Below, piece after piece: positions 1 through 55,530 of a DNA stretch of 55,530 nt (positions are counted from its first letter, which is position 1; each line of letters opens with the position of its first letter). Source of the stretch: Lobulomyces angularis (Eukaryota; Chytridiomycota; Chytridiomycetes; Lobulomycetales; Lobulomycetaceae); NCBI GenBank assembly GCA_027604685.1, contig JADHYX010000016.1, positions 65,420 to 120,949 on the forward strand. Reading direction: 5' to 3'. The translations under genes and the position numbers were made by a program. A model generated the notes under the pieces. It was not told the origin of the DNA, made no database searches, and was given only the letters and a program-made list of their open reading frames with translations.

Positions 1-667
1 AAAAAAAACCAAATACGTTAAAATGTTATTTGCATTTTTCCCTTCTGTTTCTACATTTTATTTCTTAATTTTTACATAATAAATTACCCATAACAATATA
101 GGAGAGCTTTCTTTTTAGTTGGATTCCATTTTTCAGTTTGATTCAATAATAAAGTAAGTGGAAGGCAGAAGAGCGAAAAATGTTGATAATAATAACAGGA
201 AGATGACTTTTAATACGCTTTATCCTCATATGAAAATTAGCTTAAAATAAAACAAACAAAACAAACAAATCAAAACGAAATTAAAATTTTTTTATAAATA
301 TTTAACAATCCATAAAAACATGTAAATTGGTGACAGTGAATAACTAGATGTAAATGCACAATTTTAATTGCAAACTAGCAACTAGCCAATTTCGGGTAAC
401 GTACAATCAAGAAATGCAAACCTTTTAGTGGGACTCCAAATACGTAAATGAGAATATTTAAAGGTACACTGCAGTCATTGCAACTAATTATGCAATGGTA
501 AAAGTACTTAATATTCCCCCTTCAAGAACTTTTGTATAAGCAATAAATTCTAAGTCACAACAACACGATTACGTATTGTAGTAGAGCTAAAAAAGTAACA
601 TGATATTTAACATAAAAGTTAAAATTAAAAGATGTAACTCTTTTATAAGTCCCATTCTGGGAAACTA
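1..667. other. left-edge region with no supported gene
   Basis: This AT-rich stretch contains no convincing ORF on either strand. It may hold the 3' or 5' untranslated part of a gene outside the window and the upstream region of the PP2A B56 gene. No tRNA-like or repeat structure was seen. Confidence 0.5.
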
Positions 668-981
668 TTTAGTCATCATCATTCCACCTTCAGTCTTGGA
701 TTTATTCGAATTTTTAAAAAAACTTCCGCAATTAAGAGTCCTTGAGAAATCGTCTAGAACATAGATTTATATCTTAGAAAATATTCGGTAATTGTAAGTT
801 TTTAGGTGTTTAAACCACTTCACAAATTCAAATTTTCTGTTACACGAGAGGAAGTTGATTTTGATAGGCCCGTTTGATTTTCAAAGAGAGTAAAATTTTT
901 TTTTTGAAAATCAACAATCAAAATTTCAAACGTAAAATCAACTTTTTCTATGAAAGGATTGCAGAAAATTGTGGTATACAT
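668..981 (-). CDS. possible small two-exon gene antisense to B56 exon 1 (weak)
   Basis: On the minus strand an ATG at 979-981 opens about 45 codons of ordinary-looking protein. A candidate donor near 855 and an acceptor (TCTAG, about 756) would join it in frame to a short exon ending in a Lys/Met-rich tail and a TAG. The product would be about 74 residues with no recognised family. It overlaps exon 1 of the B56 gene on the other strand, which has better support. It could be chance, a relic, or a real antisense gene. Confidence 0.15.
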
Positions 982-3480
982 TACACTGTTAAAGTTTTTT
1001 TTTTTATTTTTGTTACCACTTACCAAAATTAGTCACTAAGCAGAAGTAAGTCTGAAGATAAATCTATAAAAGCGGATAAGCAACAATTGCAACAACAGCA
1101 GTCTTTAGTTACTAATTCCTCGAAACTAAACTCTACCCCAACTCCAACAAATTCTCCATTACCCACTGTCCCACCTCAAACTCCCACAAAAAATACAATG
1201 GACCAACAGCAGCAACAAGTAATTATTTTTTAAATTTTCAAAGCAGGTTTTTGAGCTTAATAAATTTTTAGACAATCACAGGAAAACATTTACCAGATCC
1301 AAATAGGGAAGTCCCAAAGAGTGGAGCATTAAATAAATTTAAAAATACACAGCAGCAACAATTAAGTGCTAGCCCTGCTCCTAGAGATTCAGTTTTAAAT
1401 CCAGCATCAGCAGCAAAAACTCCAAAAAGGCAACGGTCTTCTAGATTTCACATCACAGAGAAAGTTGAATTAGAGGTGTTGAAAAATTTGAAAGGTAATT
1501 TCAAATTAATTTATTGCTTAATTGTATTTCAAAGATGTCCCAGCTAGTGAGCGTCCTGAATTGTTTTTAAAAAAATTACAACAGTGTCATGTTATTTTTG
1601 ATTTTAAAGACGCATTGAGTGATTTAAAGGGAAAAGATATAAAAAGAAATACTTTATCTGAATTAGTGGAATATATTAATAATTCTAGAGGTGTCGTGAC
1701 GGATGCTGTATATCCTGCAGTTGTCTCCATGGTATATTTAAAATATAAATTTTAATAAGCTTTCTTTTTAGTTCTCTGCAAACTTATTTAGAACCTTGCC
1801 TCCTAATGTCAATCCTACTGGAGACGCTTTTGATCCTGAAGAAGATGAACCAGTTTTGGAAACTTGCTGGCCTCATATTCAAATCGTGTATGAGTTTTTT
1901 TTAAGATTTTTAGAAAGTGCTGATTTTAATGTTAATATTGCAAAAAAATACGTTGATCAGCATTTTGTGTTATCCGTAACCTAATTTTTCGATAATTACT
2001 TTTAATGTTTTTTTTTTTTAGTTACTGGATTTGTTTGATAGTGAAGATCCTAGGGAAAGAGATTTCTTAAAAACAACTTTGCATAGAATATACGGAAAAT
2101 TTTTAAATTTAAGAGCATTTATTCGTAGAAGTATAAATCATGTATTTTTTTTATTTATTTATGAGGTGGAGAGACATAATGGTATTGCCGAATTATTGGA
2201 AATTCTTGGAAGGTACTGGTTAACTTATTTCTTATGATATGAATTTTTTTATTAATTAGCATTATAAACGGTTTTGCATTACCTTTAAAAGATGAACACA
2301 AAGTTTTTCTTGGAAGAGTTTTACTACCTTTGCATAAAGGAAAAAGTTTGACATTATACCATCCTCAGTTGGCTTATTGTGTTGTTCAATTTCTGGAAAA
2401 GGATCCCGCCTTAACTGTTGAAGTAAAGCAAACATATGTTAAAGTTGTAATTGTTATTTTTAGGTTGTCGGTGGATTATTAAGGTTTTGGCCGAAAGTAA
2501 ATAGTCCTAAAGAAGTCATGTTTTTAAATGAAATGGAAGAAATTCTAGATGTTATTGAACCTCAAGAATTTATAAAAATCCAGGTGCCTCTTTTTCAGCA
2601 AATTAGTAGATGTGTTTCAAGTCCTCATTTTCAAGTAAAAATAAGTTTGTTTGCATTGTAACTTAATTTTTTCCAGGTCGCAGAAAGAGCATTATATTAT
2701 TGGAATAATGACTATATTATTAATTTGATGAGTGATAATGCTAGCGTTATTCTACCTATCATGTTCAGTTCCTTATATAAAAATTCGAAAACGCACTGGA
2801 ATAGGTAGTTGCATTTTAATTTATTTAAAAATTTAATTTTTTTGAATAATAGAACAATTCATGGTTTAATTTATAACGCGTTAAAACTATTTATGGAAAT
2901 TAGCCCGAAACTCTTTGACGAATGTACAAATAAGTACAAACAGAGTCGTCAATTGTAAGAAATTTTTTTCATAAGATTTTAAATTAACCTTCCTTAGGGA
3001 ACGAAAGAAGCAAAAGGATAGAGAAGATGCTTGGGCAAAATTAGACGAATTGGCAAGTAAAAATGCAGATTTGGTTAATCAACAAGGAAGTATTCCTGCC
3101 TTTCCGACTTCCAAACAAAACGGAACTTTTAAAAGTGAAAAAAATCAATAATAATTTTCTTTTTTTAATTTTTTTTTTTAGATCCTTTGGTCAATGATCC
3201 TAGTGAAAATTTATTGGATGAAAAGGCGGACAATCAAGATGATGATATTTTAACTAAAGAATTGGTATTTTTTTTTTTTTTTTTGTATCCTAAGGCTTTT
3301 TTTTTTTAATTTTAGAAGCAATTCGAGGAAAGACCTGCCCCTCAACGATTCCGTAGAAAATCTGTTTTACCAGTTGATGAACAAGTGCTAAGTGAATTAA
3401 GTAGACATAAAAGCTTAGAAGATTTGATTAATAAAAATGGCGGTAATACTGCTGGAAAATCTACGCAGGACACTCAATAA
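950..3480 (+). CDS. RTS1: PP2A regulatory subunit B56 (B') family
   Basis: This is a regulatory B56 subunit that directs protein phosphatase 2A to its substrates. I read 13 exons: 950-973, 1033-1218, 1272-1494, 1535-1731, 1772-1975, 2022-2212, 2260-2422, 2464-2634, 2677-2804, 2853-2954, 2998-3134, 3182-3264 and 3316-3480. They sum to 657 codons in frame. The first 24-nt exon encodes a start like other fungal B56 proteins (MKGLQKIV). A low-complexity Gln/Pro/Ser N-terminus follows, then the conserved HEAT-like core with the family signatures [41 protein letters not shown] and [11 protein letters not shown]. The C-terminal tail is divergent and charged. All introns are short (41-59 nt). Identification of the family is secure; the exact N-terminal exon is inferred from splice phase and similarity. 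Confidence 0.93.
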
Positions 3481-3905
3481 ACTAATAATATCCACACATA
3501 AACTTTTTTTTTTCATGGTTAAATGAAAAATTTTAAAGTTTTATTTTTTATCTATTCATCTTCGATATATGTAAAAGACGGGGTTGTTTAAACTTTTTTG
3601 ATGAGGACTTTTGTTTCTAATTGCTTTTTTTTTGATCCTATTTAATATAAAAATATATACTCTTTTTTTTTTTTTAATAAAATAATCATAATAAGTTACT
3701 AATTTATTAGATTAAAAAACCTATGTTACAGTTTTTTTAAAAAATAATGGTTTTCATTCATTACATCAAATGATGAAAAAGTTAAATTTTTTTTTTTATA
3801 CTTTTTTTAATTGCATTTTAAGAAAATATAATTTTTTTTTATACTTTTTTTTTGATTGCATATTAAGGAAAACATTATAGATTCTTCATAATTCAATTAC
3901 TCCAC
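3481..3905. other. intergenic spacer, B56 to CLP1
   Basis: This T-rich 3' UTR and promoter spacer has several runs of 8-12 T. No ORF or RNA gene was seen. Confidence 0.6.
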
Positions 3906-5694
3906 ATGAACGTCGAAGTAAAAACACACATCTACAAATAATTTTCAGTATTTACAATTTCATTAGGAACCTGAAGAATGGAGGGATATAAAAATGGAAG
4001 CAGAACAGGAATTCAGATTTGAAGTAAATCAGAAAAAGATAAAATTAAAAGTAAAAGAAGGATTTGCAGAAATTTTCGGAACAGAACTCGCCTTGGATGT
4101 TCCATATTTATTTCACAATACCAAGTTATCAGTTTTCACTTGGAAAGGTTGCATTTTATCAATGTTTGGTGAATGTGAAGTAGATTATATGTAAAGTCTT
4201 TTTTAAACAATTTTATCCTCGTAACATTGTTTTTTAAAAACTCTTTTAGTGCTGGTGATACTCCAATGTATACTTATCTCAATACCCATTTAGCCTTAGA
4301 AGGTTTACGAGAAAGAGCCAGGTTTGAAAAAAAGAACGGTCCAAGAGTTTTAATTTTAGGTATGTAACTACAAAACTTTTTTAATGAATTAAACCTCCAA
4401 AATTTTAAGTTATTTAACTAAATAAAAAACATTTCTTCATCAAAGGGGGAAGTGATGTTGGAAAAACAACTTTATCTAGAATACTGTTAAATTATGGAGT
4501 TAAGATGGAAAAAAAAATGATGTTTATCGACTTGGATGTGAATGAAGGTAGTGTCAGTTTACCAGGAGTTTTGAGTGCATCTTCAATTCAAAACCCTATT
4601 GATCCTGAGGAAGGAGTACGCTAACTGTCACAATCTTAAATTTAATTTTCAATTTTTTATTAGTTTGGATCGACTCCTCTTACCACCAATATTTCACCTC
4701 TTTGCTACTACTATGGCTATTTGGATTGCTTAGAAAAGAGTACTGCTTACGGCGTTTTAATGAAAAAATTATCTGAGGTTGTTGAAAAAAAAACTTCTAT
4801 TGATGAAGAAAGTGAGCAACCTTTTTTTTTTTTTTCATTTATTTAAATTTGTTAGCTAGATATGCCGGATATATTATCAACACACCTAGTCAGTTCAGTG
4901 AAAACACTGGCTACGATTTGCTGTTTCAAGCTGTAGAAGACTTTAAAGGTACTAATTATCATATTTTTGTTTTTATAAAGTTAATTTTTATAGTTGACGC
5001 GTTGCTAATCATTGGTCATGAAAGATTGTATAGCGACATGAAAAAAAAATACAACGATTTTAAGGAAATTCATGTAGTGAAAATTGACAAAAGTGGAGGG
5101 GTACATATTTTTTGCAATTGAAATTTAAAAAATCACATTAAACTAGGTTGTTCAAAGAGACAAAAAGTTTAGAAAGCAACTTCAAATGGACCGAATTAAA
5201 GAGTATTTTTATGGGTCCCCAACTGAAAATAATAGAGCAGAGTTAAACCCTTATAGAAATATTATTAGATTTAGTGATGTTAACATTAGACGAATTGGTG
5301 ACTGTAAGTTATTTTATATAAAATCGGATTTTTTATTTTTTAATCTAGTATTTTTATCTCATTTTTTTTTTCAATAGCTGCCCAAGCACCGACCTCTGCC
5401 CTGCCATTAGGAATTGACAGAAAATCTCGGGAAACTAAAATGCTAAAGGTTATTCCAGGTGATATTTTGTTGCATTCTGTATTAGGGATTACCCACCTTG
5501 AGAAAAATGCCGAACAAACTTTGACAAATGAAGAGGAGAGTCAATTAATATTAAGTTCCAATTTACTGGGATTTTTTTATGTGAGTGAGGTTGATGAAGC
5601 CAAACAAATTATAACAGTATTGAGTCCAAATCCTTTGAAGCTAAGAAACAAATATTTTCTTATGGGAAGTTTAAAGTGGGTTGAAACATCTTGA
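3906..5694 (+). CDS. CLP1: CLP1, polynucleotide kinase-fold subunit of cleavage/polyadenylation machinery
   Basis: CLP1 is a subunit of the nuclear pre-mRNA 3'-end cleavage factor; the animal enzyme is also an RNA 5'-kinase tied to tRNA splicing. Nine exons (3906-3917, 3967-4190, 4250-4359, 4446-4615, 4664-4811, 4856-4948, 4994-5100, 5147-5303, 5378-5694) sum to 445 codons in frame. The N-terminal domain carries the EIFGTELA and FTWKGC signatures. A P-loop GGSDVGKTT, split by an intron, follows, then a Walker-B-like FIDLDVNEG and the SGGVVQRD / REYFYG region. Because the P-loop Lys and Thr are intact, kinase activity is possible. The first exon is only 12 nt; an internal start at 3994 would remove it and nine further residues. 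Confidence 0.93.
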
Positions 5695-6040
5695 ATTAAA
5701 GAGAAGTATAAAATTTTTGTAAATATTTTTTATTTTATTTTTTTTTGGTTTTTATTACCTTAATTTAATAAATGATATAATATTTTATTTTTTCTTTTTT
5801 TAATATAACACTCTAAATAGATGTACTTGAGAACAGTTTTTTTTGATTATACAAAAAAATAAAAAAAAAAAAAAAAAAATTGTAAATTAATAATAAAATA
5901 AAGGGCTAATAGAAATAAAAATAAAAAAAAAAATTTAATTAATTTTCTACCTAGTGAGTTAATAAAAACTAAAAAATAAAGTAATAAAAAAGTATTAAAG
6001 TTATCAAGATAAGAGCTGCTGACTCTGAGTAAAAAGGTAG
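5695..6040. other. convergent 3' spacer between CLP1 and AHA1
   Basis: This is an extremely AT-rich region with poly-A and poly-T runs around 5855-5880 and 5920-5935, where the 3' ends of two convergent genes meet. Open frames here are low-complexity shadows. Confidence 0.6.
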
Positions 6041-7425
6041 TCATGGCTTGAAAAAAAATAAATAAAAAATTAAAAAGTAAACAAAATTACCTGAAAGTTT
6101 GCACCATATCCAAATAAAGATTTAATGGGGTTCATATAATACTGGTGCCAATTATTTCTAACTATCTCTTTTTCACCCTTAAAAATAAAAAATGAGTTAT
6201 TTTTATTATTGCTATCAAAATATTACGATCGGAACGTCAGTTTGCGTCAATTTCAATATGGTGGCATCACCTTTATCATCAAACAACAAAGTAACAGTGG
6301 AGTAATGGTCTAATTTATTCAAAATTAATTAATTGCAACTAAACCAATTTTTAAAAACCTTTTGGCCAAGATTTCAGTCTCCATTTTTTCACGATTTTTT
6401 TATTTTCTTCCTGTAAAATGTTAACATTTAGTTTAGAAAGATGTTTACCAATTCGATTATGGACCCGGTTATGTTACCATCGAAGAAAGAAAATTCATCA
6501 CCAACTTTGGTGGCTACCTTAGCACCACCTCTCGTCCAGATTTGAACTTTTTTCTGATCAAGAAAAGTGCTATATAAATCGCTTGTACTGCAAACAAATT
6601 CTACATCTAATTCTATTTTAGTGACACCACCTACAACTTGATTTTTATTTGCAAAATTATCTGATAATAAAGGTGCTGGCGGTTTTGGTTGATACTTTTC
6701 CTTAGTTTGCCCTGGAATTTTATCATCAAAAACTTCCAAAAACACATCAGCTTTATGATGTTTTATTAAATCTTTTTGAAATGGAGCAAATTTTTCCCTT
6801 AGTAATTTAATTAATTCAGATCTTAAAACTTTTTTTATTTCTTCTTTTTCTTTAGTTTCATTATCTACAGAAACTTCAAACTATAAAAAAATTGAATAGG
6901 AGGATTAAAAAAACTTATAAAATGATACTCAAAATATACCACAATTTCATCTAATTCAGTGTCATGCATATATTCAGGTACTTTGATACGACCAGTAGCA
7001 GTAGTATCACCCTTGGTACCTAAAAAAATTTACATTATATGCGAAAAAAAAAACCAACCTTTCCAGCCTAACTCCATAGAAAAATCAAAAATTGTAATAA
7101 TTTTTCCCTTTCTTTGATTAAGATCACAGTCACCTAACGAAAACATGATTTTTGTGTTAAATATTAAAAAAAATTTACTTACCTGTAAAATCGGATAATT
7201 TTTCAATTTCAACTTTCACACCATTCAAAGATGATTCATAAGAAATACCGACTAAACTATCTCTAAAATAATCTTTTGCCCTAATGAAAAATTAACTTTT
7301 TTCAGCTAAAGTATAGTTACCATGGTAAGCAATTTTTATCAACCCAATGCCTAAAGATATAAAAACAATTAAAACAAATAATACTATGCTATAAATTTTT
7401 ACCAATTATTCACGTTTCTAGACAT
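6041..7425 (-). CDS. AHA1: AHA1, activator of Hsp90 ATPase
   Basis: AHA1 is a co-chaperone that binds Hsp90 and stimulates its ATPase. From high to low coordinate the exons are 7425-7403, 7350-7321, 7280-7183, 7133-7059, 7019-6940, 6880-6449, 6410-6359, 6309-6227, 6177-6091 and 6046-6041, giving 321 residues in frame. The start reaches the family N-terminal signature NVNNWHW through two small exons. The N-terminal Aha1 domain ends near the RKGKIITIFDFSMELGWKG strand pair. The C-terminal AHSA1/START-like domain has the IWTRGGA, FFDGNITG, WRLKSWP and FGYGANF motifs. The last exon is inferred to be a six-base micro-exon (one Pro plus stop); without that splice the protein would read on to a stop at 6070. 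Confidence 0.92.
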
Positions 7426-8244
7426 AGTAAAAAATATAGAGTATAAATTAACGATCTTGAAAATTTGTTGTGTTACCACTGTTTTTATTTTGAATGACAA
7501 AAAGAGAGGAAGAAAAAAGAAGATTTTAGATCAGAACTGCCATACAAGCCATTCAAAAATTCTTTTATTTCACTTTTTTACTCTCTACTCGATTTAAAAA
7601 GTTCGCTTTAATTTGGACTTTTTTTTAAAACTTTTGTGTTGTGTGATTAATTGAGTTCCTATTTCCTCGGACTTTCGTTTTTAGAAATTAAACTTTTGGT
7701 CTCAATTAATCTCCCTAACTGCTCTGAGCTTTTGTGTCAAATTAAAAAATGGAAAAAGTAGATCATTTAAAGCTTTATTATAAATTAAATGTGTGTATGA
7801 AAACATCAAAAAAATTATAATTGTATTTTATAAATCTGAAAGTAAGTACTACTGAGTTATTTTTAGAAGAATTCAGTCAGTAATATTTAATGTTCAAATG
7901 AGAGTTTTTTGGGTTTATTGAAGAAAGTAGTAATATTTATTATTGATTAGAAGTTAGCTTTTTTATTAAATTTTGACATAAAATTGCGTTTATTGTAATA
8001 AAAAACTGTCAAATTGTACTTACACCTAGTTTTTTTTATTCATTTGTTTATAACATAAAAAATTGATTGCATTTTCTGTCATTCATTTGTAAATCATAAG
8101 TACTTTTAAAAAGATTTACAATGATTAACAAAAAAAATTGATTGGATAAAAGACTGATACATTGAATTTTTAAATTCACAACTTGTTAAAATAAAACATT
8201 TTATATTTTAGTCGCGTAAAAGTTTGAAAGTAACCTAAAGAAAA
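7426..8244. promoter_or_regulatory. divergent promoter region AHA1 / RhoGAP-like
   Basis: This 0.8-kb spacer separates two divergently transcribed genes. It is AT-rich and I see no ORF, RNA gene or clear repeat. It should hold both promoters, but no specific element can be named. Confidence 0.4.
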
Positions 8245-9563
8245 ATGCACCATCTCGAGTCAAACGCAGTTGCCAAAAATGCTGAATTCGTGCTTTGCCT
8301 AGATTTAGAGTCAAGTAAGTCAAAGAAAATTGTTAAGAGCACTTTAATGAGTTTTGGTTTAGTTAACACTATAACCACAGATATTATATCTGCAGCAAAA
8401 AATAATTTGAAGTTTAAAAAAACTTCAAAATTAAAGCGAACTTCCAGCTTTACTAACCTTTTCAAGAAACTTGTATCTACATCATGTCATGAGACATTTG
8501 ACACAGAAAAGGTGAATGTGCTGTTAAAAGACAAAGAGAATGAGTCTTTAAAGTTTAAAAACAAAATGAAGTGTAGCAATTTAAATTTCAAGAACTTTTT
8601 AGAAAAAAAAAAGTTTTACATGGACGAGTTGAAGGCTATTTTTAACAAGAACTTTTTAAACTTTTTGTTTTATATCACTAAGGAGTTTGAAGGCGAAATA
8701 TCAAAGGTAACTTCCTTTTAGATATTACTTTAAAACTTGAAATTTTTGCAGGATGAAGAATTATTAGACAGAGTATTGAATTTGTTGTATCTTTACTCAT
8801 ATACATTGCAACTACCAAGTGAATCTTCTTTAACTGAGGCAAAAAATCTGGAAAAAACTATATTTAGATTAACATCAACGTCTAACCTAGATTTCACAGC
8901 AAAAAGATACGTAGAATTTGATGCCGCTTTTAAAACATTGTTTGAAATGAACTTGACAAAAAGCGAATTGAAGGAAAGTAGAACTTGGTTTCGAAGAACA
9001 GATTCGAAAAAAGCACTTAATTTATGCTTTAGCATGGGATTGACAAAGTTTAAATCAGTTTGTAATGATTACATCAGTCCGGGATTTGTTTGCTGCTACT
9101 TGAAATATCTGTATCTACTTAATGATGATCCGATAATATTGAACTATGAAGAAATATTATTAAACGGTTTTAAATGAAAATGCATTATGTGTTTAATAAA
9201 ATTTGATCATTAGTAACTAAAGACAGTAGCAGTGAAATGATTTACAGGGAAATTATAAATTCCATAAAATCACAGGATATCACGGATGAACACAAACAAG
9301 AAAAGTTAAAAATTTTGAAAAATACCGTCAAGTTAAGTGCATTAATACTAAAAAATAGTGAAATAAGTTCAACTGGGCTGGCAACTATCCTAAGTTTGAT
9401 TAGTGTGAATTTTAAACAAGAGGATCCAACAAAAAATAAAAATGAGTTTGATCAAAAAAATTTTCAAGAAGTTTGTATAAAGTATAGAGATTTGAGGGTA
9501 AGATGGGATGAAGTTTTTGCAAAAGTATTAAACCTGGATTTGGATTATAGAGATGGCGAATGA
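8245..9563 (+). CDS. degenerate RhoGAP-like domain protein
   Basis: Three exons (8245-8706, 8752-9166, 9214-9563) join in frame to 408 residues. The second intron uses a GTTTTA donor and removes what otherwise looks like a stop. The N-terminal half is Lys-rich and unrecognised. From about residue 225 the layout resembles a RhoGAP fold: an FRRTDSKKAL stretch where the arginine finger (GIFRxSG) would be, then a CYLKYLYLLNDDPII segment like the LKxxLRxLPEPL helix, then a long helical stretch and a final LxxxGLATIL segment. The canonical residues are only partly kept, so GAP activity is uncertain. The fold assignment is an inference from motif order. Confidence 0.5.
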
Positions 9564-9757
9564 GAAAAATTTCATTTTGATAATTAGTTATTATAAAAGT
9601 GATGAATGTAAATAATAATATAGTATTGTGTAGTTAAAATTCTTTTTGTTAATTAATTATATTGAGATAGTTAATACTAAACAATTAGTATGTTGAATTT
9701 TTTTATTTAATAAATATTTTTTATTTGCGCTTCAAAACATTAATTTATCTGCAGCAC

Positions 9758-10912
9758 TTATCTCAACAAAAGGTTATTTGCAGCACTTAATCTATTAGCA
9801 AAAAACCCATATTTACAGATCCAACATAATATACCTATTATACTCAACATGTAGCTGAATAAATATGCTTGTAAAATAGGAAAACTATTAAAGTTAAATA
9901 CTTTTCTAAAAAAATTGTGATGTTTAAAATCTGATTTCATAATCAGAAAAGTCGTTAAAACTATTGAGCCAGCACCGGAAAGAATAAGGGCTACTATGGA
10001 ACCTATTTGGGAATTAAAAAAAAAAATATAGAAGATACCCAGTGGAAAATTAATTGCAACAGATACAATGATAGCTGCATAGCTCAATACAGTAGCCCCA
10101 AATAAAAATTTGTTTTTTTTGTAAAAATTTTGATGCGAAACTGAAGCGAATGCCAAATTATTTTGAGTGGAGTATGAAGTTGCATTTCTAAAAATGAAAA
10201 TTTGAACGAAACTCATCCCAATACCCCCAGCTGCATACATATAATGTGAAATTGTATGCTGCCAAACATCCCTCATCCAATTGTATATCTCAACTATTTC
10301 CTTAAATTTCGTTAAAATACCAATCTAAAATAACTTACAGGATAGTCGGTAATTAGCGTTGGGTTTGAATCTATTGAGGTTTCCTATTAAAACCTAAATT
10401 TAATATTCTTACTGCAATAAAATGGAAGCGATTTTTTATTTCAATACCAGAACATTCTTGTAATAATTACTAGCTGAATGAAACCCAGCACCTTGTTGAT
10501 ATAATGCTGCAAAAAAAGAAAATAGTAGAACCACTGCAACAAATTCTATAGTTGCAGAATTAAATTTAAAAAAAATTAAGATATTGCTTAAAACACCTTT
10601 TTTAGCAACTTTTTGACTTTGGGAAAAGTGTAGATAAACCAGTTCGCTTTCAAGAAAAATAAACAATTGAAACGGCAAAGCACAAAATGGCTCCAATAAT
10701 CTTATCAAATCATTGCTCCAATACCATTTGGCAAGTTTGGGTAGCTTTACCAAAACAGGAAGCATTGTTAAAACTATAGTAACGAGATTGGATGATAACA
10801 TTAATTTAAATGTTTTAGTCAAATTTGGAGTGAATGCATAGGCTCTATCCAAAGTATTGCTCTTCTCATTTTCAATAAGTTCAGAAGTGGTAGATTGTAA
10901 TTCAATTGACAT
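9758..10912 (-). CDS. CLN6-like multi-pass membrane protein
   Basis: The likely exons are 10912-10448, 10383-10339 and 10300-9758, giving 350 residues in frame. The protein has about seven hydrophobic segments, with no signal peptide. Two patches recall the ER protein CLN6: a GAGFH motif after the third hydrophobic segment, and an EIYNWMRDVWQH segment followed by SHYMY, placed like the acidic/His motif of CLN6. CLN6 acts in the ER in export of lysosomal enzymes. The middle exon is uncertain: an alternative reading starts it at 10392 and moves the next acceptor. The gene starts only 53 bp from SWC5 on the other strand. The family call is tentative. Confidence 0.4.
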
Positions 10913-10965
10913 TTTTCTTATTATTTCGGGTTTTCGGGTTTAAGTTTGTTAAAAAAGCTTCATTA
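10913..10965. promoter_or_regulatory. 53-bp divergent promoter with tandem TTTCGGG
   Basis: Only 53 bp separate the start codons of the CLN6-like gene and SWC5. The spacer contains a direct repeat, TTTCGGG followed at once by TTTTCGGG (about 10924-10938), which is unusually G-rich for this sequence and could be a shared factor site. Confidence 0.4.
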
Positions 10966-12008
10966 ATGAATAGTAAAAAAATAGAGGAGGATTTCATAGA
11001 TAGTGGTAAATAAACCAGCTTTTTATCCAGTTTAATATTACAAACTTTAAATATAATATTTGTACTTAACTTAATTATTTTTAGACCCGGAGGATCTTGA
11101 CTTTAACCCTGAGAATGTTTCAAAAAAATTAAATTCCGATGATGAAACAGAAAGTGGTATGCGCAGTTGCTAGTGAATCTACTAAAATTTTTTAGATTCT
11201 GAAGCAGAAGCGACAGGAAAAAAAAAAAACATTTCTACAGTTGCATCAGTTAGGGAAGCGTTTAATGTTGACCAGTTTTGGGATGAAATGAAGAATGAGG
11301 GATTAAATTTAAAAAAGGTGGGGAAATCTGCAGCAATTTGCATTTTTAATTTTTGATCTAGCGTCAATTCCCATTATCCGAATACCTATCAAATTCAATA
11401 AAAAAAAAAAAAAATTTTGAGTTTGCTGGGCAGCAATTTAGGTTTTTAAAATTTTTTTAATTTTTAAACTAAAATTTTCCGTTGCTTAGTCATTCTGAAC
11501 GGGAAAAAGATGACCACAACCTGAAAACTAAGTCACAATTGAAAACCTCTAATGTTAAAAATAATTTAATTAAAAAAGTACAAGACAGCAACAACTCAAA
11601 TTTACAAGTTGTTAATCATAATGAAGTTGCACCTCATTCTACTGCAAATGAACAAGAAATTACAACAAAACCCACCAGAAAAAAATTAGATTTAAAATTA
11701 GCTCAGATTGCCATAAAATTTGGTATAAGAACTAGTGATGTAATTAGACTTAATACTCTTGAAAAATCGAAACTTGACTGGAATAAATTTGTAGAAAGTG
11801 AAGGGATTGCGGAAGATTTAAAAAGAGCCAATAAGGACGGGTAATCTAAAATTTGATTTTTTTTTTCTTGCTTTATGCGATTTGATTTTATTTAATTTAT
11901 ATTTTTAATGACAGGTATGTGGAAAAAGTGCAATTTTTAAATAGAACTGATGAACGTCAAGCTGAGTTATTAAAAAATTTAAAAAACCATGCAAGACTAC
12001 AGCGATAA
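10966..12008 (+). CDS. SWC5: SWC5 / CFDP1 (Bucentaur), SWR1 complex subunit
   Basis: This is a subunit of the SWR1-type chromatin remodeller that exchanges H2A for H2A.Z. Six exons (10966-11005, 11085-11156, 11196-11317, 11362-11441, 11490-11840, 11915-12008) sum to 252 residues in frame. The N-terminus is acidic (FIDSDPEDLDFNPE, DDETESDSEAEA), as expected for histone H2A-H2B binding. The C-terminus carries the diagnostic BCNT domain, LEKSKLDWNKFVESEGI followed by NKDGYVEKVQFLNRTDER; an intron splits the Gly codon before YVEK. Length and domain order fit the family. Confidence 0.93.
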
Positions 12009-12039
12009 TGACGCTTACTGAATATGCTGGTTTGTCAGT

Positions 12040-12405
12040 TCAAAAGCTACCAAGTATTGAAGATACATCATACTGATGTTTAATTTCAGCTAAATCCTTT
12101 TCTGATAGACCGGAGATTGAACCGATCCCTGTTTTCTGATACTTTGGTAAGCTGTTGGTGTTTAACGCGATTAGGTCACTGCAACTAACATCTATAATCG
12201 ATTGATGTAGCTCAAACTGAGTTTTGGTAGAAAGAAATTTAATTTAATTTTATTTATTTATTTAATATCATCAAAAATCATTTATGAATAAAAGATTGAA
12301 GTGAAACAAAAGCCTCTTTTCTTTTAGCATCATTTTGAAGAGCATATAAATAGCCCAAACACAAAAAGGTAATCTCCTTTTTAGTGAATTTAAATCTCAA
12401 GTTTT
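12040..12405 (-). CDS. possible small minus-strand gene or relic between SWC5 and SF3A3
   Basis: Two minus-strand segments read like real protein. The segment ending at the TGA at 12040-12042 runs back about 60 codons to an acceptor (ACTCAG) near 12221. The other runs from about 12405 to 12278 (LGYLYALQNDAKRKEAF). A GTTTCA donor after that AF would join them in frame. A putative ATG at 12542, immediately beside the SF3A3 start, could supply a first exon, for a product of about 90 residues. No family is recognised. It may also be a decayed gene, since donors and start are weak. Confidence 0.3.
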
Positions 12406-12542
12406 ATATAAAATTTTATAAAATTTATCAAATTTTTATAATTCTTAGCAGAAACTTGTAATTTAATGAAAAAACTTAAAATCTTAAATTTTTTTTTTTT
12501 TTTTGATCAATTTTTTTTTCAACAGTAGCTCAAAAACATCAT

Positions 12543-14474
12543 ATGACTTCCATTATTGAAAAGCAACGGCAATTACATGAAGAAATTGAACAGTATGAAG
12601 TAGATATTGTTCAGCTGTTATTAAAAAAATTATCAAAGCATAAGGAAAAACTGTTAAGGGATTATCAAATAAATAAACTGTTGGATCAAATCACACATAA
12701 TTCTATTACGCTACTTAATATTTACGGAGATCAGTCTAAGTAAGCTTTAATTATATTTCGTTCGTTAAGTATTCTATAAAATTAAATCAACTGTTTAGTG
12801 AGAGAACCAACGAAATACATCAGATTTCTAGTACTACAGACTTTACAGAATTTTATAATCGTTTAAAAGTAATAAAAGATCAGCAAAGACGCAATACTCC
12901 CTTAAATTTAACTTTATTAAATCAACAGCAAACCCTACAGCAAATTCAAAGAGATAAAGCAGATTTAAAAGACTTTTTTGAAGAAGAGTTGAATTTACTC
13001 TTTACAGCTGAAGAAAGTTTCGGAAAATATTTGGATTTGAACTTTTTATTCAACACTTATTTTTTGAACTTTTTAAATGAAAAGAGAGGAGATGATGAAA
13101 AATTTAAGGAAAATTTTAGTTATTTGAAATATATTCAAAAATGTGATGACTTTTCTTTAATTGATAAAGGTTTTTTTGCATTTTTTTTCAGCGTTTTATT
13201 TTAAAAAGAAAGAACAAAAAAAGCATGATTGATGGTCTTTAAACTGTTGTTATAAACTAAGCAAATGCTTGTACCCTATTCATTTTATTTTTACAGTGCG
13301 GAAAAAATGCATTTGATTTTTGTGTTTTAAAATTGTTTATTAATTAATTTTTTTTTGTAGCAAGAAAAAAGTCTCCAGAATACAACAAATATTTAGATGC
13401 TTTTGTTAATTACTTGGAAAAGTTTTTTGAAAAATCTATGCCACTTTTTGATTATGCTAATCAAAAGGAAAAATTTACAGAAGAATTCAACACAAATTGG
13501 TTAGCAGGAACAGTTGAAGGTTATGAAAAAAACTTTGAATTTAAAAGTCAATTGTTTTGCACACCATGTACGAATACTAAATCATTAATACCTTTCATTT
13601 TTTTTTTGTGTAGGTCAAAAACAATTCACTAATGAATTGGTTTTTGCTAATCACAAAACTGGAAAAAAGCACTTAAAGGCTGTAAAAAGAATGGATTTAA
13701 ATGAAAAAGTTAACAATCAGAATAATTTTAATTTGAAAGATATAGTTTTTAAAGAACACTTAATACAAAAATACTTGGATTTTTTAAAAGACGTTAGAAG
13801 GGATACATATAATAGAGTGGAAGGAAAGTCTATGCTTACAGCAGAAGAATGGGTAAGCCAAAAAAAATATTTTAGTAGCTTTAATAACAACTCAAAACAG
13901 CTTCACTATGGCGAGGAGCCAGAAGAAGAAACTTTAGCAGTAGGGGAAGAAAGCGAAGGAGACGACGATGTGGATGATGAAAAAATTTACAACCCTCTTA
14001 AGTTACCCTTAGGTTGGGATGGAAAACCTATCCCCTATTGGCTTTATAAATTGCATGGTTTAGGGGTAGAGTACCCTTGTGAAATCTGCGGAGGATATGT
14101 GTATATGGGGAGAAAAGTATTTGATAGGCACTTCTCAGAGTGGAGACACAATAATGGTCTCAGAGCACTAGGTGTGGGAAGTGGAAAGCAATATGTAGGG
14201 ATCACCGCAATTGAAGATGCTTATAAATGTGATAATTTAATTTAAATAATGCTTATTGTTCCTTTTTAGTATTTGAAAAACTAAAATCTGCTGAACAAAC
14301 CGAAATATCAAAGCCAGAAATTATAGAGGAGTTTGAGGACGCAGAGGGAAATGTTTTCAATAAGAGAACTTATGATGGTAATTCTATATTTTTTAATAAA
14401 ACTATGATTAAAATCTGCAATTACTTACTTGTTTCTATAAACTTGTAGATCTTAAAAGACAGGGATTGTTATAA
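12543..14474 (+). CDS. SF3A3: splicing factor 3A subunit 3 (SF3A60 / Prp9)
   Basis: This is the U2 snRNP SF3a subunit needed for prespliceosome assembly. Six exons (12543-12739, 12799-13169, 13361-13567, 13614-14228, 14270-14377, 14449-14474) sum to 507 residues, close to the human length. The N-terminal helical region includes EFYNRLK and KYLDL. A C2H2 finger lies in the middle (FCTPCQKQF ... HKTGKKH) and is split by an intron in the second Cys codon. An acidic run and the family hallmark IYNPLKLPLGWDGKPIPYWLYKLHGL follow, then a second, C-terminal matrin-type zinc finger (CEICGGYVYMG ... HFSEWRH). The end YDDLKRQGLL is typical. Intron 2 (191 nt) is much longer than its neighbours. Confidence 0.95.
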
Positions 14475-14709
14475 TGTGCTTAAATTTTACTCTATATTTG
14501 TTATATCTGGGGTAAGTTAACTTTCAATCAATTGTACGTAGACTATATTAAGAGTTATAAAATCTTCAAAATTTCATTAATATAATTAATTCTGGATTCA
14601 TCCAAAAAAAATTTTTTTTGACTATTAACCCTAATCTAAAAACAAGGGCTTTATTACGAAAAAAATTATCAAAAAAACATTTTAATCATAACATAAGCAG
14701 ACTCCAATA

Positions 14710-17700
14710 ATGACAAAGGTAGAAGATAAGAGTACAAGTGAAAAGGATAAAACTAAAAGTCAACTTAAACCAAAATCAAAAGATGAACTTGAAAAAGACA
14801 AGAAAGAAGAGGAAGCAGAGCTGGTAAGTAAATTTAGTAAAAACTGCTTAAAGAATAACAATATTAAAGTCTGAAGAAGATCAAGCTTTAAAAAATGAAT
14901 TGGAAATGTTGGTTGATAGGATCAAAGAATCGAATCAAACCTTGTACAAACCTTCCTTAGAAACACTAAAAACTTTAATTCGAACAGCAACGAGCTCCAT
15001 GACTAGTGTACCAAAGCCTTTAAAGTTTCTAAGACCGCATTATGATTTAATTTGCGAAATTTATAAAAAATGGGCTAATGGTCCTAATAAGGTTTTCTTA
15101 CCTCCTTTCCTTTCATTAAAATTAGAGCTTAATTGTACATCAACATTTTTTTACGTAAATAGCTTCTTTTGGCTGATATATTATCCGTTCTTTCAATGAC
15201 GTATGCGGCTGCGGACAAGAGGTAATTTTATACTCATTTAAATCATTTCAGTCCTGATTGTTGAATTTTTTAGAGATTGTCTCAGATACCGATTAGAAGG
15301 AAGTTCGGAGAGTGTTGGAAGTTGGGGTCATGAATATGTAAGACATCTTTCACTAGAAATTATGCACGAATTCAATTACCGTCAAGACAAGGGCGAAAAT
15401 ACCGAAGTGTTGTTGAAATTAGCCCTAGAGTTAGTTCCTTTTTTTATGAAACATAATGCAGAAGCAGATGCATGTGATCTACTTTTAGAATTAGAAAGTT
15501 TAGATTTGTTACCTAAATTTGTGGATAAAAATACCTTTTCTAGAGTTTGTTTGTATATAACGAGGTATTAATCAATATTTTCAGTATTTCAAATTTTTTT
15601 GTTAATTAGCTGCGTTAATTACGTTCCACCTCCCGATGATATTGCCATTTTGAAAACAGCCCATCAGATCTATCGAGAACAGAATCAATTTACAGATTCA
15701 CTTGGAATTAGTATTAAACTACGTGATATGAATATGATTAAAGATGATTTTGATTCTTGTACAGATCCGTATGAATTATCTTTAATAATGTTTTGCCTTA
15801 ATTAATATTTTTTTTTTAAGTATAAAAAAAAAACAACTTGCTTTTCTCATTGCCAGGGCACAAATTAATTTTGAAATAGAAGATGAAGAATTAAATGAAA
15901 TTATCAATAATTCTAAACTCTCTGAGCACTTTTTAAGTTTGGGTAGAGATTTAGATGTAATGGAGGCTAAGACCCCGGAAGACATTTATAAAAGTCATTT
16001 AGAAAATATTCGTAAGGCTAAAAATTGATTATCTTCTAACACATGTTTTCTGGTAGGAAGTGGAATTAGTGGTGCTAAAGTTGACTCTGCAAGGCAAAAT
16101 CTGGCATCCACTTTTGTTAACGCGTTTGTTAACGCTGGATTTGGTTCTGATAAATTGATGACTGGTGTTGAAGATGGAAATTCTTGGATTTATAAAAATA
16201 AAGATCAAGGTAAAATGTTTAATCCATAAAATACCACGTTATATATTTAAAAAGGTATGATGAGTGCTTCCGCTTCATTAGGTGTAATACTACTATGGGG
16301 TGTAGATGTGGGCTTGCCTCAAATCGATAAATATCTGTATTCCACTGAAGATTATGTTGTGGTATTGCTATATTTGTCTTTTTAACTTAAAAAATCAAGG
16401 CTGGTGCTCTCCTTGCAATTGGTTTAGTTACTTCTGGTGTTCGCAATGAGTCTGAGCCAGCTTTGGCTTTATTATCAGATTATGTGGAAAATAAGAAAGC
16501 GACTCTTCGTGTTGCTGCTATAGTTGGGTAATATCTGTTCTGTATTTAATATTAAAACTATTATTAGACTTGGAATAGCATACGCAGGATCCGAAAAAGA
16601 AGAAGTGTATGAGTTACTTTCACCGTTAATTTCTGATACTGGTGTGTCCATGGAAATTGCATCCCTGGCCGCATTATCGTTAGGATTGATATTCATAGGG
16701 ACCTGCCATGGGGAGCTTACTAGCTCAATTCTTCAAACAATGATGGAAAGAAGTGAAGCTGAGTTGAAGGATAACTTCGCTAAATTTATGGGATTAGGTT
16801 TAGCGCTGTTGTATTTGGGAAAGCAAGAAGCAAGTGAAGCTACATTGGAAACATTAAAGGTAATTGAACATCCCCTCGCCAAACAAGTCACTGTCTTAGT
16901 AGAGTGCTGTTCTTATGCTGGTGAAATTGTTTTTAAAATTGAAAAAATTAAAATTGTTTTTGAATCCAGGCACTGGGAACGTATTGAAGGTTCAAAATAT
17001 GTTGCACTATTGCAATGATCACCTAGATAACGAGAAGGAAGATGATACTTTCCAAGCATTTGCTGTCTTGGGCATCGCTTTAATTTCCATGGGAGAAGAT
17101 ATAGGATCAGAGATGGCACTTAGATCATTAAATCATCTGGTAAAATATATTTGAATTAATATTTAACATTGTAGATGCATTATGGTGAACTAGTAACAAG
17201 AAGGGTAGTACCATTGGCATTTGGATTGCTGTGTGTTTCGAATCCGGTTGTCAATGTTATTGACGTACTATCAAAGTATTCTCATGACCATGATCAAGGT
17301 GTTGCCCAAAGTGCAATATTTGCAATGGGGTTAATTGGGGCTGGAACTAATAACGCTAGATTAGCTCAAATGTTGAGACAATTAGCAGCATATTATCATA
17401 AAGAACCTAGCTGCCTTTTTGTAGTCAGAATCGCCCAGGTAGAAATTATTAAAATTTGAATATTGAAGTATTTTTTAGGGGATGATTCATATGGGAAAAG
17501 GCACATTAACTTTAAATCCTTTTTATGCTAACAGATCTTTAATGAATCCTGTGGCAGTTTCTGGGTTACTCACTGCTTTAGTTGCCTTTACGGACTCAAA
17601 AAACAGTATTTATCCCAATTTTTAAAAGTTTAATTTAATGACTTTTAAAGCATTACTTGGCTCAAATCACTACTTTTTATATTACCTGGTACCTGCTATG

Positions 17701-18014
17701 TTTCCACGATTTTTAATAACTCTTGACGAAAACTTAAATTCTTTGTCCACCACTGTGCGAGTTGGGCAAGCAGTTGATACCGTTGGTCAAGCTGGCAAGC
17801 CAAAAACTATTACTGGGTTCCAAACTCATTCCACCCCAGTATTGATGGCGTATACCGAAAGAGCTGAATTAGGTACTGAAGAATACATCGCCCAGAGTAA
17901 TATCTTAGAAGGTTTCGTTATACTAAAGAAAAATCCTGAGGTTTGTGATAACTTCTTTTGAAAATTACTTAATTTTTTTTTTAGTGGATGGATGAAGAAA
18001 AAGAGGCTAAATAA
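14710..18014 (+). CDS. RPN1: 26S proteasome regulatory subunit RPN1 (PSMD2)
   Basis: RPN1 is the large scaffold of the proteasome base that docks ubiquitin receptors and the deubiquitinase Ubp6. I read 15 exons: 14710-14823, 14870-15091, 15163-15221, 15274-15564, 15610-15789, 15857-16011, 16057-16209, 16255-16361, 16400-16527, 16568-16920, 16970-17139, 17175-17438, 17479-17605, 17651-17940 and 17985-18014. They total 880 codons in frame. The N-terminal Lys-rich tail leads into [16 protein letters not shown]. The proteasome/cyclosome repeats run from about residue 390 ([43 protein letters not shown]). The C-terminus has [25 protein letters not shown] and [13 protein letters not shown]. The Lys-rich insert found in human RPN1 after YAGTGNVLK is much shorter here. 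Confidence 0.96.
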
Positions 18015-18297
18015 CTCAAGTTTTAACAAGTTTACTAATTTGAGTTTATATATAACTTTTAATTCATTTTCATTCTATTTTATTTTTTTCCTAGTATTAA
18101 TTGGAATAATTGTGAGCTTTTAAATAATAATTTTTTTACAATTATGTTCCAACGAGGATTTTTAAGTTTTTTTTAAAATAATTTGCTGCCAATTAATGTA
18201 GCATGAAAATGGTAAAAATAAGGCATTTACAAATAAATGTATTTAGAATACGTAAATCCTATGTGACCAAACATCTGTATAGGATTATGGTTAAGCT

Positions 18298-21200
18298 TCA
18301 TTCAAATAATCCTCCTTTTACACGGCTATAAATCTGGGTTTTTCTTCTAACCATTTCTAGTTCTGGAGGGGGCTCATAATCATCACTATCATCATCACTC
18401 TCTTCAAAAATTTCTTCGTCAATACCAACTTCCCTTTTTTCATTTCCATACTCTTCTTTGGATAAAGATAGCGATTTTAATTTTTCCTGGTTTTCGTCAC
18501 CTCCATCATTTTCATCAACACTATCACCCTCATTAATGTTACCATCTGGGAACCTGCTAAAGTTTCTTTCTTCCAATAACTGTATAATTGTTTTTCTGCG
18601 TGCCTTAATGAGAGGTATAACTTCGACTTTTCGCTGTCCGTCATCCAAATTAAATTTACTACCTGCGAGATCTTCCAATTGCTCCAGACTACAAAATTTT
18701 TCAGTGTTAGTTACCAACTTTTCTTGGCTGCCTTTTTCATATTTTAAACTATTTTCATTAAAACTATCCTCAGGATAAACAAGATTATATTTTAAATTTT
18801 CTCTCCAATGAATTATTTTGAGCTTAAAGTGTACGGAAATAATAATGAGAATGATTCCTGAAAGTAAAATGACTAGTACTATGATAATGTTGGTCAAAAA
18901 TTCCAAATTCATGCCATATAAGCTAGAAGAGAAAAATTATTCAGAAAAATATCCTTAAATCTAGAAAACTTACCGCACAGTAAAACTGGTTTCAAATTTG
19001 CAATATGAAGTTTTATCTACATTAAAATTTGACATAGAGAAGAGTAAGTAGAGTTGGGGTGTACTGCGTTGAAAATTTGGAACTAGCCCGTAACAAATGC
19101 TGTTTGACTCACAAGCCCATCTATATCAAAAAATTTATTAAAATGGCGAAGGGCCATGTTTACATACTCAACAACTGTATTATTTTTACTAAATACGGCT
19201 TCATAGTTGTTAGAAAGTTGATTATATTCAAACTGTTTGGTACTTCCCTTTTCTAAAGCAATCCATACATTTTCTTGGAAACGCAACTGATTTCTATGTG
19301 GATTTACCAACTGAATTTCATCCTTAGAAAAATAATTTATAGTATCTGATGCAACATATTTTTCTTTGGAAAATCCAATTAAATTTAGAAAGTAATTTGC
19401 ATCAAATGGTTTAGTTTTATTGCTGATCAAATCCTTCACTATAAATTTTGGATAGAAGACTATCATATTTTAACTCCACATAATCAAATCAAATATTGAT
19501 ACCATCGGAAAAGTAAGAACAAGGGATATTTGATTCTGCACTTTCAGGGCAATAACCTTTTGACACAGCCGGCTCAATTGATTGAAAAGGTTTGCATCCC
19601 AAATTTACTTCAAGCATTATAACTGGCATCTCCTAAAAGAATTGACAAAAAGTAGAGTAAAGTATTTTACATTGAACTCATTGCTACACTGAAAAGTTGC
19701 ATCATCAATGAAAAATTTAAGCGCGGTAATATCAAAATAGTTTCCAGGTAGATGCTGAAAATTTTCTGATTTATTTTCAGTAATGGTGACCTATAACCAG
19801 ACATTAATCATACTTTATAAAAAAAAGTTACTTGAAATGTCACTGCATTCGTGCTCTTGTCAATGAATTTTTTAATCAGTACTGCTAATCTGTTCTTCAT
19901 CCCATTTTCAAAAACCAGTTCAATATCTTTTATGTTTTTTTGATACTGAGAATTTTTAAACACTATAGCTGTAAAAGTAAAGATCTCTCCTTTATCCAAA
20001 TAGATTCTTTCTGGGAAGTAATTCACGTCAATTGATTGTCTAATAGCGTCATATTCTCTAAATAAAGTATTATTAAAATATTGCCGTAACTATTACCGCC
20101 TTGTGTATTCAATTAAGTTAACTGGCAGAGTAAACTTTATTGTATCATAAGGACATACTTCCTAAAAAAAACAGTACCAGTAAATTTTAATTTGATAAAA
20201 TATACAATACCCTTGATAAAGAATTATGTAAAACAAATACTTCATTAAGATTTATTTTTTCTTTCAGTATGGTGAGACTATAATTACCATTAATTAAATT
20301 GCTGATCTGAAATTTCACTTGAAAAATATTATTAGAATTGAAGTTTGAGTTCTGCAAGAACGGCAAGAAAACAGCTTCATTTTTTATTATATCCAAATCT
20401 GTTTTTTTAATCAATCTAATATCGTTTAAGCTTGTTTCTCCATACCAAACCTTAAAACTGCATTAAAAATACATTGAGCTTTCAACGTACCTCTCCAATA
20501 GAATTTAAAAAAAAAATTGAAGATTTGGTGGCAGTGTGAAAATTAAGAATTTGGTTTTCGTCGCCGTAGTACTTCAAAACAGTAAATGTGTGGCCAAGAT
20601 CGTTGCTAAAAAAAAAATTTTGTTCCAAATTAAATTACTCTAGTGTACTAGTGTAAAAAGTTACCTTTTAAAAATAAAGTTACCATAAACAAACAGATCC
20701 ATGGAAAAGCTTCGATGAAAATCAACACAGAACGCTCCACTTAAAAATTTCAGTTTAGCAGAACCTGCAGAAATGTTTGAGTTACTTTCAGAAGAGGTTA
20801 GATTAAACAAAAAAACTTCTTTTTGTAAAATATTCTCGAAGTTAAGAAAAGTTGGAAATTTAAACTTTAACCTCCATTTTTTCTTAAATAAAAAAGGATA
20901 AAAATGATTAATACATATATGCCTGATACCAAACTGATGGAAAATGCGATTAACATATAATTAGAATCATTAACATAAACGAATATATTAATTGTATCAT
21001 TATCACTATGAGTGCATGCCGAATCAATAAATTTTATGCTACTGTAGCCCAATTTATGTAAAAAATCACCAGCAGTAGTAGCATTATCCTCCTTCAAAAT
21101 TAGGGAATCAATTACTTTAAAATTAGCTTACCAGTAGCTCAACAAAAAAAAGGTTGTTTCCAGAATATTTCATATAAACACTTAAATCTAACTCGCTAAT

Positions 21201-22352
21201 AGCGATCACATCAATTGCATCTTGAGATAGGTTACTTGTTTTATCCTGATTTATGAACTTTATATTAAAGAATTTCTTGGGACAGGTATTTGCTGAATAT
21301 ATAGTATAGTGTTTGGTGGCGGGTGTTATTTCGCGCCAAAAAAAAGCTTCACTGCCAAACTAAAATGATTTTTTGAGGAATAAAATATATAAAAATTATA
21401 CATACCTCTAATTGAAAGATGCCTAAATTCGTATATGCGTAAAAGTTATCTTTGATATTGGCAGCACTATATACAGTGAAATCTTCTTTGGCGCAATTTT
21501 TGTTCTGATTAACTAATAACCAAATTTAATTCTAATATGTGCAAAAAACTATTTACTGTTAAAGAGTTCTTCTAAGTTGAAGACAAAAGTGTTTTCAAAT
21601 TCATCCATAGTAAATATGATTTTCCAAACACCAGGAGCAGGTATTGCGCATAGCCAAATGGAGGATTTCCTAAACACCCAGTTACAGTTCAGCTTTGACA
21701 CATCTGGTATACTACTAAATTCTAGCACACTTAAATCAGTAACAAAATTTACAAATGAGTTCTAAATAAAAAATATATTTTTAATAATTCAAATTATTTT
21801 CCTTACTTTTAAATTATTTACAAAAAAATTATTTACTCCAAAATTATAGATGTAGTCATCAATATCGAATAAAAATGGAAAAGAAATGGATTCCGTGGCC
21901 GTTATATATAGAGATATTTGTGTGGATGTTTTTACTTGAACTGGAATTAACCACCTGGAGTTATTCTTGTCAAAATATTCTAAAGTTAAAATTTAAGTGC
22001 AAATTCAGTAAAGTTAAAAAATGGCGATTACCGTTAATATACTTTAAATTCACAGTAACCTCATTGTGAGGATCAAAACTCAAGAGAATACTTCCTCCAA
22101 AATTAAAATATTCGTTAGTTATACAACTCTCACAATGTTCATTATTGCTATCGAAAATTTGTATTTGAATGTTGTATGTGTTAAGTGGTGCTGGAAATTT
22201 TTCTTCTAATCCACTGTTTAAGTTCAATAATTTCACATTCCTATTTTCATTAATAAATTTGCAAAAAATTTTCCTTTAAACAAACTGTACCAAGTATATT
22301 CTGACTTTATAAACTTAAGTAGAAGAAATACCACAAGGATTTTCATAAGCAT
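18298..22352 (-). CDS. CATSPERD/E: CatSper channel auxiliary subunit, CATSPERD/CATSPERE type
   Basis: This is a type I membrane protein of the CatSper flagellar calcium-channel complex. Seventeen exons join in frame to 1107 residues: 22352-22291, 22240-22032, 21979-21807, 21761-21557, 21512-21406, 21359-21132, 21091-20930, 20882-20665, 20605-20491, 20450-20211, 20161-20097, 20057-19832, 19790-19671, 19632-19503, 19459-19168, 19120-18974 and 18922-18298. A signal peptide (MLMKILVVFLLLKFIKS) is followed by a large beta-rich ectodomain with propeller-like blades (TNLGIFQLE, an Asp-box-like SNDLGHTF). Then come the family signatures: NLGCKPF, a Cys pair with PCSYFSD, VFYPKFIVKDL, DTINYFSKDEI, EWACESNSICYGLVP, and SNFNVDKTSYC. 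A short LYGMNL stretch leads to one transmembrane helix near residue 910 and an acidic cytoplasmic tail of about 170 residues. The delta versus epsilon choice is open. Confidence 0.82.
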
Positions 22353-22583
22353 TAAGTTCTTCTTTTAATTTTCTATTTTTCAAATTCAAAGTCCGCTATT
22401 GTGTACGCTTAGAAAGGGATAAAAAATGAAGAAAACCTCATAAGATGTTTAGCTTATCTCAAATAATATTTCGTTAAGTATATTAATAGCTGTTATAATT
22501 TCTTTGGAAGTTCGAAAACTTTAGAAGTGCATTTTATATTTCAATATACTTGAAAATAATTTTAAAAAAAACAACGTTATTTT

Positions 22584-25003
22584 TTAACTTTTTAGCTTTA
22601 GTTCAAAAAAAAAATTTTTAATTTTGGTAGTAACGTTTGAGGATTTGAAAGTGCCTAGCTTTTTATTCATTGCAGATCCTTGTGTATTTGAATTACTGCA
22701 GCAATAAGAAACATCCAAATCATCTCTTGTCTGACATTCCCCCGCACTAATACTATTGTTTAAACAGTATTCTCCAGAGCTATAATTTTCTTTCCGAAAC
22801 TTTTTTGTCAAGCTTGAAAAAGAATAATTTTTTTTTATCAGAATTTCTTCCTCCTCTTTACTTATCAAGAAACTGGCAACATTTTTTTTTTGAGCAAAAT
22901 TTTCGTAATTTCCATTAAAATCAAAATAATTTAGGTCTACATTTTCCGCTGATATTTCCTTACTGTTATTTAAATTACATTTCATTGAAGGGAACTTTTC
23001 TTTGCTGAAGTTACTCGTTGATCCTTTTCGTTCGGATTTTTCACAGAAATCCGGGCTAGAACCAGCCGTAGACGTTAGATTGTTGTATGATATCAATAAC
23101 TTGGAATAAAAAGCAGAGTCCGTTACCAATTTTAATTCACTGTTTTTTAGGTTATCGCTACTGTTATTAATACTCGAAGCACTGGTGGGCAAAGAAGTCA
23201 TCTGCTGCCTTTTATTAATTTTGGAGTTTTTGATTAACTTTTGCAAAGAAAAAAAATTCTTTTGATCCTTTTTTTTTTTATCATATGGCATTTCATTGCA
23301 TTCCAGTTTACCAAAACCATAATTGGATGGCATAGTAAGTGCTTCAACTAGGAAAATTATAAAAGAAGATAAACACAAAAATAATTCTTATGAGTACTTT
23401 GCCGTAATAAACCAGAAGTTTTAAACTCAACGCAATCTGATGAGCCACTACTCTCATAGTATACTTCAACCTTTTGTTCAACACATGGTTGTTCTGTTTT
23501 ACCTAAATCACTAAAGCCAAACTCTTCTAATTCACGGTATAGTTCAGTGTTTTTATCAATATCAAAATTTCGTAACACAGAACTAAATTTTTTGTGTGTT
23601 GCTACTAGCTGCCTCTTTAAACCCATTATTGTTTCTATCAAATCAGCTTCATTATTATGTATATCGATGGGATCAGATTCTTCTTCTGGCTTTATATTAG
23701 CATAATTAATTTCAGACGCACTTTGTTGGGTTTTGTCGGGATGTGATTTAAGGTTACTTGTTGTGGATGAAAAATCAATTGATTCCCAATTATTTGCAAT
23801 TGAAAGACCTTTTTTTTCTTGAGATTTGGAGTTTAAATTTAGGGAGGTGGGGCTTAATATTGTAAAACAATCAGAGGCAGTTGAAGTTTTCTAGAAATGG
23901 AAAAACTGAATAGAATATTTAACTTTCCACCTACATGCTTCAAATCATAAACAGTTACCAGCAAAGTACATATGTCAGGCCGCAGTTTGGGATCCTTGTT
24001 TAAAATCAAATTGATTAAACCAATTAAACTTTTTGAGTAAGACGGATAAATCGGAATAACATATTTAGAATTGATTATATCCTGTACAGGGAATTCACTG
24101 TTTTCAAAAGGAGTAACCTTGGTAAAAATGATATTAAAAAAAAATATAGTATGTTTTATACGAAATAGCAAATTTTATACAATAAAACACCTAATAAGAA
24201 ATTCTATTAGGTAAACATAATTTCTTTTGCCCAAACCTAGAGCCCAAATATCCATGCCTTCATCAAGTGTGTCAGCTAGGTAATCTTTTTTTACTATTTC
24301 TGGTGATCGATAAAAGCAAGTTGTTTTATCCTCCAAGTCTTTTTCAAATTTTTCCCATTCTTGTACAAACTCTTCCATTTGATTACTTCTCTTTAACTCT
24401 TTTAATTTATTGATATTGGATTTTAACTTATATTTTTCTATCGTTGAACCTAAATCTCCAAGAGCCAGTTTTCCTTTTTCATTTAAAAAAAAATTTTCTA
24501 ATTTTAAGTCTCTATGAATTAAATTTCGGGAATGCAGGTTAAAAACTGATAACACAAGCTCACTAAAAATTTGTAATACTTGCTTCTCAGTCAACCTTTT
24601 ACTTTGATGAAATTTATTGATGTAGTCAACAATAGATCCATTTGAATAATATTCCATTAAAATTTTCAACTCGTAATACTTCGACTGGTTTTTTAATTTG
24701 GATAGTTTATTATCTAATACTTTTATAGTATTTGAGTAATTTTTAACTTTATCCTAAAAAAGAAATGAATTGAAAAGTGAAATTCTCAAATTAACGCACC
24801 ATATGTATAATTTCATTTAAGTTTTCCTCCAACGCAGACTCATGAAAAATTATTATCTTCAATGCAAAAACTTCGTTGGTAGAGATATCTTCTGTTTGAT
24901 ATATTTGACTGCCTCCTCCAAACTTTATCAGTCTAACTATAACTATTGTTCTAGCCTTAAAATTAATGATATGCCCTGCCTTATAAATACTTTCTTCATC
25001 CAT
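22584..25003 (-). CDS. NAK-family Ser/Thr kinase (AAK1/Ark1/Prk1 type)
   Basis: Members of this family phosphorylate endocytic adaptors and regulate clathrin and actin at endocytic sites. Six exons (25003-24800, 24753-24237, 24190-24162, 24117-23935, 23890-23398, 23347-22584) sum to 729 residues. The kinase domain fills about residues 15-315: a degenerate Gly loop (FGGGSQIY), the VAIK-like FALKI, catalytic HRDLKLEN, TTCFYRSPE and the NAK hallmark WALGVLLYKICYF split by two introns, then YPSYSKSLIGLINLILNKDPKLRPDI. The DFG motif reads DLG (LGDLGS). A long Ser/Asn/Lys-rich tail of about 400 residues, presumably unstructured, follows. The gene lies head-to-tail with the CatSper gene, 231 bp away. 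Confidence 0.85.
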
Positions 25004-25792
25004 CGATATTCAAATTTGCAAGTGAAAGTATAAAATTGAATAATTTCCTAAGAAAACTGATAATTTTTTTACTGCCTTATTGTTATCATTAAGGATGGAC
25101 AAAGAAGATTCTCAATCAATCGAATACTTCTAGAACAATTTTTTTAAATAAAAATTTAAAAATTTTATAGGTTGAGAATAAATTCTTCATTCAGAAAAGT
25201 TTTACAGTTTTTAAGATATCTTTTATAACTACTTTTTCGTGATTGACTTTCAAAAATAATTTTTTAATATTCAAAAGCACATCAAAATTGAATAAAATTA
25301 TTGCATCATAAAGTATATTTGAATTAAAATTGTTTAATTTTAGTTTTTTCAAAGAAAAAATGTGGATAAATATACTATAAGTGTACTATAAATTGTATAA
25401 AATACTCTAAATAACTGCAATATTTAAGATAGATGAAATATTGTCAAAATTCCAATAAATATATCGTTCTTGTTTTTGTTTTATAACATCTTTGGGTTAT
25501 TACTCACAACTACCGACAAAAATAAAATAATCTAATTTAAGTAGTGTCGATTCCGCGATATCCTTTAAAAACATTGAATTTAGTCATTTACCTAACTATC
25601 AACACTCTTTCCTAATGAATCAATTTGCAGCATTTTAATATTCCTTTAGTTAAGATAGCACATGTACACATTCATCAGTTGTATCTGAATTTGATGATTT
25701 TTTGTACTACTATAATGAAATTAACAGGAAGATCTTTTTGAAAAACCTTCAGAGCATTAACAACCTCCGCTAATTTACTTTGTTATTTAATT
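25004..25792. promoter_or_regulatory. divergent intergenic region, NAK kinase / SPC2
   Basis: This 0.8-kb AT-rich spacer lies between two divergent starts. It holds short chance ORFs only; a minus-strand patch at about 25690-25785 reads somewhat like protein but has no start. No RNA gene was seen. Confidence 0.4.
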
Positions 25793-26564
25793 ATGTCGAA
25801 GTCCTTGTCAAGTAAAAATAAAATGAATTCTACTACAAGTAGTAAATTTTTACAACTTTATGGTGTGTTATTAAATTACAATTTTTAAAAATCTTAATTT
25901 AAGAATTCTACTTTATCTTATTTCCGTATCTTTAGAAACGACACCTGTGACTGCCGAAAAATGGTGTCATGGTGACTATAAGAGAGGCGTAGATGAAGCA
26001 ATAAAAAATGTAATTTTTTTACATCAAATTTACTTTATTAAAATCTTATTTACAGCTACTCACCTTAGATTTAGGATACACTCAAGACAATTTTTTGAAG
26101 GATGCATATTTGGCTCTAGGTTATATTGCTTGTTCATTTGCTTTATATGGCACGTACATTTGTTATTACGTTCAAATGCCATTTCAGGAATCAAAGCCTA
26201 CCTTATATGTTTGTGTTTCTGGATATTTTTTTTTTAGTTTTTTAATGCAACTTTTTAGTTGGTTTGTTGAGAAAAACATTATATTTCAAGGATTCAATAA
26301 GGTGTTTATAGTACCATAAATATTGGGTATTAACAATTTTTTTTTTTTATGTAGGAATTGAATGAAAAAATAGTAATTGAAAGTAAAAGTTCTAAATTTA
26401 GTGATAAAATAACATTCACAATAACTAGAAACAAAAGCATTATGACCACTACCAGTTTTGGTAAATGGTTTGATAAGAATGGCGTTTTTTCTGCAGCAGA
26501 CTTCAAAGATGACTTTGGCATATACGTTACCATGGATGAGACAAAAAATAAAAAAAATCAATAA
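25793..26564 (+). CDS. SPC2: signal peptidase complex subunit 2 (SPC25)
   Basis: This is an ER membrane subunit of signal peptidase. Four exons (25793-25811, 25936-26009, 26056-26301, 26355-26564) sum to 182 residues in frame. The N-terminal cytosolic part (KRGVDEAIKNLL, LGYTQDNFLKD) is followed by two transmembrane segments separated by the conserved PFQESKP turn (LGYIACSFALYGTYICYY; a Phe-rich second segment ending in WFVEKN). A C-terminal beta-rich cytosolic domain ends with the family pattern SFGKWFDKNGVFSAADFKDD. The first 19-nt exon and its 124-nt intron are inferred from phase, because no in-frame ATG lies in exon 2. Confidence 0.88.
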
Positions 26565-27033
26565 TTTCACTTCGTTTATAGATATAAGAATAAAATATTT
26601 TATATTTTTAATATAATCTTTAAAATATTCGATGATATTAAAAATTTTTTTTTTTTTTGAGTTTTTTAATTTATCTAACACATTAAAGTTTATGTTGAAA
26701 TGAAGCAAATTTTATTTAGTAAAACAAAAAAAACTTTTAAATGAGGTAGGTATGAAAAATTTTTTAACGGTTTATGTATAAACAAATTTAATGCAGCAAA
26801 TTTAAAAATATTTTCTTAAGCGATAGTTTGAGTTTGGGAAAATGACTCACCTTCAAAAGAAAAAAAAAAGATTTTATTAATAATAGGAAGAGAGCAACTA
26901 CAGAGTTTCCTATTCAGTACATTCAAATTTATAAAATAAGTAATAAAGTCAAAAGAAATTAAATATGCGTAAATAATGTTTTTTCCTCTACTAATAAAAA
27001 ATCAAAGATTCATAAGAATAATATAGCAGACAA
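26565..27033. other. convergent 3' spacer SPC2 / VPS1
   Basis: This AT-rich spacer lies between two convergent genes. A low-complexity antisense ORF here overlaps the SPC2 last exon and looks spurious. Nothing else was seen. Confidence 0.6.
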
Positions 27034-29902
27034 TTAAACTGTATTAATAATCTAAAACAAATTTTAAGGTTAAAAGTTATATTAAATAGAATTCGAATTA
27101 CCTCATCAGCCTTTTGCAATGCTTCTATCATTTTTTTACATTCTTTACGTCGAGTTTGAGTTGAATCACTTTCTTTTAATGCTTCATCAAAAACTTCTTT
27201 CTTATAAAGTTCAGCTAACAGCTCTCGTTGCAATTCCTCTCTAGTATATTGAACTAAATTCAGCATTACAGCTTTTGGTACCAAATCTGCTGCTGTACGT
27301 TTAACAATGTTGAAATATGAAAGTAGTAAAAGTTCTTAAAAAAAAAAAATATTAAAAAAAAAAGATTTGTAATAAGTTACTAATAACTTCTGTCTCCATA
27401 TACTCCCTTTCACTTAAGTTTCCAGTTGCCTTTAATACAGCTGGAGGCTATTTAAAAAAAAAAGTGAGTTATTTTCAGTTAGAGTTTTTAAATTAATAGA
27501 TACCGCTTCTAATACTCCTGGCTTCTTCTTTTTGGCAAAAAAACTTCCAAAAAATCCTGAGTTAGCATCAGCGCTACTTTGTAAATTATCATTAATAGTG
27601 GAAGAAGGGTTAGGTAAAAGATTCAAATTTTGTTGAGGTTGACTAGCATTTGCTCTGCTGTTTTTTTGTTCAGCAGGGGTTAACCCTGACATTAATTGAA
27701 TTGGATTTTTTGATGCGTTCATTCTTTCGGTGACAATTGACATCGCTTTGTGACCAGTAATAAAATCAGGATGTCCGGTATTCACGTAGCAAGCTTCGGC
27801 ACTATTTTATTTTCATAAATAACGAAGTTTTATTTTTTTTTTTGGGTTTTTTACCTAATTAAATCAGTAACCAATTTGTTAGATGGAACCAAAGCTTTTT
27901 TAAAAAAATTTAAAACTACTGAATAAAATTTTTCTCTTAAGCCAGGGAAGCGTCTAAATGTCTTCACAAATAATAAAAAAAAAAATTAAATTTAATCTTC
28001 ACAATCGCTTACTGCTTTTTGTAATAATTTGTTCAAAATTCTGACAAGCTCATCGTAAATCATAGTAACGCATTTTAAGCTGGGCTCTTCCAGTCTTCTG
28101 ATCTGCTGCTTAACTAAAACTTCAAATGCAGCAGTACCAACAAAGAGAGCAGGAGAAGATCCCTTAAACAAATTAAGCAAAGAAAATGTAAAAAAAGCAT
28201 TATTACAGAGCTGTTGTAAAGTATAGTTCTTATGTCCACATCCTTAATTTGGTCAAAAGGGTCCATAGATCTTATTGCAGATCCATATATTTCATGAAAT
28301 ACAAAACTAATACGTGCACCACCACTTAATTCATCGGACGAAATCTCACTGGAAGTACCATCTAAAACTGTACGGTATTCATTACAAAACTCTGTTATAA
28401 CATTCAACACAACATTTGACTAAGTGAAGAAATTAATGACTAATAAAATATTAATTACAACACCTGACTATTCATTTCATCACCGAGAGGGTCACCCAAC
28501 TGGGCTAATTCTGCCAAAAATTTCTGCAAACCAGAGCTAATTCGTTGTTTAATTTCAGGAAGAGTATTTTTTATGTGAAACATAAGAATCTAGTAATAAT
28601 AGTTAAAAATCAACCAGTGTAACAAAAATAAACACCATATTCAGTTTTCTAGCTAGGAAAGGAGTACCGCAGTATTGAGCTTTAGATTTATATGCAGGAT
28701 GGTTCTCAAAGTAGTCACGTTCTTTATCAAGAGCAGCAGATATCATTTTTTTTGTCTCAATATCCTTTTGTCCTCTATTAACGACAGGCACATAACCTTT
28801 TCACATGAAGAATAAGCAAAAAGATAAGAAGAGAAATTTAAACCTAATCGTAAAGGAATAATTCTTCCTGCCAAAATATCGACAACATCAGTACCTTCGT
28901 CCATTAAATCAACTTTCGTTAAAACACCAATAGTTCTAACTCCTTCAGGATCAACTTCTCTTGCTAGTTTCAAACCATCTGAGTTTGCTAAATCTGTGTT
29001 GGCTGCAGTTACAGCTAAGATGATTGCGTTTGGCTTGGTTATGTACTTCAATAACATATCTTTAATCTGTTTCTCAATATCCTTTGGCTGATCTCCAACA
29101 GGTACTTTAGTTAATCCTGGTAAATCGACTAAAGTCAGTGTTAAAACGTTCGGTGAAAAAACTCTAAGATTAATAGGTTGATGTGAAACTCCAGTGTTCT
29201 ATGATTAATAAAAATTAGTTTTTATAATAAAATTTTTGTTCCCAGAAATGAAAGTTCAATTTCTTTTAATTCTTAAGTCGCTGTAAAAAGAAGAAAAAAT
29301 CTTACTGCTCCACATTTTAAATCTGTATCTTTTACGATTTCATCTCTAATTTTACTAAAATCATAAAATTTCTGACCAGGTAAATGCAAAAATTCTCCCC
29401 ACTCATCTTCATTTTCTTCTTGTCTGTGTGGCATAGGTTTGGCATTAGCCATGTTTGCTATACTATCCCCACTACCAGAAGATTTCTTTGAATCAACATC
29501 TATTAAAGGTTCCGGAACAGTTTTGGTGCTTGGTCTATTAACTAACTGTAGAACTAAAGGCCTTCTTGTGACAATCCCAGTTCCTAAAATTCAAGGTAAA
29601 GTTGGAAAGTTATACTGAAAAAATAATATACCACGAGGTAAAAAATCCTTTCCAACAATATTTTCTAATACACTTGATTTACCGCTGCTTTGGGAACCAA
29701 TTACAGTAATCTATAAATGCAAACAAAAGTTAAAAAATAATGAAAGAAATAATACTTGAGGTAAATCAATAGGATTTTGTACACCAACGGCAGCAAAAGA
29801 ACTATACAAAATAGAGTTAGATTAAAAATTGCAACTAGGCTGCTAAGAAAGATTTACGTACTCTTGAAGTTTGTTAACTGTATGAATTAGCTGATGATCC
29901 AT
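27034..29902 (-). CDS. VPS1: dynamin-related GTPase, Vps1/Dnm1 type
   Basis: This large GTPase mediates membrane scission at vacuolar, endosomal, peroxisomal or mitochondrial membranes. The start [13 protein letters not shown] matches Vps1 proteins. The GTPase domain has P-loop [21 protein letters not shown], switch-2 [14 protein letters not shown] and G4 [12 protein letters not shown] family-typical acidic insert precedes [16 protein letters not shown]. The stalk carries VINRGQKDI-like and [16 protein letters not shown] motifs, the [15 protein letters not shown] segment and a low-complexity variable region with [12 protein letters not shown]. The GTPase effector domain [11 protein letters not shown]...LLAELY ends in DEIINTV at a stop spliced into a tiny last exon (about 27034-27051). 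There is no PH or Pro-rich domain, so it is not classical dynamin. Vps1 versus Dnm1 orthology is not settled. About ten introns interrupt it. Confidence 0.92.
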
Positions 29903-30630
29903 GATTGAGTTTCAAAAGAGTATAAGTTCTAATCTAGAAATTAATTTTTAATGTAGTTTTGTTGCTGAAAACAAGAAAAGACAAAAATTCAAAACTACGA
30001 TCTATTGAGTCTGTGTAACCTCAAATTTTATAAACGCCTCGCGAAGTTAAAAACAAAGTTTATATTCAGCAAGCAAAAAATGGACTTGCAACTAGTGCTG
30101 GCGATAATGCTTAGTTTCTTTTGTTGGTTAGCAACAACGCACTGTAAAGGGACTCCTGCGGGTATCCTAAGATAAAAAGTTACGTAAAAGCGCATTTTTA
30201 AAATTTTGTTCATTTTGCTGCATTGCACATGCAAAAATGTTTATAACTGTAAGTGCTGTATGTCCAAAGTAAGCAGCATTACTATTTATTATTTCACTTT
30301 AGTTAGCCCAATTAATTTTACTTCTATCACATATTCTAAGTAATTTTAAGCATTTTATTTCTACAATTTACAAAGGTTTTCTAATTTTTCAGATACTAGA
30401 ATATCAAAAAGTATATCGTTGTATTTCAACTTGACGTTCACCAATTAATTTTTAGCATCTAAGTCAGTAATAAATATTCTGTCAAAAAGTTGCATGTACT
30501 TGAAGTAAAGTCGAGAATGTTAAAAATTAAGTACACAATTCCTTTTCTATTCATAGTTGTTGTAAGCAACAAATGAAAAAATTGAATATGTACCACCCCA
30601 GAAAATTGCAAAAAAAAAAAAATTATAGCA
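29903..30630. promoter_or_regulatory. divergent intergenic region VPS1 / eIF4A3
   Basis: This 0.7-kb spacer lies between divergent starts. It contains one 33-codon plus-strand ORF at 30080 that begins like a signal peptide (see findings). No other structure was seen. Confidence 0.4.
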
Positions 30631-32188
30631 ATGAATCCTACAGATGGTAATTATTTACACAACTTAGCCATTTTCCCTATATTTATTGATCATTTTTTAC
30701 AATTCCTCTAAATCTTACATATTTAGATACCAAAACAGTTTATGAAACTTCAACAAATGTTAAAGTCATCAATTCTTTTGATCAAATGAATTTAAAGGAA
30801 GATTTATTAAGGGGAATTTATGCTTATAGTAATTAAAAAATTTACATGTAACCAGATATAATTTTTTTCTTTCCAGATTTTGAAAAACCTTCTGCCATTC
30901 AACAACGTGCTATCTTACCAGTAGTTGGTGGTAGAGATGTTATTGCTCAAGCACAAGGTATGCTGTTATTTTATCTTAAAATGAGGTATTAAAAATTATT
31001 TTTTAGCTGGTACTGGTAAAACAGCAACTTTCGCCATTTCCATACTTCAATCTATTTCAACAAAAAGCAGGGATTGTCAGGCATTAATATTGTCACCTAC
31101 AAGGGAATTAGCCCAGCAAATTCAATCCGTAGTATTAGCCTTAGGTGATTACATGAATGTTCAATGTCATGCCTGCATTGGTGGTACCAATGTTGGAGAA
31201 GACATCAGAAAATTAGACTATGGGCAGCATGTGGTTAGTGGAACCCCGGGAAGAGTCTTTGATATGATTAAACGAAGAAATTTAGTTACAAAAAATATAA
31301 AAATTTTGGTTCTGGATGAAGCAGATGAAATGTTAAGTAAAGGTTTTAAAGACCAAATATATGATGTTTACAGGTAACCATACCCAGTAAGCCCTTAACA
31401 AATTCAATTTGTGTGTTCAATCTAGATACCTCTCTCCTAACACTCAGGTTGTGTTATTTAGTGCCACATTACCTCACGACGTTCTAGAAATGACTCAAAA
31501 ATTTATGACTGATCCCATTAGAATCTTGGTGAAACGTGATGAATTAACCTTAGACGGAATAAAACAATTTTTTGTTGCAGTTGAAAGGGAAGAATGGAAA
31601 TTTGATACGCTGTGCGACCTCTATGACACTTTAACAATTACTCAAGCCGTTATTTTTTGTAATACAAAGAGGAAGGTCGATTTTTTAACAGAAAAGATGA
31701 GGGCTGCTAACTTTACCGTTTCTTCTATGCATGGTGATATGCCCCAAAAAGAAAGAGAAACTATTATGACTGAATTTAGACAAGGAGCAAGGTATAATTT
31801 TGAAATCACTTTACTTATTAAATGTTATCCATTGTAGTCGAGTTATTATTACCACAGATGTGTGGGCACGTGGTATCGATGTCCAGCAAGTTTCACTTGT
31901 TATTAATTACGACCTCCCAAATAATCGTGAACTCTATATACACCGGTTAGTTTTTTAAAGATGGTTATTTAATTTTTATTTAGTATTGGTCGTTCGGGTC
32001 GTTTCGGTAGAAAAGGTGTGGCCATAAATTTTGTAAAAAACGATGATTTAAAGATTTTAAGAGATATTGAGCAATATTACAGCACACAAATTGACGAAAT
32101 GCCAATGAATGGTAAATTTATTTTGTATTTAATTTACTTAGTATTATTTTTTTTCCTCCCAAAATAACTAGTTACGGATTTGCTTTAA
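30631..32188 (+). CDS. EIF4A3: eIF4A3 / Fal1 DEAD-box helicase, exon junction complex
   Basis: This RNA helicase is the core of the exon junction complex and, in yeast as Fal1, a pre-rRNA processing factor. About seven exons run from the ATG at 30631-30633 (exon 1, 30631-30646) to the TAA at 32186-32188. All DEAD-box motifs are visible: Q motif [10 protein letters not shown], motif [23 protein letters not shown], motif II DEADEM, motif [25 protein letters not shown] and HRIGRSGR. The eIF4A3-specific blocks [20 protein letters not shown] and [19 protein letters not shown] separate it from the translation factor eIF4A. The end MPMNVTDLL is typical and depends on the last splice. Confidence 0.95.
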
Positions 32189-32655
32189 ATAGATGAACTG
32201 AATTGTTCTTTTTGTTCATAATGTTTTATAAGGTGATTCCAAATTTAAAAATGTTTTGAATTAATTTTTTTGATATTCTATAGAAGGGTCTAATCTTAAG
32301 TTTGTTTTTTGTTTTTATAATAATTTGTTGTTTATCTTTTCTTTTAAAAATAATATATTTTTTTTTTTTTTTTTTTTTGCAATGTAACAACACATATACA
32401 TTTGTAATTGTGATGTTATAAACATTTTTTCAATCTATGAATTGATTTTAATTAAAGTTTTAAACGTCGACAACTATGTATCCCAAAAAAAAATAAAATA
32501 ACCAGTAAATTTAAGTAATTTTAAAAAAAAAATAGTATTACAATAAATTAATAAAAAAAACATGTTCTACCAAAAAAAAAAAAAAAAATTAATATAAGAA
32601 GGTTTGTAAGAAGGTTTGGGTTAAAATTTGAATAAAAATTATGTTAACTTTCAAA
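32189..32655. other. convergent 3' spacer eIF4A3 / SAS-6
   Basis: This T- and A-rich spacer between convergent genes includes a run of about 20 T near 32360 and poly-A near 32572-32588. No gene was seen. Confidence 0.6.
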
Positions 32656-35099
32656 TCAAAAATAGTTACTTTTCCCATTGTTTTCTCCTAAATATCTATC
32701 ATGATTATCACTAAAATTTTTTAGTGGATAAAGATTTCTCATTCTATCCCTTTCTCCACCTACATTACCACCGCCGTTTGCAAATCCCACATTACTCCCA
32801 TTGTACCCTGTAGCGATATTACTAGTGCTGATTTTACTAGTGAAAGTATTAGTGATCGGTCTGTCATCAACATTCAAGACACTATTTTTCTGCTGTTGTT
32901 GACTTTGCCTTGGTTGAAAACGTTGTGGAGAAGTGTTATTACTGTTAAATTTATTTATAGATGTTTTTGTTAGGCTGTTTTTTTGTTCATTATTTTTGGG
33001 TGGTGTCGATGTTGGAAGTTTAGAATTTACAATATTATTTATTCGCAGAACAGATTGGTATTTTGACTGTGAGGCCAAGTTTTGATTATCGTTGGGGGTG
33101 GTGGTGTATCTTGTTCTAAAATTTTTGGTGGGTGATTTTCGCTAATTTGGAAAAAAAATTAGCAAAAAATTAAAAATTTGAAATACTTAGTCATACATCA
33201 TTGTTTAATTCATTTTCATTGTCATACTTATCAAAATTAATTGGCTTGTATCCAGTTGCACCTGTACCTTGAAGGTTGGCGCTAGGAACAGGTCTAATTA
33301 AAGCTTCCTCATTTAACTGCTTGTGCAGCCATTCGATAACTTGAATAGAAAAGTCATTCAATATTGAATATTAAAATTTACCGTGATTATTGTCATCAAT
33401 TATATTTTTACTTTCAGTTATTTTTAAGTTTAACTGACTAATTGTATTTAAGCTTTCCACAAGTTCTTCCTTTGTTTTCAGAAAATCTTTCTTTACTGTC
33501 TCTAGTTCATTTTTAATACTTAGGTTTGCGTCCGATTTTTCTTTTAATAAATCTTCTTGCTGTAAGTAGCTCTCAGTTTTTAATTTTAGTTTTTGCTTTT
33601 GATTCTTTAAATCGGTTTGAAGTCTGCGAATGATATCATTTGCCTAATTTTTTAATAACTCCAGTAAATATAAGTTTTTTTTTTACCTTATTTATCTCTT
33701 CTATTGATGTCTTCATAGATTCTTCCAAATCACTTGTTTTTTTCTTATATATATCTAAAGTGCTTTCAATTATAGTCTGAAAAAAAATTATTAGAATTTA
33801 AAAATATACTTGAAGCCAAACCTTTCCTGAATTAATTCCGTTCAATTTATCTAATAATTTTTTATTTTCTAGATCCTTTTCCATTAAATTTTTTTCTAAT
33901 TTAGATAAATCCAATTTTAATTTTTCTTTTTCTTCCATTAGACTGGAATTTAGCTTTTCAAAATTTTTGTTTTCTTTAGAAAAAATTTCGTTTTCTAATT
34001 GAAAGTAATTCCAGTCTTTTACAGTTTTTTCAAATTTTATTGTATTTTCTTTTAACGTTTCCTCAAGACTTTGTATTTGTTTTTCCTGATATTTTACTGT
34101 GGTTTGGCACTTTATTAAATGTTCTTGCAATAATTTTATCTTTTAAATGTAATAAATTTTAAGTTAAAAAATAAAGAAAGAGAAAGAATACATACTTCCT
34201 CATCAAATTTGAGTTCACTTTCTTTCTTTAGTTTTTCAAACTCACTCCTTTCTTTTAAAAGTTCTGATTGAAATTTTTCTTTTAAATCCAAAGTTTCCTT
34301 ATTAAAATTTAAATTTCGTTCATGCAGCTCACTTTGTTTTTCATATTTTAAATTTTCCAGTTCAAGTTTTAAATTTTTAATGGTTTTACTACTATTTTCT
34401 TCAGAGTTTGAAAATTGTTTTTCGACGCTACGCAAACTTTCATTCAAAGATTTAATTTCCTTCTGCAGATATTAAATTAAATTAATTATTAATGCTCATA
34501 ATTTTTTTTTTCAAACCTTAAACTCCTTTACTAAACCCGCCAAGTAAACTTTAATATTTTCATCATTTCCCGGTACAAAAATTAAGTTTAAGTGAATTAT
34601 TTGTTTAAATGTATTAGTTTCTATAATACTAAACGTCGGTTTTATTAAAGAGTCAGTTACCAGCTGACATAAAAATCTAAAATAAAATAAAATTTATTAA
34701 AACCTGCATCTTTTAAATAAAAAAAACAATTTACTTAGGATTTTCTTCCTCTTTTGCTTTAATGCATTCTTCGAGTAGTTCAATAAATTTTAGTGGAAAT
34801 TGTTGAAAATCTACTAAAAGATTTTGTTCTTGTTTTAAAAAATGAAAGTCTTCTTCAGCAACTGAAAGATTATATAAAAAAAATTGATCTTGGTCATTTG
34901 TTAATGTAAACTGCAAAGTTTTAGTTCTTCCATCATTTTTTAGAGTGACTTCAACTGTTGTTATTACAATCTTTTTCTCTTCATGAGAAACAGGATTTTT
35001 TATATGAGATTTAATTGTTAAAGGAACTTGCTTTAGAAACAAAGTTTGATCATCCAAGCTAGATGTGAGCGTCGGCTTAATTTTTGAAGAGATGTTCAT
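32656..35099 (-). CDS. SAS6: SAS-6, centriolar cartwheel protein
   Basis: SAS-6 self-assembles into the ninefold cartwheel that templates centrioles and basal bodies. The first exon (35099 down to about 34737) encodes the N-terminal head domain, including LKNDGRTKTLQFTLTND, FFLYNLSVAEEDF and LLVDFQQFPLKFIELLEEC. The next exons continue the head domain (FLCQLVTDSL, FVPGNDENIKVYLAGLVKEF) and then a long Glu/Lys/Leu-rich coiled coil. A conserved VIEWLHKQLNE motif follows the coil, then a Ser/Asn/Gln-rich, Gly-containing tail that ends at 32656. About eight exons are involved; the internal junctions were only partly traced. Its presence implies that the organism builds centrioles at some life stage. 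Confidence 0.9.
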
Positions 35100-35346
35100 A
35101 TTTTGGTACTAGGGTATTTAAAGGGTTTATGGTGCCTCCAAATTCACTTTTATGATCTTCACCAGTATATTATATTAGTACGAGAGTAATTCCAGAGTAG
35201 GATTAAATAAAAATAGTTTTCATTTTTTGTCTTTTGTTCATACATATTTGCAAGAATTATTATTGGTTAAAAAAAAAAACTTAATTGTTATTAAATACAA
35301 CAATGAAAAAAACAAAAAAAAATTACAGGAAAAAAAATTAAAATTT

Positions 35347-38300
35347 TTATTTATTTTTATTGAGGCTTTCTGCTACTCCTTTAGCTAACTTATCGCAAGT
35401 GTCCTTAGCATCTCCGAATAGCATTTGAGTATTTGGGTTATAAAATAACGGATTTGGAACATCAGCGTACCCACTCGCCATTCTAAAACAATTAAAATTA
35501 GAAATGATTATTGACAAACAAGCTTTCACCCTCTCTTCAATACAACAACTTGTTCTGCTTTCCACACTTCTAAAACAGGCATACCAGAGATAGGAGTATT
35601 GGGTTCAAGAGCTGCAGGGTTTACGGTATCATTTGCTTTTAAAATTGTAAATTTCAGTTTAATTTTATCTAATTCCTACCTCCAATAACAATAACTAGGG
35701 AAGTGTCTGGAAAACTATCATTAATTTCTTCCATTTCCAAAACTATATCATATGGAATACTAATGTAGTAAGCGTTGGATGAAAACAAAAAATAAAAATA
35801 ACAAATTAATAAGTTGCAAACCCAGCTTCTCCTAGTAAAACCTAGTATAAAAAAAATGTAGATAAAAAATCTTCCTAATTAAAATGTTGAACTTTACATT
35901 TAGTTGTCCAGGCATTCTGCCTGCTACCGGCTAAAAAAAAAGCATAAGATATTATTCGATTAATAATTTTACATGAATTCCAAATTGGACTTTTATTCCT
36001 TTTTTTTGAAGAGATTTACAAAGATCTGCTATTGCATATTGAGCACCAGCGACAGCTAGGCCGTAACCGGGTGTAATAATTACGGATTCTAAAAATATAA
36101 TTAAAGTGTTGATTATTTTTATAGATTCATTTATGATTTACCAGCTTCCAAAATATCCATAACCAATTGATCAATGTTAGTTTCCGTTACAGAACCAAAC
36201 TCTTTTTTAACTTCACTATTTGTTACAGTTTGATATCCTCCAAATAAGACATTGGTAATAGACCTGTTCATTGCTAGAGTAGATACTTTTTAAATTTTGA
36301 ATAAGTAGTTATTTAAACCTTTGCACATAACGTAGCTTAAAATACCCCCGCTAAAACCAATTAGAGCACCAACAGTAGTTAATAGTTCATTCTGCAACAT
36401 AAACCCTTCAGCGGCTAGCGCCCAACCAGAATAAGAGTTTAGCACAGTAATAACAACTGGAACATCCCCACCACCAATAGAGGCAGTTGTATGCCTAAAA
36501 TTATTAATGCTATCATTATAAAAATCTACATACCATCCTAAAATGAATGAAATTGCAGCATTTATTGCAACACAAGTAAGGCCAACGGCGTAGGAAGGGG
36601 AAGTTAAAAATAATCCAAGAGATGCGGTATTTGCAGCAATCTTATGTTCAGAAAAGACTTAATTGCAACTGTTTTATTTTCGTTACCATTCCCAAATTTA
36701 ACATGTTTTTCATCGGTAAATTCAAAGGCTTTGAAGTTAGTAAGCCTTTAAGCTTACCAAATGCCACCAGACTCCCAGAAGCGGTTATACCACCTGAAAG
36801 TTATAATAATAAATTTTCACAGTATTTCCATTTACCAATTAACACTCCAAAGTAACTAGTGATAAGATGCAAAACCGTTCCAGCTGGGTGGGCTATGTAA
36901 GCAGCGGCACTAGTGAGAACTGCAGCAAATCCTACAAATGAATGCAGTAATGCAACCATTTCTGGTAACTCAGTAGGTGTAATTCTTTTTGCAAAAGTTG
37001 TTCCGATAGCTGCCCCGATGCCAGTAATTAAGGCAAACTGTGAAAATACTGCAGGAGAAAATCCGGAAAGTTGCAGTGTTGAAACAACCCCTAAGGCTAC
37101 TCCCACCATTCCTAATGCCTGCATTAAACAGTTAATAGATGATATTAAAAATGCTAATTACCGATCCGGTCTTGGCTGTAGCTTGGCTGGCTAGCCCTCC
37201 CAAGCTTGCAATACATAGAAGCGAGGAAGCCAAATATCCTGCCTGCACTAAACCGGAAACTCCAGAAGTGGCGGCCCAGATCAATCCTTTTAAACGATGT
37301 TGTTGAATAGAATTGTTAAAGGCATACCTCCAGCAGAAACTACTGCTGGTATAACAAAGAGATAAGTATAATCAGGTGGGTCTTCTGGTCTACGAAACAT
37401 GGTAAGCATCCTTTGAGTAACAATAAAACCACCAAAGATGTTTACATTTGCGATTAATACAGATATTGCAGCTAGAAATTGAGGAACTGTATGAGGTAGA
37501 ATTCCACCACCCATTAAGCACATTCCTCCAACAGCTACCAAACCGGAGATTGCATTAGTAACACTCATCAATGGGGAATGCAGTGCTGGAATTATCTATT
37601 AGAATCCTTAGTATCAAAAAATGTTAAATTTCTTTTTTTTTCTTACATTCCAGACAATTCTATAACCAATTACACTAGACAAGGCAAAAATAGTGCTCAA
37701 AAGCATAAAACCTGCATCAGTCATTTTACCTAAAGCTATTAGACTCGTCATGGCAGCAGTTGCCACCATTACTTCCTTTAGCTGTTGTCGAAAAGGTGAA
37801 ATTTCTTTGAACTTTTTGGAATCATCTACTGAAAGTTTTTGCTCTATAGGCTTCGCAGTCATTCCCGCGAATGCTGGTGGTCCAACTGGTTTTGGTGGTG
37901 GCCATAATAACTCCCCTTGCTTTAAGATAATACTTCCCCTCACTACCTCATCCTTCAAATCAATGTTGAAGTGATGTTGGTGGGTACCAATGCTCATTAA
38001 AAAATGACTTATATTGTTTGAACTTGCGCAAATAGTTAGTTTAATGCTTTTCTTTTTTAAAATTATTTACTAAAGAGTTGAAGACTGCACAGGCAATCTG
38101 CTTGGAAAATCAGTATAACCAATGATATTAATTCCATTTTCTGTCACAAAAAGTTTTCCTGGTTTCGTCAATTCAACATTTCCACCAGCTTCAGCTGCCA
38201 TGTCGACTATGACCGACCCGGGTCTCATTGCATTTATCATCTCTTTTGATATTAACTTTGGGGCTGGCTTTCCTGGTATCAATGCAGTTGTAATTACTAT

Positions 38301-39786
38301 GTCACTTTAATATAACAAAGATTAGAGTAGCTTATTTCTGAAATACCATATTTTACATTGCTCAAGAAAGAGAGCCATTTCCGCTTTTATAAATTCTGGT
38401 GACATTTCTTTTGAGTAGCCGCCTATCTTAAAGTTAATTTCGAAGGTTATTATAGACTCGATAAATTACCTACTGTGGATCCGTCTTCTTTAATTTCAAC
38501 TTGCAAAAATTCCGCTCCCATAGATTCAACTTGCTCCTTTGCCGCAGCACTATGTCATATTTGAATTAAACCAAGAATTTCCTATATTACCGTGTATCAA
38601 AAGCCTTTACTATTGCACCCATTCTTCTTGCAGTACCTACAGCAGATAAGCCAGCAACGCCTGCTCCAATTCTAAATTAAAAACATCATGTGAAGTGATA
38701 AAATTTAAAATTTACACTAAAATTTTACAGGGAGGCACCTTTCCAGCTAAAATTTATGATAATTTGCAACAATGTTAAAAATAAGAAATTAAGTTTATAT
38801 GTAACCAGCTGTAATTTGCCCAGTAAAAAATCGACCAAATACATTGGCGGCTTCAATTACCGCTTTATATCCAGCTATATTTGCCATAGATGATAGAGCA
38901 TCAAAACTTTGAGCTTAAAATTGAAAGAAATGTAGTAAATACTTTAATCAACTCTAATAAAATATTTGTTTTATACTCTCAGTAATTTTTGTTTTTTAAG
39001 AAATTGTAAAGCTTTTCGTAGCTTGATCAACTATCTCCTGTTACACACAAAATTTACCTCTGCTAATTCTAGGAATTTGATCCATTGCGAATAGATTCAT
39101 TTTTCTTTTTTGCAACAATTTAATTTTATCCTGATTTTGGGAAGGATGGAAAAAACTAATCAAAGTTGATCCAGATTTAAAGAATTCCGTTTCATTTATT
39201 TCTGATTCAACTAAAGGCGGCCTGACTTTTAAAACTATATCAGATTCCCAAACCTCCTTATCTACTATTTTGGCACCTTTTTAAGAGAAGCAAGAAAAAC
39301 TGTAAAGAAATTTGAAATTATCCAGTAAATACCAGCTCTTTTATATACTTCGTCATTCCAACCAGCTAGATATCCAGCATTTTTTTGTATTAGAACTTCC
39401 TTAAAACTTCAAACATTTTAGAAATTTTGTGGGGTTTAAAACATTTAGAGTATTTATGATACCCTTTTTTTAGCAAAGTAACGACTTTTTCAGGAGTTAT
39501 AGAAACCCTTTTTTCATTTTTGTAAATTTCCTTCGGCACACCAATAGAGAGTTGATTATATGGAATTCCTTCAGTCACAAAAAGAAAAGAAAAAATTAAA
39601 ATTTAGATGGGATAATTCAATGGTAAGTTTTTATATAAATACCTTGACCGAGTACATTATTATTGCTGGAATAAAATTTACTTGGTACTTTAGCTGTAAC
39701 TAAGTGTTGAATTATTTAGTGAATTAGAGCAAAAAATATAAATAAAAACCTTTTAAATTTAAATGTGAAAGTTTAATTCGAAACAT
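35347..39786 (-). CDS. NNT: proton-translocating NAD(P) transhydrogenase, mitochondrial
   Basis: This inner-membrane enzyme couples hydride transfer from NADH to NADP+ to proton entry, supplying mitochondrial NADPH. It has the fused domain order of animal NNT on one chain. A basic presequence ([20 protein letters not shown]) is followed by [27 protein letters not shown] of NAD-binding domain I. Domain I continues with KFAGWND-like and [33 protein letters not shown] segments. The membrane domain II is rich in Gly/Ala ([39 protein letters not shown]). The NADP-binding domain III ends with [25 protein letters not shown] and the TAA at 35347. Many short introns interrupt it; exons 1-3 (39786-39750, 39699-39643, 39568 onward) were traced in phase, the rest by motif. 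Confidence 0.92.
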
Positions 39787-40225
39787 TTCCTTTGAAGATT
39801 TGAAGAGAAATTAAAAAACTTATTTTTTAAAATCTTGATCTAAATTAAAAATTTTCTAAAAATTTTCAAAGGGTCGCGATATATTTTCCCCTTAATCTAA
39901 AAAAATCATTATCAGAATGGAGGTTACTTTACAAAGAATTTGCTATCAGCACCACAAATCTTGTGCTAACGATTATTAACTCCAGAAAGTTATCGTTAAT
40001 ATACTCCAAATATTGAATAAGTATTTTTTATCAGTTCTTATAGCCATTAATTCACTGTTGGTGTTAGATAATTGAAAAATAATTTCTTAACTGTGAAAGC
40101 TGAGCACAAAAAACCTTTTTCAGCATTATAATAATAATAAAAAAATCTACTTTACTATTTCGAGTTTTAAAAATTAATATATACAAAAAAAATTAAAAAT
40201 TAAATAAAAAAAAAACATTAAATAA
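39787..40225. other. intergenic spacer NNT / NC2-alpha
   Basis: This AT-rich spacer holds the NNT upstream region and the NC2-alpha 3' end. No ORF or RNA gene was seen. Confidence 0.55.
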
Positions 40226-40852
40226 TTAATTATCAAAATCATCTTCGTTTTTGATGTCATCGCTAGAGAGTTCTTTTGTTAAGCCTTTGGAGTTAACTGC
40301 TTGTCCAGCTGATGATTTTGGTCTGCCTTTTTTTCCACCTTTGCCTTTCCCTTTTCCACTATTTCCACCGTCTTCATCATATTCTTCACCATTTATAGGA
40401 TCCTGAATTTTTTCTACTATTTCTCTTAGAAAATCAAATTTATCTGTATTCAGCACTGTCGCTTTCCTATACAACATATTAATTAAAAAGTCTAAGTTCA
40501 TAATGCAAAATAATAAAATAAGAAGTACATAATAGCAAATTAAAAACAAGTGCAGTAATTATAAACCGATAAAACAAAAAAAAAGAAACGCTTACAGGTG
40601 AACAACACTAATTTTTTTTGCATTTCTAGATCTAGTTTCTTTAGTACATTCATCAATCAAACTTTTCATAAACATTTCCAATGCCTTTGCTACAAAAAAG
40701 ATGATAAATTAGTTGGTACAAAAAAAAAGAAAAGTATTGCAATTACAAATTAAAACAGGAGTAGCTTTGGCAACTTTTCCAACATCATCGTCCAACCTCA
40801 TAATTTTTTTTATCCTAGCTTCAGGAAATCGTGTTTTGAATTTTTTTTTCAT
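40226..40852 (-). CDS. BUR6: NC2-alpha (DRAP1 / Bur6) histone-fold transcription repressor
   Basis: With NC2-beta this protein binds TBP on promoters and controls preinitiation complex assembly. The start at 40852 gives a short basic N-terminus, then the histone fold: [30 protein letters not shown], spliced to [33 protein letters not shown] third exon supplies [20 protein letters not shown], followed by a Gly/Lys-rich and acidic tail. The residue pattern and size (about 140 aa) match DRAP1/Bur6 rather than NF-YC. The second intron is unusually long (about 130 nt). Confidence 0.88.
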
Positions 40853-41145
40853 CTATTTTTACTTTTCTTTTAAAGAAATTTTGGTAGTTTCCACTAAGGT
40901 TTCTCTTAAAGTTCTTTTTTTTATAAGGTATGCTTTTAGCAATGCCAAGAAAGGGAGAATTATCTAATCAGTTATTTGGATGATATTTTTCAAAAAAGTC
41001 TTCTATTTTAAAATTTAATATTGTAAAATTTGAAAACTTTTTTTAATTTGAAAAAATATTTAAAAACATTATTAAGTTTAATTATTTGCAGTACCTCAAA
41101 GAAAAATAGCATAATAATCTATTTTGTTTCACCGGAGATTGTTTA
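40853..41145. promoter_or_regulatory. divergent promoter NC2-alpha / USB1
   Basis: This AT-rich spacer of 293 bp lies between two divergent start codons. No specific element was recognised. Confidence 0.4.
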
Positions 41146-42158
41146 ATGAATAACTTGAATTATTCGTCATCTGAAGATGATCTTGAAAACGGTGTTGAGT
41201 TTGTGCAAAAAACCACAATAACAAAGGTATTTTTCGTTAAGTTAATACTTATTATTTTCTTTGTATTAAAGAAAAGAATACCAAGACTACCAGATTTCTT
41301 TGAAGAAAATGTCGAAGTCAACAAAACTACAGGTCAGATCAGGAACTATAAGCACATTAAGGGAAATTGGTCTACTTTAATTTTTCTCAAAGGTAAAAAA
41401 TTCTTTCCTTTACAGTAAAACAAGTTAAAAAATGTTTAGTTCCATTGGAGGAAAATGTTGAAAAAGTTATTAGTCAAATAAACACAAACGTTCGAAAAAC
41501 TAACGCTGTGAAGCGGCTTAAGATACCACCATTTAAAGCAACTACTAAGCCTTCAGAAAATTTTCTTCACATTTCAATTTCCAGAAATTTGATATTAAAA
41601 AAATTTAAAATTGAGATTTTGGTAAAAAAACTTGAAGCTAAACTTAAAACCTTAATTGACACATTTTCATACAGTCAATTTAATGGATTTTTTATTGGTT
41701 TTAATGAATTGGAATGTTTTCTTAATGAAGAAAAAAATAGAATATTTGTAAGTTTAAAGGTAGGAGCTGGCCATGATTATGTAAGATAAATTTAAACCAA
41801 ATAATCTTTATTTCTTTTATAAATCTTAGGTTAAACTTTTGACGGATAGTGTAAACGAAGTTCTAAAAGAATTAAACTTCAAAGAGTTTTATGAGGTAAT
41901 ATAATCCAATTTTGAAACATCAAAAAAATATTTACTTTTAAGGACCCCCAATTTCATTGCTCGTTTTGTTGGAACGTGATTCCTCTTGAACAACAAGTAA
42001 TGGCGAAAGAAGATGTTCTTGACTTACTTCTTTTCTTTAAAAACTACTTAGATATAAAAGAGAGAAAACATTTAAATAATTTATTGAACGAAAAAATTTT
42101 TGTTGGAAAAGTCTATGTCAGTTCAGGCAACGAAATGTATGAAATTGAATTAAGTTAA
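41146..42158 (+). CDS. USB1: USB1 (Mpn1), U6 snRNA 3'-phosphodiesterase
   Basis: USB1 is a nuclear 2H-phosphoesterase that trims and seals the 3' end of U6 snRNA. Five exons (41146-41226, 41272-41392, 41440-41780, 41830-41895, 41943-42158) join in frame. The two catalytic HxS motifs are both present: FLHISISRN in exon 3 and DPQFHCSFCWN in exon 5. The approach to the first (RNYKHIKGNWSTLIF) and the closing VSSGNEMYEIEL also match the family. The region before the core is short and acidic. An alternative 23-nt intron after exon 2 was rejected in favour of the 47-nt one. Confidence 0.88.
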
Positions 42159-42289
42159 ATAGCTATTCAGAAATGTGTTGAAAACACCTTTTTTTTTTTT
42201 GATATGAAGGTGCCTCGCGCCTCACGCCACGAATGTTTGAACTTCAAAACCCTTAGTCAATTCCAAAATAACTACCCCATTTGAACCTA

Positions 42290-42599
42290 ATGAGCAACAA
42301 ACTGAGCAACTTAAAGCGCACTTCATCTAATTGCGATATGGTAAGAAAAGAATGCAATTACTTTCTTTTAAATTTTTATAAAAAAGAATGTTAAGAAATC
42401 CAAATATGATAATTTCAAAGAAAACTGCAATCCCAAATTTGAACATATGGAAATGGATAATAGTAAATCTTTATACTGTGGCGAAAGTGAAAGAGAAGTT
42501 ATCATTTCCCAAGAAACAAAAGGTCAAATCTTCGCAAAGGAAAGTAGTAAATTTGAATTTTATCCCAGCTTAATGAGGCAACTATATAATCGCTCATAA
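42290..42599 (+). CDS. small two-exon gene, unknown function
   Basis: Exon 1 (42290-42340) and exon 2 (42387-42599) are separated by a 46-nt intron with a perfect GTAAGA donor and an AAAAG acceptor, giving 87 residues ending in a TAA. The product is polar, with Lys, Ser and Glu throughout and a KFEFYPSLMRQLYNRS end, and has no transmembrane segment. I do not recognise a family. Base composition is more even than in the flanking spacer, which supports coding. It sits on the plus strand between USB1 and VPS54, about 130 bp after USB1, and might be a small nuclear regulator. Confidence 0.5.
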
Positions 42600-42743
42600 T
42601 ACTGTCATTTCCGGATATTATTGATTCCTTTTTTTATTATTTACTGTAAAATAAAATGTGTATAAATGTAAATTAGTTTAGAAGTAGCTTCTTCAAATTT
42701 TTCCTCAATAATTTAATGTATTCTAAAAATCAATGAAGCTTTT

Positions 42744-42992
42744 TTATAAAATTGAGTGATTCATTTTGTTAGTAAGTTCATTGATCTGAAATAGTCGATC
42801 ACTAGCTAAATGTGAATCGATGACTAAGTTAAATGCGTATGAATTAGCAACTTTTTCACCATTCTAAATTACAAAGCATCACTCAGCTTCAATTACTGTT
42901 CCTTCAACAATAGGTGCAAATTTTAACACTTTTATAATTCTTAACAATAAATTTGGACCCTTCATATTACTGACCTTTGTTCCTATCAGCAG
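42744..42992 (-). pseudogene. coding relic with in-frame stops, possibly transposase-like
   Basis: One minus-strand frame from about 42992 to the TAA at 42744-42746 reads like protein throughout, except for a TGA and a TAG about five codons apart in the middle. The stops could be removed by a 33-nt GTAATT...TTTAG intron, which is shorter than any other here. No start codon exists upstream before VPS54. The closing part (FNLVIDSHLASDRLF) recalls the DS.ASD stretch of DDE-type transposases, but this is weak. A 3' fragment of a decayed gene is the simplest reading. Confidence 0.35.
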
Positions 42993-43185
42993 CTTAATGA
43001 GTTATATATAAAATTGGAATTGCTGATAGACAGTATTTAACAATATAAATATCAGAGCTTTTTACTCAATTGAGGTGAAGAAACACTATGTAAAATTATG
43101 TAGTAAAAAAAAATTTTTTTGGTATAAAAAATAAAACAAAATTATTAACTCTGATTGATTTAATACTGTTTTGGTTTGTAGTTTT

Positions 43186-46100
43186 ATGTCAAGCAGGAAT
43201 AGTTCCAATATACAGAATCATCCTTTTGATTCCATTCTTGGTAATTTTATGATTTAAACAAAACCTGTTTAATCAGAAGTTCAACTGAAATTTTAAAAGA
43301 CCGTCTTTTTGAGATTTTATTTTAAGATTTTTACACATAATATACTTCACTCCATTGATAATCATCTTGATTTTAATTCTATAAACAATTTTTTTTTAAG
43401 AAAATGAACATCCTTTTACCTTCAAGGATATTGGATTGAATTCTATATCTGTAAAGTTTAATTTATGGTGCATAAGTTTGTTAAAAGTTTAATTTAAAAA
43501 TAGGGTATTCTCAGCGACCCACATATGCAAGCTAAAAAAGGACCACAAGTACTTAAGGGAATGGATAATCTGGTAAATTTTCAACAAAACTTTTATCTTC
43601 AAAATTATTTTTCGGTGATTCCATAGCCGCAAGTTCCAAATACTTTAATCAGAAAAGTGAAACCAGCGGAGTTCGACCCTTATTTGAAATCTCTTGCAGA
43701 GGTTTTTGATAGATTCCAGTACAATCAGGCTATGGGTGTAAATGTTGCAACAGAGGGAACCCCACTTTTAGGAAATGATGCTAACAATGATGCCCCACTT
43801 TCTGCATTGAAAACTTTAATAGAAAAGATATCTGGTTCCCCAAGTTTAGATTCTAAAAGGAATAGAAATAAGAATAAAAAAGCTCACAATAGAATGTTTA
43901 GCGGAAATGCTCCAAATATTAAAAGTGTCCCCCAAATTTTTTTTGACACTGATTTCAATTTATGCAATCCTCATACTTTTCAAACAGTATGCGAAAACTT
44001 TGATATTACTGCATTAGACGATGAGAATTTATTGCCAGATTTTGTAGAAAATAACAATGTTTTACAGGACAAACTTGGTGTCTACTTGGATACTGTTGAA
44101 ATTCATTTAATCAGAGAAATTTCTAGACGAAGCAATTCCTTTTTTGCAGCCTTATCAAATTTGCAAGCTCTGCATCAAGAAACACAAAATTGTGTGATTC
44201 AAATCAACGAGCTTCGTAGAAAATTAAATACGGTATCGAAATCAGTGGTCTGGAATGGTTTAAATATAGTGCAGTTAAAGAGAAGGAGAGGAAATTTAAT
44301 AACCTTATACGGTGGAGTAAAATTAGTCTCAGAAATCACCCAAACGCAACCAATGATTCAAGGACTCCTATCACAAGCTGATTTCATTGGTTCCTTGGAT
44401 TTGATAGGTGAAACAACTTTATTATTAAGAGGAGCTGACGATAAGCAGCTTAATCAAACAGTTAAAACGGAAATGTTAACAAATAATATAAAACTTATAC
44501 AATACCCCACTATATTACCAAGGTCGTTAGATTTGCGACGAGTAAAAAGCTTATTAAATCTGAATGAAAAAATGCATGAAATGATGACCCTTATCTCTGA
44601 TATGATGTTAAAAGAATTTGTTAATGTTATTGTACCTGAAATAAAAAGTACCCCTGTGCTAATTCCCGATTTTAGGCATATTCCAGTACAAAATAGATTA
44701 AATATTGAATTACCGTTACCAACAACTCCTGCTGCGAGTTGGACCAATAATATTTTATCTGGAAAGTTTAGTTTTTCTGTTTTAAGTCAAACGCAGTCTA
44801 ATAATATCAATCCTTTGACAGCACTAACAAACGTGGATGGAGTAGAATTTAAAGCGGGAGATGAAAAATTAAAAGCTAGGTTGGTACCATTGGTAGTAGG
44901 ACTACTCAGAATGGATAAGTTAACATTAGCCTTCAATGCGTACAAAGAAGCTTTATTGTCATTGATAAAGAGTTTTTCGAAAAAAGTATGTAAATTTTTT
45001 ACTTTATTTTAATGTTGGAAAATTTATTTGTAGTATTATCCGCAAATGCTGAAAGAAGATGACGAACTTGCTCAAAACTCAAATTCACCTGCTGCAAACT
45101 CGAATCTGAGTAAAAAGCGTGAAGAAAAACAAAGGTGAAAAAAGTTTTTTTTTTTTTTTAATAAGTAAAATTAATCTGTTGTTATTATCATATTTTTTTA
45201 TACAACCACTTCATCAGTGCACTAGCTAAACATTTGCGTTCTTTAAGTTTTGAGTCATTTGCTGATTTATTAGTTATGATTTATATTACCCTATTATATA
45301 CCTTACAAAAAATATCAATTGTACATAGTGTAATAAAGGAGATATTAGACGAGGCAAAGGAGAGAGGTATTGTTGTTGGTGCTGAAGATATGAAGTTTTT
45401 CGAATCTAATACAACTGAAGAAAAAACAGTCCCAAAGCCTTTAAGTTTTTTGGCCCAAAAATTAAATGAAGATGATGATGATGATTTTGGATCTTTTGAC
45501 CACTTAAATATGAGTATGGATGCTCGGAGAGAGGACAAGTTAAGTACTTACGAAAGAAATACAAGAGGATCATCTACTTTTCAGGAGATGGTAACAATTT
45601 TTGATCAGTAACGTTTTATTTACAAATCGATTTTACAGATTGATGATTCAGCGGATATTGTTTATTCTGCAAGTGATCTTGCTCATATGAGGTGTGCGAA
45701 ATTGATCGGAGTAAGATCAGAGCAAAACGCACAGCTAAATCCAAAAGAATTTTATAGATTATTTGGAGCTACATGGGAATTTGTTAATGCTGGCGAAAGT
45801 CTAAGTGGAAGAATGTGTTTTGGATTAAAAAGCACAATTTTATCACAGGTAAATTTGTTTAATCAACAAAGTCTTCTTATTTTGATTATTTTACGAAACT
45901 AGGCAAAAAGTTTTGTAAATTTTTTTCATGAGGAAAAGAGTAAGCAGCTTGCGTTATTAATAGAAAACGAGCAATGGTCACAAGCAGAGGTTCCAGTAGA
46001 TTTTCAAATGATTACAGAAAAAATATTGCTTTCTTCAACATCAAACACAGCGTTGTCTCCCACTAGCCCTAATCCAGAAATAATAAATTCTATAACCTCT

Positions 46101-47597
46101 TTAGATTCTTTTCATCAAAGTGAGGAAAACTTGGATGGAAGTGAGACTGACTTAACAAACTTATCTAGTTCTTTCAGTTCTACAAAAAAAAATAAATTAA
46201 ATAAATTCAATATGTCGGAAAATTATAGTGAAGGGGGTAACAGTGGTAGTGCCAGCTTAAAGTATTTACTTGTAGATGGACAGAAATTTTATGCTGTTGG
46301 TTGTTTATTGATGTTCCTAAAAATGCTTACCGATTATATGCAATGCATTGACAACATTCCAGGTTTGACTAATGATGTTTTAAATAGAATTTTGGAAGTT
46401 TTGAAAGTATACAATGGTTTCCTTTTATTTAACTAATTTTTATTTGTCAGCTTTTTAATTCTAGAATATGCCAAGTTATTCTTGGAGCAGGGGCCCTGCG
46501 GTCTGCAGGCTTAAAAAACATTACTGCTAGACATATTGGTAAATTTTAAATTCAATTCTTTTTTTTTTATAAAAAAAAAAAAAATTTTTTTCTTAAAGCT
46601 TTGGCAACTCAGTCTCTTGGTGTTATCGTATACATAATTCCTCATTTAAAAACTGCATTATCTTTAAGACTGCCGCCTAAGCAGCAAGTGTTATTAACAG
46701 ATTTCGATCGTTTACTTAGAGTAAAATTTAAACAAAAAATAGTTAAAAAAATTAAATTATACTACGTAGGATTATCGAGAGCATCAAAATGAATTATATT
46801 TTAAGTTGGTTTCAATAATGCAAGAAAGATTACAAGTTCACTCTAAAAATATGCTTGTAAAATTTTGTTCCCGTTGAATATTTTATTTTTATTTAAACAT
46901 ATTTATAGGCTATTAATTGGGATTTTCCCGATTCAAAAGATTTCGAGGAAAACTGTAGTGTAGCCATGTCAAATTTGGTCAAAGAAACTTGCACATTGCA
47001 TAAAGTTTTAGCAAAATATTTAAATACTGAAACCTTAAAAAAAATCATGTCTGAAGTATTTAAAGCTTATTCCATAAAATTGGAAGAGGATTTGAAACGA
47101 TTAGATTTGTTTTCAAGTGGAGGAAAGAACAAGTAAAAAAAATTATTTTTGAAATATCTTCTTGTAAAACATTTTTATTTTTCAATAGGTTATTGATTGA
47201 TGTGCAATACTATATAGAAAAATTAAGTGGTTTGGATTTAATAGATGGACCAGGAAACCACATGGAAGTTGTTGTGAATAACATAAAGATAAAAGATAAG
47301 AGAATGACGCAGGCCAATGTTCGATCTAGTGGATCAATGGAATTTGGAGGGTCCTCTCAAAGTCTAAACGTCCCACTTGCAAATAGTAATACTGTAAACA
47401 TGGCCAAATCCAATAGTCAGAGCAGTCCAAGTCCTGAAAGAGTTAACATGCCAAATTTCCTCAATGCTACTTCCCCTGCGAACCAAAATAGTTTCTTCGA
47501 AACTAGAAAAGAGGAAAAAGGTAAAAGATTTAGCATTGCAGCTTTTAGTAAAGCATTCAATAGTAGAACTAGCACTGATAATGATGGAAAAAATTGA
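43186..47597 (+). CDS. VPS54: VPS54, GARP tethering complex subunit
   Basis: VPS54 is part of the GARP complex that tethers endosome-derived vesicles at the trans-Golgi. Thirteen exons (43186-43240, 43401-43450, 43504-43572, 43627-44985, 45034-45134, 45218-45590, 45639-45848, 45903-46406, 46451-46538, 46599-46765, 46806-46856, 46909-47132, 47189-47597) sum to 1219 residues in frame. The first exons give FTFKDIGLNSISGILSDPH, a fungal VPS54 signature. QIFFDTDFNLCNPHTF, LGVYLDTVEIHLIREISRRS and QTQPMIQGLLSQADFIGSLDLI follow. The C-terminal domain has LLVDGQKFYAVG, CIDNIPGLTNDVLNRI, CQVILGAGAL and SLRLPPKQQ. The long exon 4 (1359 nt) is exceptional for this window. A Ser-rich tail ends the protein. 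Confidence 0.93.
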
Positions 47598-47757
47598 GAA
47601 TATATTAATTATTGTTAAATTAAATTTACAATTTTTTTTTTAATTTTTTTTTTTTTAAAGTTGTATTAATTTTCTTCATTAAATTTTCTTAAAAAAATTT
47701 GTTTATAAAAAATAATTTAAAATAAATTTATTTTTCAAAAATAATTTTTAAACAAAA

Positions 47758-48706
47758 ATGACTGAAACATCAACAGAATTGACATCAATAAAAAGTGAAG
47801 AAGTGAGTACAAGACTTTTAGAAAATCGATTAGATCATTTAGAAAGAGTATCATTCAAAAAAAAAAAGGAAAATCAAAAACTAAACGAATATGAAAAAAA
47901 TAATCAAAATTTTTTAAAAAGTTTACAAAATGTAAATAAAAAATTTGAAAACCTTAATCAAGAAAATTTTAATTTAGAAATTTTTTTTAATATATGTAAA
48001 CTAAAAAAAAAAAACAAAAAAATTAAGATTAAACTCACTTTAATGAATCAGATCATTTTTATTTCTAATTATTTTTTTTTGATTTGCTTGTTTATTTTTT
48101 TAATTTTTTTTTTTTTTGTTTAATTTGTTATTGAAGATTCTCACTTAAAAGATGAAATTGAACAAAAGGTCGATGGAAATAAAAAGAAGGACGGGTTTGA
48201 TCTTGATGTCAACGTAAAAACAGAGTTAATTTTAAGTTCCGAAGATGATTTGATTAGTTTTGCTGAACAGGTATAAAAAAATAAATTAAACTAGAATAAT
48301 AAATATACATTCTATTATATTTATTTTTTATTTTTTTTTTATTTTTTTTTAGTTGACTGAAATAGAAGGTATAAAAGGGGAATTGGAAAAAGATGATTTA
48401 ATTAAAATTTTCAAGAGCGAAATAAAATTTTCAGAAAAAAAAAAAAATGTACAAGATATCTTTTACAAATTAAATTTATTAGAAAAAAATTTATGGCAAC
48501 AGAAAAATTTAATATTAAATTTAAACAATAAGTATGTTGGATATTTGGATAATTATAATGAAATGGTATTAATTTTTTAATTATTTTATTTTTATATATA
48601 TTTTTTTTTTTTTTAGATCAACAATGTCTCTGAATTATTTATTTTTTATCATAAACTTTTAAATGATATTGAAAAAGAAGTTATTAGATTAGAAAATAAA
48701 AAGTAA
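47758..48706 (+). CDS. coiled-coil protein resembling dynactin subunit p24 (DCTN3)
   Basis: Four exons (47758-47995, 48137-48270, 48353-48565, 48617-48706) sum to 224 residues in frame; human p24 has 186. The protein is mostly helical with repeated Leu/Lys/Glu heptads. The order of motifs fits p24: an N-terminal RLLENRLDHLERV like the RVEELERW region, a central KTELILSSEDDLISFAEQL segment where p24 has its ILxEE...Q region, and a C-terminal YNEMINNVSELFIFYHKLL helix. p24 anchors the dynactin shoulder. The similarity is one of pattern only, so other coiled-coil families remain possible. Confidence 0.45.
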
Positions 48707-48836
48707 AAAATTTTAATAAAAAAAAAAAAATTTATTAAAAAAAAAAAGAGTTTTCCTTTCAATAAAAAATAATATTAAAAATGTTTGTAAGAAGAAACAC
48801 TAATAAAAAAAACAATAATAAAAAAAAGTGATGTTT

Positions 48837-50570
48837 TTAAGCTGGAGGATAAAAATTTGAAAACAAAACAACTCCTACAGATTGATATCCTAGCAAATAA
48901 ATCAATATACATTTTCTAAAAAAAAACAATAACCGGGAAGTTTTGTTATCATCAGCAAAAAAAGTGTGAGAGATAAACCAATAAACGGTAGGTAGACTGG
49001 TAAAAAATCTTAAGATTACTTGAACGTGCATAAAAAATAGACAATAGACGAGTAATAAAAGTTGTAGGTAAATTAAAGGTAGAATTTTTTTGTTTGAAAA
49101 TAAAATATCAAAAGTTTGAATTTTTTTTTTTTTTAGCTCAGATTTAAATCCGAGAGTGAAAAATCTCTTCCAGTCTTCTTGAATATAACCAGATAAACCA
49201 TTAATGGTAATTATTGTCAAAGGTAGAGCTAAAATAAAATTTGGTATTTGCTTTAACTCGTAATAATTTAAAAATCCATTATTCCTAAAAAAAAAAGTTA
49301 AAAAAGTTAGAGGTAATTAAAAAAAATTTTCAAAAATTAGAGACACAGCAAATACCAATAATATTTTTGAATAAAAGAGTAAATTATAGGTATTTTACTT
49401 TCACACCAACTTCTTTTTAGTAGGTCTTCGTATTTGCAAAATTCTAGGTATCCATAAAGTTGAAATGCAATAAACCCGGAAAAAACTATTAAAGAGTATA
49501 TGGTAGTCTTCAAAACATCCTAAAAAAAAAAAAAAAAAAAAGGAAAATACCAAAAAAACTAAAAATTTTTTTTTCATATTTATTGTTGGATTTAATTTAT
49601 CTTACCAGAAAAAATTTTTTAAAAGAAAACACTTCATACTTCGACTCACAAAAAAATTGCAAATAATATTTCACAAAATCAAAAACAAAAAGTCCAGAAA
49701 AAACAATTCCATTTGATCTAACAATACTGGAAAAACCAAATACTAAACAACTTAAAAATTTAAATTTTTTTTGATAAAGGTATAATCCAAAAAAAGTCAA
49801 AAAGCTAAATAAGCTTTCAGTATATCTGTAAATTTGATTTAATTTATTTCATTTTTTAAAAAATATTTTTTTTTATTACATGGATGATAAAAATAATCCG
49901 CATGGAGAAATAACAAAAAAAAGACTTGATAAAAATGCAAATCTTTTATTATCAAACAGCATCAACGTTAATCTAGAAAAAAAATTTTTTATATTTATTT
50001 AGACTTTTTGTTTTATTTTAATTTTTTTTATCAATTGATTTATTTCTTTTTGTACTTGTAAAGAAATATAGTTGCCAAAATATGTGAAATATTAGATATT
50101 ATAATGCCACTTAAAATTAAACGACTGGAAAAAGAAAGATACTGGCGCAATGGTAACAAAACTAGCAAAAAATAAAAAATATATTAATTATTCACTAAAT
50201 TATATATTTTTTTATATACTAGAATTAGATAATATACGCATCAAAATAGGTAGTCCAGGGAAAAAGGCATGTTCTTGTTCAAATGCGTATCCTCTAAAAG
50301 AAATTAAATAAAAATTAAATCAGATTGAAATGTATTATTTTTTTTTGCAAACTTTAGAGAAATATTCAAAAAATAAATTCCATCCCATCTGACAAAGGTA
50401 GCCAAAATGTTTAAAATGTTGAATTTTTTTTCGAATGTTGTTAGTTGTTGTTGATTTAACAAAATCAGAGTAGAGCTGTCATAATCAACTGATATTAAGT
50501 TTGATATTACACCATAAGTTATTATCAAAATTCGAAATGTTATTGATAAAAAGATTAATTTATTTTTCAT
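48837..50570 (-). CDS. GPI18: GPI mannosyltransferase 2 (PIG-V / Gpi18)
   Basis: This ER multi-pass enzyme adds the second mannose to the GPI anchor precursor. The start at 50570 opens in a hydrophobic segment, followed by the family signature YDSSTLIL. ATFVRWDGIYFLNISLK splices in phase to GYAFEQEHAFFPGLP; the WDxxYF...GY..E...AFFP pattern is diagnostic. Further hydrophobic exons follow. The last exon carries FMHVQVILRFFTSLPTVYWF and ends at 48837. About eight short exons are involved, not all traced. Composition is very AT-rich (Phe, Leu, Ile, Lys). Confidence 0.85.
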
Positions 50571-50807
50571 TCCTTTTTTTGATCTTGAAATAGCAGTAAC
50601 TTTTTTTTTTATTTTTCGTTGTTTTATTCTTTACTTTAGTTGTTGATCTATTATTTTATATTATCAGTTTCTGTTAAAAACTTTTTTTTTTATTATTTGA
50701 AAAAAAATAATAAAATATTTTTAATTTTTGATTTATAAATATTTTTAAAAATTTTTTAAAATTATTTTTTTTTTTTTTTTTTAAAACAATAATTAAAATA
50801 AAAAAAC
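50571..50807. promoter_or_regulatory. divergent spacer GPI18 / PPR-like gene
   Basis: This extremely AT-rich spacer has several poly-T tracts, including a run of 17 T near 50766, between two divergent starts. No specific element was recognised. Confidence 0.4.
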
Positions 50808-53756
50808 ATGTTGCAAATTAAAAACAATTTAAAAAAAAGAAATCAAGAAATTTTGATCAATTGTAACTTAAGAAAGACAAAAATTGGTACGATTAGGGAT
50901 ATTAATTTTCTAGAGGTGAATTTGCAGAAAAAGATAAGAGACATTTCTTTTGCAATGCGAAAATATACAACTGATGGAAAAAATACAACAAAATTTAATA
51001 CCAATAAGGAAAAAAGTAAAATAATAAAAAAAATTTTTATGCCCTCAGGTCTGTTAAATCAAGGATTTACAGAAACAGGAGCTGATAATAAAATTGATAT
51101 ACCCGAAATAACACAAAAAAAATTTGAAAATCTGATAAGAATATATGGAAAAACTAGAGATTTAGATTTAACACTAAAAGCATTTTATAAATTTAAAAAA
51201 GAACATCCCAAATTGGTTCGCCTTGAAACTTACGTTATAGTTTTGAGTCAGATTACAAGGAGCTTTAAATATTTTTATCGTCCTTTAAAAGATAAACTTC
51301 ATTTTTCTGCAGTAAATAACTCAGACTTTAAAAAAAATGGAAATGAAAAATTTTTTTTTTTACCTACAGGAGGTAAGAAAAGATAAAAAATATATATTTG
51401 CAATATAAACATTTTTTCATTTTTGTTTCTAATATCAGATTTGTTGCCACTAATTTCATTAAAAAAATTAATTTTTGATTAATTTTAATTTTTATTTTAT
51501 TATTCTTTTTTTCGTAAGGCAGAGAGGCACAAATATTTTGTGAAGTTTGGAAAGAGTGCGAAAGTACTTTTGGCCTGTTTCCTGAACTATTTTTGCCTTT
51601 ATTAAATTTTCATGTAGTGAAAGGAGATATCAATACAGTACAACTGTAAGAAAATTTTTTTTTATCATCCATTTTTAAAATTATTAATACCATATATTAA
51701 TAAAATAGTGTTTTAAGAGATATGGAATCAAAAAATCTACGACCTACAATTCAACATTATAATTTAATTTTGCAAGATTTTACAGCATTTAAAGCTCACA
51801 GACCAGATCAAATTCATTTGGGCATAAAACTTTTTGAAAATTTAGAAAAAAGAGGCTTAGCTGGAGAACCAACTTTAACTCCTGATGAGGAGAGTTTACA
51901 ACTAATGATTTTAGGTTGTAGCAAACGAGGAATGGTTAATAGTTTTTATTATTACTATAGCAAATTGCAGTTTCTTATTAAAGGTAATTATTGTATTTTT
52001 ATTTTTTAATTTATTAAAATTACAGATACGAAATTTCTTTCAAAAAGAAATTCTACAGTCCTGTTGCTCTCTAGTTTATATTTAAATTTAGAAAATTTAA
52101 CAAAAGAAATTTTGAATGATCAACTCATACATTGCGGACGATTACCTACAAACCAGCAATTTTACAGTTTATTGAAATTTAACTTAAAAAACAGATCAAA
52201 ATTTAAAGAAATTTTGACAAGACTTCAACTTTGTGGTGTACGTTATGACGGGTACATTTTGGACTTGATCATTAGAGAAAAGATACTTAATTATGAATTT
52301 GCCGAAGCTTTTGAAGATATTAAATCCTTGGATAGTATTTTACTTAATCTAAGTTTAGGGCACCAAATTAAAATTTTACCTACAAAAAAAACATTTAAAA
52401 TTTTTCATTATTTACTATGTAAAAATTTTTCCAAAAATAAAAATTTATTTCTTCTTGACGAATTACATTATGTTTTTTCCTCTTATGAAAAAAAATTTGG
52501 AGTGGATTTAACAATGAGAGTATCATTTTTACATTATATCCTGAATGGCATAAGAAGTAGAAAAATTGAATTTTTGGAAGTTGAAGGATTAATATCTGAA
52601 TATTTGACAAAATTTACTTTTTTAAAGAAAGGTTTACTTAGTGAGGTTTCTCCCTTTTTTTTTTTTTTTTTTTTTAATTAAAAAAAAAAATTTAGATTCT
52701 TCAAATGTACCTTTATTCACGAAACATTGTAAAGGCAATAGAAATCTATATACAGTTTACAAAAAAATTGGAAACAGAAAGTTTAGAAAAATTTTTATCA
52801 AAAAATAAGGATGTTTCAGAGTTAAACAAGTATATACCACAAATAAGAGCTATCAAAAATTTATTGCTGTCAAATTTTGGGGACTCCTCGATGGATGTAG
52901 AAAAAAAATTGGTTTTTAAAAAAATTTTTGATCAAATCATTTATTTCAATATGGAGGTGGATTTACCCACTATAAAAATTATTTTGACTTATTTAAAATC
53001 TTATTCTATAAGACACGTCTTTGATAATATCGTCTTTAGAGGGGACTTGAAGTTTAGAAATTATTGGAGTTTTTTTTTAAGTTGGGTAAATTCTATTAGA
53101 AGGTGAAAATATGTTTTTTTATTTATTTACTTATTTTATTGTTTTTATTTTTTTTTTTTTTTAGATTTAGCGGTCAAGTGGATTTAAACAGATACCCATA
53201 CTTGATAAACTTAAATTTTGTTTCCAGACAGGAAAGAGAATTACAAAAGCAAAATAAAAAACTTAGTTACAGTAAGGTATTTTACGTTTTTGGAGAGGAT
53301 CGAGATGTTACAGAAATTTTAAACTTTTCATTTTACTTTTGCCTTGTGAATGAAAAAGTAGAAGAGTTGGAGTTTATTTTACATTTATTTATCCTCAACA
53401 AAAGTCAGCCAAAAAAAAAGTATTTTTTAGAGTATTTAAAACTGGAAACGGAAAACTTTTCCAGAACTGAATTAACCAGATTAGAGAAAAGGAAAATTAC
53501 GTTAATCAGAAAAAATTTAATCAGTGTCAAACAATATCAAAATTTTACTAAAATTAGAAATTTTAAATATGGAAGACTTGGTAGATTAAAAAAGCATTTT
53601 TTAATTTCTTTGAGGAAAAAGAATACTACACAAAATATCTACAAGGTCTTTAAAAAAAGTGAAAAAACTGGAAGTAAAATATTTAAAAAAATTAATGAAA
53701 GTTCTAAAAAAACCAAGTACATGAAGCTAATTGTGGAAAGGTTATTCAATAAATAG
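50808..53756 (+). CDS. PPR-like (pentatricopeptide) protein, probably mitochondrial
   Basis: About six exons run from the ATG at 50808 to the TAG at 53754-53756, giving roughly 850 residues. The N-terminus is basic and lacks acidic residues early on (MLQIKNNLKKRNQEILINCN), with a later ISFAMRKYTTDG that could be a presequence cleavage region. Helix-turn-helix units of about 35 residues are visible: GKTRDLDLTLKAFYKF, then GDINTVQLVLRDMESKNLRPTIQHYNLIL, and LEKRGLAGEPTLTPDEESLQLMILGC. These fit PPR repeats. The Lys-rich C-terminus could bind RNA. PPR proteins act on organellar RNA; the exact target cannot be said. Similarity to known members is low. Confidence 0.6.
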
Positions 53757-53874
53757 ATTATACCTGTTTTTAATAATAATTGATAAATTTTTTTTTTGTA
53801 ACTCCGATTTTTTTGTTCCAAAAATTATTAAATTTTAGAATTAAAATAAAATATAAAAATAAACATTAAGTAGG

Positions 53875-54336
53875 ATGGAAAACTTAAAGGTTATTCATGA
53901 TTTGAGGGAACAAAGTCATGCATTATTGAACCAGCTATATGAAACACAACGAATGATTGGTTCCAATTTAATATACAGTATCAACCAAAGTAAAAAAAAG
54001 CAACACGAAGAAGAGTTGGAAAAAAGTAAAATTAAAAAAAAAAAAATTAGTTTAAAAACAAGATCTACCAATACTTCACCGATAAAAAAAACTACATCAA
54101 AAAGCTTAGAAGAGGAAGAATTAAAAAAAAAAAATTTTGATCTGGAAAAAAAATTATTGGATATAAATAATATTGAAAAGTTAAAAAAAGAGTTAAATTT
54201 AAAAAAAATTAAGGATAATTTAATCTTCAGGGAGGAAAACTTTTTTAGAGAGTTACAAAATTTTAGAGTTTTGTATCCTGACTTGTTTTTTAGAGATGAT
54301 GATTTGGACACGTATCTTTTATTTTTTTTTATCTAA
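53875..54336 (+). CDS. coiled-coil ORF, unknown; joins nothing downstream
   Basis: This is a single open frame of 153 codons with a Lys/Glu/Leu-rich coiled coil and a Ser/Thr linker in the middle (TRSTNTSPIKK). The end reads FRVLYPDLFFRDDDLDT and then a short Phe-rich run to a stop. A GTATCT donor at 54312 could splice to the acceptor at 54375, but that would put the next exon, a kinase, out of frame. I do not recognise the family. It may be a complete small protein or the 5' part of a gene whose remainder has been lost. Confidence 0.45.
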   Translation: MENLKVIHDLREQSHALLNQLYETQRMIGSNLIYSINQSKKKQHEEELEKSKIKKKKISLKTRSTNTSPIKKTTSKSLEEEELKKKNFDLEKKLLDINNIEKLKKELNLKKIKDNLIFREENFFRELQNFRVLYPDLFFRDDDLDTYLLFFFI

Positions 54337-54375
54337 ATCCTAATTTTATTATTATTAAATAAATAATTTTTTTAG

Positions 54376-55502
54376 GACCTGTTTGAAGCTATTACTAAAC
54401 AGAATGGTTTTCCTTTAAATGTAGTAAAAGAAATCTTTTTACAGCTCTTGAACGCATTAATTTACTCCCATGAGATGGGTATTTATCATAGAGACATCAA
54501 ACCTGAAAACGTCATGATTTCTAAAGATTTTAAAGTAAAATTATGTGACTTTGGTCTTGCCACTACTGACAAATTTTCAACTGAATTTGGTTGTGGGTCC
54601 GTTAGATACATGGCTCCTGAATGTATGAACTCTTCTAAACTAAGGAAGTGTTATTCCACTGCTGCAAATGATGTTTGGTCAATGGGTATCTTGTTAATTA
54701 ATTTACTCTTTGGAAAAAATCCTTGGCATGAAGGTATATATTAATTATATAATATTTTTTATTTTTGTTAAAATTAATTTTTTTTTTTTTTGTTTAAAAA
54801 GCTAGTGAAAAAGATCCTATCTACTCTTCATACATTGGACATAACCCACAAGTCTTAAAAAAACAATTTAATTTATCAAACGAAGGAGAATCTTTGTTTA
54901 ATAAAATTTTTGAACTTGATGTAAATAAACGAATATCTCTACAACAATTAAAATCTCTAATAATCAATATACCTTCATTTACTCAACAAAAAGAAGAAAC
55001 AGTAGTAATTAAAACTCCAGAACTACTACCAAGAAAACAAATATTTTTGGAAACTGACCAGTCTTCAACTAACTCTACTACCTGTTCTGAAACACCTTTC
55101 GAAATTCTATACTTACCATCACCTGCAGAAAGTTTTAATACCCTTACAAATTTTAATAATTGTACAGTTCTGGATGATGAAATTAGATCTAGTTCAAACT
55201 TGAACCCTAAAAGCCCTAAACGAGAACAAAAAAAAAAATACCAAGCAAAACAAAATTTAAAAATAGAGACAAATTTTTTACAAAAGAAAAATATTAAAAT
55301 AGAAGAAGAAAAAGTAACAGACTCAGGATTTTGTACGAGTCCTTTTTCACCGACATTTGATGAAAGAGTAAAAAAATTTACATCAAAAAATAATAATAAT
55401 AATATTTCTTCACCTCAACAACAGCAACCCCTCTCTGCTAAAATATTAAAAAAATTTTTTAACTGGATTGGTGCAAATGAAGAAAATTGTTTAAATGTTT
55501 AA
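54376..55502 (+). pseudogene. Ran1-type protein kinase lacking its N-lobe
   Basis: Two exons (54376-54733 and 54802-55502) join in frame to 352 residues. They start at DLFEAIT, which in Ran1/Ksp1/Vhs1-type kinases directly follows the hinge. All C-lobe features are present: HEMGIYHRDIKPENVMI, KLCDFGLATTD, GCGSVRYMAPEC, NDVWSMGILLINLLFGKNPW and NKRISLQQL. The glycine loop, the ATP-binding Lys and helix C are absent. Only about 40 bp separate the first exon from the preceding ORF, so they cannot be hidden in between. The first in-frame ATG is at 54448, inside the C-lobe. The tail is Ser/Thr/Asn-rich. It is a truncated gene, a fusion, or an assembly join. Confidence 0.7.
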
Positions 55503-55530
55503 GCATTTTTTTTTTCTTTTTTTTTTTTTT

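Follow-up and report, generated by a model that had tools for sequence, protein, structure and literature searches.

A probable CatSper gamma subunit and candidate partner subunits in a Lobulomycetales chytrid

CatSper, a calcium channel, is most familiar from the tails of sperm. A paper by Cai, Wang and Clapham from 2014 is reportedly cited on CatSper in flagellated fungi and in early eukaryotes. In mouse sperm, according to PMC9205950, the pore is covered by a canopy made up mostly of the propellers of the beta, gamma, delta and epsilon subunits, while neighbouring channels are connected by paired gamma or paired beta subunits. Chung 2017 (PMC5362262), with Allomyces among the genomes searched, traces epsilon to the ancient origin that CatSper1-4, beta and gamma also have; PMC13358043 places CATSPER1 and CATSPER2 among the proteins specific to flagellated fungi and adds that CatSper is not retained in all of them. 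Since the presence of CatSper in flagellated fungi is already in print (PMC5362262, PMC13358043 and PMC7935092), the novelty first claimed for the locus described here was overrated. No paper in the literature searched names CATSPERG in a chytrid, and the available portions of PMC6660944, PMC3410928, which has human CatSper1 among its queries, and PMC12223298, which deals with an oomycete without a CatSper2-like channel, contain nothing on a fungal gamma. Compared with the published accounts of CatSper in flagellated fungi, the genes for gamma, beta and epsilon are here read out in one Lobulomycetales chytrid. The chytrid CATSPERG is a clear further member of a system that was known in swimming fungi before.

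The window, the whole stretch of 55,530 nucleotides that was analysed, contains a spliced gene (Table 1) that very probably encodes CatSper gamma (CATSPERG). Two Pfam families recognise the protein in the expected order, CATSPERG_Ig-like (PF22851; E=5.8e-7, 30.0 bits, cut-off 27) lying ahead of the C-terminal domain CATSPERG_C (PF22846; E=1.1e-14, 55.2 bits, cut-off 27.6). Each exceeds its curated cut-off, and they are the only families found at E<=5, a threshold at which CATSPERD, CATSPERE, PF22850 and CATSPERB_C (PF15149) gave no match. A search of PDB sequences at E<=1 returned two distinct sequences, both mouse CATSPERG2, the better at E=5.4e-8 over mouse residues 927-1085. Mouse CATSPERG2 (PDB 7EEB chain F, 9UBW chain F) resembles the window protein in its C-terminal domain and its length of about 1100 residues, and both proteins carry VEWxCxxNSxCY and SNxxVDxxxYC before the membrane helix. 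Identity between the two is 26% over a 159-residue piece of the mouse protein, and the N-terminal half is too diverged for detection by sequence; residues 1-600 matched no Pfam family at E<=5, and the alignment of residues 350-499 with mouse gamma 405-539 scored a non-significant 0.3 bits. When the CATSPERG_C profile was run against the unspliced 20.8 Mb genome at E<=1 it gave two matches (E 0.0012 and 0.0043), each below the curated cut-off on its own, and both are exons of the window gene (19161-19460 and 18973-19122). The initial annotation had proposed that a fungus with flagellated zoospores encodes an auxiliary subunit of CatSper, which the Pfam and PDB matches to CATSPERG bear out; of the match to CATSPERD/E profiles that it suggested looking for in the spliced protein, the auxiliary-subunit part was obtained but the delta/epsilon part was not. 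Two protein-database searches returned no further fungal gamma, although the second (7268 candidates, none at E<=0.01) says little because mouse gamma itself was not returned.

Table 1. Positions of the probable CATSPERG gene, its parts and its neighbours in the window, and of related genes on other contigs
Feature	Location	Positions	Strand	Remarks
CATSPERG gene	window	22352-18298	minus	17 exons spliced in frame, 1100 residues
CATSPERG exons 1-6	window	22352-22291, 22240-22032, 21979-21807, 21761-21557, 21512-21406, 21359-21132	minus	
CATSPERG exons 7-12	window	21091-20930, 20882-20665, 20605-20491, 20450-20211, 20161-20097, 20057-19832	minus	
CATSPERG exons 13-17	window	19790-19671, 19632-19503, 19438-19168, 19120-18974, 18922-18298	minus	
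CATSPERG intron 7	window	20929-20883	minus	false membrane segment when read through
Hydrophobic N-terminus, residues 1-17	window	22302..22352	minus	hydropathy 1.5, 19-residue window at residue 1
Ig-like domain, residues 609-707	window	19680..20017	minus	PF22851; exons 12-13
C-terminal domain including the membrane helix, residues 751-930	window	18811..19512	minus	PF22846; exons 14-17
Transmembrane helix, residues 905-923	window	18832..18888	minus	hydropathy 3.49, sole strong peak
Acidic tail, residues 926-1100 (175 residues)	window	18301..18825	minus	42 D/E, 27 K/R
Protein kinase gene upstream of CATSPERG	window	22584-24753	minus	fused to CATSPERG in HK099_006917
26S proteasome subunit RPN1, left neighbour	window	16524-17958	plus	convergent with CATSPERG
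SF3a60/Prp9 exon	window	13589-14242	plus	ordinary neighbour
Dynamin-family protein exon	window	28746-29198	minus	ordinary neighbour
Vps54 exon	window	43627-45009	plus	ordinary neighbour
CATSPERE gene	L032 (contig C446)	3990-156	minus	hydrophobic start, C-terminal helix; automatic splice model partly uncertain
CATSPER3-like pore subunit	L009 (contig C54)	2816-about 4200		filter split by intron 3752-3791

As judged by hydropathy, the protein has the type I single-pass topology, combining a hydrophobic N-terminus, which is likely a signal peptide, with one helix towards the C-terminus. Its outer part contains 11 N-glycosylation sequons, and the acidic tail is presumably cytosolic. The two membrane-proximal motifs quoted in the initial annotation, SNFNVDKTSYC among them, lie at residues 844-884 and are followed by the helix, as described there. 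By analogy with mammalian CatSper, CATSPERG would be a single-pass protein next to beta and epsilon, its large extracellular part sitting above the pore on a stem and the one C-terminal helix. It may help to assemble and place a calcium channel of CATSPER-type pore subunits in the flagellar membrane of the zoospore, where calcium entry would tune the beat for steering.

Candidate partners of gamma are encoded elsewhere in the same genome. The PF22850 (CATSPERD-E_C) profile gave two matches at E<=1, both on contig C446, and the automatically spliced gene at this locus matched CATSPERD-E_C at 1.4e-28 and CATSPERE_NTD2 at 1.2e-7, with a weak match to Ig-like_CATSPERD (0.0024) that falls below the cut-off. 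Among PDB sequences epsilon was its best match (7.3e-29), followed by delta (6.4e-16). This gene also serves as a control, the same Pfam and PDB searches recognising epsilon as epsilon. The single match to CATSPERB_C in the genome at E<=1 identifies a beta gene (CATSPERB_C 1.2e-15, PDB beta 5.1e-10) that lies where contig C141 ends, so that its C-terminus runs off the contig. The CATSPERD propeller, PF15020, had no match in the genome, and the same search gave none in the control genomes either. Three auxiliary subunits, gamma, beta and epsilon, are placed together in one chytrid. It should be emphasized that the open frames of beta and epsilon are weak evidence, because the splicing program allows only open chains and beta leaves its contig.

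A CATSPER3-like pore subunit is encoded on contig C54. Its product has a single six-helix domain, to which mouse CATSPER3 (7eeb_C) was matched at 1.6e-33 over one domain; as whole chains three four-repeat calcium channels rank higher in the PDB (best 2.9e-36), whereas their best single repeat, among the alignments listed, reached 3.2e-14. There are 155 relatives at E<=1e-10. The best 120 of the 155 include proteins named CATSPER3 in Rhizoclosmatium, Chytriomyces hyalinus, Phlyctochytrium bullatum and Allomyces arbusculus as well as animal CATSPER3-like proteins, and many of the lower named ones are bacterial ion transporters. After splicing, the pore filter reads T-A-V-G-W and not T-x-D-x-W, the mouse CATSPER3 filter being T-V-D-G-W. 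At the position of the filter aspartate the best 18 relatives show Asp in 11, Glu in 2, Val in 3 and Ser in 1, with 1 too short to be read; the valines belong to unnamed relatives (two TAVGW and one TCVQW) and the serine to Allomyces arbusculus (TSSGW).

Three DNA patterns, a search with probe sequences, the CATSPER3 query and the Ion_trans profile did not bring up the other pore subunits, CATSPER1, 2 and 4. These negatives are weak, since the searches worked exon by exon and the CATSPER3-like filter is itself interrupted by an intron. The CATSPER3 query returned five matches in the genome, all to its own gene on C54. With the Ion_trans profile 13 candidates were scored, giving 12 matches at E<=10 and 8 at E<=0.001. 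At these eight loci the long or motif-bearing open segments were read, three of the loci more fully; one, C54, is CatSper-like, and the rest we take tentatively, by eye, to be CNG/HCN-, Kv-, BK- and IP3R-like. Three of the remaining four matches adjoin loci already examined, and the fourth, C290 (E 1.23), was ruled out as a CatSper by its potassium-channel-type filter, TTGYGD, both strands having been read. T-x-D-[DEG]-W was matched 37 times, against 27 in the reversed control, and T-x-D-H-W 11 times, against 5; all were read and none looks pore-like. The pattern for an intron-split filter, YAGNGAYGRNTGG, gave 34 matches, an excess over the 7 in the reversed control, and none of the 20 that were read looked pore-like. 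The genome search for further subunits that the initial annotation proposed did yield beta and a CATSPER3-like protein, the window gene being the only gamma, while weak searches yielded no CATSPER1, 2 or 4.

Clydaea vesicula, the species in which a public model of the window gene exists (see below), belongs to the Lobulomycetales in the Chytridiomycota, and Clydaea makes swimming zoospores. The Radial_spoke profile gave six matches on two contigs of the genome (best 1.6e-40), and these make it the best reading that the flagellum of the zoospore houses a CatSper complex, with location in the flagellum and passage of calcium taken over from mammalian CatSper. In this reading beta, gamma, epsilon and the CATSPER3-like protein would form one flagellar complex that passes calcium and steers the zoospores, and we regard a working flagellar CatSper complex as rather probable. 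The CatSper-type complex suggested in the initial annotation is therefore supported in part, by these four subunits; the searches brought up no CATSPER1, 2 or 4, which does not show that they are absent. It could be argued instead that the window protein, although a true relative of gamma, no longer takes part in a working calcium channel, and is a leftover or repurposed surface protein in a lineage that has lost CATSPER1, 2 and 4 and whose CATSPER3 is without the filter aspartate. The failure to find these three pore subunits and the TAVGW filter speak for such a loss. Genes for gamma, beta, epsilon and the CATSPER3-like subunit are all retained, however, and the frame of gamma is backed by an independent public model, even if those of beta and epsilon count for little. 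The searches for the other pore subunits are, moreover, weak, and the filter aspartate is absent in 6 of the 17 readable relatives, which argues against a recent accident. We therefore consider loss of channel function unlikely.

A more detailed version of the favoured reading, a working flagellar complex, can be offered only tentatively. Clydaea, and probably its kin, may possess a zoospore-flagellum CatSper in which an ancient beta-gamma-epsilon canopy is combined with an Asp-to-Val change in the CATSPER3 filter, the result being a channel that is modified or in part structural and that serves non-sexual signalling during the swimming phase. If this is true, the change in the filter would alter calcium selectivity or current. 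The Asp-to-Val change in the CATSPER3-like filter also allows one to ask directly whether a filter needs each of its four acids. Zoospores are not sperm, and a working complex would show the flagellar-steering role that CatSper had before it took on its function in fertility.

The predicted structure of the gamma gene is well supported by a public gene model. The initial annotation described one spliced gene, and its ends, strand and 17 exons stand, but the protein has 1100 residues and not 1107; the intron that it described as mimicking a transmembrane segment is intron 7. Without splicing, the longest frame at the locus is 212 codons from stop to stop. All 16 introns are GT-AG and 38-64 bases long, with a GC content of 22% against 31% in the exons. 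A first automatic splice run, by dynamic programming with hand-set splice weights, gave 17 exons and contained 14 of the 16 introns of the final model, in which introns 10 and 11 were corrected by hand with the phase kept. A second run, partly circular because its weights were derived from the same CATSPERG introns, shared 15 of the 16, shifted intron 1 and inserted an extra intron (18879-18823), with which the greater part of the membrane helix would be lost. The shifted and the extra intron were both rejected because the public model HK099_006917 agrees with the final model at both places, having junction 1 unshifted and the helix retained.

HK099_006917 (Clydaea vesicula, 1728 aa), which NCBI names 'hypothetical protein', is the same gene as the window CATSPERG: 1005 of 1010 aligned residues are identical, with 78 gapped positions, and 13 of the 16 junctions are shared in an 8-residue context. 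The near-identity would place the window in this species or in a strain very near to it. The exceptions, junctions 5, 12 and 13, fall where the public model drops 38 and 40 residues (253-290 and 671-710). Inclusion of exon 13 lifts the Ig-like domain from 21.2 to 30.0 bits, and thus past its cut-off, which supports this exon. Three of the five differences between the proteins lie at the point of fusion to the upstream kinase, and the two elsewhere suggest another strain or assembly. Unlike our model, HK099_006917 is joined to that kinase and lacks both the N-terminal hydrophobic segment and the 78 residues. That kinase and CATSPERG are indeed one fused gene, as this public annotation has it, is very improbable: CATSPERG begins with an ATG of its own, its hydrophobic N-terminus fits a secreted type I protein, 231 bases separate the coding parts provided that the stop near 22584 terminates the kinase, it is difficult to see how a kinase-CATSPERG fusion could span a membrane, and the same model omits residues of which some lie within the Ig-like domain. 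HK099_006917 thus appears to be wrongly fused, so that gamma is concealed by a kinase in the public annotation, which is worth correcting in the databases.

Least credible of all is the delta/epsilon subtype given in the initial annotation, for although CatSper auxiliary subunits are similar in layout and their membrane-near cysteine motifs resemble each other, the label is wrong because the Pfam, PDB and genome-wide CATSPERG_C matches all point to gamma, and the epsilon gene of this genome is a separate one, on contig C446.

The neighbours listed in Table 1 come from a scan of 10 ORFs in the window, 4 of them without a match; SF3a60/Prp9, the dynamin-family protein and Vps54 are ordinary ones.
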